In this document: positions 1 to 64,000 of the stretch, one piece after another
How the letters are laid out: the number at the start of each line of letters is the position of its first letter
How positions within the stretch are numbered: the first letter of the stretch is position 1
Made by a program: the position numbers and the translations under genes
Origin: Candidatus Blochmannia vicinus
GTDB lineage: Bacteria; Pseudomonadota; Gammaproteobacteria; Enterobacterales; Enterobacteriaceae
DNA: 64,000 nt
Reading direction: 5' to 3'
Assembly: GCF_023586525.1 (NCBI RefSeq)
Contig: NZ_CP097763.1
Coordinates: 62,001-126,000 of the forward strand
Notes under the pieces: generated by a model
Seen by the model: the letters and a program-made list of their open reading frames with translations, nothing else
Told to the model about the DNA's origin: nothing
The model's database searches: none

Positions 1-418
1 TCTAATAGAAATAAAACCTAAATATTTTCTGTGTTACAATCGGTTAAAATTTTTATATATACATATTTGTTTAAATTAATATCAAAATCAATTAAATAAC
101 TTCTATGTCATCGACATGTATCAAATATAACAATATCACATATATATATTATTATAATAATGTAATATACATTTACTAATGTACTAGATTTTTAGAGTAT
201 ATTATTATATTATTTAAAAATTAAATTATGAAAATGCCAAAAAATATGATCACGTTACTAACATTATGTTAGTAATAGAATTTTAATAATAAAAATACTG
301 TTTTATAATCTTTATATATATTGATTAAAGAATAAAAAAATGCTATTATTTTAGATTATATGTAAACAGCTGGCATAAACGTTGCTTAATCCATATACAG
401 TTCATATGGAGTAACTAA
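1..418. other. Gene-free upstream region
   Basis: This A/T-rich stretch precedes the membrane winged-helix regulator gene. I see no credible coding sequence or RNA gene. It contains a short near-perfect palindrome at 255-275, listed separately, and a GGAG Shine-Dalgarno motif just before the regulator start at 419. A promoter is presumably here, but the background is too A/T-rich to pick -10 and -35 boxes reliably. Confidence 0.5.
255..275. promoter_or_regulatory. Palindrome upstream of regulator gene, possible operator
   Basis: The arms TTACTAACAT (255-264) and ATGTTAGTAA (266-275) are exact inverted repeats separated by a single T. The site lies about 145 bp before the start of a gene for a DNA-binding regulator. 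A symmetric site of this size could be an operator, perhaps autoregulatory. This is inference: a 10-bp arm match can occur by chance in such A/T-rich DNA, and no second copy was noticed nearby. Confidence 0.25.
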
Positions 419-1054
419 ATGAAATATGTCATTCAATCAACTATCATATTCGATACTGCAGAATATATTTTAACATCATTAACTGAACCTAACACATCGG
501 TGAAGTTATCTAATTCTGCAGGACGAGTATTAGAAGAACTTATTAAACAACGAAATATTGATCCCAACACTCCAGTCACTCGGGACCATTTATTTTCAAT
601 TGTATGGCGAGTTTATGGGCTCGAGCCATCTAACGGAAACTTAAACCAACAAATTAGTTTAATACGAAAAACTATAACCTCTTTTGGGTTAGATCCTTCA
701 TCTATTATAACTATACCTAAACGAGGTTTAAAACTAAACAACCAGTTAACTATAGAAAAAATAAATGAAGAGACCCCGTGTTTATCTTCTACTCTACATA
801 AAACCATAGATAAAAACAACAACTTACCATCTTCCGCTTTACTAAATATAAAAACTCATATAAAATATATGACTACTCTCACAACAATAGTCTCAATCTT
901 ATTCAGTATTGGGTTTTTTTATTTATACACCAAAAAAGACCATATAAAATTATATTGTTGCAAAGAAATAAACTCATGCAATGTTTGTACTTTTCATTCA
1001 GAACCAGGATTAGATTGTAGCGGCTGTGCTATACAATGTACCGAAGTGACATAA
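419..1054 (+). CDS. Membrane-anchored winged-helix transcriptional regulator (ToxR/CadC type)
   Basis: The 211-residue product has an N-terminal DNA-binding domain of the OmpR/PhoB C-terminal type (about residues 8-105). Visible features are the recognition region SNGNLNQQISLIRKTI and the wing segment IITIPKRGLKL. A single membrane span lies at about 150-171 and is followed by a 40-residue tail, presumably periplasmic. This is the one-component, membrane-bound layout of ToxR and CadC. The tail is short but carries seven cysteines (about 180-206), including a CC pair and CSGC, which is unusual and suggests a disulfide or metal-based sensor. GGAG sits about 10 bp before the ATG. No sensor domain is recognisable and the target genes are unknown. 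The fold call is firm; the signal sensed is not known. Confidence 0.8.
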   Translation: MKYVIQSTIIFDTAEYILTSLTEPNTSVKLSNSAGRVLEELIKQRNIDPNTPVTRDHLFSIVWRVYGLEPSNGNLNQQISLIRKTITSFGLDPSSIITIPKRGLKLNNQLTIEKINEETPCLSSTLHKTIDKNNNLPSSALLNIKTHIKYMTTLTTIVSILFSIGFFYLYTKKDHIKLYCCKEINSCNVCTFHSEPGLDCSGCAIQCTEVT

Positions 1055-1890
1055 TATAATCAGATATAAGATAATTTATAAAAATTTTACTTTTCATTAT
1101 CATGATCTAAAATTATAAGCAGCTCATCACTATATGAATATATATCTAAACCCCACAACATGTTTTAGTAACTATCTTTAACTTTATAACAATTCTACAC
1201 TAATATCTAACCAATATTAACCTAAAAATTAGTAAATATATTTATACATATTCTTTTAATAAAACAACTATTTAATAAAATTTCTATTTATACGTATCAT
1301 AAAAATCAATCAAATTAAATCTAGTCCTCCCTTTTTATTAAAATTTAAAACATCAACATATGATTAATAATCATTCAATTACAACAAAAACATTATTTTT
1401 ATGAAAGATTTTATTTCAAATATTTAATTGAAATTAACTCATCACAAAAGATATATCATAAAATTACAATCTTTATATTTAATATAGATTGCAATTATAT
1501 TAATATTAATTTCTTACCATTAACAATAATATAAATCCCTATATGAATATAATTAGACCATAAATAAAATTAACATATATACATACGATATTAAAATATC
1601 TATCAAAAAATAAATATACTTGTATATAATCTTATTTATCTAACTTAGACACAATTTATTTACATTCATAACAATTTTTAATTAAATAACATATTTAATC
1701 ATTGTTACATTTGTAATACTATTTTATTCTGTAATTTTAAACTAATATATTCCTAACGATCAAACATCATTTAAATTTTTTATTACTTAATATAATAAAT
1801 AATCGCAGAAAAAATATATCAATATATATCTCCAAGTTTATAAAAAATTAATTTAAAAAATAAAATATTAATCTAAAATTAGATCTATAA
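1055..1890. other. Gene-free convergent intergenic region
   Basis: These 836 bp lie between the 3' ends of the regulator gene and emtA. They are extremely A/T-rich with stop codons in all frames. I recognise no gene remnant, RNA gene or strong terminator hairpin. It is most likely eroded DNA. Confidence 0.5.
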
Positions 1891-2535
1891 TTAATCCTGA
1901 TTAACATAAATAGAATTAACTTTAGATAAATAACGCTGTGCCTGCGCAGATGGATGATGGGATTGTATATATTGGTAAAATTGATCTGGACTAAGCTTAT
2001 TTATTTTTTCAATAGCATAACTACGATCAATAGAAAATGTTTTTAACAATGCACTCAAACCATTTACATAGGCAACAATAACAGCGTAACGTCTAGTTTT
2101 TGGATTAATAATACCTTCTAATTGTTTTTGTAATATAGACAAATAAGCAGTGCCAAGATCAATATTGACAACAGCATTTTTTAATTCATAAATACTAGGT
2201 TCTCCTGTCCATCCTTTTAAACGATAAGCATCTCTACCTGCAGTATCTGCTTTAAGCTGCATTAGTCCGACAGCATTAGATTTACTAATTACAGTAGGAT
2301 CATAATTGGATTCTACTTGAATAATAGCCTTCACTAAAGATGCATCTACTCCATAATTAATAGCGCAACGACGAATGCAATCATTATATATTGATGATGT
2401 AACTTGTTTAGAAGAATCAACTTCTTTGCATCTTAAATTAGTAGATGATGTACGTATAGCATTATCTTTATTATTTTGTTGTACACAAGTTGTCAGCAAA
2501 AAAATAATAACTAAATATATTATATATATCTTCAT
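1891..2535 (-). CDS. emtA: Membrane-bound endo-type lytic murein transglycosylase
   Basis: The lipoprotein cleaves the MurNAc-GlcNAc glycan bond of peptidoglycan to give 1,6-anhydro ends, and is expected at the outer membrane. The 214 residues align with E. coli EmtA/MltE (about 203). A signal peptide ends in a lipobox, LTTC (C17). The SLT-fold motifs are clear: IIQVESNYDP with the catalytic Glu, SKSNAVGLMQLK, GRDAYRLKGWTGEPS, then AYVNGLSALLKTFS and SHHPSAQAQRYL near the C-terminus. It stands alone between large gaps. No convincing Shine-Dalgarno sequence precedes the ATG, but the start fits the signal peptide. Retaining a lytic enzyme is consistent with a cell that still has a peptidoglycan wall (compare lpoB and ldtB here). 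Confidence 0.95.
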   Translation of the reverse strand: MKIYIIYLVIIFLLTTCVQQNNKDNAIRTSSTNLRCKEVDSSKQVTSSIYNDCIRRCAINYGVDASLVKAIIQVESNYDPTVISKSNAVGLMQLKADTAGRDAYRLKGWTGEPSIYELKNAVVNIDLGTAYLSILQKQLEGIINPKTRRYAVIVAYVNGLSALLKTFSIDRSYAIEKINKLSPDQFYQYIQSHHPSAQAQRYLSKVNSIYVNQD

Positions 2536-2895
2536 AATTTTATAATTTTTGTAATCAAAATATATATTATTTATATAATATTATGAAATGAGACAATGTT
2601 TTATGTTTTAAAAATTAGTTTTCCTATAACTCTAAAAATATAGATAACAATATCTATATCTATATATAAATTAAACAATGAAATCATTGTCTACAAATAA
2701 AATACGTAAAGGTATTAACTTTGGCTATGTACAATGGAAAATATCTCATTTATTAAAGAAATAATACAACCATAAATCATGTATATTAAAGATATAAATA
2801 CTACATAATTCTCTCAAAAATTTTAAATAATTTTACCCAAACGTATGTTACACGATGAATAACTTAATGAAATACATATATATATTCATATTCAA
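2536..2895. other. Gene-free gap between emtA and mntR
   Basis: These 360 bp of A/T-rich DNA contain short runs of the kind TATATCTATATC near 2640-2665. No gene remnant or RNA is recognisable. The emtA promoter and the mntR 3' end must lie here, but I cannot locate either with confidence. Confidence 0.4.
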
Positions 2896-3312
2896 TTATT
2901 TATTACATCGCTTAGAAAACTGTCTAAATGCTAATAATGTTTCATTGCTGACATGATGCTCAATACCTTCCGCATCTCTTTGAGCAGTTTTTTTATTAAT
3001 ACCCAAATCCATTAGAAATGTTCTTACAATTTTATGTCGTACATGATTTTCATCAGCTAATCGTCTTCCTTGTTCTGTTAATAATACTCTACGATAGCGT
3101 TTATGTTCAATTAATGAACAAGCAATCAATTTCTTTAACATTTTTGCTACTGTTGGTTGTGTTACTCCCAATCGTAAAGCTAAATCTACTTGACGAGCCT
3201 CTCCACATTCTTGGATTAAATCTGAAATCAACTCAATATAATCATCAATAAGCTCACGGCGATGTGCTGCTCTAACCTGAATAAATCCTTGTGAATTATC
3301 TACTTTTTTCAT
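2896..3312 (-). CDS. mntR: Manganese-responsive transcriptional regulator MntR (DtxR family)
   Basis: This metal-dependent repressor normally binds Mn(II) and shuts off manganese uptake (mntH in E. coli). The 138 residues align closely with E. coli MntR (155), with a shorter N-terminus. The winged helix-turn-helix is visible as [20 protein letters not shown]. The metal-binding and dimerisation segments [22 protein letters not shown] and [13 protein letters not shown] are kept. No mntH, mntP or other classical target is in this window, so the regulon cannot be read from context. The gene faces mnmA across a 760-bp divergent gap. Its survival in a reduced genome is unusual in itself. Confidence 0.93.
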
Positions 3313-4072
3313 AAAAATTTTGAATTACTGGGAAATATCTTCATATTATTTTTAGTTATAATAAATATATCATGATACCTTATAAATAATATACCTTATC
3401 AACATAAGTAGATTATAACGTTTCTTTAAAAAATAATATTTTTATCATTATGCTATTTTTTATATTAATATATAAATACAACTTACATTATAATACTCTA
3501 TATTTATGAAATAAAATATAGTAAATAATCTATACGCAATAAATATAAGGATACAACAAACATATTAACAAAATTAACCAACACAGTAACTTGCCTAAAT
3601 AAAAATAAAATTGTTTATACTGATCTATAATTATTACATATATTTTTAACGACTAATTATGTTTAAAAAGTCATATAATTTTATCGTATTTTATCCATAT
3701 AACTAATAAAAAAATAATATCATCTAACTTAAGATAAAAAATAAATAAATTAACTGATTACATATACGTAAACGACACTGTTATTGTCTTGATAACGTAA
3801 ATAAATATTACGATATTCATATTTTATATAAATAAAACATTTTTTCTAAAAAAATATCTTTAAGCATTTAAATTATAAATAGTATAAATTATTTAATATG
3901 TTATCACTAATATATATATTTATATCATCATATCTTTCTAAAGATAAGATTTGCTATATAACAAAATTTATAATATTATCCATCTAGGTTTTGCAATAAA
4001 ATGATTAAAAATAATATATTTGCTTTAATATTAAATCGTGCATACACAAAATAACTTATATTTTATCTAATC
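3313..4072. other. Gene-free divergent region mntR/mnmA
   Basis: These 760 bp separate divergently transcribed mntR and mnmA. Promoters for both must lie here. I see only A/T-rich sequence with no gene remnant, RNA gene or obvious palindromic MntR operator. Confidence 0.45.
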
Positions 4073-5242
4073 ATGAATACTATATTACATACCCATTGTA
4101 AAAAAAAAGTGATTGTTGGAATGTCTGGGGGGGTTGATTCTTCCGTATCCGCATGGATATTATTACAACAAGGATATAAAGTAGAAGGATTATTTATGAA
4201 AAATTGGGAAGATGACGATAGTAATGAACATTGCTCATCAGCATCTGATTTATCGGATACTTATTCTGTCTGTAATCATTTGGGTATATATTTACATACC
4301 GTAAATTTTTCTAAAGAATATTGGGAAAATGTATTTCAAGTATTTTTGCAAGAATATAAAATTGGCCGCACCCCTAATCCTGACATACTCTGCAATAAAG
4401 AAATTAAATTCAAATGTTTTTTAGAATTTGCACTCAAAGATTTAGACGCAGATTTTATTGCAACTGGACATTATGTACGCCGTATTGACACCAATCAAGG
4501 AACGTGCCTAATGCGTGGTTTAGACAAAAATAAGGATCAAAGTTATTTTCTATATACACTTAGTCATACACAACTTAAACAATGTTTGTTTCCTGTAGGA
4601 ACATTAAAAAAATCACAAGTTAGAAATATCGCTAAAGAATTAAACTTAATTACAGCTAATAAAAAAGACTCTACTGGTATTTGTTTCATTGGTAAACGAA
4701 AATTTAGAAATTTTATTAGTCATTACATACCAATGCAACCAGGAATTATAATTAATATAAATGGAGATAAAATTGGAACACATCAAGGAGTATCATTTTA
4801 TACTTTAGGACAAAGAAAAGGATTAAATATAGGTGGAATCAAAAAAGGAAATGGGAAACCATGGTACGTAATAGACAAAGATATAAAAAATAATACGTTA
4901 ATCGCAGCGCAAGAACATCATCACCCGCTTCTTATGTCTACTGAATTCATTGCTAAACAAGTACAATGGATAAAAGGAAATATACTTAAGTCACCTTTAT
5001 ATTGTACAGTAAAAATTAGATACAGACACCCAGATGTTCAATGTCGTGTATATCCTATTTTTAACAATGACCTTAAAGTTGTTTTAAAAAATCCAGTATC
5101 AGCAATTACACCGGGGCAAGCAGCAGTTTTTTACTCACATGAAAATTGTTTAGGCGGCGGCATCATTGAACAAACTATTCCTTATAGCTACTTAAGCCCT
5201 AAAAATTATTACTCTTCAATAAACATAAACAATATCAATTAA
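4073..5242 (+). CDS. mnmA: tRNA-specific 2-thiouridylase MnmA
   Basis: MnmA adenylates and then thiolates U34 of tRNA-Lys, -Glu and -Gln, taking sulfur from the IscS-TusABCDE relay; tusE is also in this window. The 389 residues align with E. coli MnmA (368) along the full length. The PP-loop [11 protein letters not shown] is at about 19-29. The catalytic cysteines are in [13 protein letters not shown] and [13 protein letters not shown]. The C-terminal β-barrel motif TPGQAAVFY is present. About 20 extra residues rich in N, S and Y extend the C-terminus. In E. coli hflD separates mnmA from purB; here hflD is missing and purB follows after about 100 bp. Confidence 0.97.
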
Positions 5243-5344
5243 AAATATTTATTCAATATCATTGAACATATTAAATACTACCATAATTATAAAACTAAAT
5301 AATTATTATATTTAATGTTTAATTTCATCATGAAAGGAGAAGAA

Positions 5345-6730
5345 GTGATAAAATTATCGCCCTTAACTGTAGTATCACCTATCGATGGTCGTTACTATAA
5401 ACAAACTGATTCCTTACGTAGTATTTTTAGTGAATTCAGTCTGTTAAAATTTCGAGTACAGATTGAAATCTATTGGTTACAAAAACTAGCTCACACAACA
5501 GCTATTAAAGAAATATCTCCTTTTACACAACCCGAATATGACTTTTTAAATAAATTAGTGATTAATTTTAATATCAAAGATGCAGAACGTATTAAAGAAA
5601 TAGAACAAATTATTAAGCATGATATCAAAGCAGTAGAGTATTTCTTAAAAGAAAAAATAAGTATATTACCTAATTTAAAAAAAATAAGTGAATTTATTCA
5701 TTTTGCTTGTACTTCAGATGATATTAACAATCTTGCATATGGATTAATGCTTACTAATGCCAAAAAAACTATTTTGTTACCTATTTGGCAACAAATTATT
5801 AATGAAATTAAAAAAATGAGTATTAATTATAAAGATATTCCTTTATTATCTAGAACTCATGGACAGCCCGCTACCCCTTCTACTATTGGAAAAGAAATGG
5901 CTAACATTGCATATCGACTAATACGTCAATATAATCAATTAAAATCAATAAAAATTTTAGGTAAAATGAACGGCGCTGTAGGAAACTACAATGCTCATAC
6001 AGTAGCATACCCAGAAATAAATTGGCGTAAATTAAGCAAAGAATTTGTTATATCTTTAGGAATCGAATATAATCCATATACAACACAAATAGAACCACAT
6101 GATTATATTGCTGAATTATCCGACTGTATTACACGATTCAATACAATCTTGATAAATTTTAATAGAGATATATGGGGTTATATTTCACTCAACTATTTTA
6201 AACTATACCATAATGAAATTTCAATTGGATCATCCACTATGCCACACAAAGTAAATCCTATAGACTTTGAAAAGTCTGAAGGAAACCTAGGATTAGCAAA
6301 CGCCATATTTAATCATTTTTCTGAGAAGTTACCAATATCACGTTGGCAACGCGATTTAAGCGATTCAACCGTCCTAAGAAGCTTAGGAATGGCTATAGGA
6401 TACGCTTTAATCTCCTACCATAGCGTACTAAAAGGCATAAAAACATTAATAGTTAATAAAGAATACATATTAAGTGAATTAAATAGACATTGGATAGTAT
6501 TAAGCGAAGCTATTCAAACGGTTATGAGACGGCATAATATTCATAAATCTTATGAAGATACAAAAAAATTTATCAGCAGTACAGATATTAATCCTGAAAA
6601 AATAAAAATTTTTATTGAATCACTACCATTACCAGCAACAGAAAAAATACGTTTACAAAAATTGACTCCAACCAATTACATAGGTTTAGCAGCAGAAATG
6701 GCAAATGAAATTGATGATGTAACATCATGA
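5345..6730 (+). CDS. purB: Adenylosuccinate lyase
   Basis: PurB acts twice in purine synthesis, splitting SAICAR to AICAR and adenylosuccinate to AMP, each time releasing fumarate. From the GTG at 5345 the product is 461 residues (E. coli 456). That start is preferred because AAAGGAGA lies just upstream and the translation then begins like the E. coli protein (IKLSPLTVVSPIDGRY). An in-frame ATG at 5315 would add 10 residues. Superfamily motifs are HFACTSDDINN, SRTHGQPATPS and the signature GSSTMPHKVNPIDFE. The last 22 codons lie in the left arm of a perfect 132-bp palindrome centred on the stop codon, giving a slightly extended C-terminus (NEIDDVTS) compared with E. coli. Confidence 0.97.
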   Translation: MIKLSPLTVVSPIDGRYYKQTDSLRSIFSEFSLLKFRVQIEIYWLQKLAHTTAIKEISPFTQPEYDFLNKLVINFNIKDAERIKEIEQIIKHDIKAVEYFLKEKISILPNLKKISEFIHFACTSDDINNLAYGLMLTNAKKTILLPIWQQIINEIKKMSINYKDIPLLSRTHGQPATPSTIGKEMANIAYRLIRQYNQLKSIKILGKMNGAVGNYNAHTVAYPEINWRKLSKEFVISLGIEYNPYTTQIEPHDYIAELSDCITRFNTILINFNRDIWGYISLNYFKLYHNEISIGSSTMPHKVNPIDFEKSEGNLGLANAIFNHFSEKLPISRWQRDLSDSTVLRSLGMAIGYALISYHSVLKGIKTLIVNKEYILSELNRHWIVLSEAIQTVMRRHNIHKSYEDTKKFISSTDINPEKIKIFIESLPLPATEKIRLQKLTPTNYIGLAAEMANEIDDVTS

Positions 6731-6793
6731 TGTTACATCATCAATTTCATTTGCCATTTCTGCTGCTAAACCTATGTAATTGGTTGGAGTCAA
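6662..6793. repeat. Perfect 132-bp palindrome at the purB stop codon
   Basis: Bases 6662-6727 and 6728-6793 are exact reverse complements: 66-bp arms, no spacer and no mismatch. I checked this base by base. The left arm is the last 66 coding bases of purB and the centre is immediately before the TGA stop. The right arm is therefore an inverted copy of the purB end. The transcript would fold into an extremely long hairpin. There is no T-run after the right arm (AAATAAAAATAAAT follows), so it is not a classical intrinsic terminator. It may be a template-switch duplication, a processing element or an assembly artefact. Confidence 0.97.
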
Positions 6794-7119
6794 AAATAAA
6801 AATAAATATTTTAACTCACACATTAAATTAAGTTACCAAAATGGAATCTACTGCATTGCGCTAACAGTGTTATTTTCATTTTATAAATAATATATTTTAT
6901 AAAAATTTATTTATATACCATGAGTTTGAAATATTAAACGCTACTCAATATAACATTGATATACCATATCAAAACTGTCAAAATTATAAATATTAGAAAC
7001 CTACATTCTATTATCTACAATTGATGTTTATATTTTTATTTATTTATAACTCAACTATATTATTAAACAAATTATTCAAAATCTTTTGCTCTAGCAAAAG
7101 ATCACAAATTTTCAATTTC
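6794..7119. other. Convergent intergenic region purB/lolE
   Basis: These 326 bp lie between the palindrome and the 3' end of lolE. They contain a compact terminator-like hairpin for the lolE side (7081-7102, listed separately). The rest is featureless A/T-rich sequence. Confidence 0.5.
7081..7102 (-). terminator. Intrinsic terminator-like hairpin after lolE
   Basis: ATCTTTTGC (7081-7089) and GCAAAAGAT (7094-7102) are exact inverted repeats around a 4-nt loop. Read on the minus strand, the stem is followed by TTTTGAATAATTTG, a weak T-rich tail. It lies about 18 bp past the lolE stop codon, as expected for the terminator of the lolCDE run. Confidence 0.6.
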
Positions 7120-8358
7120 TCATTTTAACATTTTATATAAATCAAATTTTTCTGTTTTTAATACCGTATACCAACTAGTAACTATCCCGAGTAATAATGT
7201 TATACCTAAAACCGATAATACATCCCACCCATTTAATTTAACAGGTAAAAAATTAATAAAATAAATTCCTTGTGACAAAATCTTACTTCCCAAAAAATCG
7301 TTACAAATTGTAATTAAACTTGTTAAGTTAAAAGAAACAAAAACACCTAATCCGGTTCCTATAACACCAGAAATAATATAAATAATTAACCCATACCAGA
7401 AAAATATACGTCTAATTAAAATATTTTGACCTCCTAATGCACAAATTAGCGCAATATCATAATTTTTATCTTTTATTGATAAAATAAGCGTAGCAATTAC
7501 GTTAAAACAAGAGATACTCATCATCAATATCATTGATAAATATACAATTACACGAACCATTTGAATATCTCTATAAATATACCCATAGGTATCCATCCAG
7601 CTTCTTACATAAACCTGACGATTAATTATTTTTTCAATTTTATGTACTATTTTATTAGCAGAAAAAATATCATTAATTTTAATAGCTATTCCTGTAATAT
7701 CTGATTTTTTATCATATAAATGTTGTATATCCAATAAAGACATTATAGCAATATTGTAGTCTAATTGACTACTCAAATTTAATATACCAGCCACTTGTAA
7801 ACGAATTTTTTTAGATGATAACAATTTATTATCTATACGAAAATTATGAGCAATTAAAATAGTGATCCAATCACCTACTTTAATTCCTAGCGCATCCGAT
7901 ATTCCTTTTCCTAAAATAATCTGTTCCGTATTTTCATAAAAATATTTCCAAGAAAAATCTTTCTCTATAAAATAAGATAATATATTTTTATCTACGTTTT
8001 TCATTAAATCTATACTTTTAACGTAAACCACGTGCCATTTATTATTAAATTCAACAACTCCAGAAAAATTAATATAAGGAGTTACACAAATAATTTCTGG
8101 CATTTGACAAATACACTTCGAAACCTCAGACCAATCGATAAATGACTCACTAACCGACTCAATTTCTACGTGCGGAACAATCGCCAAAATACGATGACTT
8201 AATTCATATTTAAACCCATTAATTGCGCTTAATGCAATTATAGATATTGCTATTCCTATAGTAATACTAATAATAGCAATTAAAGATACTAAAGATATCA
8301 GAATATTATTATTCGCACCGCGATGAAATTTTAAAGCAATTTGTAAAGATAATATCAT
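7120..8358 (-). CDS. lolE: Lipoprotein-releasing ABC transporter permease LolE
   Basis: LolE is one of the two inner-membrane subunits of LolCDE, which extracts mature outer-membrane lipoproteins and hands them to LolA. The 412 residues align with E. coli LolE (414). The N-terminal span (about 20-45) ends in SAINGFKYELSHRILAIVPH. A large periplasmic domain follows, then three C-terminal spans of the FtsX type. LolE-like signatures are SWMDTYGYIYRDIQMVR and IYFINFLPVKL. It is the last gene of a lolC-lolD-lolE unit, 28 bp after lolD, and is followed by a hairpin. The assignment as LolE rather than LolC rests on gene order and on motif matches. Confidence 0.96.
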   Translation of the reverse strand: MILSLQIALKFHRGANNNILISLVSLIAIISITIGIAISIIALSAINGFKYELSHRILAIVPHVEIESVSESFIDWSEVSKCICQMPEIICVTPYINFSGVVEFNNKWHVVYVKSIDLMKNVDKNILSYFIEKDFSWKYFYENTEQIILGKGISDALGIKVGDWITILIAHNFRIDNKLLSSKKIRLQVAGILNLSSQLDYNIAIMSLLDIQHLYDKKSDITGIAIKINDIFSANKIVHKIEKIINRQVYVRSWMDTYGYIYRDIQMVRVIVYLSMILMMSISCFNVIATLILSIKDKNYDIALICALGGQNILIRRIFFWYGLIIYIISGVIGTGLGVFVSFNLTSLITICNDFLGSKILSQGIYFINFLPVKLNGWDVLSVLGITLLLGIVTSWYTVLKTEKFDLYKMLK

Positions 8359-8386
8359 TTTAAAACAATTACCTAAACGAATTATC

Positions 8387-9070
8387 CTATGTTAATATTA
8401 TTTGACCATCAGATATCGTTAATATTCTATGACATTTCTTAGCCAAATCTAAATCATGAGTTGCAATTAAAAAAGTTGTTCCATAATGAATATTTAATGT
8501 TTTTAATAATTGAAAAATATTACTTGAATTTTCTTCGTCTAAATTTCCAGTAGGTTCATCGGCCAGCACTAAAGCTGGATTATTTATTATAGCTCGTGCT
8601 ATAGCTACTCTCTGACTTTCTCCTCCAGATAATTCGTTTGGAAAAAAATGAATACGATTCTCTAAACCAACTAATTTTAATATACATCGTGCTTTATTTT
8701 TCGCTTGACTAAATCCAGTACCTCCAATCAATAATGGCATCGCTACATTTTCTAAAATATCAAAATCTAATAATAAATGATGAAATTGGTAAATAAAACC
8801 TAAACGTTTATTACGTATCATAGCGCGCGCATTATCAGATAATTTATGTAATGCATATCCTTCAAAGAATATCTCACCTGCAGTTGGTTTATCTAATCCC
8901 CCGAGTAAATGTAACAATGTACTTTTACCAGACCCAGACATCCCCACAACAGCAATAATCTCCTTAGGTTGTATACTTAAAGTAATATGATTCAACACTT
9001 TGATTAAAAACCCAGCACGACGATAATATTTCGTCAATTGAGCACAATATAATAATGGAATATCAACCAT
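8387..9070 (-). CDS. lolD: Lipoprotein-releasing ABC transporter ATPase LolD
   Basis: LolD powers release of lipoproteins from the inner membrane by LolCE. From the ATG at 9070 the product is 227 residues (E. coli 233). Visible are Walker [10 protein letters not shown], the LolD-typical [25 protein letters not shown], signature LSGGESQR, Walker [14 protein letters not shown] and the switch His in ATHD. Starting at 9070 gives an 8-bp overlap with the lolC stop, typical of translational coupling, and an N-terminus like that of E. coli ([16 protein letters not shown]). An in-frame start at 9106 would add 12 residues that overlap lolC and have no counterpart. Confidence 0.96.
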
Positions 9071-10280
9071 GACGTAAAATTCTTGCAGGATGAACGGAAG
9101 CTGCACGCCATGATGGATACAACGTAGCTAAGAAGACTATAATAAACGTCATAAATACGATACCTAATATTTGATAATATTTTATTTCTACGGGTAATTG
9201 TACAGCATCTGGTAATATTTTTAAAAATAATAATATTTGATTTAGTTTACTAGATAGTAATAATCCTAATCCTGTACCAAATATAATACCTAAAATACCA
9301 TTTCCAAATCCCTGAATCATAAAAAGCAACACAATCTGTCGGCGAGTAAAACCATATGTTTGCAGTACTGCAATTTCTATCTGTTTGTCTAATATTAGTA
9401 ACGCTAAAAAAGAAATAACATTAAAACCTGCTGCTATTATGATTAAAACTAATAACAAGGACATTATATTTTTTTCTATTTTCATCGCTTGAAATAAAGA
9501 TCCTTTACACTCTCTCCAATCCCTCCACACCCAATCCTTACATAATTGCAAGCGATTATTATAATAATAATTGTTCAGTAACAATGGTTCATGTAGCCAC
9601 AATCTCCACCCAGTAACACATTGCGCTGGATAATGCATTAACGCAGAAGCATCAGATCGATGTATTAATACTTGATAAGAATCAACTTCACTAGTCGTAA
9701 TATAAACATCTAATACTGTAAATAGTCGTTGACTAGGAACATAGCCAATAGGAGTGATCTGCATAACAGAAGGAACAATTAAACGAATTTGATCATTTAT
9801 ACGTACTTCAAGTTTTTTTGCTAAAGCTGACCCAATAATGACATAATATTTTCCTGGAATTAACTGATCCATATATTTATTAATTAAATACAGATATAAT
9901 GGCTCAAAATGATTCGGATCAATCCCTAACATCACTCCAAATGATGCTTTTCTAGAACTTTGTAATATAACATTAGATGTCACCAACGGTTGAACACATA
10001 TTATTTTATGTTGTAATTGACGTAATACTAATTTTGGTTTATTCTCAATATGTACATATCCTTTGTCAGTAGTAAGCAATACATGAGGTATAAAATTAAG
10101 AAGATTTTGTTTTATTTCACGCTCACAACCATTCATAACTGACAATACAGTTATCATTGCCATCACACCTAACATAATAGCAATACTAGAAATCCAATAA
10201 ATATTTCGGCCAAACTGATCTATCGATTTCCCCAAAACATAACGTAAAGCAATAAACAATACGATTGGTTGATACGTCAA
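9063..10280 (-). CDS. lolC: Lipoprotein-releasing ABC transporter permease LolC
   Basis: LolC is the LolA-recruiting membrane subunit of the LolCDE lipoprotein exporter. The 405 residues align with E. coli LolC (399). The start [14 protein letters not shown] matches the E. coli start closely. A first span covers about 25-50 and ends in [11 protein letters not shown]. The periplasmic domain carries VMLGIDP and [12 protein letters not shown], and three C-terminal spans end in [16 protein letters not shown]. It overlaps lolD by 8 bp. In E. coli mfd and ldtC lie nearby; here lpoB is the next gene upstream. Confidence 0.96.
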
Positions 10281-10495
10281 AATCTGCTGTATTACCTCAT
10301 AAGTATATCAAATAATATATTTTTTTAAATTCTCATATATCTGCAACATTTAATCATTAAATATACATGCCAACTATACAACATATATAGTCATTTTAAA
10401 TGTAATAATTGAATCTTTTTATAAGATCATATCTTTAACCCTTTTATAATGCCTTAAGTAATTACTAACAATTACTATTAAAACCTATTTATATC

Positions 10496-11062
10496 TTATG
10501 CAGAACCACTAACAACTCTCAAAATCTCACCAGTCTTAACCGATATTAATTGTAATTCTAAATTTGGTTTTTCTGAATTTCCATAAGCAATACCATATAG
10601 GATATAATTTGCTTGCAAATAATTTGCAATTTTCATAGAAAAATTATAAGAATTTCTATTATCTTCCGGAAACACACCCAATTCTCTGTATACAGAATGT
10701 AATCTTTCTATATCAATAACATTATATTTTCCAGTATTCTCTACAATACATTTGATTAATATGTTTGTAACATTATTAGTCTGAAAAATACCGTTGGTAT
10801 TATTCTTGATTATATTTACTAACAATACACTACCGCGTTCGATATTATCAAAAAAAAATGCATTCTGCAGCATATTTAATATAATTGGTTCCCAATGAAT
10901 TAAGTTAATTTGAGATGGTACTGATAATGCAGGCTTCGTATTTAGCGTAAACGTGTTATCATAATTACATAACCCAATACAATAATGTACAGAAATCATA
11001 CCGATCACTAAACATATTATCTTGTTTTTATAAATGAAATATATGTTATTATCATTTTGCAT
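10496..11062 (-). CDS. lpoB: Outer-membrane activator of penicillin-binding protein 1B, LpoB
   Basis: LpoB reaches across the periplasm to activate the peptidoglycan synthase PBP1B. The 188 residues align with the C-terminal domain of E. coli LpoB (213): GSVLLVNIIKNNTNG, NTGKYNVIDIERL, LGVFPEDNR, ANYILYGIAYGN and LELQLISVKTGEI. The proline-rich disordered linker of E. coli is almost absent. The signal region (residues 14-32) ends in YCIGLC and has no canonical lipobox, so lipid attachment is uncertain. It lies between hinT and lolC, the E. coli neighbourhood (hinT-ycfL-lpoB) with ycfL lost. The identity is good; membrane anchoring is the open point. Confidence 0.88.
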   Translation of the reverse strand: MQNDNNIYFIYKNKIICLVIGMISVHYCIGLCNYDNTFTLNTKPALSVPSQINLIHWEPIILNMLQNAFFFDNIERGSVLLVNIIKNNTNGIFQTNNVTNILIKCIVENTGKYNVIDIERLHSVYRELGVFPEDNRNSYNFSMKIANYLQANYILYGIAYGNSEKPNLELQLISVKTGEILRVVSGSA

Positions 11063-11242
11063 AATAATTTTTATCTAAAAATAAAAATTTTTTACCAAAT
11101 TCGCTATCATATTGTCCTTTACACATCAATAAACATATATTTTAATTTTTACACAAAACAAAAAATTAACTCTTATTAAAAGAGATACTAATTGAAAAAT
11201 CCACTTATAATTAAACTATAATATATGCTCTTATTACTTTTT

Positions 11243-11587
11243 TTATAACAAAGGACCTAGAGGTTTTCCTCCTAATAAATGCATATGAAGATGATAAATT
11301 TCTTGACCAGCATGATGGTTACAATTAACTATTAAACGATAACCTGAAGAATGTATATTCTTTTTCTTAGCAATTTTTGCTGCTACTACAAATAATCTAC
11401 CTAATATTATTTCATCATTAGTTGTGACATGATTAACAGTAGGAATCAATATATTAGGTACAATTAATACATGAACAGGCGCTTTAGGGTTTAAATCATA
11501 AAATGCAGTCACTAATTCGTCTTGATATAAGATATCAACTTTAATTTTCTTTTTAATAATATTTATAAAAATATTATCTTTTTTCAC
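11243..11587 (-). CDS. hinT: HIT-family purine nucleoside phosphoramidase HinT
   Basis: HinT hydrolyses AMP-lysine-type phosphoramidates, including adenylylated lysyl-tRNA synthetase intermediates. The 114 residues are close to E. coli HinT (119). The histidine triad is visible as HLHMHLLGG near residue 100-108, preceded by [14 protein letters not shown]. The segment [17 protein letters not shown] is the usual N-terminal HIT motif. It sits between ycfH and lpoB in the enteric order. Confidence 0.95.
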
Positions 11588-11860
11588 AACTTATCCTATT
11601 ACTTAAAAGTATATAAATATTACAATAATTCTTTGACCACATCAGCTAGCATCTACCCCTAACATAAAAAATACAAATACTATATTTGTCTTCAGGTTAT
11701 TAAATATTATATTACATTTACAATATATATAATAAATTAATGATTATATTAATCAAATTATATTCAATATAGTATAACTACTATATTCTAATGTTAATAA
11801 CAATACGACACTATTAATCTATCCGTAATATCCATTTAATATATTCATTTTATTCTTATT

Positions 11861-12643
11861 TCACAAATGAAATAAAGTACGAAAATTAACTGTAGTAATA
11901 AACGCTAATTCATCCATATCAATATTTTTTATAAGCGCTATATGATTAGCAATTTCATATATATAAGCCGGCTGATTCTCTTTCCCTCTATAAGGAATGG
12001 GAGCAAGATAAGGAGAATCAGTTTCTAACAATATACGATCAGAAGGCACATATTTAATTACTTCTTGCATCATATAAGATTTTCTAAATGTTATCATACC
12101 AGAAAAAGATATATAAAAATTAAGATTTAATAACAATCTTGCAGTATCTACATTTTCATTAAAACAATGTAACACACCACCACAATCTTCTGCTGATTCT
12201 GAACGTAAAATAGCAACAGTATCCTTACAAGAATCACGACTGTGTACGATAACTGGCTTCTGTGCTGCTCTAGCAACACGAATATGTTCCCGAAATGCTT
12301 CTTTTTGTTTTTTTTTGTTATCTAATTTTAATTTATGATAATAATCCAATCCAGTTTCACCTATTGCTACTACATTTCTTCTAGAAGATAAAATATACAA
12401 TCTTTCTCTATCAAAATTATTAGAATAATGTACATATGTAGGATGTACTCCGCAAGAAAATACAACATCATTTCTGTATCCAATTAACTCAACCATGCTA
12501 TTATAATCTGACATAGAGACACTAACTGATAAAACTAGCTTTACTCCTCTTTTTTTCGCTTTGTTCAATACATCTGAAACATTTTTATGAATATTTTGAT
12601 AATTTAATTGATTCAAATGACAATGAGAATCTACCAAAAACAT
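11861..12643 (-). CDS. ycfH: TatD-family metal-dependent deoxyribonuclease YcfH
   Basis: This is a TIM-barrel metallohydrolase of the TatD family; E. coli YcfH is a putative DNase. From the ATG at 12643 there are 260 residues (E. coli 265), starting MFLVDSHCHLN as in E. coli. Metal-binding motifs are DSHCHL, GETGLDYY, VIVHSRD, VLHCFNE and LETDSPYLAP. An upstream in-frame start at 12679 would run into holB; the 12643 start is 4 bp past the holB stop, with GGAG about 11 bp upstream. Last gene of the tmk-holB-ycfH set, as in E. coli. Confidence 0.93.
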   Translation of the reverse strand: MFLVDSHCHLNQLNYQNIHKNVSDVLNKAKKRGVKLVLSVSVSMSDYNSMVELIGYRNDVVFSCGVHPTYVHYSNNFDRERLYILSSRRNVVAIGETGLDYYHKLKLDNKKKQKEAFREHIRVARAAQKPVIVHSRDSCKDTVAILRSESAEDCGGVLHCFNENVDTARLLLNLNFYISFSGMITFRKSYMMQEVIKYVPSDRILLETDSPYLAPIPYRGKENQPAYIYEIANHIALIKNIDMDELAFITTVNFRTLFHL

Positions 12644-12647
12644 AATG

Positions 12648-13661
12648 TCATATACTCCATGCATGGAAACAAGATTCAATAACGTCTTGTTTCCAATTTA
12701 ATAAACGATAGGTCAATAATAATTCACGATCAATATTAGTAAATTTCTGAAAACAACACAACAATAATAACCATTGTTGTAATTGAAGGCTTAAAGATGA
12801 AATACTCCAATAATCTGCAATAATAGTAATTAATTCTATTTGATCTAAATTTATTATAAATCTCTTATTTATTCCTTGCTTCCATTTTAATGCATCTACA
12901 AGTACAGTAATAAACCAATACAAATATGTATTTTTCCGACAAGTATTTAAAAATGGTACGAGTTTTAAAAAATCTTTATTTATAATAGTATCATGTATAG
13001 ATTTACATAATTCTAATCGTTGTTTCCACATCCCTAATTTAAACATAGTTTCTGCTTCTATAGGCGCTCCGTTACACAAACGTAGTGCACATTGTGCCGA
13101 TAAAATATCATTCACTCCTTCCCGTTGCCGTATTAGCCACTGTAATCCAAGCGATTCCTTTGGAGGTATAATTGACCATTTCATACATCGACTCAAAAAT
13201 GTTAATGGTATTTTTATATAATCTCGAGTTTTAAAAAAAAAATAAGTATTTATTGGAGGTTCGTCAAGTGTTTTAAGTAATGCATTAATAGATTGATCAG
13301 TTAAATATTCTACATATTTTATATGTATAATTTTTACTTTACTTTGACAAGCGTGATGATATATGGAATGAATACAGGCACGCATGATATCAACGCCTAT
13401 AGTCTGAGTATTATTTTCTGGATTTATCGGATAATAATCAGGATGATGTCCTGCATTCATTAACTTGCAATTATGGCAAATATCACAGTGTCGAGTTTCT
13501 AGAGGATGAGAGCAACTTAACCATCGCACAATAGCATAAATTAAAGTATCTTCCCCGTTATCCCATTTAGCATTTAAAAGTAATGCGTGATGTCCTCTAT
13601 TTTTTCGATAAGAATTCAATATTTTACTATAAATAATATCCAACCAGGGATACCATCTCAT
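12648..13661 (-). CDS. holB: DNA polymerase III delta' subunit
   Basis: HolB is the stator of the clamp-loader complex that loads the β sliding clamp. From the ATG at 13661 there are 337 residues (E. coli 334), beginning MRWYPWL as in E. coli. The start codon overlaps the tmk stop (TAATG) and is preceded by AGGAGGA, a strong Shine-Dalgarno motif, so a start at 13694 is rejected. The four zinc-binding cysteines are in the segment from CSHPLETRHCD to ICHNCK. NALLKTLDEPPINTYFFF matches the sensor/AAA+ core. The enteric Walker A is degenerate in δ', and likewise here. The C-terminal domain is lysine- and leucine-rich but alignable. Confidence 0.95.
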   Translation of the reverse strand: MRWYPWLDIIYSKILNSYRKNRGHHALLLNAKWDNGEDTLIYAIVRWLSCSHPLETRHCDICHNCKLMNAGHHPDYYPINPENNTQTIGVDIMRACIHSIYHHACQSKVKIIHIKYVEYLTDQSINALLKTLDEPPINTYFFFKTRDYIKIPLTFLSRCMKWSIIPPKESLGLQWLIRQREGVNDILSAQCALRLCNGAPIEAETMFKLGMWKQRLELCKSIHDTIINKDFLKLVPFLNTCRKNTYLYWFITVLVDALKWKQGINKRFIINLDQIELITIIADYWSISSLSLQLQQWLLLLCCFQKFTNIDRELLLTYRLLNWKQDVIESCFHAWSI

Positions 13662-14311
13662 TATAGCTTCCTCCTGGAACGTATTAACCACCAATCTAAA
13701 TATCTATAAATAATAGCAGAAACTTTTTCTAAACTTTGGGAAGCATCAATCATGATAACATTCTTTTTTTCAGAGGCCAATTTTTTATAACAAGAACGCA
13801 CACGAGCAAAAAAAATTAAAGATTCTTGTTCAAAACAATCTAACATTATTCTGTTCTTTATTCGAGATATACTTAATTCTGGAGAAATATCAAGATAAAA
13901 TATTAAATCTGGATATAAGATACTTGTAACTTTATTAGATAAAGCATGTAATAATAGCATATCAACTCCTCTACCTCCTCCTTGATATGCCTGAGAAGAC
14001 AAATCATACCTATCTCCAATTACCCAATAACCTTTAGATAAAGCTGGTTTAATAACATTTTTTATTAGTTGAAATCGTGCGGTATAAATCATCAATAATT
14101 CTGATATACTATCAATAGGATCGTTTATAGGTCCACCATATTTAATTAATACACGTAATAAATCTGCAACTGGTGTGCCCCCTGGTTCACGAGTAGTTAC
14201 AACGTTTACAATGCCACATTTATTTAAATATTTAGTTATACGATAAACAACGGTAGTTTTTCCGGCTCCATCCAATCCTTCAATTGTAATAAATTTATTA
14301 CTCACATCCAT
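13661..14311 (-). CDS. tmk: Thymidylate kinase
   Basis: Tmk phosphorylates dTMP to dTDP in the dTTP pathway. The 216 residues are close to E. coli Tmk (213). Motifs are the P-loop GLDGAGKTT, the TREPGGTPVADLLR segment that binds the nucleotide, GDRYDLSSQAYQGGGRG, and the LID region FEQESLIFFARVR. It is translationally coupled to holB by a 1-bp overlap (TAATG). In E. coli mltG and pabC lie just upstream; mltG is missing here. With tdk also in the window, thymidine salvage and dTTP formation are both covered. Confidence 0.96.
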   Translation of the reverse strand: MDVSNKFITIEGLDGAGKTTVVYRITKYLNKCGIVNVVTTREPGGTPVADLLRVLIKYGGPINDPIDSISELLMIYTARFQLIKNVIKPALSKGYWVIGDRYDLSSQAYQGGGRGVDMLLLHALSNKVTSILYPDLIFYLDISPELSISRIKNRIMLDCFEQESLIFFARVRSCYKKLASEKKNVIMIDASQSLEKVSAIIYRYLDWWLIRSRRKL

Positions 14312-14696
14312 ACCTTATACAAAAATTATTAATGCCAAAATTTAATTATTCATTAAAGTTATAAAAATTTACGTGTTTATTGCAATAAATATTAAAAACA
14401 CATAACCTTTATATTTCCCATAACTATAAGTATTTTCTATATCCATAGAAATTAAAAAATAAAAAATTTAATTCTTATAAGTAGAAAATTAATAATAACA
14501 ATAATAAATATTTATATAGTATATGAGCTAATATCGTTTCTAATGTCATTAAAAATATATCTCTTAACAACAATTCTGATAAAAAGGTTCAATTAAATCA
14601 TTATTTTTTTTTGATCAGCTTATTAAAGACAACTCTATTTTTGATAAAAATCATGAAACATTTTATACATACAATTTTTTAGAAAAATAATAAATA
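14312..14696. other. Gap where mltG lies in E. coli
   Basis: These 385 bp separate pabC from tmk. In E. coli mltG (yceG, about 1 kb) sits exactly here. No MltG-like reading frame or recognisable fragment remains, so the gene appears to have been deleted or eroded. Confidence 0.5.
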
Positions 14697-15524
14697 CTAT
14701 TGAATTTTATTATTTGTAATATGAGAATACAACAAACGAAATAATGTCTTATCTGAATAAAAGCAATCATCAATTGAGTTAACTGATGCTAATGGCAATA
14801 AAGCATTTGTAATAAACACTTCATTTGCGTTTTTTACATGCTCAGGACCAACTGTCACTGTCCGTATACAATATCCTAATTCTGGTAATAATCTAAATAC
14901 TATCTGACGCATAATTCCATTAACACCAGCATAATGTATAGAAGGAGTAAACACTTGATATTTATATCTCCAAAAAATATTAGAACTGCAACATTCTACA
15001 ACATTTCCATCAGTATCTAAAACTAATGCTTCATCAATTTCCTCGTTTTTACTGATCCACATCGAAATCATAACTTGTTCTAATCTATTAAGATGCTTGA
15101 TTCCAGCTAAAAAAGTATTCCGTGCTAACCGCACAACACTTGTTTTCATACAAATCCCAACATTAATCCATCGTATGTAATATTTCGGTAATCGACCGAT
15201 ATAAATTATACGCAATGGTTCAATATCGTTTTTGCATTTATATCCATGTAGCTTATGATTGTCACTTCTGCTAATTATTACTTTGATGATACTATATGTG
15301 CTACTAAAAGAAGCTGCTTGTAACATTTCTTTATATAAAAAATTATAATTGAAATTATTAAACATCAACCTCTTCGCCGACAAAATTAATCGATTCATAT
15401 GCAAATCTAAAAACTCTATTTCACCATGTCGTAATCTAGCTGTCGTAAAAAATCCATCTCCAAAATGCAAAGCACGATTATTTAATGATACTGTTTTTTT
15501 TAAAATTCCATTCACCCAATACAT
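14697..15524 (-). CDS. pabC: Aminodeoxychorismate lyase
   Basis: PabC, a PLP enzyme, converts 4-amino-4-deoxychorismate to p-aminobenzoate and pyruvate for folate synthesis. From the ATG at 15524 there are 275 residues (E. coli 269). The start MYWVNG followed by NNRALHFGDGFFTTARLRHG matches E. coli. The PLP lysine is in LAGIKHLNRLEQ, and EALVLDTDGNVVECCSSNIFW and AGVNGIMRQ are fold-type IV motifs. An in-frame start at 15617 would add 31 residues with no counterpart, so it is rejected. The Shine-Dalgarno sequence is weak. It lies between acpP and tmk, with neighbours fabF and mltG missing. Confidence 0.94.
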   Translation of the reverse strand: MYWVNGILKKTVSLNNRALHFGDGFFTTARLRHGEIEFLDLHMNRLILSAKRLMFNNFNYNFLYKEMLQAASFSSTYSIIKVIISRSDNHKLHGYKCKNDIEPLRIIYIGRLPKYYIRWINVGICMKTSVVRLARNTFLAGIKHLNRLEQVMISMWISKNEEIDEALVLDTDGNVVECCSSNIFWRYKYQVFTPSIHYAGVNGIMRQIVFRLLPELGYCIRTVTVGPEHVKNANEVFITNALLPLASVNSIDDCFYSDKTLFRLLYSHITNNKIQ

Positions 15525-15991
15525 TATTATTTTCAATTTACCAGCGATAAATAACATTTCGATGTGTCTTGTAATACAATAGATACCGAAACTGTTGTCC
15601 CTTAACCCTATCAACAATAATACAATATTATTTTTTTATATATACCGCACAATTAATTTATAATATTTAATAAACATAATTATTTATTCTTGATGTAACA
15701 TGTACAACTACGAAATTAACATCTTATTGCCTTCTATTTTTAAATATACAGGTTTCATTATAATCTAATTATTTTTTAACTCTTACAATATATCGTGATA
15801 TTGTAATTTAAAAATTTACATTAATATTAACATATTACTAATGGTACCAACTTTTTTAAGTCATTACTTTTTAATTCTCATATGTTATTAGCATAATTTA
15901 TTATATTGAAATAACCTTACTTACAAAAACAATTTATCAATTTACTAAAAATACCTATGCACTAGTATAAGCAACATACTATACCTTATAA
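15525..15991. other. Gap where fabF lies in E. coli
   Basis: These 467 bp lie between acpP and pabC. In E. coli fabF (about 1.2 kb) occupies this position. I find no ketoacyl-synthase motif in either strand. The chain-elongation condensing enzyme would then have to be FabB encoded elsewhere. Confidence 0.5.
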
Positions 15992-16240
15992 TTAATCATT
16001 TTTATTTTTATGACTATTACTAATAAAATCTATTGCTGCTTGAACAGTTGTAATCTTTTCAGCTTCTTCATCTGGAATTTCAGTATCAAATTCTTCCTCT
16101 AATGCCATAACCAACTCAACAGTATCAAGAGAATCAGCTCCAAGATCATCAACAAATGAAGCATGATTCACAACTTCTTCTTTTTTAACCCCCAATTGTT
16201 CAGCAATAATTGTTTTTACTTTTTCTTCTATAGTATTCAT
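15992..16240 (-). CDS. acpP: Acyl carrier protein
   Basis: AcpP carries growing acyl chains on a 4'-phosphopantetheine arm for fatty-acid and lipid A synthesis. The 82 residues match E. coli AcpP (78) closely, with four extra residues (NKND-like tail) at the C-terminus. The phosphopantetheine serine is in [18 protein letters not shown] (about S37). It lies downstream of fabG in the conserved fabD-fabG-acpP order. Confidence 0.98.
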
Positions 16241-16380
16241 ATTCTCATTTTCCTATTAAAATGTGCCTATACGATAGTTTTCAAAAAATATAAAAAACAA
16301 AATAATACCACTCCCTAGCAATTTTAAAAAATTAAACTTTCTTTTATTAAAGCTTTAATAGATATATCACATAACACTAA

Positions 16381-17115
16381 TTATCCCATATACATCCCTC
16401 CATTAACATGCATTGTTTGTCCAGTAATATATTCTGCATAATCAGAAGCAAAAAACATTACAGAATAGGCCACATCTTTGGGCTCTCCAAAACGATTAAC
16501 TGGTATCTTTGATAAAATATCATTTTTCTGTTTGTCAGTGAATTTTTTTACCATATCCGTACAAATAAATCCCGGTGTTATTAAATTAACTGTAATACCT
16601 CTAGAAGCAACTTCACGCGCTAAAGACTTTGTAAATCCAATTAATCCAGATTTAGCAGCTGAATAGTTTACTTGACCAGCGTTCCCCATAATACCGACTA
16701 CGGAACCAATGTTGATAATTCTACCATAATGTTTTTTTATCATCGATTTTATTACCAATTTAGACATACGATATACAGCAGTCAAATTTACATCAATGAC
16801 AGATTTCCATTCATTATCTTTCATATGTAACAAAATATTATCTTGAACGATACCAGCATTATTTACTAAAATATCAACATTTCCAAATTCTTGACGAATC
16901 TTTTTTGCAAAAAGATCAATAGAATATTTGTCAGTAACATCTAATTCCATCCCTTTTCCTTGACTCCCTAAGTACATATCAATATCTTTAACACCCAACT
17001 CACTAGTCGCAGTTCCTATTACAGTAGCTCCATATTTTGCAAACATTTCAATAATAGCGCGACCAATACCACGACGAGCACCGGTTACTAAGACAATTTT
17101 TTCATTAAAAGTCAT
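16381..17115 (-). CDS. fabG: 3-oxoacyl-ACP reductase FabG
   Basis: FabG reduces 3-oxoacyl-ACP to 3-hydroxyacyl-ACP with NADPH. From the ATG at 17115 there are 244 residues, the E. coli length. AGGAG lies upstream and the start MTFNEKIVLVTG matches. Catalytic residues are present: Asn in NNAG, Ser in INIGSVVG, Tyr and Lys in NYSAAKSGLIG. The C-terminus HVNGGMYMG fits. The nucleotide loop reads TGARRGIG, where E. coli has TGASRGIG, an unusual Ser-to-Arg change beside the cofactor. A longer start at 17151 would overlap fabD and is rejected. Confidence 0.97.
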   Translation of the reverse strand: MTFNEKIVLVTGARRGIGRAIIEMFAKYGATVIGTATSELGVKDIDMYLGSQGKGMELDVTDKYSIDLFAKKIRQEFGNVDILVNNAGIVQDNILLHMKDNEWKSVIDVNLTAVYRMSKLVIKSMIKKHYGRIINIGSVVGIMGNAGQVNYSAAKSGLIGFTKSLAREVASRGITVNLITPGFICTDMVKKFTDKQKNDILSKIPVNRFGEPKDVAYSVMFFASDYAEYITGQTMHVNGGMYMG

Positions 17116-17141
17116 CTTACATGTACTCCTATACAAATATA

Positions 17142-18083
17142 TCAATTCCAATCAATTTTCATTGCTTCTGACAAAGAAACAGGGTCATTTACTGATAAAC
17201 TAAACACGTTACTAACAATACTACGTATTAGTCCAGTTAATATTTTCCCCGGTCCCATTTCTAAAAATTTTTCAATTCTCTGATGAATACAATATTGCAC
17301 GACCTCACGCCAACGCACTGGGGTGTATAATTGTCGCATTAATGCACTACGAATAGCTCTTGGTTCCTGCTCAATACATACATCAGTACTATTTAACACT
17401 GGTATACTGGGAGTGTTAATTTTTATTTTTTCTAATTCTTTTATAAACCTTGTAGCCACTGGTTTCATTAATGCGCAATGTGCTGGAACACTAATCGGAA
17501 GTGTAAATACATGTTTTGCTCCTGCATTTTTACAAAATAAATTAACACGGTCTACTGCTGCTTTATTCCCGGAAATAACTACATGTCCAGGTGCATTAAA
17601 ACCAGCGAGGGAAACAATTTGATCTTGTTGTGCTGCTTTGCAAAATTCAAAAACAACATCATCATTTAGACCAATAATTACAGACATAGCTCCACATCCA
17701 TTCGGGACGACTTCTTGCATCAACATACCACGTACCATTACCAATCTAACCCCAGAACGTAAATCCATACTTCCCGCGCATACTAAAGCAGAATACTCCC
17801 CTAAACTATGACCTGCCATTATTTGTGGCATACAACCTCCTTGCTGTTTCCATATTCTCCACACGGCTACTGAAGCCGTTAAAATAGCTGGTTGTGCTCG
17901 ATAAGTTTTATTTAGTTCTGTAAAAGGGCCATATTGTACTAATTTCCATATATCATAACCTAAAATCTCTGATGCTTCAGAAAAAGTCTCTTCTACTAAC
18001 GAATAATGTGCTGCCAGAGTTTTTAACATTCCTACCCTTTGACTCGCTTGTCCTGGAAATACTATAGCTAATAATGTATTCAT
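17142..18083 (-). CDS. fabD: Malonyl-CoA:ACP transacylase FabD
   Basis: FabD moves malonyl groups from CoA to ACP. From the ATG at 18083 there are 313 residues (E. coli 309). GAGAGA lies upstream and the N-terminus aligns. The nucleophile serine is in GHSLGEYSALVCAG, and the catalytic histidine in VPAHCALMKP. The N-terminal oxyanion motif reads FPGQASQ instead of FPGQGSQ: the Gln is kept, but Gly becomes Ala. A start at 18131 would lie inside fabH and is rejected. It is followed by fabG after 26 bp. Confidence 0.97.
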   Translation of the reverse strand: MNTLLAIVFPGQASQRVGMLKTLAAHYSLVEETFSEASEILGYDIWKLVQYGPFTELNKTYRAQPAILTASVAVWRIWKQQGGCMPQIMAGHSLGEYSALVCAGSMDLRSGVRLVMVRGMLMQEVVPNGCGAMSVIIGLNDDVVFEFCKAAQQDQIVSLAGFNAPGHVVISGNKAAVDRVNLFCKNAGAKHVFTLPISVPAHCALMKPVATRFIKELEKIKINTPSIPVLNSTDVCIEQEPRAIRSALMRQLYTPVRWREVVQYCIHQRIEKFLEMGPGKILTGLIRSIVSNVFSLSVNDPVSLSEAMKIDWN

Positions 18084-18103
18084 AATAATATTTCTCTCTT
18101 GTA

Positions 18104-19057
18104 TTAAAATCGTAATAACGCTGAACCCCAAGTAAACCCCGCTCCAAACGCTTCTAATAACACTAATTGGCCTGGTTTAATACGACCATCACGAACAGCC
18201 TCATCCAAAGCTAAAGGAACAGAAGCTGCAGACGTATTTCCGTGTCTATCAAGCGTAACTACTACTTTTTTCATATCCATATCCAATCGTTTAGCAGTAG
18301 CAGAAATAATTCGTAAATTAGCCTGATGAGGAACTAACCAATCTAATTCATCTTGATGTAAATTATTAATATTAAGAGTTTCATCAATAACACGTGCTAA
18401 AACAGAAACAGCTATTTTAAATACTTTATTTCCAGACATTGTTAAATAATTAGATATAGTCGGGTTATTTCTATTATAATTAGGGAGAGTTAATAAATCC
18501 CCATGATATCCATCTGCGTGTAAATGAATAGAAATAATACCTGGTGTTTTTGAGCGACCAAGTATTACTGCGCCTGCCCCATCGCCAAACAAAATTAACG
18601 TCCCACGATCTCTAGGATCTAAAGTGTGACTTAAAGTATCTGACCCTATAACCAAAGCATAATCCACACTTCCACTTTTAATATATTGATCTGCTACGCC
18701 TAACGCATAAACAAATCCAGAGCAAGCTGCTGACAAATCAAAAGCAATAGTATCCCGCACATGCAAATCCCGTTGAATTTGACATGCTGAACTAGGAAAT
18801 GCATGACTGGAAGAAGTGGTCGCGACAATAATAATACCTACTTTATCTGCATGTATACAAGCCATATCTAAGGCCCTTTTAGCAGCAAAATAACCCATTT
18901 TAGCCACAGTTTCGTCAGAACTAGAAATACGACGTTCTTGAATGCCAGTACGAGCGACAATCCATTCATGCGATGTATCTACCATTTTTTCTAAAACAAC
19001 GTTAGATCTAATATGCTGAGGTAAATAACTCCCTGTTCCAAGGATTCTAGTAAACAT
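18104..19057 (-). CDS. fabH: 3-oxoacyl-ACP synthase III FabH
   Basis: FabH starts fatty-acid synthesis by condensing acetyl-CoA with malonyl-ACP. The 317 residues equal the E. coli length. The Cys-His-Asn triad is intact: C112 in [12 protein letters not shown], His in [15 protein letters not shown] and Asn in [10 protein letters not shown]. The C-terminal [11 protein letters not shown] matches. It follows plsX after 13 bp in the standard plsX-fabH-fabD-fabG-acpP cluster and ends 20 bp before fabD. Confidence 0.98.
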
Positions 19058-19070
19058 GTATATTTGATTA

Positions 19071-20120
19071 TTATTTTTTAGATAAGACTGTACTTAATCG
19101 AGCAGAGATCCTTTCTGGAATTTTTCGTTCTACAGCGTGAATTGCCTGTACAATAGCAGCGGTAAATGCACGTTGATTAGCCGCGCCATGGCTTTTTATT
19201 ACCGTATTACGTAAACCTATCAAATAAGCGCCATTATACCAATCAGGATGAAATTGACTGAATTTATTAAACAAACATTTACCTATCCAAAAATTAATAC
19301 TTTGCATAAACCAATTCAATTTATTTTCTTTTTCTGATGATTTCAATGTTGACAAAATAACTCTTATAACTCCTTCCATAGTCTTTAAGGTAATGTTACC
19401 AACAAAACCATCACAAACTAAAACATCTGTTTTTCCTATTAATAAATCATTTGCTTCGATGTAACCAACATAATGAATTGATGAAATGGTGTGTAATATC
19501 TCTGAAGCATGGCGAATATTATCTAATCCTTTAGTTTCTTCTGATCCAATATTCAATAACGCTACTCTTGGATTACTTACGCCTAAAATTTGTTCTGATA
19601 ATACCGAACCCATAATTGCAAATTGTACTAACATTGCGCCATCACATGAAATATTAGCACCTAAATCTAAAATAACGGTCTTTCCTTGTTTTTGGTGTGG
19701 CAGTAGTGTCGTTAAAGCAGGACGTTCGATACCGTTTATAGACTTCAGCACTAATTTGGATAAACCCATAAGCGCCCCTGTGTTACCTGCGCTAACGCAA
19801 GCTTGAGCACGACCTGACTTAATAAGCTCTAAAGCTACACGCATTGAAGTATCCTTACTGACTCTAATTGCTTGAGCAGGCCTAATATCCCCACCTATTA
19901 CCAATTTTGCTGGAATAACAGTTAATCTATCAATACACGCAGATCTTGACGCTGACAAAATAGGTGAGATTACATCAGGATTTCCAACAAGCAATAATTC
20001 AAGTTTCGGATGTAAAGACAATGCTTGTAGGGAAGCAGGCACTGTCACAACTGGACCGAAATCACCACCCATTGCGTCTAATGCAAGAACTACATTTTTC
20101 AGCTGTATATCATTATTCAA
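19071..20120 (-). CDS. plsX: Phosphate acyltransferase PlsX
   Basis: PlsX converts acyl-ACP to acyl-phosphate, the donor used by PlsY to acylate glycerol-3-phosphate. The 349 residues are close to E. coli PlsX (356). Motifs are [11 protein letters not shown] at the start, [42 protein letters not shown] and [19 protein letters not shown]. It begins 3 bp after rpmF, a typical rpmF-plsX coupling. Confidence 0.97.
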
Positions 20121-20123
20121 AAA

Positions 20124-20294
20124 TCACTTCTCAATCATTTTTTTTCCGCGATAAAATCCATTCAAAGTAATACAATGGCGTCGATGTACTTCTCCAGATA
20201 CTTGATCTACTGATATAGCAACTGGACGTAATACATGATGAGAACGACGCATTCCTCTTGTAGAACGAGTAGATTTATTTTGCTGTACAGCCAT
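20124..20294 (-). CDS. rpmF: 50S ribosomal protein L32
   Basis: This 56-residue small basic protein begins [20 protein letters not shown] and ends [11 protein letters not shown], a clear match to E. coli L32 (57). AAGGAGAG lies upstream of the ATG at 20294. The stop is 3 bp before plsX. The zinc-cysteine motif found in some L32 proteins is not present, as in E. coli. In E. coli yceD lies directly upstream; here it is missing. Confidence 0.96.
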
Positions 20295-21301
20295 ATTATA
20301 CTCTCCTTTTATTTTATTTTAATATTATTTATTGTCTAGGTGATTAGTATAAATATTAATTAAATCAACCAAATAATTGAAATACACGATTATTTAACAA
20401 AATATAATTTAATTTTTTAAATTGATAACATTTTTATGATTTTTATTTTATAGAATATTATTTTTCTATCAAATAAAGTATATTTGATAGTTGAGTAAAT
20501 CCACAAATATTAACTTATCTATATCAGTTGTTATACAATTATAAAAAATTCTAGCGCTTTTTATTTATTTAAACTAAATAAAAGTGCATATAATTATTAA
20601 ATTCAATTCACACATACACATTTATTAAGATAAATATAAATCGTAATTTATTATTACATCATTAATATTATTATAATAATATGTTATTTCTGTCTTAGTT
20701 TTACAAATTTATTGAGCTTTTTATAATAAGCACCATACCTCTAGGCTGAATCAATACACGTCTCAGTACTATTACCTATTAACACATCATCTTAATAAGA
20801 ACATTGAATAATATATCTAATACAACTCATCTGTCTAGATAAACTTCATCCTATACTATAGGGTTACATACCTATATTCTAAATATATAAATTTTTATTT
20901 ATAGTCATTATAATTAAATTATCAAACATATAGATTATTCATAATCCATTAAAATAATCAGTTAACTTTTATTTTTCAAATAAAATCATCTAAACATTGT
21001 CCAAATAATATACACTCATAAAACATTTGGTTATATCATCAGTATAATACCTACTATTTAGTAATATTAATATTTGTCCTTTCATAAAAATGCATAATTA
21101 ATTAAATGTCTTCGTTAATTATATTTTCTTACAGTATAAAAATAACACTTAAATTATTTAAGAAATAATATATATCATACTTCTAGTATGAGATTAATTA
21201 CGTCAAAACATAAAACAACAAAAAATAACGATATTTTATTTTAATTTTACGATGTATATAACTTATTTCATTAAATTAATAACAAATAATTTCTTTAATT
21301 A
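20295..21301. other. Gene-free gap where maf-2 and yceD lie in E. coli
   Basis: This 1.0-kb stretch separates rpmF from rluC. E. coli has yceF (maf-2) and yceD here. No frame matches either protein. The part at about 20720-20880 looks somewhat less A/T-rich than its surroundings and may be a decaying gene or an RNA, but I cannot identify it. The promoter of the rpmF-plsX-fab run must lie near the left end. Confidence 0.45.
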
Positions 21302-22312
21302 TTAATTATTATTTATATTTTTTACTATACTTTCTAATGAACGATTATAATTAGTCATAATTAAGTTTCTCAAAAAAAATAAGCAATTGTAAAATAATTG
21401 GTCTAATGGCGCATATATGGAAACATCTTTCTTTGTATTTGGATGCGTAAAACGCAACATATAAGCGTGCAAAAATAATCGATTAAATCCAAATTGTTTA
21501 AATTGAATATTAGATTTATAATCGCCATACACACTATCTCCTACAATAGGATGATCCGCGTATTTAGTATGTTTCCTAATTTGATGTGTACGTCCAGTAA
21601 TAGGTTTAATTACCAAAAAAGTTGCTATTCTTTCAAATTGTTCTTTAATTTTAAAATGAGTCGTAGAACATTTCCCCTTTTCCGCATCTCTGTAACCAAT
21701 CTTATTGTTAAATAAAACAGTTTTTTTGAATAACGGCTCAGATATGAGCTCTACATTTATATCCCACTTTCCATGTACCAAAGCTAAATATTCTTTCTTC
21801 ATACTTTTTATACGTAACTGTTCATGTAAAAACACCAAAGCAATACGTTTTTTAGCTATCAATAATACACCAGAAGTTTCTCGATCTAAACGATGAACTA
21901 ATTCTAAAAATTGATCTTTAGGGCGTAATGCTCGTAATCCCTCAATGATGCCAAACTTAAGACCACTTCCTCCATGCACAGCAATGCCAGTGGGCTTGTT
22001 AAGTGCTAATAAATAATCATCTTCATAAATTATAATATTCTGTAAAAATGCAATTTCTTTCATATATTTTATATCAAATTCATTTAAATGCATCCTTCTT
22101 ACTGGAGGGATTCGCAATACATCTCCTATTTGCAACTTATATTGAAATTTGATTCTTTTTTTATTAATACGTATTGCACCAGTTCGTATAATTCTATAAA
22201 TCATAGATTTAGGCACTACTTTAAAATAAGTATTCAAAAAATTATCAATTCTTTGACCAGAAAAATTTGAAGAAATTACAACAAAATGCGCATGAATGTC
22301 ACGTTCTTTCAT
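21302..22312 (-). CDS. rluC: 23S rRNA pseudouridine synthase RluC
   Basis: RluC makes pseudouridines 955, 2504 and 2580 in E. coli 23S rRNA. The 336 residues compare with 319 in E. coli. An N-terminal S4 domain (about 15-75: GQRIDNFLNTYFKVVPKSMIY and IRINKKRIK) precedes the catalytic domain. The active-site aspartate is in HRLDRETSGVLLIAKK, and ITGRTHQIRKH and FNRLFLHAYMLRFTHP follow. The C-terminus is extended by about 15 asparagine-rich residues. It is divergent from rne, as in E. coli. Confidence 0.96.
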   Translation of the reverse strand: MKERDIHAHFVVISSNFSGQRIDNFLNTYFKVVPKSMIYRIIRTGAIRINKKRIKFQYKLQIGDVLRIPPVRRMHLNEFDIKYMKEIAFLQNIIIYEDDYLLALNKPTGIAVHGGSGLKFGIIEGLRALRPKDQFLELVHRLDRETSGVLLIAKKRIALVFLHEQLRIKSMKKEYLALVHGKWDINVELISEPLFKKTVLFNNKIGYRDAEKGKCSTTHFKIKEQFERIATFLVIKPITGRTHQIRKHTKYADHPIVGDSVYGDYKSNIQFKQFGFNRLFLHAYMLRFTHPNTKKDVSIYAPLDQLFYNCLFFLRNLIMTNYNRSLESIVKNINNN

Positions 22313-22829
22313 AAGAAACCATGGTAATTACATAATTGTTTGAATATAATAACAAAATAGAAACAATAATAATTGTAGCAAACTAAAATAAACTAACTAA
22401 ATAATAAATACGAAAAATTAGTATAGTTAAATATTTAAAAATTATCAGTTTTTAAATATTTAACTATACTTTTACATATACAATATTTATATAAATTATT
22501 AATTTTTAATTTGCTACCCAGCATAGCCATTGATTCGTATAATTATAATGAAGTTATTTATAAATAACATATTGTAAAAAATTACACAATAATAAATATC
22601 ATCATAAATAATGTTATGTAAATGTAATAATCTATCAATAACTAATATTATAGTTTGCATAAATATATAGTTATTAATAATACCAAAGATCTTACAAACA
22701 AAAATAATTATATATGTAGTTATTACTGCAAACCTATTGAATATCAAATGTACAATAATACTGAAAACTATTAGATATTTAAATCAAAATATCTACATTT
22801 CAATATATCAACATTGAGTAAAAATTATA
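22313..22829. other. Divergent rluC/rne leader region with strong hairpin
   Basis: These 517 bp hold the promoters of rluC and rne. In E. coli rne has an autoregulatory 5' leader of about 360 nt. Here a perfect 22-bp inverted repeat lies at 22420-22470, about 360 bp from the rne start (listed separately). No convincing small gene is present. Confidence 0.5.
22420..22470. repeat. Perfect 22-bp inverted repeat, 7-nt loop
   Basis: Bases 22420-22441 and 22449-22470 are exact reverse complements around TTATCAG. The stem core is GTATAGTTAAATATTTAAAA. It lies in the divergent region upstream of both rluC and rne, so it cannot be a normal terminator for either gene. It could be a leader hairpin in the rne transcript, a bidirectional insulator or a regulatory site. 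The exact match is directly visible; the function is not known. Confidence 0.9.
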
Positions 22830-25394
22830 ATGAAAAGAATGTTAATTAACGCTACTCAACAAGAAGAGTTACGAATAGCATTAGTAGATGGGCAACGATT
22901 ATACGACCTGGATATTGAAACAGTAGGTCATGAACAAAAGAAAGCAAATATTTATAAAGGTAAAATTATTCGAATAGAACCTAGTTTAGAAGCAGTATTT
23001 GTGGATTATGGAGCTGAACGACACGGATTTCTTCCGATAAGAGAAATTACTCGTGAGTATTTTATTTCTTCATCATCTTCCTGCAACAAATTTAATATTA
23101 AAGAAATTTTATATGAAGGACAAGAATTGCTTGTACAAGTAGATAAAGAAGAAAGAGGGAATAAAGGCGCTGCACTAACTACTTTTATCAGTTTAGCAGG
23201 AAGTTACTTGGTACTCATGCCAAATAGTCCTAAGTCTGGAGGAATTTCAAGACGTATTGAAGGTAGTGATCGTATAGAATTAAAAGAAACTCTATCTACT
23301 TTAAATTTACCTGAAGGCATGAGTTTGATTGTTCGTACTGCTGGATTAGGAAAATCTATTGAAGCATTAGAATGGGATTTAACTTCTCTCTTACAGCACT
23401 GGGAAACTATTAAAAATACTGCAGTTAATCAACTAGCTCCCTTTTTAATTCATCAAGACAGTAACGTTATCGTACGTGCATTTCGCGATTATTTACGTCC
23501 AGATATAGGAGAAATTTTAATTGATAATCCTAAAATTTTAAATTTAGCTAAAGAACACCTCATTTCTTTAGGTCGTTCAGATTTTGCCAAAAAAATAAAA
23601 TCATATAACGGAGACATTCCTTTGTTTAGTCACTATCAAATAGAGTCTCAAATAGAATCAGCGTTTCAGCGTGAAGTACGACTGTTGTCTGGAGGCTCCA
23701 TTGTTATTGATACCACTGAAGCTTTAACAGCAATTGATATTAATTCCTCACGTTCTACTAAGGGAGTAGATATTGAAGATACAGCTTTTAATACTAATTT
23801 AGAAGCAACTGATGAAATAGCGCGTCAGTTACGTCTTCGTGATGTAGCTGGCTTAATTGTTATAGATTTCATAGATATGGCCTCGATTCAACATCAACGT
23901 GAAATTGAAAACAACTTAAAAATAGCAGTACATCAAGATCGTGCTCGCATTCAGATAGGGCGTATTTCTAAATTTGGTTTGTTAGAATTATCTAGACAAC
24001 GACTAAGCACATCATTAGGGGAATCAAGTCATTATATTTGCCCACGCTGTAGTGGCACAGGCAGTATTCGTGATAATGAATCTTTATCCTTGTCCATTTT
24101 ACGTTTAATTGAAGAAGAAGCGCTAAAAAATAATACCTATGAAGTACACGCTATCGTTCCAGTAGTCATCGCCTCATATTTGCTGAATGAAAAACGAAAA
24201 GCTATTAGCGATATAGAACAACGACAAAAAGGAGTACGCGCTATTATAGTTCCTTATGAACATATGAAAACTCCAAATTATGAGGTACGACGCATACGAA
24301 AAGGGGAAATAAACAATAAACCAAGTTATTTGTTAGCAACCAACCAAAATCACGCAGCAATTCAATCATCAGAAGAAACTGCTCCTTTAATTTACACTTA
24401 TAATTCAGAACAACTAAAACTAAAAACAGATATCATTTCAAATTTAACATCTGCCTACAATAAAATTTTTAAGTATAAAAATTATACGTTGCAATCTAAA
24501 TCAAAAAAAGAAATGTCATGGTTTAACAATATAAAAAATTTTTTAAATAAAATAATTTATTTATATATTAGCAATTATAATAATATAAAACAAAAATTAT
24601 TAGAAATAATAAAAAAATATATCAACGGAATATATGTCAAAATTGCATACAAAAACAGACTATTCCAAAATTTAAAATATAATTATAAATTACATCAAAA
24701 TTCTTATTTTAAACATATTAATAACGATAAAAAAAATTATAACCACAATATACAAAATAAAATTAACTTAAGTAATAATAAAAAAATTAAAAATTGTCTC
24801 AACGAGAATAATGATAATATTATATCTCTATCAAAATTTATTACAAATACTAACAAGACTAAATTTAGTTCTGATTATCCTAATCAAAAATTATCTATTA
24901 AAAATATAATAAAAAAAATATCCGAACAAAAATATAAAAAAAAGCATAAACAAAATATCGAACAAAAAAATTTAAAAAAAATAAATTATTTAGAACCCAA
25001 AATATGGTTGAAAATACATCAACTTAAATGTCGCTTAAATATAAAAACAAACGAAAAATCAACGCCTATAAATATAAATCATTACAAAAAATATAATACA
25101 TCATATTCTAATATTTTTGAAAAAAAAATCACGACTACTGAGTTAAATACTGATTTTATTGAAAACTCTAAAAACATTAATCATACTATTATACGTTATC
25201 CATATGTCGATCATAATGCTATCGCACATACTAATAAAATATGTCGCCAAAAAGAACAACACTCTAGCTATCCGCGATTTATGCGTCGATTACGCCGTTC
25301 TTCTCGTCATTTTCGTATAAATCTAAAACAACGCTTACAACAACAACGTCAAAATAAAAATGATCCTAAAAAATACAACAATGCTATTAAATAA
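22830..25394 (+). CDS. rne: Ribonuclease E
   Basis: RNase E is the main endonuclease of mRNA decay and of tRNA and rRNA processing. The 854 residues compare with 1061 in E. coli. The catalytic half (about 1-510) is highly conserved: S1 domain [26 protein letters not shown], the metal-binding region [14 protein letters not shown] and LIVIDFIDM, and the zinc link CPRCSGTG. The C-terminal 340 residues are rich in K, N, I and Y with little recognisable sequence until an arginine-rich end, [18 protein letters not shown]. That end resembles the E. coli AR2 RNA-binding segment. PNPase- and enolase-binding microdomains are not apparent. It is divergent from rluC. Confidence 0.97.
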
Positions 25395-25721
25395 CGACAA
25401 AATAACTTCTAAAAAATTAATTTATATGTAATTATCTTTCATGTGTCTAAATAATATCTAAATATCAAAAGATTAATTTTTAATTTTTTATAAAATAAAC
25501 TTATATGATATACATATAATCAGACAATATTACCACAACTTAACAAAAACAATTAATTAACACAAACATCTATTTTTATGTACAAATACATTTATATAGT
25601 TAATATTTATAGTTTTATTCACTAAAAATTATATAGATTTCTATTAGATAATGTAGTCATCGCAATTTATTTATAATAAATACTATACATTTACGCATTC
25701 ATTTTAAAAAGTTACTTGCAC
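25395..25721. other. Gene-free gap between rne and lpxL
   Basis: These 327 bp are A/T-rich and contain no recognisable gene, RNA or strong hairpin. They must hold the rne terminator and the lpxL promoter. Confidence 0.4.
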
Positions 25722-26645
25722 ATGAAGAAACTTCCGGTTTTTAATTATTCTTTTTTACACCCACGATTTTGGTTTGTTTGGTTAGGCATAGGAACATTAT
25801 ATATTTTAGTACTACTTCCATACCCTATAATACACTATCTCGGTACTAGAATTGGTCGCATTACAAAATATTTTATGCTAAATCGCATGCATATAATTCG
25901 CCGAAATTTAGAGCTCTGTTTTCCTAATTTATCAAATCAAGAGCAAAGAGATTTATTTAATAAAAATTGTGAATCAATAGGTATGGGCATATTTGAAACT
26001 GGCATGGCTTGGTTTTGGTCAGAACATAGAATTAAACGTTGGTTTAAAATTAGTGGATTAAACAATATAATACAAACACAAAAAAAAAATAAAGGCGTAT
26101 TACTAATTGGAATGCATTTTTTTACCTTAGAATTAGGCGCTCGAATTTTGGGTATAATAAATCCAGGCATTGGTGTTTATCGTCCTAATAATAATCCATT
26201 ATTAGATTGGTTACAAACTAAAGGAAGATTAAGATCTAATAAGATGATGTTAGACCGTACTGATATTAAAGGCATGATTAAAGCTTTAAAAAATGGTGAA
26301 ATTGTTTGGTACGCCCCAGACCATGATTATGGACATAAAAACAGTGTATTTGTGCCTCTATTCGCAGTATCAAACGCTGCAAGTACAATCGGTACTTACA
26401 TACTCACAAAAATAGCTAAACCTGCAATTGTTCCTTTTGTAGCACGTAGGTTACCTAATGCTATTGGATATGAATTATTAATTTTGCCAAACAAACAAAA
26501 TGAAATACCTATAGAAACAAATATTGATATGATCAAACATATCAACAAAGTCATCGAACAAGTAATTTTATTAGCTCCTGATCAATACATGTGGTTACAT
26601 CGTAGATTTAAAACCCGCCCACCTGGAGAACCTTCCTTGTATTAA
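25722..26645 (+). CDS. lpxL: Lipid A lauroyltransferase LpxL
   Basis: LpxL (HtrB) adds a laurate chain to Kdo2-lipid IVA at the inner membrane. From the ATG at 25722 there are 307 residues (E. coli 306). The catalytic HX4E motif is H132-FFTL-E137, the same positions as in E. coli. FLHPRFWFVWLGIG begins the N-terminal membrane segment. VYRPNNNPLLDWLQ, YAPDHDYG and MWLHRRFKTRPPGEPS are family motifs. A TTG six bases upstream is an alternative start. Its presence shows that this bacterium still makes acylated lipid A. Confidence 0.96.
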   Translation: MKKLPVFNYSFLHPRFWFVWLGIGTLYILVLLPYPIIHYLGTRIGRITKYFMLNRMHIIRRNLELCFPNLSNQEQRDLFNKNCESIGMGIFETGMAWFWSEHRIKRWFKISGLNNIIQTQKKNKGVLLIGMHFFTLELGARILGIINPGIGVYRPNNNPLLDWLQTKGRLRSNKMMLDRTDIKGMIKALKNGEIVWYAPDHDYGHKNSVFVPLFAVSNAASTIGTYILTKIAKPAIVPFVARRLPNAIGYELLILPNKQNEIPIETNIDMIKHINKVIEQVILLAPDQYMWLHRRFKTRPPGEPSLY

Positions 26646-26748
26646 TTCACAAGATACAAAAATTATATAAAATCATACAAAATTATTTAAATATTAACAA
26701 TAATAATTCAAAACTACATATATCATTCAAACTCATTTGAATAATTCA

Positions 26749-26781
26749 TTATACTATCTAATTTTAGAATAGATAGTATAA
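26749..26781. repeat. 11-bp inverted repeat downstream of lpxL
   Basis: TTATACTATCT (26749-26759) pairs exactly with AGATAGTATAA (26771-26781) around an 11-nt loop. It is placed about 100 bp after the lpxL stop, with no T-run after it. It may stabilise the mRNA 3' end. Confidence 0.5.
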
Positions 26782-26822
26782 AACTTATAGACATGAATAA
26801 GTATATAATACTCACAATATGT

Positions 26823-26845
26823 AACACTCTCTTAAAGAGTGTTTT
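26823..26845 (+). terminator. Intrinsic terminator-like hairpin after lpxL
   Basis: AACACTCT (26823-26830) and AGAGTGTT (26836-26843) pair exactly around a 5-nt loop and are followed by TTAATT, giving TTTT after the last G. It is about 180 bp past the lpxL stop codon. The stem has more G/C than most of the surroundings. Good terminator shape, short T-tract. Confidence 0.6.
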
Positions 26846-27060
26846 AATTGAATTAAAAATAATTTTAAGAATTAGTAAATAAAAATTATTGTTTATATTA
26901 TCAGCATTGGCTATAATTTTGTTGTAGAAAAGTAGTTGTTTTATTGTAAATTAAATGCCAATTTTTTTGAAGACTATTAAAACAAACTTATACCATCATA
27001 CTTACAGTTTATACCAAATATTATTTATAATATAAATTACTGCAAGTAATACAAATATTT

Positions 27061-27995
27061 ATGAATATAAAAGTATATTTTTATAATATGATATTTGTCT
27101 TTATAGAATTGAGTCATTGTCTTGCCTATGCCGCTGTTTATACATTACCTAAAAATAATGATAGACTAATTGGAAAAAATATAGAAATTTTTACGCCTAA
27201 AAACAACAGACACTCCCTTGAATTTTTCTCCGAAAAATTTCAAGTAGGAATTAGTAACATGTTAGAAGCTAATCCAGATGTTGACGTATACCTGCCAGAT
27301 TCAGAAAAAAAATTAATAATTCCACATCAATTAATTTTACCAAATACGCCTCATTTAGGTATTATTATTAACAGCGCCGAAATGCGATTATTTTATTATC
27401 CTAAAAATAGCAATACTGTCGTTATATTACCAATTGCTATTGGAACAATCAAAAATGCAACACCATATTACTGGATAACTTCAATAAAACATAAAAAAAA
27501 AACCCAGTTTGGGTCCCTACCAAAAATATGCGTGATGAATATATAAGGCGTGGAGAAATCCTACCTACAATGTTTCCAGCAGGATCTAACAACCCCATGG
27601 GCCTATATGCTTTATACTTAGGTAGAAACTATGCAATTCATGGCACTAATAGTAACTTTGGCATTGGACTCAGAGTAACTCGCGGTTGTATTAGATTGCG
27701 TCCTCAAGATATCGAATTTCTTTTTAAAGCTGTACCTGTAGGAACTAGAGTGCAATTTATTAATGAACCTATAAAAAGTACTGTTGAATCAAACGGTATG
27801 CAATATCTTGAAATCCATAATCCATTATCTTATGAAAAAGAAAAAAATCATTTAAATACGTCAGTGATAGCGCATTTAAGAAAAAAATTACAGACTATAT
27901 TAATTAACGGTTCGAATATAGATTATAAAGTAGTTAACGAAGCATTGAAAACCCGTTCTGGTATACCAATAAATATTACACGAAAAACTTATTAA
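27061..27995 (+). CDS. ldtB: L,D-transpeptidase LdtB (YbiS), frame broken at an A10 tract
   Basis: LdtB links Braun lipoprotein to peptidoglycan in E. coli. The two overlapping frames, 27061-27546 and 27528-27995, together give about 311 residues (E. coli LdtB 306). They align throughout: signal peptide, LysM-like GISNMLEANPDVD, IIINSAEMRLFYYP, then KNPVWVPT, PAGSNNPMGLYALY, AIHGTNSNFGIGLRV and TRGCIRLRPQDIEFLF. The break is exactly at a run of ten A (27493-27502). One extra A (or two fewer) in the mRNA joins the frames, so transcriptional slippage could rescue it. The catalytic Cys is kept, but the usual SHGC reads TRGC. It may be a pseudogene or a slippage-expressed gene. Confidence 0.85.
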
Positions 27996-28148
27996 AAACT
28001 AAAGATCAGCAACAATCGTGTTCATTATATTACGAATATATATATAATATTTTCGTACCAAAAAAAAATTAACAACAACTAATAATCATTTTATTAAGTA
28101 AAACTATTTTAACATTCAAATAATCTTTTTACGCACTGTTCAAAACAC

Positions 28149-28231
28149 TACCCGGGACGAGACTCGAACTCGTATAGCTAAAAGCTGAGGGATTTTAAGT
28201 CCCTTGTGTCTACCAATTCCACCACCCGGGC
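28149..28231 (-). tRNA. leuZ: tRNA-Leu (UAA)
   Basis: The minus-strand sequence starts GCCCGGGTGGTGGAATTGG and folds into a class II cloverleaf with a variable arm. Acceptor arms GCCCGGG and CCCGGGT pair with one G-U. The anticodon loop CTTAAAA gives anticodon UAA. The T-arm contains GTTCGAGTC. Discriminator A is followed by GTG, so no CCA is encoded. The order pgsA, cysT, leuZ is the E. coli arrangement. Confidence 0.96.
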
Positions 28232-28245
28232 TGTTTAAAAAATAA

Positions 28246-28316
28246 AAGCGCGTCTCGGGATTGAACCGAGTTACACGGATTTGCAATCCGCTGCATAACC
28301 ACTCTGCCAACGCGCT
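28246..28316 (-). tRNA. cysT: tRNA-Cys (GCA)
   Basis: On the minus strand the acceptor arms AGCGCGT and ACGCGCT pair perfectly. The anticodon loop TTGCAAA gives anticodon GCA, and U73, the Cys identity discriminator, is present. The T-loop is GTTCAATCC. Encoded CCA is absent (TTA follows). It is 14 bp upstream of leuZ, so the two are probably co-transcribed with pgsA. The glyW gene that precedes cysT in E. coli is missing. Confidence 0.96.
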
Positions 28317-28525
28317 ACATAAACAACATAAAACAAATATATAATCAAATCATATTAAATTAATTTAACACCAATATATTTATGCATTGATAAACCTTAT
28401 CATAATTTATTACTTTACATACTAATAAACCAGATATTTAAATTTTAAAAAATAAATCTTAGATTTAAAAATGACGAATAATTGCCATTAATTATTTCAA
28501 TCTCAAAACCGCACATTATACAAAA

Positions 28526-29077
28526 TCAGCAATTATATAAATTATGCCACGCATAATATAAATAAGCACACATAGACCAAAATGTTAATAAAACCGAAAT
28601 ATATAATGCAATAACACCTATAATCACTATCCATTCATAAGGACTCCACAGTAACGCAGTTAAAGCTAACATTTGTACGCACGTTTTAATTTTACTAACC
28701 CAAGAAACTTTAATTCCATTACCATTACCAATTCCCGCTACCCATTCACGTAATGCTAATATAATAACTTCACGGATAATTATACTAGAAGATGGCAATG
28801 TAACCCACCATACATGAAAGTGCTCAGCTATTAAAATAAGTGCTGAAATTATCATCACTTTATCTGCTACTGGATCTAAAAATTTACCAAAATTAGTAGT
28901 TTGATTCCAACGGCGAGCTAAAAACCCATCGAACCAATCTGTAATAGCTGCAACAAAAAATATAACAGTACATACCGTCGATGCCCAACTCATAGGTAAA
29001 TAAAACAACATTGTAAACAATGGCGCCATAACAACTCGAAATAGAGTAAGATATGTTGGTATATTAATAAAATCCAT
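28526..29077 (-). CDS. pgsA: Phosphatidylglycerophosphate synthase
   Basis: PgsA makes phosphatidylglycerophosphate from CDP-diacylglycerol and glycerol-3-phosphate, the entry to phosphatidylglycerol and cardiolipin (see cls). The 183 residues match E. coli (182). The CDP-alcohol phosphotransferase motif is intact in [18 protein letters not shown] and continues with KFLDPVADK. Several membrane spans are evident. The N-terminus [18 protein letters not shown] region matches. uvrC, its usual upstream neighbour, is not found within the adjacent 390 bp. Confidence 0.96.
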
Positions 29078-29467
29078 AATATTTAAAATAACTAATTTAA
29101 TATAATTACAATATTATATATTTAATAAATTAACTAATTTCAATTCGTAACATACCCTATACTAACAATATCAATACCACATCTACTTATGTGTGTATAT
29201 AACATTAATTTCAACAATCATTATTTATTACATAATCCCGAATAATCATTTATTTATATTTTAAAAAATATATAATATACTATTGTGGTGGTTATTACTA
29301 TACGCGTAGTTCCTATTATTTTATGTAGAAGAAAAAATAAATCACATTATCTTCGAAATACCTAAATACTACCATTATACATAATAATCATTGTTGTAAT
29401 TTTAGAAATAATCAATATCCAAAACTACAGTTTTATTCCCAGTATACTACTATACCGTAAAATAACC
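29078..29467. other. Gap upstream of pgsA, where uvrC lies in E. coli
   Basis: These 390 bp between pgsA and tRNA-Lys contain no gene or recognisable uvrC fragment. Promoters for pgsA (minus) and tRNA-Lys (plus) must lie here. Confidence 0.4.
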
Positions 29468-29541
29468 GGGTCGTTAGCTCAATATGGCAGAGCAGTTGAC
29501 TCTTAATCAATTGGTTGTAGGTTCAAATCCTACACGACCCA
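29468..29541 (+). tRNA. tRNA-Lys with CUU anticodon
   Basis: A full cloverleaf is visible: acceptor GGGTCGT with ACGACCC, D-arm GCTC with GAGC, anticodon stem GTTGA with TCAAT, T-arm GTAGG with CCTAC. The body is nearly identical to E. coli tRNA-Lys(UUU), but the anticodon loop reads CTCTTAA, giving CUU. Discriminator A is followed by ATA, so no CCA is encoded. A CUU anticodon reads only AAG, which is the minority lysine codon in this A/T-rich DNA. A separate UUU tRNA would be needed elsewhere. Confidence 0.93.
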
Positions 29542-29839
29542 ATAAATAAAACTTTTTTAATGTTCTTACTACGATATACATACGCGGCTAGATCTTTAAC
29601 TTTTAGTGGGTAGTATATATGAGGAGGGATAAAATTTATATCTGGGATTAATATCGTAGCATACATCTGCTACTAAGGCTTATTTAAGTCACTATAAGAA
29701 TGTCTCCAATTCTCACTTATTAAAATGATTAATCCAAATATCATATGTTTTACATATAATTCAAGTGCTAATAATATTTAGCTATGTCATCAATCAATTT
29801 ACAAAAAATATTTTTAACATAATAACTGACAAAATACTT
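29542..29839. other. Spacer between tRNA-Lys and tRNA-Ser
   Basis: This 298-bp spacer between two convergent tRNA genes includes a patch (about 29580-29700) less A/T-rich than its surroundings, with a 6-bp hairpin GTAGCA/TGCTAC at 29656-29673. I recognise no RNA or protein gene in it. It could be a decayed gene. Confidence 0.35.
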
Positions 29840-29922
29840 CGGAGGAGTAGAGATTCGAACTCTAGAATGTTTTCACTACCGATTTTCAAGACCGGCGCCT
29901 TAAGCCACTCGGCCACTCCTCC
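29840..29922 (-). tRNA. serT: tRNA-Ser (UGA)
   Basis: On the minus strand GGAGGAG pairs with CTCCTCC at the acceptor. The D-arm is typical for serine (TGGCCGAGTGGCTTAAGGC). The anticodon loop CTTGAAA gives UGA. A long variable arm and T-loop GTTCGAATC follow. Discriminator G is followed by AAG, so CCA is not encoded. In E. coli serT lies near tusE and yccA; tusE is the next gene here, so the synteny supports serT. Confidence 0.96.
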
Positions 29923-30164
29923 AAAATATTTAAAATAAACAAAATGAGTTCTATCAATCCTTAGAAAATACATCATCGATACTTTTTGTAGAATAACAGC
30001 GCATACTATCAAAATACCAGTCTTACATTTAAATCAATATTAAATATTAAAAAATAATCCCCATAACTAATAAAACCACGATTAGTTGCATGATTTAAAA
30101 ACAACATCAAGTATATATTAAACTTAAAATATAAGATATAATTAATAATAAAATTACAAAAAGT

Positions 30165-30203
30165 ATACTCATTATTAGAATTTTTCATTATAATAATGAG
30201 TAT
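30165..30203. repeat. 13-bp inverted repeat upstream of tusE
   Basis: ATACTCATTATTA (30165-30177) and TAATAATGAGTAT (30191-30203) are exact reverse complements with a 13-nt loop. It could be a terminator remnant or part of the tusE leader. The function is unknown. Confidence 0.6.
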
Positions 30204-30238
30204 TTGTTATAATTCATATTTAAAATTTAAATACTATC

Positions 30239-30283
30239 TTGTTTTTAAATGTTATCATTTAGCAAAATAACATTTAAAAACAA
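30239..30283 (+). repeat. 17-bp perfect hairpin just before tusE
   Basis: TTGTTTTTAAATGTTAT (30239-30255) pairs exactly with 30267-30283 around an 11-nt loop. It ends about 5 bp before the AGGA Shine-Dalgarno element of tusE and 16 bp before the GTG start. In mRNA it would sit directly beside the ribosome-binding site and could modulate initiation or 5'-end stability. Confidence 0.85.
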
Positions 30284-30299
30284 TTTTTAGGAAAAATTT

Positions 30300-30629
30300 G
30301 TGAAATGTAGTCAAATAAACGCTAACATTAATGAGCAAGGCTATTTAATACATATTGAAGACTGGAATGAAGACATTGCGATGCATCTAGCTAATCTAGA
30401 AGGCATCACGATGGATGCAATACATTGGGAAATTATATATTTTGTACGTAAATTCTACATGGAATTCAACGCGTTACCAAAAATCAGAATATTAATTAAT
30501 GCCATAGCACTTAAACATGGTAAAGAAAAAGGAAATAGCCAATTTCTTGCTCGATTATTTCCAAAAGGCTCCGTAGCTCAAAAAATTGCAAAAATTTCAG
30601 GTCTTCCTAAACCCATAAAATGCTTATAA
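30300..30629 (+). CDS. tusE: Sulfur relay protein TusE (DsrC family)
   Basis: TusE accepts persulfide sulfur from TusBCD and passes it to MnmA for tRNA 2-thiouridine synthesis; mnmA is in this window. The 109 residues equal the E. coli length. The start codon is GTG, with AGGA upstream. Motifs include HWEIIYFVRKFYMEFNALP and KGNSQFLARLFPKG. The active C-terminal cysteine is in GLPKPIKCL (penultimate residue). It follows a strong leader hairpin. Confidence 0.95.
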   Translation: MKCSQINANINEQGYLIHIEDWNEDIAMHLANLEGITMDAIHWEIIYFVRKFYMEFNALPKIRILINAIALKHGKEKGNSQFLARLFPKGSVAQKIAKISGLPKPIKCL

Positions 30630-30838
30630 TATAAAAAATATCATTTGGAACTTAGAACAGATTATTCTATTAAAATTTATTAATATTTAAAATAAAACCT
30701 ATTACATTTATTTAATACTAAATAATAAGAATCATTCCTTATTTATATTTTAATCTACTTAACAATAATTTACCCTTGATTTTATCATATTGCCCCATAT
30801 CTATTATTCCTGATAGATAATATTTTACAGGAGATTAT

Positions 30839-31156
30839 ATGATAACTAGTAAATTTGGAATCGGACAACAAGTCCGACACAAGTTATTGGGGTATTTAGG
30901 AGTAGTAATAGACATAGATCCAGAATATTCTCTTGAAAAACCAACTTTGGATGAAATTACAAAAAACGACACTTTACGCAAATCTCCATGGTATCATGTC
31001 GTTATGGAAGACGAAAACGGAAAACCTATGCATACTTATTTAGCAGAAGTACAATTAGGATACGAGAACGCTCATATACACCCAGAGCAAAGCACTTTAG
31101 ATGAACTTTCTGCGTCTATTCTTTTACAACTGCAAACACCACGGCTAAGAAATTAA
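30839..31156 (+). CDS. hspQ: Heat shock protein HspQ
   Basis: HspQ is a small hemimethylated-DNA-binding-domain (YccV) protein. In E. coli it promotes degradation of mutant DnaA and acts as a specificity-enhancing factor for Lon. The 105 residues match E. coli HspQ (105) closely: [42 protein letters not shown] and the C-terminal LQTPRLRN. The ATG at 30839 is preceded by CAGGAG. In E. coli it lies near tusE, as here. Confidence 0.95.
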
Positions 31157-31874
31157 ATACTCATGTACCATGAACCCTATATATAATGGATCTTATTGAA
31201 ATATATAATCATTTTTTATACCATAATTTTTCAGTGACATCTACGTTATGCTACTGCAAGCAGTTTGTTATAAAAACTATAAATCTTAATAACATCTATC
31301 TTATGTGTCACCTAATATTAAGTTCAATAAATAGCACAATGATTAATCATAATGAAAATCTACAGCCTAATCCAGCATTCCTCTATCTCTACAAACTATA
31401 AACCCTACATTTAGGTACTAATTACTACTTTAAATATTAAGACTACCAGCTTATTATATAAATATAAGGTCATAATAATCGCGCTAAATAATAAATTAAG
31501 TTCTATTATCATCGTTATTAACGATTATATTTAATCATACTCTGTGTTAAATAGATATATTCTACGCATAACATGTATCAAAACTTAATTATACTTTTCC
31601 AAACAAATTATTGTATATTTAATAAACAATAATATTTCCAGACTAAAATAAATATAATAGAATTAATTTGTAAATATTTATATATAACTTCAATTTTCAC
31701 TAAACCATAATAACTAAAAATTATTGTTTTAATAAAAAATTTTTATTACCTAACAAAACAACTATATATTATAAAACAACTATTTTCCACTGTATGGTGT
31801 ATTCACATGTAATAATTGTTACATTTTATTATCTTTAATATAAGAAAATATATTGCAATAGAACGAGATATACT
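31157..31874. other. Gene-free gap between hspQ and fabA
   Basis: These 718 bp of A/T-rich DNA contain one short open frame at 31186-31401 with no Shine-Dalgarno sequence and no family resemblance, which I regard as random. There are no RNA genes or strong hairpins. The fabA promoter is presumably in the right part; no FabR or FadR site is evident. Confidence 0.4.
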
Positions 31875-32393
31875 ATGATTAATAGACGTGAATCATATAC
31901 AAAGGAAGATCTATTAGCTTCTAGTAGAGGCGAGCTATTTGGAAAAAACGGGCCTACACTCCCAGCTCCTAATATGCTGATGGTGGATCGAGTCATAAAA
32001 ATGACTAAACATGGAGGAAATTATAATAAAGGATTTATAGAAGCAGAATTAGATATCCAATCGGATATGTGGTTTTTTAATTGTCATTTCATAAAAGACC
32101 CAGTTATGCCAGGATGTTTAGGATTGGATGCAATGTGGCAGCTAGTGGGGTTTTACCTTGGATGGCTTGGAGGAGAAGGGAAAGGACGTGCTTTAGGAGT
32201 AAAAGATGTTAAATTTACTGGTCAAATTTTACCTACATCTAAAAAAGTTACCTATCTTGTTCATTTCCGCAGAATTATTAACAGAAAACTAACTATGGGT
32301 ATGGCCGATGGTGAGGTATTATGTGATGGAAAAATAATTTATACCGCAACTGACTTAAAAGTTGGATTATTTAAAAAAAATACAATATTCTGA
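31875..32393 (+). CDS. fabA: 3-hydroxydecanoyl-ACP dehydratase/isomerase FabA
   Basis: FabA dehydrates 3-hydroxydecanoyl-ACP and isomerises the product to cis-3-decenoyl-ACP, starting unsaturated fatty-acid synthesis together with FabB. The 172 residues equal E. coli FabA. The catalytic pair is visible as His (about 71) in [12 protein letters not shown] and Asp (about 85) in [33 protein letters not shown] is the family core. The gene is monocistronic. Its presence implies that fabB must exist outside this window. Confidence 0.98.
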
Positions 32394-32611
32394 TATACTT
32401 ATATATATTAATTGATTAAACCAAGCACTGTATCAAGATATCGACCATTGTTTATACCGAAAACACGAATATATCTCAAAAAAAAATTGCATGAATTATA
32501 TCTCGTAATACCTTTAGTCAATTAAATCATACATTATTATATGTATTTAAATTTAAGTTATGAATAACACAACAAAATATTATTAATTTGAAAAATCTGG
32601 AGGATTATAGC

Positions 32612-34018
32612 ATGAATGTAGTATCAGTAGCAGATATATTGTACGGTTATATATCAAAAAATACTGAAATTACTATACAGGGTTGGATTCGCACCCGACG
32701 TGATTCTAAAGCTAAAATTTCCTTTCTTGATATCTACGATGGTTCTTGCATAACCCCACTACAAATAATTGCATATGATAATTTATATAATTATAAAAAT
32801 GAAATATTACACTTGACTAGTGGTTGCTCAGTTACAATTGATGGAATCGTATCCGCATCCATTGGAATGAAACAACGTGTTGAAGTAATCGCAAAAAGTA
32901 TTAAAATATTAGGATGGATAGAAAACCCTAGCACCTACCCAATAACAGCTAAAAACCACACTATGAAATATCTACGTGAAGTTTCTCATTTAAGACCACG
33001 TACCAATATAATTGGAGCTGTTGCACGTATCAGACACACATTGTCGCAAGCTATCCATACCTTTATGCACAAACAAGGATTTATATGGGTCCCTACCCCT
33101 ATAATTACTGCGTACGATACTGAAGGCAATGGAAAAATGTTCTGCGTTTCTACTTCAAAAAATCAGAAAGCTTTACATAATTCAAAAGAAAAAACCAATA
33201 CTTACGATACCCATAATTTTTTTGGTAAAGAAGCTTTTTTAACAGTATCAGGGCAATTAAATGCCGAAGCCTATGCTTGTGCATTATCGAAAGTATACAC
33301 TTTTGGTCCAACTTTTAGAGCAGAATATTCCAATACCAATCGTCATTTATCTGAATTCTGGATGATAGAACCAGAAGCAGCGTTTATGACTTTAGATGAC
33401 ATTATTATTTTAGCAGAATCTTTACTTAAAAATATCATCATAGTACTCCTTAAAGAATGTTCTGATGATATAAAATATTTTATTAATAAAATAGATAAAA
33501 ATATCATATCTCGATTAGAAAACTTCACTAATATTAAGTTTAACTGTATAGAATATACTGAAGCAATAAAATTATTAAAAGTATGTAATAAACAATTTAA
33601 TATTCCAATACATTGGGGAACAGATTTATTCTCTGAACATGAAAAATATCTATCAGAAGAATATTTTAAATCTCCTGTAATAGTAAAAAATTATCCAAAA
33701 AGTATCAAAGCTTTCTACATGCGCTTAAATGACGATAACCAAACTGTAGCATCTATGGACGTTTTAGTACCTGGCATTGGAGAAATAATTGGAGGTTCGC
33801 AGAGAGAAGAAAGATTATCAACCTTAGATCAAAGATTGCAAGAAAACAACTTAACACAAGAAAATTATTGGTGGTATCGCGATTTAAGACGATATGGAAC
33901 AGTACCTCATTCAGGATTCGGTCTAGGTTTTGAAAGATTAATGATATATGTTACAGGGATAAAAAATATTAGAGATGTTATCCCTTTTCCTAGAACACCA
34001 AAGAATGTCAATTTTTAA
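32612..34018 (+). CDS. asnS: Asparaginyl-tRNA synthetase
   Basis: AsnS charges tRNA-Asn. From the ATG at 32612 there are 468 residues (E. coli 466). GGAGG lies upstream and the start [13 protein letters not shown] matches. An upstream TTG at 32588 would place the Shine-Dalgarno inside the coding sequence and is rejected. The N-terminal OB fold includes [16 protein letters not shown] [18 protein letters not shown]. Class II motifs are the [12 protein letters not shown] motif 2 and [15 protein letters not shown] motif 3. It precedes aspC; in E. coli ompF lies between them and is absent here. Confidence 0.97.
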
Positions 34019-34242
34019 TAATACTTGCATTTATATTAATTTACATAAATAAAATAGATATTATTACAATATTAAAAAAATAAATAATTTGCAATAAGTA
34101 GTAGATATATAAAGCTATAAAATATATTATATTATATTTCGCATTTAAACTAAAAAATATAATAATTAATAGTTGGAAAAAATAATAGTTTTGATATAAA
34201 TATAAAATCCTTACATAATTATAATAAATATGGACGTACGTT

Positions 34243-35463
34243 ATGTTTAAGTCTATTAAAATGGCACCTGCTGATCCAATTCTTGGCTTATCAGAAATTT
34301 ACAATTCTGATGAACGAAAACACAAAATAAATCTCGGTATAGGTGTATATCTTGATAAAATAAAAAATACTCCTGTTTTAACTAGTGTTAAACAAGCTGA
34401 AGAATGGTTGTTAAAACATGAAACCACTAAAAATTATCTTAGCATAGAGGGTATGCATTCCTTTAATACAGCTACCCAGTGTTTATTATTTGGAGTAAAC
34501 AATAATAACTCTATTATTTCAAAAGAACGCATAAGAACTGTTCAAGCACCTGGAGGAACTGGTGCATTACGTATAGCAGCTGAGTTCATAATAAAAAACA
34601 CTAAATCTAAACGAATATGGATAAGCAATCCCAGTTGGGTTAATCACAAAAATATTTTTTTATCTGCAGGATTTGAAATATGCACCTATCCTTATTATAA
34701 TAATACAACTCATTCACTAAATTTTGACGAATTATATTCAAGCTTAAAAAATGTTAAACCTAATGATGTAGTATTGTTTCATTGTTGTTGCCATAATCCT
34801 ACAGGAATTGATCCTAATATCGAACAATGGAATATTCTATCAGAATTATCAGAAAAAAATAGATGGTTACCTTTGTTCGATCTAGCTTATCAAGGATTTT
34901 CTCGTGGATTAACAGAGGATATTGAAGGATTATATATTTTCTGTAAAAAAAATGCAGAATTGATAGTATGTAATTCTTACTCAAAAAATTTTGGATTATA
35001 TAATGAAAGAATAGGAGCGTGCAGTGTAATAACCAATAATAAAGATGATGCAGATCGAGTGTTAAGTCAGTTGCGTGTTATTATTCGCGGTAATTATTCT
35101 AATCCACCAGCACATGGTGCTTCTATTGTTTCTTTGATATTAAACAATAAAAATTTGCGCTCTATATGGGAAGAAGAACTAAAAACCATGAGGGAACATA
35201 TTAATTACATGCGAAAATTATTTTTTAATACTTTAAAAAATAATAATGAAAACACAGACTTCAGTTTCATTAAAACCCAATGTGGAATGTTTTCTTTTAT
35301 AGGATTAAATGAAAATCAAGTGATGAACTTAAGAAATAAGTTCGGCATATACCTAGTAGGTGCTGGCAGAATTAATTTAGCTGGATTATCAAATGATAAT
35401 ATCGTTTATGTATGTAGGTCTATTATTAAAACTATGGATGAAAAGATAATTACATCCAAATAA
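34243..35463 (+). CDS. aspC: Aspartate aminotransferase
   Basis: AspC interconverts aspartate/2-oxoglutarate and oxaloacetate/glutamate, and can act on aromatic amino acids. The 406 residues compare with 396 in E. coli. PLP-binding motifs are CCHNPTGIDP, the aspartate and tyrosine in PLFDLAYQGFSRG, and the PLP lysine in SYSKNFGLYNERIGA. The N-terminus SIKMAPADPILGLSE fits AspC better than TyrB. A single aminotransferase may serve several pathways in a reduced genome. It is convergent with ycbL. Confidence 0.95.
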   Translation: MFKSIKMAPADPILGLSEIYNSDERKHKINLGIGVYLDKIKNTPVLTSVKQAEEWLLKHETTKNYLSIEGMHSFNTATQCLLFGVNNNNSIISKERIRTVQAPGGTGALRIAAEFIIKNTKSKRIWISNPSWVNHKNIFLSAGFEICTYPYYNNTTHSLNFDELYSSLKNVKPNDVVLFHCCCHNPTGIDPNIEQWNILSELSEKNRWLPLFDLAYQGFSRGLTEDIEGLYIFCKKNAELIVCNSYSKNFGLYNERIGACSVITNNKDDADRVLSQLRVIIRGNYSNPPAHGASIVSLILNNKNLRSIWEEELKTMREHINYMRKLFFNTLKNNNENTDFSFIKTQCGMFSFIGLNENQVMNLRNKFGIYLVGAGRINLAGLSNDNIVYVCRSIIKTMDEKIITSK

Positions 35464-35560
35464 ACAAAACCCATTATTTTAATAAATAAAAGACTTATAC
35501 AAATTAAGAGTCATTTTTATTTGTATACTATGATTATAAAACTCATACTGTATTATACAG

Positions 35561-36208
35561 TCATCTTATTATACTACAAAAAGTATTGTTCACACGTTCA
35601 TGCCCAATCGTAGATTGGGCACCGTGTCCTGGTAAAAAAACAATATCGTCGTCTAACGAAAATAACTTGTTTTTAATAGAATTCATTAAAGATATAATGT
35701 TTCCTCCTGGCAAATCTGTGCGACCAATATTTTCTTTAAATAATACATCTCCCATAATTATAAATTTTTGTATTTTATTCCAGTACACCACATGACCTGG
35801 CGAATGGCCAGGGCAATGCAATACATTAAAAAATTCATGTCCTACTTGTACTGTATCTCCATCTTTTAACCAAAAATCTGGAATAACCGCAGTAGTATCA
35901 TCAGGAATATCCACACCCAACATATTACATTGAATGATTAAACTATCTAACAATATCTGATCTGATTTGTGTGGTCCTATTATTGGAACACTGTAATATT
36001 TTTTTAGTTCAACTGCACTACCAACATGATCAATATGACCATGAGTTAATAAAATTTTACCTATCTTCACATTTAACTTATCTACTTCTGCTCGTAATTT
36101 ATTACTTTCTCCTCCGGGATCCACTAAAGCCGCTTCGTGTGTTATTTCACACCAAATTATTAAGCAATTTTGATTAAAATGAGTAACTGGTACAATACGA
36201 TATCGCAT
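35561..36208 (-). CDS. ycbL: Metallo-β-lactamase-fold hydrolase YcbL (type II glyoxalase)
   Basis: YcbL (GloC) is a glyoxalase II-like enzyme that hydrolyses S-lactoylglutathione. From the ATG at 36208 there are 215 residues, the E. coli length. The metal motif THGHIDHVG is the THxHxDH signature; LHCPGHSPGHVVYW and FLPGHGAQSTIGHE supply further ligands, with GDVLF the bridging Asp. AGGA lies 9 bp before this ATG. A GTG two codons upstream is an alternative but is too close to the Shine-Dalgarno motif. In E. coli it is near aspC. Confidence 0.93.
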   Translation of the reverse strand: MRYRIVPVTHFNQNCLIIWCEITHEAALVDPGGESNKLRAEVDKLNVKIGKILLTHGHIDHVGSAVELKKYYSVPIIGPHKSDQILLDSLIIQCNMLGVDIPDDTTAVIPDFWLKDGDTVQVGHEFFNVLHCPGHSPGHVVYWNKIQKFIIMGDVLFKENIGRTDLPGGNIISLMNSIKNKLFSLDDDIVFLPGHGAQSTIGHERVNNTFCSIIR

Positions 36209-36376
36209 ATTCACATGTCCTAGATATTATTTATGGACCTGTCATTAAAATATTTCAATGAAAAGATACCATGACTCAAAACTCTTTAAAATATAAATAA
36301 CTCCATATATATAATTCTTTACAAAAATTTAAATATATAGATTTCATTCAAGAAAATACACCATTATTTATATAAG

Positions 36377-37162
36377 TTATTTTTCATCATCTATAGTAGA
36401 AACAATATTAAACCCGCCATCAACATAAATTATTTCTCCAGTAATTCCAGATGATAAATTAGAACATAAAAATGCGGCAACATTTCCAATTTCTTCTATA
36501 GAAACATTGCGACGTATAGGTGATTGTCTCTGACAAAATGATAGCATCCTTTTAAAATTCTTGATACCAGAAGAAGCCAAAGTACGTACAGGTCCACAAG
36601 AAATTGCATTAACACGAATCCCCTCTGGCCCCATAGCATTAGCCATATAACGAGTATTGGCTTCTAATGAAGCTTTAACTAATCCCATTACATTATAATG
36701 GGGTATAGCACGCATAGATCCCAAATAAGTTAATGTAACTAAAGATGCTTTATTATTTAGCATACTTCTACATGCTTTGGCTATTCCTACAAAGCTATAA
36801 GAACCGATAGAATGAGATAACGTAAACCCTTCACGGGTAACAGTATCAACATAATCACCCTTCAACTGTTCAGTAGGAGCAAATGCTATCGCATGGACAA
36901 ACCCATCAAAAGTTAGCCATTTTTTTTTTAATTCAACAAATAGCTGATCTATACAAAAGTCCTCAGATACATCACATGGTAATATAATATCAGAATCAAA
37001 ATTTTTAGATAAATCTTGCACTCTTAATTTCAATTTATTGGTATGATAAGTAAAAGCCAATTCGGCTCCTTCTCTATATAAAGCCTGAGCAATACCATAA
37101 GCTATTGACCGATGACTGGCCATTCCGGTAACTAAAATCCGCTTATTATTAAGCAATGCCAT
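36377..37162 (-). CDS. fabI: Enoyl-ACP reductase FabI
   Basis: FabI carries out the last reduction of each fatty-acid elongation cycle with NADH. The 261 residues compare with 262 in E. coli. The N-terminal [20 protein letters not shown] is the cofactor-binding segment. The catalytic Tyr and Lys are in [37 protein letters not shown] forms the substrate-binding loop and [10 protein letters not shown] ends the fold. The gene is monocistronic, facing a 1.7-kb gap. It is the only enoyl reductase in the window. Confidence 0.97.
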
Positions 37163-38847
37163 ACATTCGTCTCCAAACCCGTAACAAGTGTATTGTTACT
37201 ATATTAAAGTATGTTCAAATACGAAAATCATTTTCGATTCATCTAACAATCATTGTTATACTTTTATGAAATTGTTTTCGCTCTTAATTATATAAATTAA
37301 CAATTTAAATATTTCTAAAAGATTTTAGAATACTACTATTGTAGCAATATAAAACTAAAATATGTATAAATATTTATATGATTAAATATATAACTCTAAA
37401 AGTCCCAAAGTACATTAACAAATGTATACGCAGTATTAACACGAACATTAAAATATTTCTATGATAAAAAGTAAATAGACCACATAACCTAATAATAAAT
37501 AACTCTGATTTACAAAAAATATACAATAATTTGAATATATCACACAATTTACTTACTATTCTTTTAATTATGTTTTTACCGTTTATTTTAGCGCAAACAC
37601 CATTAATCTATAAAATATCTTTTAAAATCATATATTTAAATAAATTATTAAATCACTATAACTGATAATTTAAAATACCCCATTTATATTAATCAATTTA
37701 TTCATCAAAATTTAAGCAGTCACATTAAATTTACTTTTAAATTAACTGCATATACTAACTAACATATAAAATATATTATCAATATATGTAATTACACTCC
37801 TTCTCTACATATACGAATTCATAATACATTTTCTACTATCAGAACATTATACAAATAGTCAGCAACTGTTAATAATTTATAACAACTATGTTTTCATTAT
37901 TAAAAAATTAATTTTTTAAATCATTATGTGTAATATGCACACAACATCCTGGTCCCATTTGTTTATATATCAACCCCATAATAAAATTATCTAAAATATT
38001 CTTTAATATTGTTATTATTTTATTTCGATTATTAAATTTATATTTAATATCTGTACAATTATCTCAATTAATTTCATAAAAAATACAAAAATTAGCAATT
38101 TTGTTTATTTATCCTTTATAATTTTTATACATTTGTATCTTAATAATAATATTAAAAAACAAAAAATATATAAAATTACAATAGTATCATATAGTTAAAA
38201 CAATAAATATTATCTGTTTTCTGATTACTATACTAGTTTATACATTAAAATAAAATTAAAATACATACGATACTTTAGGTATTAATAACACTTATTCTCA
38301 TTAAAATATAATTAAATATCAAGATATCTAATGTAATCCACAATTATTAACTATAACAAAAAATAAATGCCAATTATTTACGTATTACTTATATATTAAA
38401 AAATTTATCCTAAATCAACAATCTATCATAGATATTCATAATCTCTCGTCAGTATATTCTACTATTATGATTCTATCATTTATAAAAAGACATTCATATT
38501 TACAACTATATAATATAATCTTTATTATTTAACTAATGCTATCTGTTACATATAGCTTTAACAAAGTCGCTGATAATAAAACGTTTATACAGTTAGTATA
38601 TAGATATTTTATACAAATAAAACATATGATATTTATCATAATAAACTTTGGTAATTACACATATCACAATACCATTATCATATATACTAAATGATTCATT
38701 TATTCACTAAAAATATATTGTTCTACAAATAACCATAATATAGATATTATATAATATGACATATTTTCTACTACGATACGACTATTAAGAAACTATCTAT
38801 TCTTTAATAAAACACATTATTAATTACATCTTTAGAGAGGTACAAAT
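37163..38847. other. 1.7-kb gene-free region fabI/ribA
   Basis: This divergent region is very A/T-rich, with frequent stops on both strands. I recognise no protein fragment, tRNA or other RNA, and no repeat above about 11 bp. In E. coli many genes separate fabI from ribA, so the stretch probably records deletion and erosion. The promoters of fabI and ribA lie at its ends; GAGAGG precedes the ribA ATG. Confidence 0.45.
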
Positions 38848-39438
38848 ATGCGACTTAGGCGTGTAACAGAAGCAAAATTACCAACAATTTGGGGCAATTT
38901 TTTAGTAGTAGGATTCGAAGAAAAATTCACCGGGCATAACCATATCGCATTAGTATATGGAAATATTACCGGATCAGATCCAGTATTAACACGAATACAT
39001 TCCGAATGTTTAACGGGTGATGCCCTGTTCAGTTCACGCTGTGATTGCGGATTTCAACTAAAAACAGCATTGTATTGTATTACAGAAGAGAAACGTGGTA
39101 TTTTAATCTATCATCGACAAGAAGGACGTAACATAGGCCTGTTGAATAAAATTCGTGCTTATGCATTACAAGACAACGGAGCTGACACAGTAGAAGCAAA
39201 CCAATGTCTAGGATTTGCTCCTGATGAACGAGACTTTACTATTTGTGCAGATATTTTAAAATTATTATCTGTAAAAAAAATACGTATTTTAACAAATAAT
39301 CCAAAAAAAGTAGAAATTTTAAATACATCATGTATTAACATCACAGAACGAATTCCGTTAATAGTAGGAAGAAATCCAGAAAATTCTAGATATTTGGATA
39401 CTAAAGCATTTAAATTAGGACATTTATTTCATAACTAA
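38848..39438 (+). CDS. ribA: GTP cyclohydrolase II
   Basis: RibA opens GTP to 2,5-diamino-6-ribosylamino-4-pyrimidinone phosphate, the first step of riboflavin synthesis. The 196 residues equal E. coli RibA. The zinc cysteines are in [20 protein letters not shown]. The catalytic region is [21 protein letters not shown], and [10 protein letters not shown] and [15 protein letters not shown] complete the domain. The Shine-Dalgarno GAGAGG lies 9 bp upstream of the ATG. It stands alone between two large voids. Confidence 0.97.
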
Positions 39439-42054
39439 TAAGAAATAAGAAACCTAATATAATTAAATATTAATTCTCATATAGTGTCTCAGAATGAGCT
39501 GAATGATTCTTTGATATAAAACTATTTTATGATTAATTCACATATGAAATTATATAAATAATATGATCATATATGATGTGTTTGTATGTATTCATTTTAT
39601 TTAAATAGATGAATTTATATATAATTACCATATGAACATTATATTTAAAACACCGTTAAATTATTTTTAATAGTGTTAAAAATGCAACCAATTAAAAATG
39701 AATATAAATAATCTATTACAATTAAACAATTTATATTTTTAATATTTAACTTAATTTCTCATATAAAATTAGTTCCTTTCATCTACATAAAATTGATCAA
39801 AATATTGATTTTGTCATTTTTATAATTTTTAAATAAAATATTGTTTATTTAATAAAATAAAATATCTATATTCGATATAATCACGTTTTATTTTTCTATA
39901 AAAATCTATTAGATTATATTAATTTATATAAAGTATATTTTCCCCGTATCGATCTATATCCCTTATTTTTTAAATCTACAATTCAATTAAAAATTGATTC
40001 TAAAAAAATAATTTTTAGTTACAAATTCTATTTATAATAAATAATATTATTTCCCATCTAAGACATATAAAAAATAATTCTAATAACACTAAAATAATAA
40101 CTAACCATATCTAAAATTAGATTAAATATATGCAATTACATTAATTGATCATAAAAATTTTTATAATTTACTCTTTTTAATTTTACGTTTCTTAAGATAG
40201 ATATAATCACGATTAAAACAAATAATATTACAAATATAAATTCTCCAAATAATAAAATTAATCAAAATTTTTATTAAAAATACCCATTTATATAATTAAC
40301 GACCAATTTGTTTAACAAATTAAATTTTATATCATATATACTTAATACAAGCATAGCTTTTATTATTAACTGCTCTTACACTTACTAAAATAAATTTTAC
40401 ATATATACATTAAACTGTATGTCTATATTTAGACATAATTATCATAAAATTTATATTGAATTTAGTTATCTAATAAAAGATAAATTAATTACTGTATTGC
40501 ATATATATACTTAAACAACATAACTTTATCTGAAAATATATTGAATGCTATGAAAATAGCATCTACTTTAACAGATATCTTAAAATATTTTATCAATTCA
40601 AAAACAGTTCTATTTTAAAATAGATGATATTTCCACACATCTATTTTTAAATTGCTTATTAAAATAAAATATATTTTTATCTATACTAGAATCTTAGTAA
40701 CCAATATATATCTCGGACACCATAAAAACTTCCAACAACTTATTTTATATAATTAAACAGTATTTAATACATATTTTGTGTCATGAACCTTGTTCATTTT
40801 GAGTGACATATTTGCTATACATACTTATACATAAGCTATATTTTCACACCAATTGAACACAAAACAATCTATAATAAAGTAATCATGACAATTTTTCAAA
40901 ATTAATAAAATAAAAATTTTTATAATTATTATTAATCATCATTTTATTATAAAAATTAAAAATACCTCATATTCTCAATAAATAAATCACATCTTTGATA
41001 TATACTATCAACATTTAAAAAATCATTTTTAAATTTAATAATAATTAATATATTTCTAAAACAACTAGCCTATCAATTCGAAATAAATTTCTTATGCATA
41101 TAAATAAAAAATAAAAACAAACAAATTAATTTTATTTTATTTTTTACAAAATATAATTTTTATCAAATTATATTTAATTATATGCTTGATCCAAAATTAA
41201 ATATATAAACTCAAAACCATTTCTCAGTTAAAATAAATATTAAACTTTAGATAAATATTTAATAATCTAAAATTTTTTTATTAAATTTTAATTACCTATT
41301 ATCATATCTCTTTATAATTATATTAATATTATTTAACTAATATTAAATTTGTAAAAATAAAATAAAAATTATAATTTTTATTTTATTAATCCTTTATTTT
41401 AATCTTTATTAATTTCTTAGTTACACCATTAACTAAAATAAAAACTATATAATATTTAATTCAAAATTATATAATAATTATGATTCAAATTTATATAGAT
41501 CCAAAAATAATAGTGATTTATAAATTACAATATAACATAAACTTACATAATCAAAAAATATACATATAGTATATGTATTTACTTTTATATAATTATGATT
41601 GTTTATTTCAATGTATTTATAAAATTTTATTTATAAAGATTTCTTATAACAATATTTCTATAAAACCCCATAAATAACATAAGAATGCAATAATATATAT
41701 TATAAAAATAATTCAATACAATTTCGTATTTATTTTTATCAAAACGATTATACTATAAACAAAATCACAACATACAATCGCTCGTTGTAATACATAAAAA
41801 AATTATATTCAATAAACAGTTTTTACTGTTTTTTCAGTTATCGTTATTTGACATTAAAAAAATAGTAATACTAAGATGATTCATATTTTTATAAAATAGA
41901 CACATAATCATATCAGGAAAAAACTAAATATTCTGCTACCTAACCATTTAATACTAATTAAACAGTTATTTAGAATGTTTAATATGCTTGAAAATATTTC
42001 AATCAAACCGTTAATATATATGGGATCCTAATAAACAACTGGAAAAATTAAATA
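39439..42054. other. 2.6-kb gene-free region upstream of the trp operon
   Basis: This is the largest void in the window. It is extremely A/T-rich and no frame resembles a protein. There is a small terminator-like hairpin at 41814-41834, about 220 bp before trpE. I find no leader peptide with tandem Trp codons and no recognisable TrpR operator. The trp promoter must lie in the right end. Confidence 0.5.
41814..41834 (+). terminator. Small terminator-like hairpin upstream of trpE
   Basis: AAACAGT (41814-41820) and ACTGTTT (41825-41831) pair exactly around a TTTT loop and are followed by TTT. It has the shape of a weak intrinsic terminator or a remnant attenuator about 220 bp before trpE. Without a Trp-rich leader peptide, classical attenuation is unlikely. 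A 7-bp stem can be coincidental. Confidence 0.3.
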
Positions 42055-43620
42055 ATGGAATTTCAAAAAATTCATATAGAATGTTTAAATATTCAAGTAC
42101 GTTATCATTCTAACCCTACAGCAATTTTTAACCAATTATGTAATCACCGTAATTCGACATTATTATTAGAATCATCAGAAATTAACAAAAAACATAACAT
42201 AGAAAGCATGATGATTATTGACAGTGCCTTACGTATTACTGCTTATGGTGCAAATGTCACCATACAAGCTCTAACTAAAAATGGTGCAAGTTTACTCCCA
42301 TTATTAGGAAAAGCTTTCCCAATACAAGTAAAAATTAATAAAACTGTTGATAAAATCAAATTGATATTCCCGCCAATACAAACAATGATTGATGAAGATA
42401 CACGTTTGCGATCAATCTCAATATTTGACTGTTTACGATCATTGCTAATGATAACACAACCATTTAAAAATGCTCCTAAAGCCATATTTTTAGGCGGTCT
42501 ATTTTCTTATGATTTAATATCTTGTTTTGAATCTTTTCCTAAATTAATTAATACTTATAAATGTCCAGACTACTGTTTCTACTTAGCTGAAACATTATTA
42601 GTTTTTGATCATCAACAACATACCGCTTTATTACAAAGTACTTTATTTACTTCAAACACTTTAGAAAAAAATAGATTAAAAAATAGAATGAACCAATTAA
42701 AAACCCAACTCAATCAAACACCTCCTCCAACTATTCCATCTCAAAAAGTACACAATATGATACTACGTTGCCATCCAAGTGACGAAAAATATAAAAAAAT
42801 TATACGTAAAATAAAACGAGCTATACGTCAAGGAGAAATTTTACAAGCTGTACCCTCACGACGTTTTTTTCTTCCATGCCCTTCGCCATTAGCAGCGTAC
42901 CACATACTAAAAACTAACAACCCCAGTCCCTACATGTTTTTTATGCAAGACACGATATTTACACTATTCGGAGCTTCTCCAGAAAGTTCTTTAAAATATA
43001 ATGCGGATACTCGACAAATTGAAATCTATCCCATTGCCGGAACACGAGCTAGAACTTATCATGTCGACGGATCATTAGATACAGATTCAGATAACCGCAT
43101 AGAATTAGAAATGCGCTTAAACCATAAAGAATTATCAGAACATTTAATGTTAGTAGATTTAGCAAGAAATGATCTAGCACGTGTCTGCAAAGCAGGGAGT
43201 CGATATGTAGCTGATTTGTTAAAAGTAGATAGATATTCTTTTGTTATGCATTTAGTATCTAGAGTAGTAGGAGAATTGCGCCATGATCTTGATGTATTAC
43301 ATGCTTATCGTGCATGCATGAATATGGGCACATTAACTGGAGCGCCTAAAATTAGAGCTATGCAACTTATCTACGAAGTAGAAGGTACACGGCGTAATAC
43401 TTATGGCGGCGCTATTGGATACTTAACCGGTTCTGGAAGTTTAGATACATGCATTATTATCCGATCGGCTTATGTTACGAATCAAATAGCTACGGTGCAA
43501 GCAGGAGCTGGCATAGTGATAGATTCCGTACCTCAATCAGAAGTAGACGAAAGTCGTAATAAAGCTCGGGCTGTTTTACGTGCTATTGCTATAGCACATG
43601 CTTCTGAGGAGTTATTTTAA
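42055..43620 (+). CDS. trpE: Anthranilate synthase component I
   Basis: TrpE turns chorismate and ammonia into anthranilate, with TrpG supplying ammonia from glutamine. The 521 residues compare with 520 in E. coli. The feedback-site motif LLLESSEI (about residue 37) is present, so tryptophan inhibition may persist. Catalytic-domain motifs are [55 protein letters not shown] and [17 protein letters not shown]. It is the first gene of the complete trp operon and is separated from trpG by 2 bp. The large upstream void must hold its promoter. Confidence 0.98.
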
Positions 43621-43622
43621 CA

Positions 43623-44222
43623 ATGAGCAACATAGTATTACTCGATAACATTGATTCATTCACGTATAACTTAGTTGATCAATTACGTGATAATGGACAT
43701 AAAGTTTTGGTATATACCAATCAATTACCAATATCAATCATCATAAACACACTATCAAATATGATAGACCCAATTTTAATGTTATCCCCAGGCCCTGGGT
43801 CTCCCAGTAAGGCTGGGTGCATGGCGCAGCTAATAAGACAACTAATTAGACAAATTCCAATCATTGGAATTTGTCTAGGATATCAAGCTATTATAGAATT
43901 TTATGGAGGGCATGTATCTCAATCAAAAAAAATTTTTCATGGCAAATCCTCTTTAATATACCACGATAATCTAGCCATGTTTTCTAACATACCAAACCCT
44001 TTTTTAGTAGGACGATACCATTCGCTAATAGGTAATCATATACCAAATAATTTAAAAATTACTGCTCATTATAATAAACACGTAGCAATGGCAGTGCGTA
44101 ATGATTCTGATCGAATTTGTGGATTTCAATTTCATCCTGAATCCATTTTAACCACTCATGGCACACAACTCATTAAACAAACTATCACATGGGCAATATG
44201 TTCATCGCAAGGAAAAAAATAA
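43623..44222 (+). CDS. trpG: Anthranilate synthase component II (glutamine amidotransferase)
   Basis: TrpG is the class I glutaminase that feeds ammonia to TrpE. The 199 residues form a stand-alone domain. The nucleophile Cys is in IIGICLGYQAI, and the His and Glu of the triad in FQFHPESIL. MLSPGPGSPSKAG is the oxyanion loop. In E. coli this domain is fused to TrpD; here trpG ends in TAA and trpD starts 1 bp later in a different frame with its own Shine-Dalgarno. Unfused trpG/trpD is known from some enterics such as Serratia marcescens. Confidence 0.96.
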   Translation: MSNIVLLDNIDSFTYNLVDQLRDNGHKVLVYTNQLPISIIINTLSNMIDPILMLSPGPGSPSKAGCMAQLIRQLIRQIPIIGICLGYQAIIEFYGGHVSQSKKIFHGKSSLIYHDNLAMFSNIPNPFLVGRYHSLIGNHIPNNLKITAHYNKHVAMAVRNDSDRICGFQFHPESILTTHGTQLIKQTITWAICSSQGKK

Positions 44223-44223
44223 T

Positions 44224-45225
44224 ATGCAAGATATTCTAGAAACTTTATATCAAGGTAAAAGCATCAACCAAAAACAAAGTGAAACACTATTTTATAACAT
44301 TATAGAAGAAAAAATATCTTCTATACAAATAGCATCTGCACTTATTAGTATGAAAACACGTGGGGAAACATTCGAAGAAATAATAGGCGCTGTAAAAATG
44401 TTATTAACTCATGCTAAACCCTTTCCTCGTCCAAATAACTTGTTTTCAGACATCACAGGCACTGGAGGAGATAATAGTAATACTATTAATATTTCTACAG
44501 CAAGCGCTATTGTTGCTTCAACTTGTGGCGCAAAAATTATTAAACACGGCAATTGCAGTATATCCAGTCTAACAGGATCAATGGATTTTTTAGAAAAATA
44601 TAATTTACATATAAAAAAAGATGCACAACAAGCACGTAAAAATTTTGATGAATTAGGTATATGTTTTTTATATGCTCCTCAATACTACGAAGTCTTATAT
44701 CGTATCATGCCTATACGCAAACAATTAAAAACTCCCACACTATTTAATATAGTAGGACCACTAATTAATCCATCTCAACCTTCATTAACACTGATTGGTG
44801 TATATAAAAAAGAATTATTATCACTTATGGCTCAAGTATTGCAATTACTCAAATATCATCACGCAATAGTAGTACATTGCGGAGGAATAGATGAAGTAGG
44901 ATTACATGCTCCTACTCATATAGCAGAATTACACGATGATATAATAAACAACTATATTTTAAAAGCATCAGATTTTGGATTAGACTCTTATCCAATAGAA
45001 AAACTACGCTGTCATTCAAGAAACCAAGCTCACGAATACATGATTAATTTACTAAAAGGAAAAGGAACACCTGCGCATTCAGCCGTAATAGCAGCCAATG
45101 TAGCATTATTATTAAAATTATTTGGATATGATAATTTACGTGATAACACACGATTGGCTCTCGACAAAATACACCATGGTATTCCGTACGCTCGTTTGTT
45201 ATCTTTATCAAAAAATAGGATATAA
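44224..45225 (+). CDS. trpD: Anthranilate phosphoribosyltransferase
   Basis: TrpD joins anthranilate to PRPP. From the ATG at 44224 there are 333 residues, equal to the phosphoribosyltransferase half of E. coli TrpGD. AAGGA lies upstream at the end of trpG. Motifs are DITGTGGDNSNTINIST, KHGNCSISSLTGSMDFLE, and LFNIVGPLINPSQP. E. coli reads KHGNRSVSSKSGS here, so Arg to Cys and Lys to Leu are local changes near the PRPP site. Earlier in-frame starts lie inside trpG and are rejected. It is followed by trpC after 4 bp. Confidence 0.95.
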   Translation: MQDILETLYQGKSINQKQSETLFYNIIEEKISSIQIASALISMKTRGETFEEIIGAVKMLLTHAKPFPRPNNLFSDITGTGGDNSNTINISTASAIVASTCGAKIIKHGNCSISSLTGSMDFLEKYNLHIKKDAQQARKNFDELGICFLYAPQYYEVLYRIMPIRKQLKTPTLFNIVGPLINPSQPSLTLIGVYKKELLSLMAQVLQLLKYHHAIVVHCGGIDEVGLHAPTHIAELHDDIINNYILKASDFGLDSYPIEKLRCHSRNQAHEYMINLLKGKGTPAHSAVIAANVALLLKLFGYDNLRDNTRLALDKIHHGIPYARLLSLSKNRI

Positions 45226-45229
45226 AATC

Positions 45230-46603
45230 ATGCAGCAATACACAATACTTGATGAAATTTTATCACACAAAAAAATATGGATAACTAAACAAAAAAAAAG
45301 ACACCCGTTATATATTTTAAAAAGTAAGACACAAGTAAGTAATCGTGATTTTTATCATGCTGTGTCCAATAAAAAAAAACAAACAATATTTATATTAGAA
45401 TGTAAGAAAGCATCACCTTCTCAAGGTATTATCTGTAATAATTTTAACCCTGTCCAAATAGCCCAGACCTATAAAGAATATTCCTCAGTTATTTCAGTAT
45501 TAACTGACGATAAATATTTTCACGGAAGCTTTGATATTTTACAACAAGTAAGTAACATCGTAGAACAACCAATATTATGTAAAGACTTTTTTATTTCAGA
45601 ATGGCAAATCTATTTTGCACGGTTACATCAGGCTGATGCCGTTTTATTAATGCTATCAATTTTAAATGATGCAACTTATCAAAAATTAGTTCAAATAACC
45701 CATATGTTACGTATGGGTGTATTGACAGAAATAATAAACGAAGATGAATTACAACGTGCTAAATATTTAGGAGCTAAAGTTATCGGTATAAATAATCGTA
45801 ATCTACATGATCTTTCCGTTGATCTAAATCGTACTATCACTCTCAGTAAACATATACCCAGTACAATAACAATAATTAGTGAATCTGGTATTAATAGTTA
45901 TTGTAAAATCAGAAAACTTAGACCATATGTCAATGGATTTTTAATCGGAACAACATTAATGTCTCAACCACATATTGATATAGCGGTCAAAAAATTAATT
46001 TTAGGAGAGAATAAAATATGCGGACTAACTCGAATTAGTGATGCTTATATTACCAATAAATTAGGAGCAATATATGGAGGATTAATTTTTGTTTCTACTT
46101 CACCTCGCTACATAAATATCATTACCGCGCAACATATTGTTTCTAATGTAAAAAATTTAAGCTATGTTGGTGTATTTCGTAATGCTACTATCTCCTATAT
46201 TATCAATATAGTAAATATATTAAACCTATCAGCAGTACAATTACATGGCACAGAGGATCAAAATTATATTAATCTTTTAAGAAAACAATTACCCATTACA
46301 TGTCGCATATGGAAAAGTATTAATATGAATCACAGACCTTTATTATCATGTAATATACTAAACGTAGACCGCTATTTAACAGATAATGGCGGAGGTAGCG
46401 GACAAACTTTTGATTGGTCGCTTCTTTCTAATATGCAATTAGAAAAAGTAATTTTAGCAGGAGGATTAACAATAAATAATTGTACAAAAGCAGCGCGTAT
46501 AGGTTGTTTAGGTTTAGATTTTAATTCAGGAGTTGAAATTAGACCAGGTATCAAGAATCATAAGAAACTTATAAAAATATTTCAAATACTAAACTCTTAT
46601 TAA
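45230..46603 (+). CDS. trpC: Indole-3-glycerol phosphate synthase / phosphoribosylanthranilate isomerase
   Basis: This bifunctional TrpC-TrpF fusion of 457 residues corresponds to the E. coli enzyme (about 453). The TrpC half (1-255) shows ILECKKASPSQGII, ISVLTDDKYFHGSF, ILCKDFFIS, VIGINNRNLHDLSVDL and ISESGIN. The TrpF half (about 260-457) shows CGLTRISDAYITNKLGAIYGGLIF, AVQLHGTEDQ, and LAGGLTINNCTKA with LDFNSGVE. The start at 45230 matches E. coli; upstream in-frame starts overlap trpD and are rejected. The fusion is typical of enterics and supports that affiliation. Confidence 0.97.
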   Translation: MQQYTILDEILSHKKIWITKQKKRHPLYILKSKTQVSNRDFYHAVSNKKKQTIFILECKKASPSQGIICNNFNPVQIAQTYKEYSSVISVLTDDKYFHGSFDILQQVSNIVEQPILCKDFFISEWQIYFARLHQADAVLLMLSILNDATYQKLVQITHMLRMGVLTEIINEDELQRAKYLGAKVIGINNRNLHDLSVDLNRTITLSKHIPSTITIISESGINSYCKIRKLRPYVNGFLIGTTLMSQPHIDIAVKKLILGENKICGLTRISDAYITNKLGAIYGGLIFVSTSPRYINIITAQHIVSNVKNLSYVGVFRNATISYIINIVNILNLSAVQLHGTEDQNYINLLRKQLPITCRIWKSINMNHRPLLSCNILNVDRYLTDNGGGSGQTFDWSLLSNMQLEKVILAGGLTINNCTKAARIGCLGLDFNSGVEIRPGIKNHKKLIKIFQILNSY

Positions 46604-46651
46604 ACAATCAATGCATTTAAGATAATTTTAAGGGAGCTAAATATAATTAAT

Positions 46652-47842
46652 ATGATAAAATTACAGTCCTATTTTGGTGAATTTGGAGGTATGTATGTCC
46701 CACAAATTCTAATACCAGCGCTTACTCAATTAGAAGAAGCATTTATATCAGCTCAAAACGATCCTACTTTTCAAAAAGAAGTTAAATATCTTTTAAATCA
46801 TTATGCTGGACGACCCACTCCTTTAACATTATGCAGAAACTTAACAAAAGGAACGCGCGCTAAACTTTATTTAAAACGTGAAGACCTATTACATGGAGGA
46901 TCTCATAAAACTAACCAAGTATTAGGACAAGCTTTACTAGCTAAACGTATGTGTAAAAAAGAAATAATTGCTGAAACTGGTGCTGGACAACATGGAGTTG
47001 CTGTCTCTATTGCAGCATCTCTCTTAGGATTAAAATGTCGTATTTATATGGGATCTAAAGATATAAAACGTCAAGAACTCAACGTTTTAAGAATGCAATT
47101 AATGGGTACACAAGTGATCCCAGTATATCATGGCTCTGGAACCTTAAAAGATGCTTGTAATGAGGCTATGCGAGAATGGTCTAAAACTTATGAATATACT
47201 CATTATATGCTTGGGACAGCTGCTGGCCCTCATCCTTTTCCTACAATTGTTAGAGAATTTCAACGTATTATTGGAAAAGAAACACATAAGCAAATACAAA
47301 TATGTGAACAGCGTTTACCAGATGCAATTATTGCTTGCGTAGGAGGAGGATCTAACGCTATCGGAATATTTTCTGATTTTATTGATGCACCATCAGTACA
47401 GTTGTTGGGTGTAGAGGCCGGGGGTTTGGGAATAAATACTAAATATCATGGTGCTGCTCTACAACATGGACATATAGGAATTCATTTTGGCATGAAAACT
47501 TCAATCTTACAGTCTTCAGATGGACAAATAAAAAATTCCTATTCTATTTCTGCTGGTCTCGATTTCCCATCTGTTGGACCAGAACACGTTTACCTAAAAA
47601 AAACGGGTCGAGTGAAATATGTATCTGTTAATGATATAGAAGCTGTAGAAGCTTTTAAGCAATTATCCGCTCATGAAGGAATCATTCCAGCCCTAGAATC
47701 CGCTCATGCTTTAGCACATGCGCTAAAAATAATTCAAAAACAACCAAATAAAATACAAATCTTAGTAGTTAATTTATCTGGACGTGGAGATAAAGATATT
47801 TATACAGTTAATAATGTATTACAAAAACAAAGAGAGATATAA
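46652..47842 (+). CDS. trpB: Tryptophan synthase β subunit
   Basis: TrpB condenses indole and serine to tryptophan with PLP. The 396 residues compare with 397 in E. coli. The PLP lysine is about K86 in [35 protein letters not shown] (phosphate loop) and [10 protein letters not shown] complete the active site. AAGGGAG lies about 17 bp before the ATG, a rather long spacing. It is followed by trpA after 1 bp. Confidence 0.98.
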
Positions 47843-47843
47843 A

Positions 47844-48674
47844 ATGGATCGTTATCAAGCATTATTTACACGTTTAAATCAAAATAAATCAGGAGCGTTT
47901 GTCCCTTTTATTACTATAGGAGATCCAAATACTGTTTCTTTTATGCATATTGTAGATACTTTAATTGCATCAGGTTCTGATGCATTAGAATTAGGCATAC
48001 CATTTTCTGACCCTATATCAGATGGACCTGTGATACAAAAAAGCATAGCACGGGCCTTCAAATCAGGTATAAATTTTTCACGTTGTTTTATCATATTACG
48101 AAATATTCGTAACAAATATCCAAATTTACCTATCGGGTTATTAATCTATGCAAATTTAGTTTTTAAAAATGGAATAAATAATTTCTATTCACGTTGCGCA
48201 GAACTAGATATAGATTCCATACTCATTCCCGATCTTCCTATAGAAGAAAGCTTACCATTTTACAAAGCTGCTATACAGCATCAAATAGCACATATCTTTA
48301 TTTGTCCACCTAATGCTACTGAAGAATTAATACATAAAATTGTAAAACAAGGATCCGGATATATATACTTATTATCCCGTCCTGGAGTAACTGGAATTGA
48401 AATTAATAAAAAAACAATTAATACTGCTATTTTACATAATTTAATTAAATATATTCAAAAACAAGAAAAAAAAATACCTATCTTACAAGGTTTTGGCATG
48501 CATACGCCACTGCAAGCACAAAAATCACTATCATTAGGCACCTCTGGTATTATTTCCGGTTCTGAAATTGCAAGAATTATTGCAGAAAATATATCTAATC
48601 TAGAATTAACGCTAAAACAATTAAAAAAGTTAGTACGTCTGATGAAAATGTCTATGTATTCTCATATAAATTAA
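47844..48674 (+). CDS. trpA: Tryptophan synthase α subunit
   Basis: TrpA splits indole-3-glycerol phosphate and channels indole to TrpB. From the ATG at 47844 there are 276 residues (E. coli 268). The catalytic Glu and Asp are in ALELGIPFSDPISDGP. VLIPDLPIEES, FICPPNATEE and LLSRPGVTGIE match the barrel loops. The start lies 1 bp after the trpB stop; earlier in-frame starts are inside trpB. It is the last trp gene; yciC follows after about 270 bp, as in the E. coli region after loss of intervening genes. Confidence 0.97.
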   Translation: MDRYQALFTRLNQNKSGAFVPFITIGDPNTVSFMHIVDTLIASGSDALELGIPFSDPISDGPVIQKSIARAFKSGINFSRCFIILRNIRNKYPNLPIGLLIYANLVFKNGINNFYSRCAELDIDSILIPDLPIEESLPFYKAAIQHQIAHIFICPPNATEELIHKIVKQGSGYIYLLSRPGVTGIEINKKTINTAILHNLIKYIQKQEKKIPILQGFGMHTPLQAQKSLSLGTSGIISGSEIARIIAENISNLELTLKQLKKLVRLMKMSMYSHIN

Positions 48675-48944
48675 ATTTATATATGATAGGTATCATTTAA
48701 TTCTTATATAAAACAAGCACTTAACATCAATAAAAAATATGTAATTACTAATTATAATAACAACGATATTAAAATCCGCTATACGAAATATGGAGCATCA
48801 AAATAAAAATATTCGATTTTATTATAAACTATTAATGCTATTAAAAAATTATAAAATAATTTAATCATATCTTATTAATTTCATTTTAAAAATATGATTT
48901 TTTATTTTCAAAAAATATTTTTTAGAGAAAAAATTATAGAAACT

Positions 48945-49682
48945 ATGCTAATTAAATTATCTCGAGATGTATTGAATTTCATTCATAATTATTGTACTAA
49001 AATCACAATATTCATATTGATTACAACGTTAATCCAAGCTTGTTTGGACTATATTTTTTTACCAAAACAAGAAGAACTTATATTCATGAATAATTTTGTT
49101 GGAATAGGACTACATAACGTGATCAAAGAGTTATCAGTAGATCAGCAGTGTATTTTGTTCAGATTATCTGCAGCTAATAGCATTTCTAAAATTTTGAGCA
49201 GTACCTTTTTATTCGGAAATATATTAACTATGTTACATCTAATATCTACCACTAATGAAAGTAATCAGCATTTAAACATAGGAAATATTATTGCATCAGC
49301 AATGCTAATATTTCCAAAATTCTTATTATTAATTTTTTGCACCACATTATTTGTGCAATTAGGACTTATAATAGCAATTATTCCGGGCATTGCATTAGCA
49401 ATTATTATAAGTTTAACTCCAGTTATTGTCATTACTGATAATTTACCCATCATGGATGCCATATATCTTAGTATAAAAATAAGTTATCGTAATTTTCATT
49501 TAATTACACCACCAATATTGCTATGGTTTTTAATTAAAACAATATTGATGTCAATTTTATTCCATCATTATTATTATTGGATATTTATTACTAAAATTTT
49601 TGTAAATAGCTTTAATAATGCATTATCCGTAATTATTTTAATATACCTATATCGTTTATACATGATCATTAAGGCAATATAA
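48945..49682 (+). CDS. yciC: YciC-family (UPF0259) inner-membrane protein
   Basis: The 245 residues align with E. coli YciC (247), a membrane protein of unknown function. Five or six hydrophobic spans are visible, with the best-conserved segment around FPKFLLLIFCTTLFVQLG and PGIALAIIISLTPVIV. The C-terminal LSVIILIYLYRLYMII also matches. An earlier in-frame ATG at 48894 would add 17 residues without counterpart; neither start has a good Shine-Dalgarno motif. It is located after trpA and beside tonB, as in E. coli. The family call is firm; function is unknown. Confidence 0.88.
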   Translation: MLIKLSRDVLNFIHNYCTKITIFILITTLIQACLDYIFLPKQEELIFMNNFVGIGLHNVIKELSVDQQCILFRLSAANSISKILSSTFLFGNILTMLHLISTTNESNQHLNIGNIIASAMLIFPKFLLLIFCTTLFVQLGLIIAIIPGIALAIIISLTPVIVITDNLPIMDAIYLSIKISYRNFHLITPPILLWFLIKTILMSILFHHYYYWIFITKIFVNSFNNALSVIILIYLYRLYMIIKAI

Positions 49683-49837
49683 ATTATTAATATTCATAAA
49701 ATAATAACAATTCAATATTATTAATTTTTAATTTTAAATACTGTTCCATATTTATTTTTATAAATTCACTTAATTAAAATCATTATTTTATTCGGTATAA
49801 AATATATAAGTATTTCAACCATTTAATTATTATAGTG

Positions 49838-50554
49838 TCAATCGCTAAAATTTTTACTAGAATTTAAAAAAAATTTAAAAGTAATCATTAAATCTTTTTC
49901 TGGTTTATTACTTTCATATACCCAACGACGCATGGCCGATCTAATGCTTTCTTCAAATATACCAGTAGGAACAGCTGATAATACCCGTATGTTATCCACT
50001 CTACCCGCAATGTTAACATTGTATTGTACAGTAACTATCCCCTCTATACCTAATATTTTTGCTTTATTAGGATATTCAGGATATATGCGGTCAATCACAC
50101 AAGAAGATACATAACTCTGATTATGATTTATTTTAAAAGAAGATATAGAATTTTTTGTAACTTCTGAAAGATCAATATTGTTTTTTTCAGCTACAAGAAA
50201 ATTTTTATTAGAATCTAATATATTTTTAGAATTATTTACAATTTGTTGTTGTTTTGGATTCGTTATAGTTTTTAGGTTTGACTTATTATGATTTTTTTTT
50301 AATAGTTTTAATGACTGATCTTCTTCCGATGAGACACAAGGAATCTGATCAAGTTTCAGAAACGATAGTGTAAATGTTTTAGACTTTTCTATATAAATAG
50401 ACTTATTAACAACATGAGAAAATTGGCGCGACAACATATTCATGATAATTATATGCATAATACACGATAAAAAAACACAAAAATAAATTGACACATACAA
50501 TCTGTACCAAATACGCCGATAATTATTTATAATTAAATTTTTTAAAAAACTCAT
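49838..50554 (-). CDS. tonB: TonB energy-transducing protein
   Basis: TonB couples the inner-membrane proton gradient to outer-membrane receptors. The 238 residues match E. coli TonB (239) mainly at the C-terminal domain: PEYPNKAKILGIEGIVTVQYNV, GRVDNIRVLSAVP, and RSAMRRWVYE (about 150-232). An N-terminal membrane anchor lies at about 20-40 but begins later than in E. coli. The central proline-rich spacer is replaced by a K/N/S-rich low-complexity stretch. No ExbB, ExbD or receptor gene is in the window. It is convergent with yciC, consistent with the E. coli yciA-tonB area. Confidence 0.88.
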   Translation of the reverse strand: MSFLKNLIINNYRRIWYRLYVSIYFCVFLSCIMHIIIMNMLSRQFSHVVNKSIYIEKSKTFTLSFLKLDQIPCVSSEEDQSLKLLKKNHNKSNLKTITNPKQQQIVNNSKNILDSNKNFLVAEKNNIDLSEVTKNSISSFKINHNQSYVSSCVIDRIYPEYPNKAKILGIEGIVTVQYNVNIAGRVDNIRVLSAVPTGIFEESIRSAMRRWVYESNKPEKDLMITFKFFLNSSKNFSD

Positions 50555-51280
50555 ATTAGATTATATAAGTTAAACAATTTGTTATTTTGTACAATAAATT
50601 ATTCGCTATCACGCTCCTTAATACTTTTTAAAAAATTTTTATCACTTTATATGTAAAAAACACATTTATATTCTGCATGTTTCTTTTATTACATATGGTA
50701 AACGATTATATATAGTATTCAGTTTAAATTTACTTAAATATGTATCGTTTATTTATATGACCATTCTTATAATTTTCATATATGTACGTGAATAATTATT
50801 TAAAAATAATCTTTTATATTCATTGAATAGATAAGTACGTTTTTTCTTCTAAAAATATTAATAAAACCAAAAATAATTAATTAAAATCAAAAAATTTTAA
50901 TTAAACATATATATCAAGTTTTAAATTTTGACTATATACTAATTTAACGTTAATAATAAACTAAAAAATTTTAATTACCTATGCACAAAAATTGCTAATT
51001 ATTATAATTAACCTATTTATTTATTCAATGTACAAAAAAATTTCATACAACTATCATACATTTTATGGTTTATAAAAACATAACAAAATCAAATATTATT
51101 GATACAAATTTATTAATATTTAACCAATATATTTTACTGATTAAAATTTGATAATTATAGATATATAAGTCTCTTATACAATTATAAGATTTATCACAAA
51201 GTAAAAATTCAAATAATAATCGAACAGCAGCCTTTTTTAAAACATTCCATAAAAATTCTAAATAGAGATTTATTATAATC
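50555..51280. other. Gene-free divergent region tonB/cls
   Basis: These 726 bp contain A/T-rich DNA with homopolymer runs and no recognisable gene, RNA or strong hairpin. Promoters for tonB and cls are expected; a Fur box could not be made out. Confidence 0.4.
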
Positions 51281-52750
51281 ATGATCGCGATGTATACCAT
51301 TTTTAATTGTATTTTTTTATGCAGTTACTGGATATTAATCGCACTAGTTACATTTCGAGTTTTAGTAAAACGTCGAGCAGTTCCATCATCTATGGCATGG
51401 CTATTAGTAATTTATATCTTACCTTTAATAGGTGTGATTACATATCTGCTATTTGGAGAATCTAATCTTGGTAAACAACGATCTAGTAGGAGTAGAATAG
51501 CATGGTTGTCTACTGTACGTCGAATACAAATATTAAAAACCTATAAACATATTTTTTCAACTGAACACAGTGCAATTGCTACATCATTATTTAAGCTTTG
51601 TGAACATCGTCAAGGGATAGGCGCTCTAAAAGGTAATAAAATACAATTATTTAGAAAAACTAATGATGCCATTGCCTCTTTAATTAAAGATATTGAATTA
51701 GCTCAACACAGTATTGATATGGTATTTTATATTTGGGAGTCTGGAGGATTAGTAGATCACGTTATAAAAAAATTAATCATGGCAGCTAAAAGAGGCATTC
51801 AGTGTCGAATTATACTAGATTCTGCCGGATGTACTAGTTTTTTTAACAGTTCATATCCTAATATAATGCGACAGGCTGGAGTCAATGTAGTAGAAGCGCT
51901 GCATGTAAATTTGCTACGAATCTTTTTGCGACGAATGGATTTACGCCAACATCGAAAAATGGTATTAATTGACGAACATATTGCCTATGCTGGCAGTATG
52001 AATATGGTAGATCCACAATTATTTAAAAAAAATATAGGAGTTGGACAATGGATTGATATCATGGTTCGAATAGATGGGCCTGCTACTTCAGTTATGAGTA
52101 TAATATTTTCTTCTGATTGGGAAATTGAAACAGGACAACATGTGCTACTACCATTATTGTTAAATACTCGCGTAATGGCAGCTCACGAATTAATACCAAC
52201 AGGCCACACCATTCAAATTATTCCTTCTGGACCAGGATGTCCAGAAGGAATAATTCATCAAATATTACTCATATCATTATATGAAGCTCGTAAAAAACTT
52301 ATAATTACTACTCCATACTTAGTCCCTAGCGACGATCTACTGCATGCTATTTGCACTGCAGCACAAAGAGGAGTAGAAGTACATATCATTATTCCAAAAC
52401 ACAACGATTCTCTACTAGTAAATTGGGCTAGTAGAGCATTTTTTAGCGAGTTATTACAAGCTGGCGTTTTAATACATCAATTCCAAAATGGACTATTGCA
52501 CGTAAAAAGCGTACTAGTTGATCAGCAATTAAGTCTAATAGGCACTGTAAATTTAGACACACGCAGTCTATGGCTAAACTTTGAAATTACTTTAGTTATT
52601 GACAGCCAAGAATTTAGTAACGAACTAGAAAAAACACAACAACACTATATTTCTCATTCTAGAGTAATTGATCCTCAAATATGGGCTAACCGTCCTTATT
52701 GGGAACGCGTTATTGAACGTTTATTTTATTTCCTAAGTCCTTTATTATAA
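51281..52750 (+). CDS. clsA: Cardiolipin synthase A
   Basis: ClsA condenses two phosphatidylglycerol molecules to cardiolipin. The 489 residues match E. coli ClsA (486). Two N-terminal membrane spans (about 5-30 and 40-60) precede two phospholipase D motifs. The first is [19 protein letters not shown] (about 222-240). The second is [20 protein letters not shown] (about 405-424). The C-terminus [11 protein letters not shown] is identical in style to E. coli. With pgsA it completes the anionic phospholipid branch. Confidence 0.97.
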
Positions 52751-53217
52751 AAATTTTTTAATCTTCAATGTAAAAAACTGTATAACTCAATTAAAAATAA
52801 ATCAACCAATAAAAATTCTGATGATAACATTTAGTGAAACTACATATTACTTTTATTAAAGTACCTCAATAACTACAATTGATGTATGAAGATAATAAAA
52901 ATTATTTATGTACTAAAATAGAAATTAGTTACCCTCAATATTTTCAAATTCAACACTTGTGCTTAACTTCATAATTAAATTAATTAAACAATTAACTATT
53001 ATATGCATAACACAGCTAAATATGGGCATAATATATACAAATATACGTCGTAAATAAACACAATAAAAATTATAATAATCAATATACATTAAATATAAAA
53101 TAAAAAATTAATAAAATCAAAAATATATAACCCATATGATATTTATATATTTGTTAAAATATATACATACAAAACTAAATAATCTTTTATCTATTTTAAT
53201 AAATATATTTTATTAGA
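52751..53217. other. Convergent gap cls/tdk
   Basis: These 467 bp are A/T-rich, with no gene remnant. No strong terminator hairpin was spotted for either neighbour. Confidence 0.4.
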
Positions 53218-53805
53218 TTAGCATGATAATTCAAATTTTTCCAAAAAATGTCTACGACATACTGAAACATAACGATTATTACCGCCAACTAATATTTGAT
53301 CACCATCTCGTATTACTAAACCCTGATCATCAATTCTAAGAACTCTATTAGCTTTACGTCCACAATAACAAATAGTTTTTAATTCAATTAATTTATCCGC
53401 CCATGCTAATAACCATAAGCTTCCTGGAAATAAATCAGCTTTGAAATCAGTACGTAGGCCATAACACAATACGGGGATATTTAACGTATCTACTATTTTC
53501 CCTAAATCAGTCACTTGATCACGATTAAGAAAATGACACTCATCTACTAATACACAATGTACTATATCATCCTGATGCATAGCTGCTATTTGATCAAAAA
53601 AATTGGTTTTAACATTAAATATTCTGGCAGATGCAGCTAATCCAACACGAGATTTAATTTCTTCATGTCTACAATTTTTATAATTCATTTCAGCAGTATA
53701 TAATACAGTATGCATTCCTCGTTCTTGATAATTATAAGAAGACTGTAATAATGCAGTAGTTTTTCCGGCATTCATTGCAGAATAATAAAAATATAATTGT
53801 GCCAT
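53218..53805 (-). CDS. tdk: Thymidine kinase
   Basis: Tdk phosphorylates thymidine to dTMP in the salvage pathway and works upstream of tmk. The 195 residues compare with 205 in E. coli. The P-loop is [13 protein letters not shown], and the DECHF motif [14 protein letters not shown] holds the catalytic Glu. [15 protein letters not shown] follows. Zinc ligands are CYCGRKA and CRRHF. The C-terminus is about 10 residues shorter than E. coli. In E. coli tdk and hns are adjacent and divergent, exactly as here. Confidence 0.96.
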
Positions 53806-54427
53806 AAATTACAAATCCTATCTCAGTCATAGCATTTAAACACTATTCACATAACATAATTTTATTATGTTAAAAATTAAATTTATTCAACCAATTTAAT
53901 CTATGAAACTTATGAAAAATAAAAATATTTTGTATATATACATCAATTTTAATGTAATAAATTTTAGATTTTATCTAAATACAAACACTTTCACGATACT
54001 ATATACATACCTTAATATCATTCTATATTTTATGCACAAAACAATAATTTAAGTAAATAAATACTCTATACTTAAAAAGATTCTATGTTTCTAATAAAAT
54101 AACTAACAAATTAATAAACAACTATTATTTATATTTAAAATTTGTACAAATCAAAACAATAATCCATTTAAATTAAATAATTAAATAATATTATAATTTT
54201 TTATAAAAAAATCAGTTTATTTAATTAAATTAATAAAATAATTTTCAGTAGAATATAATATGTCTCAATACTTTACTTATATTTATAACTCTATATATAA
54301 TTACCTATTAATACAAAATATAATAAAAATTATTTATAAATTAAAACACCCTAGGTATTGCAGAAAATAAATTAGCGCTCTATTCTTATCAATAGATTTG
54401 TTATTTATAACATTTGAGATTAAATCA
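53806..54427. other. Divergent region tdk/hns
   Basis: These 622 bp hold the promoters of tdk and hns. A 9-bp inverted repeat TAACATAAT/ATTATGTTA with a TTT spacer lies at 53852-53872, close to the tdk start. It might be a leader hairpin, but it is short and A/T-only. No gene or RNA is recognisable. Confidence 0.4.
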
Positions 54428-54838
54428 ATGAACGACGCATTAAAAATTCTTAATAATATACGCACGTTACGAGCGCAAGCTAGAGAATATACTCTTGAAA
54501 CATTAGAAGAAATGCTAGAAAAATTTGAAATAGTTGTTAACGAGCGCCGAGAAGAAACCAATCAAGCCCAAGCTGAAATAGAAAAACATGCTCAAAAATT
54601 ACAACAATACCGCGATATGCTTATAGCTGATGGGATAGATCCTAATGAACTATTGCAAAATTTAAGTACTACTACCAAAGTATTTCATAAAAATAAACGT
54701 GCAACTCGCCCAGCAAAATACCAGTACATCAATAAATATGGCGAAATTAAAACCTGGACTGGACAAGGTCGAACACCCTCAACGATTAAGAAAGCTATCG
54801 ATGAAAACCAGAAAAAACTAGAAGATTTTCTACTATAA
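54428..54838 (+). CDS. hns: Nucleoid-associated protein H-NS
   Basis: H-NS binds curved A/T-rich DNA and silences genes in enterics. From the ATG at 54428 there are 136 residues (E. coli 137). The N-terminal coiled-coil dimerisation region (about 1-80) begins [19 protein letters not shown]. The second oligomerisation site is [19 protein letters not shown]. The DNA-binding domain carries the TWTGQGRTP loop with the QGR minor-groove hook. The linker is lysine-rich. An upstream start at 54398 is rejected by homology. It is followed by a good terminator hairpin (54881-54914). Confidence 0.97.
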
Positions 54839-56666
54839 TTGACAGTATACTCTGGTTACATTTTTATTTTTATATAAAACCAAAGGGCTTTTACTCATGC
54901 TACTAAGCTCTTTGTTTATATATATTTTGAAATATTAGTAAACGCATTCTCAAAAAATCATTATTATTTTCAGTTTAATGCTTGAAATATCAGCCTAATA
55001 AACTTTTAAAACTGTCAATAATATTATTCTAATAATAATCGATATTTATTATTTAACAATTCACCTTTATATTGAACTGTTAAATATATTAACTGAAAGA
55101 ATATAAATACACCTATATTTCATTTTATCGACAAATTTAGTTATCTATTTATACTTACAATATTATTTATAACTTTATAGTCTGCACTATTAAATAAATT
55201 AATATTGTAAAAATATAGATCTTAAATGAATTAACAATTCACCACATTAACGTCGGTTATGGCGTAATATTAATAATAATTTTCAAATAATACAAATACC
55301 ACTACGAACATAACTACTAAAGTGAGCTATAATTATTGTTTCCTTTTATTACTTTGTGTCGGACATTAAATAATAGTAATATATGAAATGCATTAAAATC
55401 ATGTTCATTAAACAACTATTTTTATTAATCACATCCCCAAAATCATAATATGTATATTACACGATTCATTCTATCCCTCACGGTAGTTTAAATAACTAAA
55501 AATATAAAACTATGATACAATTTTATAACGTACTTAAAATTAATATAGTATTATAGTTAATATACAAATAATCAATATTCAAATATATTACCATTCAAAT
55601 TATTATATAAATATTATTTAAAAAATCACATATAAAAATTATTGTATTTTGAACATATTTCAAAAATTTTAAGTCTAAAATTATTACAATCATTCAAATT
55701 AATGATGTTATTTAACAAATATCTAAAATCTTTACAATAACAATTATTACTAATATGCTCTATTTTTATGGATAAAAGAATATAATAAATTCGATGTCAT
55801 CATTAACTAACATCATACTAAACATATTTAAATTTTTTAAAAAAAAGTACGATACTATATTTTATAGAATCAAAAAATTTTAGTTGTTCTATAAACGATA
55901 ACCAATCTTTTGCAAATCTCATTTTATATAAATCTCTGTAACACGCAACACTTACCAATATGTCTAGCGTAGATACACTAATCCTTTGATTAAGCACACA
56001 CAATTTATATATAAACATAAATATCTTAGTTTGCTCTATTTAAATAATACATTTACACAATTACCTATGCTTATCGTTAATAAGACAATAAAACTTATAA
56101 ATAAATCAATCTTAAATCAACACTAATTTCAGTTTTGATAACTAACTATTATCTAAAAAATTAACCATACAAATGCATAATAAGAATTATAAATTAATAA
56201 CACTTAATATATAAACACTAAAAATAAGTCATCATATCTGTAGTTATCACTTTCATCAAACAATTATCTGGGCATAAATATATAAATAAAAATTAAAAAT
56301 ACAACCATTTATCGAAGTAAGATGAAGCAATCTTATCGCAATATGTAAATACCATTCTAAACTAAATATGCTTACCAAAATACAACAATTCTTTTCAATT
56401 GGTTTTCTCATTATTGCTTTATACAAAAACATTTATATATAATGTCCATATTTTAAAATACAAACTATTACTTTATAAGTAAAGTATTATAAACTGAAAT
56501 AGATTCAAGATGAATTAATATAATGAATGATTACTTGTTATGTGCTCTATTATAAACTCATAAAATTTATTTACTGATTACGTAATTAAGTATCCACGAT
56601 AACTAATAAGTAAACAATATTCTTTATTTATAATTACATATATAAATAATTTATGGATCACATGAT
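54839..56666. other. 1.8-kb gene-free region hns/xthA
   Basis: Apart from the hns terminator hairpin at the left end, this stretch has no recognisable gene, RNA or repeat. A minus-strand open frame at 55818-56018 lacks a Shine-Dalgarno sequence and any family motif. The region is probably eroded DNA. Confidence 0.45.
54881..54914 (+). terminator. Intrinsic terminator after hns
   Basis: CAAAGGGCTT (54881-54890) pairs with AAGCTCTTTG (54905-54914) over 10 bp with one G-T wobble, around a 14-nt loop. It is followed by TTTATATATATTTT. The stem contains four G/C pairs, strong for this genome, and is 42 bp after the hns stop codon. Confidence 0.7.
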
Positions 56667-57473
56667 ATGAAATTTGTTTCTTTTAATGTCAACGGACTAC
56701 GTGCTCGTATGCATCAGTTAACTGCAATTATCTCTCAGTTGCAACCTGACGTAATCGGTTTACAAGAAACTAAAGTACATGATGATTTTTTCCCCATAAA
56801 AGAAATTTTAAAATACGGTTATCACGTATATTATTACGGACAAAAAAAATATTATGGTGTTGCGCTGCTTCTTCGTCAGATTCCACTAACTGTGATCCGG
56901 GGTTTTGCTAATGATGATCATTTATCTCAAAAACGAATAATCATAGCTGATATTATGACGTCAATAGGTGTATTAACTATTATCAATAGTTATTTTCCTC
57001 AAGGAGAAAATAAAAATCATACTGAAAAATTTGTGTATAAAAAAAATTTTTACAAAAATTTTCAAAACTATATAGAACATACGTATCACAATAATTCATT
57101 GTTACTGATTATGGGTGATATGAATATTAGCCCCACAGACTTTGATATTGGTATTGGTGAAAAAAATAAAAAAAAATGGATTTCATCAGGACGATGTTCT
57201 TTCTTACCAGAAGAAAGAACATGGATAAATAATTTAATGAACTGGGGGTTAAGAGATGTTTATAGAAATATGCACCCTCATGAAAACAAACGTTATTCCT
57301 GGTTTAGTTATAAATCTAATGGATTTAGTCGAAATAGTGGTTTACGTATCGATTTAATATTGGTAACTTGTTCTTTAGAAAATCTTTGTAAAAATAGTGA
57401 TATCAGTTATAGTATTCGCAGTATGAATAAACCTTCTGATCATGCCCCAGTATGGGCAGATTTCAATATTTAA
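56667..57473 (+). CDS. xthA: Exodeoxyribonuclease III
   Basis: XthA is the main AP endonuclease and 3'-5' exonuclease of base-excision repair. The 268 residues equal E. coli length. The metal-binding Glu is E34 in GLQETKVHDD. MGDMNISPTDFDIGIGE holds the active-site Asp and Asn. CSFLPEERTW, GLRIDLILV and the catalytic His in KPSDHAPVWADF complete the fold. The gene is monocistronic; GGATCA-like sequence precedes the ATG. Its retention gives this genome at least one AP-site repair activity. Confidence 0.97.
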   Translation: MKFVSFNVNGLRARMHQLTAIISQLQPDVIGLQETKVHDDFFPIKEILKYGYHVYYYGQKKYYGVALLLRQIPLTVIRGFANDDHLSQKRIIIADIMTSIGVLTIINSYFPQGENKNHTEKFVYKKNFYKNFQNYIEHTYHNNSLLLIMGDMNISPTDFDIGIGEKNKKKWISSGRCSFLPEERTWINNLMNWGLRDVYRNMHPHENKRYSWFSYKSNGFSRNSGLRIDLILVTCSLENLCKNSDISYSIRSMNKPSDHAPVWADFNI

Positions 57474-57653
57474 CTTATGCTTATATATAATAAGATAAGA
57501 GTTACATTTAATCTTAATTATTTGTCATAAAAATAATATACTATTAATTTTTAAAAATTATGAGTATATGTATAACACCTGATATACTTCAAAAAATAAT
57601 TGATAAATTATTCATTGGATCATCATATAATGTCTTTAATGATTAAAGGGTTC

Positions 57654-59510
57654 ATGCGGAACGCATGGCAAACAATCAGTAAAATAATTAAATATAGTGT
57701 ACATACACTATATTTAATACGAACAATAATAATAAATATATTTTTTATAATCCTAATGATTGTCGTTGTAGGAACATATTTAAACTTAAGAAATAATTCT
57801 ACTACATCGACATCGAAGAATACTGCTTTGATGTTAGACATTTCTGGTACCGTTGTAGATAAACCTGTAACATCAGGTAACAAATTTCACAAATTCAGTA
57901 AAAATTTACTAAATACAAATCAATCAAATACTAAAGAAAACTCACTGTTTGATATTATTAACATATTACGTCAAGCCAAAAATGATCCTAACATAACCGG
58001 ATTAATATTATCCTTAAAAAATTTCTCTGGAAGTAGTCAAACATCATTAGAATATATTGGAAAAGCTTTGAATGAATTTAAAAATTCTGGTAAATCAATT
58101 TATGCCATTTCTGATTATTACAACCAATCACAATATTTTTTAGCTAGCTACGCGAACAAAATTTATCTTACACCCCATGGTCTTATAGATTTACGAGGTA
58201 TCTCTACTAACAGATTATTTTATAAATCACTGTTAGACAATTTAAAAATTAATACTCATGTGTTTAGAGTAGGTGCGTATAAATCTGCTGTTGAACCATT
58301 TATTCAAGACAGAATGTCTGATCATGTACGACATGAAGAAAAAAAGTTAATCAATCATTTATGGAATCAATATTTAAAAATAATATCTATTAATCGTAAA
58401 ATAACAACTCAAGAAATGTTTCCAGAAACTAATAAAATGTTAGATGAATTACATCAAATACAAGGTGATACTGCGGCTTATGCGCTTAAAAATAAATGGA
58501 TAGATGAAATTGCTTCTCACTACGTTATAGAAGATACAATGCAAAAAATATTTGGATCTAATAAACAAGGAACTTCACTAAATGCAATTAGCATGTATGA
58601 TTATAATCTTATAGCACCAATAAAACAAAATAACCAAATAGCAATAATTTGTGTTAATGGGCCAATTGTAGATGGACCCGATATACCAGGTTCAATTGGC
58701 GGAGACACTATAGCTCATAAAATTAGAAGCGCCCGATTTAATCCTAAAGTAAAAGCAGTAATACTTCGTGTCAATAGTCCTGGAGGAAGCGTAAATGCTT
58801 CTGAATTAATTAGATCAGAATTAATAGCTATCAGAGATTCTGGTAAACCAGTGGTTGTTTCTATGGGAGAGATAGCAGCATCTGGTGGATATTGGATATC
58901 AACTCCAGCTAATGTTATTATTGCAAGCAATAGTACTATTACGGGTTCTATAGGAATATTTGGTATTATTAATACATTTGAAAAATCTCTTGATGCTATC
59001 GGTATCCATAATGATGGAGTAAATACATCCCCTATCTCAAATATTTCAATAACTACATCGCTATCTGCTGAATATATAAATATGATGCAACTTTATGTCA
59101 ATAATAGCTATCGTTATTTTATTAATACCGTAGCTGAATCCCGAAAAACCATAGAAGATATTCATAAAATAGCTCAAGGACGCGTATGGCTTGGTTATGA
59201 CGCGATAAAAAATGGACTAATTGATAATATAGGAGATTTAGATGATGCAATAAATAAAGCCGTTAAATTAGCTCATTTAACGGAATATCAACTTAATTGG
59301 TATGAAGATAAAATAAATTGGATGAATATTTTATTGCAACACACCAATAAAGTGATTTATGCTATAACTATGAATTTTTTAAATCACCATCTTTTATTAA
59401 CTAATTTTAACAATAAATTAAAAATTAATAATATTGATGTACTAAATTTTATATGGAATGATCCCAAAAATTGTTACGCTCTTTATTTAGACCATTTAAC
59501 ACAATTATAA
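57654..59510 (+). CDS. sppA: Signal peptide peptidase SppA (protease IV)
   Basis: SppA is an inner-membrane serine protease that digests cleaved signal peptides in the periplasm. From the ATG at 57654 there are 618 residues, the exact E. coli length, beginning MRNAWQTISKIIKY. Earlier in-frame starts (57600, 57630, 57639) are possible. AAAGGG lies just 3 bp before the chosen ATG, a short spacing, so the start is only moderately certain. One membrane span covers about 28-48. The catalytic Lys is in GAYKSAVEPF (about 209) and the nucleophile Ser in GEIAASGGYWIS (about 409). A 32-bp palindrome lies within the early codons (57687-57718). Confidence 0.93.
   Translation: MRNAWQTISKIIKYSVHTLYLIRTIIINIFFIILMIVVVGTYLNLRNNSTTSTSKNTALMLDISGTVVDKPVTSGNKFHKFSKNLLNTNQSNTKENSLFDIINILRQAKNDPNITGLILSLKNFSGSSQTSLEYIGKALNEFKNSGKSIYAISDYYNQSQYFLASYANKIYLTPHGLIDLRGISTNRLFYKSLLDNLKINTHVFRVGAYKSAVEPFIQDRMSDHVRHEEKKLINHLWNQYLKIISINRKITTQEMFPETNKMLDELHQIQGDTAAYALKNKWIDEIASHYVIEDTMQKIFGSNKQGTSLNAISMYDYNLIAPIKQNNQIAIICVNGPIVDGPDIPGSIGGDTIAHKIRSARFNPKVKAVILRVNSPGGSVNASELIRSELIAIRDSGKPVVVSMGEIAASGGYWISTPANVIIASNSTITGSIGIFGIINTFEKSLDAIGIHNDGVNTSPISNISITTSLSAEYINMMQLYVNNSYRYFINTVAESRKTIEDIHKIAQGRVWLGYDAIKNGLIDNIGDLDDAINKAVKLAHLTEYQLNWYEDKINWMNILLQHTNKVIYAITMNFLNHHLLLTNFNNKLKINNIDVLNFIWNDPKNCYALYLDHLTQL
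57687..57718. repeat. Near-perfect 32-bp palindrome inside the start of sppA
   Basis: ATTAAATATAGTGTA (57687-57701) and TACACTATATTTAAT (57704-57718) are exact inverted repeats with a 2-nt spacer CA. The palindrome spans about codons 12-22 of sppA. In mRNA it would form a hairpin just inside the coding region. The match is directly visible; any function is unknown. Confidence 0.85.
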
Positions 59511-60854
<1,344 letters not shown>

Positions 60855-61348
60855 TAGTTATAAATCAAATAAATATATTAACATATTAAAAAATAATTAA
60901 TGCTTGAAGATCATATAAAATAACTCTATATCACTTAAATAGGGAAGTTGTTTAAATAAATTAATAAAAACAACATCCCTATCAACATATACATCAAACT
61001 TAGATTTTTTTTTATTAATTTAGCCTTATCTACAATATAACTTAATATTTTTATATCCTTATAAAATATACTATCATTAATATTAATTAAAAAGTATCAG
61101 ATTTAAAATCTGAATGTTACTACGTACAGGCAATTTAAAAATTTAATTCTAAAATTAAATTTTAATACTTGTACCATCACGTATGATTTGATAACCTTAG
61201 AAGATCTTAATATATGCAGTTTATATACACATACAAGTATAACAATAGGTTAATACACAATAAATCAATTATTATAATAAATATTTTATTTTGTTTTGAG
61301 CAATTATATGTTGAACCAAAAATTATTTTAATTTTTAGGTAATTATTT
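60855..61348. other. Intergenic region gapA/dsbB with several hairpins
   Basis: These 494 bp include the gapA-proximal hairpin (60939-60982). A 17-bp palindrome TCAGATTT-A-AAATCTGA sits at 61097-61113. An 11-bp A/T hairpin lies at 61138-61163. No gene remnant is seen. The dsbB promoter is presumably near the right end. Confidence 0.5.
60939..60982 (+). terminator. Hairpin downstream of gapA
   Basis: ATAGGGAAGTTGTTT (60939-60953) pairs with AAACAACATCCCTAT (60968-60982) over 15 positions with one A-A mismatch and a 14-nt loop. It contains several G/C pairs and lies about 85 bp past the gapA stop. No immediate T-run follows, so it may be a processing or stabilising 3' hairpin rather than a classical terminator. 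Confidence 0.5.
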
Positions 61349-61876
61349 ATGTTGTATTTTCTAAATTTTTGTTCTAAAAGTAGAAAATTCTGGGGTTTTC
61401 TACTTTTTACCATCATTAATTTAGAATTAGTGGCTCTATATTTACAGCACATTATTCTGATAAAACCCTGCGTACTATGTATCTATCAAAGATGTGCCCT
61501 ATTCGGCATAGGGATTGCAGGGTTAACTGCAATCCCTATGCCTTCATTTACTCCTCTAAGACTATTTGCTATATCAGTTTGGGCATACAGCGCGTACAAG
61601 GGATTATTATTCGCTAAAAAATACATTGATATTCAATTACATCCTTCCCCATTTTTTACATGTGATTTATTTGTAAAATTTCCTAATTGGTTCCCTATAA
61701 ATAAGTGGTGGCCCGCTATATTCAATGCTAACGGTAATTGTGCTGAACATAAATGGTATTTTTTGTCTCTAGAAATATCTCAATGGATGCTTATAATTTT
61801 TTCTAGCTATTTACTAATAGCATTACTCATGGGCATATCTCAAATCATTGATTTTCTAAAACATAACACTAAATAA
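61349..61876 (+). CDS. dsbB: Disulfide bond formation protein B
   Basis: DsbB re-oxidises DsbA and passes electrons to quinone in the inner membrane. The 175 residues match E. coli DsbB (176). Four membrane spans are apparent. The first redox pair is C41-C44 in KPCVLCIYQRCALFG, and the second is C105 (PFFTCDLFV) and C131 (NGNCAEHKW). All four catalytic cysteines are present, so the enzyme looks active. It may serve the cysteine-rich regulator tail and envelope proteins. A perfect 18-bp hairpin follows 30 bp after the stop. Confidence 0.96.
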   Translation: MLYFLNFCSKSRKFWGFLLFTIINLELVALYLQHIILIKPCVLCIYQRCALFGIGIAGLTAIPMPSFTPLRLFAISVWAYSAYKGLLFAKKYIDIQLHPSPFFTCDLFVKFPNWFPINKWWPAIFNANGNCAEHKWYFLSLEISQWMLIIFSSYLLIALLMGISQIIDFLKHNTK

Positions 61877-62336
61877 CAATCCAAATAAAAAATCAAACCA
61901 AATCACTATATTTTTAACAAATGATTTTCATTTGTTAAAAATATACACAATTAATTATGATTAATTCTTGTTAGTACAAATCCTATTTAGATTTATATAT
62001 GCTATAATTGATACACAAAAACCGATTGACTTGAACATATATTTTGTATCACAGAATAGTATTTATAAAAATAACAGCATAACAGTCTCCGTGTTATCTA
62101 AATAAATGACATATTTTTTGAAAGTCTTCATAAAAACATAAATTATCAATGTAATAGCGTTGTATTATTATTTTTTGTTGTAACATTAAAAAAATTATAA
62201 TATAGTATTCAACTAAGAAACTGTGTAACTTATTAATTTTTATTTGTCATTTAACATAATAAAAATTAATAATAAATAAACATATACTTAATATAATAAT
62301 TATTTATTGCATATGATTCCATTATATATTTAAATT
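61877..62336. other. Intergenic region dsbB/minC
   Basis: These 460 bp contain the strong hairpin 61907-61945 and A/T-rich DNA that should include the minCDE promoter. No gene remnant is seen. Confidence 0.5.
61907..61945. repeat. Perfect 18-bp hairpin, 3-nt loop, after dsbB
   Basis: TATATTTTTAACAAATGA (61907-61924) and TCATTTGTTAAAAATATA (61928-61945) are exact inverted repeats around TTT. It starts 30 bp after the dsbB stop. It has no T-run after it on the plus strand, so classical termination is doubtful; it may protect the dsbB mRNA 3' end. Confidence 0.88.
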
Positions 62337-63029
62337 GTGAAAATTAGCGTGTCTATTAGTATAAAAGGGAGTAATTTCCCATTATTAGTGGTGCATGTTT
62401 ATAGTACATGCTTAGAAGACATTCGTCGATCATTGCTAGAAAAAATAGAAAAATCCCCTGTTTTTTTATTAAAAAATACCCCAGTTGTTATAAACGTTGG
62501 AAATCTCAATTATTGTGATAATTGGGATGCTCTACGTCAAACAATATCAGATTCTGGACTATTTATAGTTGGAGCATGTTGTTGTCACGATAACAAATTA
62601 AAAGAGATAATCATTCGTAGTGGACTTCCTGTTTTATCACAACACATAACTATATTACATAAAGATTTTTCGGAACATTTTCAGAAAAATACTTTAACAA
62701 CATCTAAAACAAAATTAATTAAAACGCCAATACGTTCTGGGCAAAAAATCTATGCTCGTAATAGAGATTTAATTATTATTGCAAATGTTAGTGCTGGTGC
62801 TGAAATTATTGCCGATGGCAATATCCATATTTATGGAACAATGCGAGGACGTATATTAGCTGGTGCATCTGGAAATAAAGAATCTCAAATTTTTTGTACT
62901 AATTTATCTTCTGAACTAGTATCTATTGGAGGGCGTTATTGGCTAAGTGATCAAATCCCAAAAGAATTTTCAGGTAAAGCAGTAAGACTTAGTTTAAAAA
63001 ATGACGCTCTTATCATTCAAGATTTATAA
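62337..63029 (+). CDS. minC: Septum site-determining protein MinC
   Basis: MinC inhibits FtsZ ring assembly away from mid-cell when recruited by MinD. The 230 residues compare with 231 in E. coli, starting with GTG. The N-terminal FtsZ-inhibiting domain (about 1-110) is followed by a linker and the C-terminal β-helix: IRSGQKIYARNRDLIIIANVSAGAEIIADGNIHIYG-type repeats and GRILAGASGNKESQIFC. It is the first gene of minC-minD-minE. Confidence 0.96.
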   Translation: MKISVSISIKGSNFPLLVVHVYSTCLEDIRRSLLEKIEKSPVFLLKNTPVVINVGNLNYCDNWDALRQTISDSGLFIVGACCCHDNKLKEIIIRSGLPVLSQHITILHKDFSEHFQKNTLTTSKTKLIKTPIRSGQKIYARNRDLIIIANVSAGAEIIADGNIHIYGTMRGRILAGASGNKESQIFCTNLSSELVSIGGRYWLSDQIPKEFSGKAVRLSLKNDALIIQDL

Positions 63030-63056
63030 TGTATACTGAAAATAAGGAATGTGTTG

Positions 63057-63869
63057 ATGGCACGTATCATCGTTATTACTTCAGGAAAAGGAGGAGTTGG
63101 TAAAACAACATCAAGCGCGGCACTTGCTATTGGACTAGCGCGTAAAGGAAAAAAAACAGTTGTTATTGATTTCGATATTGGTTTACGTAATCTTGATTTA
63201 GTTATGGGATGTGAACGTAGAGTAGTGTACGATTTTATTAATGTCATTCAAGACGAAGCCACATTGCATCAAGCATTAATTAAAGATAAGCGCACTGATT
63301 ATTTATATATTCTACCTGCTTCACAAACACGCGATAAAAATTCCTTAACTCTCATTGGAGTAGAAAAAATATTAAATGATCTTAATAAAATGAATTTCGA
63401 ATTTATAATATGTGATTCTCCTGCAGGTATTGACAGCGGAGCATTAGCAGCTCTGTATTTTGCAGACGAAGCTGTCGTCATCACCAATCCAGAAATCTCT
63501 TCAGTGCATGATTCAGATCGTGTTTTAGGTATTTTGTCTTCTAAATCTAAACATTCTATAAATAATATAGAAACCATTAAAGAATACTTATTACTAACTC
63601 GATATAATCCGATTCGCGTAAAACATGGAGATATGCTTAGTTTAGAAGACGTAATGGAAATATTAAGAATCCCTTTATTAGGTGTTATACCAGAAGATAA
63701 ATCAGTACTAAAAGCATCTAATCAAGGTGAACCAATTATTTTAGATATCAGATCTCATGCAGGTCAAGCTTACTCAGATACCGTAGATCGTTTGTTGGGA
63801 AAACAATGTCCTTTTAGATTTACTGAAAACAAAAAATTCAACTTTTTAAAACGATTTTTTAAGAGATAA
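63057..63869 (+). CDS. minD: Septum site-determining ATPase MinD
   Basis: MinD is the membrane-binding ATPase that oscillates with MinE and places MinC. From the ATG at 63057 there are 270 residues, the E. coli length. AAGGAA lies upstream. The deviant Walker A is SGKGGVGKTTSS. DFDIGLRNLDLVMGCERR and CDSPAGIDSGAL are switch regions. The C-terminal amphipathic membrane helix is NFLKRFFKR. A GTG at 63051 is a possible but poorer start. Confidence 0.98.
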   Translation: MARIIVITSGKGGVGKTTSSAALAIGLARKGKKTVVIDFDIGLRNLDLVMGCERRVVYDFINVIQDEATLHQALIKDKRTDYLYILPASQTRDKNSLTLIGVEKILNDLNKMNFEFIICDSPAGIDSGALAALYFADEAVVITNPEISSVHDSDRVLGILSSKSKHSINNIETIKEYLLLTRYNPIRVKHGDMLSLEDVMEILRIPLLGVIPEDKSVLKASNQGEPIILDIRSHAGQAYSDTVDRLLGKQCPFRFTENKKFNFLKRFFKR

Positions 63870-63874
63870 TACTT

Positions 63875-64000
63875 ATGGTATTAGTCAATTTCCTTTTTTT
63901 AAGAAAAAAAACACCAGCTAATATTGCCAAAAAAAGACTACAAGACGTTATCTCTGAAAATAAGATCAAAAATATAAATAACCACTCCCCATATTATCTA
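63875..64000 (+). CDS. minE: Cell division topological specificity factor MinE (partial)
   Basis: MinE releases MinD from the membrane and confines MinC activity to the poles. The first 42 codons are present before the window ends: MVLVNFLFFLRKKTPANIAK then KRLQDVISENK. This is the N-terminal membrane-targeting and MinD-interacting region (E. coli [23 protein letters not shown]). The start lies 5 bp after the minD stop. The gene is cut by the window edge and so cannot be judged for completeness. Confidence 0.94.
   Translation, partial: MVLVNFLFLRKKTPANIAKKRLQDVISENKIKNINNHSPYYL

Follow-up and report, generated by a model that had tools for sequence, protein, structure and literature searches.

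The window analysed here is a 64,000-nucleotide stretch of the Candidatus Blochmannia vicinus chromosome (NZ_CP097763.1, positions 62,001 to 126,000 of the forward strand). On its plus strand lies an open frame of 471 amino acids (5315–6730) that ends in DDVTS followed by TGA and is 63–92% identical to its relatives over seven aligned proteins; we take it to be purB, following the label given in the preliminary description. The final 66 coding bases of this frame (6662–6727, plus strand) form the left arm of a 132-bp perfect palindrome at 6662–6793. The right arm (6728–6793) follows with a spacer of 0 nt and is the exact reverse complement of the left; it opens with the purB TGA stop at 6728 and, except for this codon, lies beyond the purB coding sequence. 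These arms of 66 nt, 100% complementary, agree with the preliminary description, which had reported a perfect palindrome of this exact extent with its second half starting at the stop codon. The palindrome divides into three parts: a 23-pair core common to both closest relatives (6705–6750; perfect here and in genome G012, with the inner 20 pairs perfect in genome G010); 43 bp of purB (6662–6704, plus strand) that are copied in an extension found only in the B. vicinus genome; and the corresponding 43-bp extension of the right arm (6751–6793), which stands in place of ~120–130 bp of other sequence in the relatives. Similarity to the downstream sequence of G010 resumes immediately afterwards, at AAATAAAAATAAATATT (6794–6810, plus strand). 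Further on, a convergent neighbour frame of 412 amino acids occupies the minus strand (7120–8358) and is a putative lolE, a label also taken from the preliminary description. A tRNA scan of positions 5000–9000 of the window found none.

An inverted pair of this length and quality is far beyond chance, as three first-order Markov controls of 364 kb of the same genome gave longest arms of only 12, 12 and 13 (spacer up to 8). A listing of inverted pairs in the window (arms of at least 24 nt, no more than 2000 nt apart) contained 22 others, with arms of 24–59 nt and complementarity of 71–85%. The 778,501-bp single-contig genome has this sequence at a single site, and the 132-bp palindrome is confirmed as a real feature of the assembly. 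Palindromy alone would favour a mobile or repeated palindromic element, such as a REP or MITE-like sequence, inserted at the purB end; its arms, however, are purB coding sequence, it is present once where REP and MITE elements are expected in several copies, and it matches no Rfam family at gathering score. We regard such an insertion as highly improbable and, given the single copy, rejected it. A known RNA family was likewise rejected: a search of Rfam 15 with the palindrome returned 25 matches at E values up to 1, none of which reached gathering score and most of which were to microRNA models that fit any long hairpin.

We compared the locus among 14 genomes of the genus, B. vicinus included, in which the closest relatives are G010 and G012 (PurB 92% and 90% identical to that of B. 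vicinus, respectively). Perfect palindromes with the same centre are present in all three, with arms of 66 (B. vicinus), 20 (G010) and 23 (G012) bases, i.e. 132, 40 and 46 bp in total. In the remaining 11 of the 14 genomes, no perfect arm longer than 9 was found within ~1 kb of the purB end (spacer up to 3), and these 11 non-carrier loci (~4.4 kb each) hold a single stem overall (L015:31-83; arms of at least 12, spacer up to 8), ~1.4 kb away. The three carriers group together as a single clade (support 99/98 for DNA, 80/83 for protein), within which B. vicinus pairs with G010 (92/92 for DNA, 84/88 for protein), indicating that the short palindrome is older than the long one. If this reading is right, the locus displays three stages of a palindrome whose arms change in step: 11 genomes lack it, two carry a short form and one the long form. 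A single recent event, as first proposed for this DNA, does not accommodate the 40–46 bp palindrome at the same point in the two closest relatives. The short inverted repeat ACATCA/TGATGT, named at the same time as a possible seed of a template switch, is an incomplete account of the starting point, since a palindrome with ~23-bp arms was already present. The suspicion of an assembly artefact is similarly narrowed: it is unlikely for the core, because three separate genomes carry it, and now concerns the outer 43 bp, which are found in the B. vicinus genome only.

The core has changed between these species in mirror fashion. With 23 pairs in each of three species, 67 of 69 core cells pair (97.1%), as compared to 26–57% when the structure is slid out of its true register. 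Sixteen pairs are invariant, 2 outer pairs are broken in G010, and 5 have changed on both sides, each change between species being mirrored on the other arm as in concerted evolution; in none of the 23 pairs has a one-sided change preserved pairing, and there is no G-U cell in the three species. The covariation score was reached by 1 of 500 shuffles, for an alignment of three sequences and with shuffles that ignore relatedness. One of the mirrored changes involves the end of the gene itself: the relatives read TAA then TTA where B. vicinus reads TCA then TGA (6725–6730, plus strand; the pair of alignment columns 42 and 45), and this mirrored change from A/T to C/G means that the old stop became a serine codon and a new stop was made.

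Mirrored changes of this sort would be ordinary compensatory substitutions if the stem had been born by template switching and then maintained without mismatch by selection on an RNA hairpin, acting in termination or in protection of the mRNA 3′ end between convergent genes. Several features of the locus are in keeping with this: the purB and neighbour frames do converge, folding prediction gives a single long hairpin for the RNA (−110.3 kcal/mol, with 0 of 200 shuffles as low), a putative RNase III substrate according to the preliminary description, and on the minus strand, where an intrinsic terminator is possible, TTTTTGTA comes after the stem. Moreover, the authors who described palindromes in this genus argued that only selection keeps them from decaying (Williams and Wernegreen 2010, PMC3017870, in its accessible portions). 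On the other side, a terminator scan of positions 6500–7200 found no terminator-like site, the plus strand has no T-rich run after the stem, G-U pairs are missing from the core, and hairpin function leaves 66 bp unexplained where 20 would suffice. We consider selection on the RNA an unlikely explanation for the upkeep of the stem, although a more credible one than the other alternatives weighed in this study.

Perfect stems are numerous elsewhere in these genomes. With spacers of up to 8, the surveyed stretches contain 39 (B. vicinus; G000:C1:62001-426000, 364 kb), 29 (G010) and 46 (G012) perfect stems of at least 16 bp, and 24, 19 and 24, respectively, of at least 20 bp. As a yardstick, 80 purB loci of other bacteria among the matches listed (574,399 bp, GC-richer at 0.51) contain 6 stems of at least 16 bp and 0 of at least 20 bp. 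Each of 37 perfect B. vicinus stems was compared with both relatives (74 comparisons): in 24 the counterpart was changed yet still perfect, in 5 it was identical and in 7 imperfect, while 37 showed no stem scoring 12 or more and 1 had an unrelated stem. In the 29 perfect comparisons, the arms differ at 71 of 568 aligned positions (12.5%), near the divergence of their flanks (609 of 4390 positions or 13.9%, from 36 comparisons that partly overlap with these), which counts against selection on the RNA. Because the choice of perfect stems makes all arm differences mirrored by definition, we place the weight on the rarity of imperfect stems. Of the 91 stems scoring 18 or more in the three genomes, 80 are free of mismatches; the remaining 11 have theirs no more than 9 pairs from the loop. 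Stems with scores of at least 14 contain 35 mismatches, of which 4 are G-T, 10 A-C and 21 of neither kind, again at odds with selection on the RNA. A count by transcript strand found no isolated mismatch in 110 stems and 2490 pairs, a figure biased by the preselection of stems for 10 perfect inner pairs. When the full arms of the B. vicinus stems were instead forced into alignment with the relatives by MAFFT, which kept 36 of the 74 comparisons and dropped both purB rows among others, 62 mirrored pairs stood against 19 G-T, 16 A-C and 36 other broken pairs, decayed ends and misalignment included.

The positions of the stems bear on their possible function. Stem midpoints fall within 100 nt of a gene 3′ end in 31 of 96 cases, as compared to 18.7 expected (3 of 2000 simulations as high), and near gene 5′ ends at the expected rate (19 versus 20.2). 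This enrichment at 3′ ends without enrichment at 5′ ends suggests that some stems probably serve at transcript ends; it favours selection on the RNA, and counts against a purely mutational process, which predicts none. The 39 B. vicinus stems comprise 7 between convergent, 19 between tandem and 8 between divergent genes and 5 inside frames, close to the intergenic base shares (13,646 convergent, 51,152 tandem and 26,751 divergent), where gene positions are uncurated open frames of at least 80 amino acids, so that RNA and short genes are missed and calls inside frames may err. The 8 of 39 stems at divergent genes, together with the expected rate at 5′ ends, count against selection on the RNA. 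T-rich tails were present at 41 of 96 stems, counted without a control and given no weight. Two individual stems also stood out. At G000:C1:418450-418499, a GC-rich palindrome of 50 bp lies inside a predicted frame, and its versions in G010 and G012 are 40 bp long, with a central pair that differs in each species. At G000:C1:133965-134023, a stem between convergent genes has arms that differ from those of G010 at 10 of 28 aligned positions, and both stems are perfect.

Growth of the purB palindrome by 43 bp per arm is seen in the B. vicinus genome alone. Before similarity resumes, the relatives carry 121 bp (G010, counted from the end of its 20-bp arm) or 131 bp (G012) of other sequence; B. 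vicinus is without these ~120–130 bp of downstream sequence, and similarity resumes at 6794. Two signatures of template switching are thus found together: an exact reverse-complement copy of adjacent sequence, located at an older palindrome of 40–46 bp, and a return to the original template with the intervening sequence lost or replaced. One fold-back at the old palindrome, copying 43 bases of purB and rejoining downstream, would give the present end state.

Outside the window, the same genome contains an inverted triplication (C1:237557-239798) whose 760-bp unit takes in the upstream sequence and part of what is presumably an mqo-like gene. It creates a 1526-bp perfect palindrome at 238302-239827 and turns at a 52-bp palindrome and at a 15-bp inverted repeat; the region is single-copy in G010 and G012. 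We read this triplication as a second footprint of template switching in the same genome.

The outer 43 bp per arm could alternatively be an assembly or amplification artefact, a fold-back chimera over a true palindrome of 40–46 bp. Their restriction to the B. vicinus genome would fit, as would the presence in the same assembly of the 1526-bp palindrome, in a region that is single-copy in both relatives; long palindromes of B. vafer are also reported to have impaired Sanger sequencing and Velvet assembly, in the accessible portions of PMC3017870. A simple inserted chimera, however, would not be accompanied by loss of the relatives’ downstream sequence and would not rejoin at a homologous point, true palindromes of 64–136 bp are reported in B. 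vafer in the same portions of that paper, and the B. vicinus genome is one contig of closed size with a completeness of 99.99. An artefactual extension is, in our estimate, improbable.

The apparent orientation of replication accords less well with template switching. All eight 8-kb bins of the window have negative plus-strand GC skew (−0.016 to −0.222); if the leading strand is G-rich, this points to the plus strand as the lagging one at purB. Past about C1:244000-322000 the skew becomes positive, which may mark a region where replication switches; the genus is not known to carry dnaA. Template switching in E. coli is said to favour the leading strand (PMC8794818, in its accessible portions), so with the plus strand probably lagging, template switching does not fit neatly at this locus.

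Long palindromes are cut by SbcCD. Across the genus, no SbcC was detected in any of 14 genomes by a search that was positive in 14 of 14 control genomes, and SbcD was undetected in 14 of 14 by a search positive in 13 of 14 controls; this agrees with the earlier suggestion that the host may lack palindrome surveillance. RecA was similarly undetected in 14 of 14 genomes (14 of 14 controls positive). In E. coli, loss of exonuclease I raises quasipalindrome mutation, and exonuclease VII has also been linked to it. All but one of the 14 genomes contain the C-terminal family of exonuclease I, and we rejected loss of this enzyme as the cause of the palindromes. XseA fell below the cut-off in all 14 genomes (3 weak matches, at 17–18 bits against a cut-off of 180), so that exonuclease VII is possibly missing.

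Together, these studies lead us to favour, with some confidence, replication template switching as the process that created the purB palindrome, re-copies it and extended it in a lineage without SbcCD. A template-switch origin had been proposed from the window alone, and the mirrored core, the 43-bp copy and the downstream loss with rejoining all agree with it. In the common ancestor of the three carriers, a nascent strand would have folded back at the purB end and copied ~23 bases as their reverse complement. Changes arising in one arm, which are seen mirrored today, would then have been copied repeatedly to the other arm by further fold-backs, leaving each species with a near-perfect but differently spelled stem. 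In B. vicinus, whose present end state is described above, a further fold-back may have reached 43 bases deeper into purB and rejoined downstream, giving arms of 66 bp at the cost of ~120–130 bp. The long palindrome may survive for want of the SbcC and SbcD that we failed to detect, and it could have a side role as the 3′-end hairpin of purB and its convergent neighbour.

Some observations count against template switching: mirrored pairs do not outnumber one-sided or broken pairs in the MAFFT-forced alignments, 37 of 74 stem comparisons found no stem in the relative, and exonuclease I is kept in 13 of 14 genomes. The pair statistics for purB are also thin, as the palindrome is present in three species only. 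More tentatively, and with slightly less conviction than an even chance would warrant, we propose that in Blochmannia, where neither SbcCD nor RecA was detected, replication acts as a standing copy-correction for hairpin arms in general: stems would change nearly as fast as their flanks yet keep almost perfect pairing, since every change is copied to the opposite arm. Were this true, covarying substitutions would arise without RNA function, and in genomes of this type covariation would be weaker evidence that an RNA is functional. If our reading of the locus is right, whether stems keep perfect pairing through selection or through copying becomes testable, and the locus would show the fate of palindromes in a bacterial lineage that lost SbcCD.

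The purB palindrome is a real sequence feature of a known kind whose history is unusually clear. Contrary to the initial view that no known element type fits, the accessible portions of Williams and Wernegreen 2010 (PMC3017870) report long palindromes of 62–136 bp in all in three Blochmannia genomes (20 in B. floridanus, 10 in B. vafer and 6 in B. pennsylvanicus), all but two of them at least partly intergenic, and define them as inverted repeats of 30–1000 bp with a gap of no more than 20 and no more than 3 mismatches. The purB palindrome, with 66-bp arms, no gap and no mismatch, falls within that definition, and resembles those described in its genus of origin, its total of 132 bp and its half-intergenic position. 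By contrast, the same portions of that paper do not mention purB or set the arms of different species side by side, and they favour selection, whereas the arms here change in mirror fashion and have grown in one species. In a search confined to open-access papers, without preprints, we found nothing joining Blochmannia with ‘template switch’, and recognised no arm-by-arm comparison in titles and abstracts.

Parallels from other systems, again drawn from the accessible portions of each source, place the proposed process in context. In the template-switch mutations of RNA stems (Monttinen and Loytynoja 2022, PMC8794818), perfect stems are likewise born in one event and kept by copying from arm to arm; those are mostly short stems of RNA genes, whereas here the stem is 66 bp long and overlaps the 3′ end of a protein-coding gene, in a bacterium where neither SbcCD nor RecA was detected. 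The coding palindromes of nematomorph mitochondria (PMC6649704) share long perfect inverted repeats, a small genome midpoints common to different species and concerted evolution of their arms, and template switching has been proposed for them; they are mitochondrial and lie inside coding sequence, whereas the purB palindrome is on a bacterial chromosome and extends across a stop codon. In E. coli, quasipalindrome template-switch mutation (PMC7202029) similarly perfects imperfect inverted repeats by fold-back copying, in an 18-bp reporter and over laboratory time as compared to arms of 20–66 bp and the divergence of species here. The mqo triplication, which is separate from the purB palindrome, resembles a small inverted triplication (PMC13334657) in its DUP/INV/DUP form and in its turning points at inverted repeats, with units of 760 bp as compared to about 150 bp. 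To these systems the present analysis adds a history in three stages at a single locus, changes mirrored between arms, and paired arms that diverge almost as neutral sequence would.
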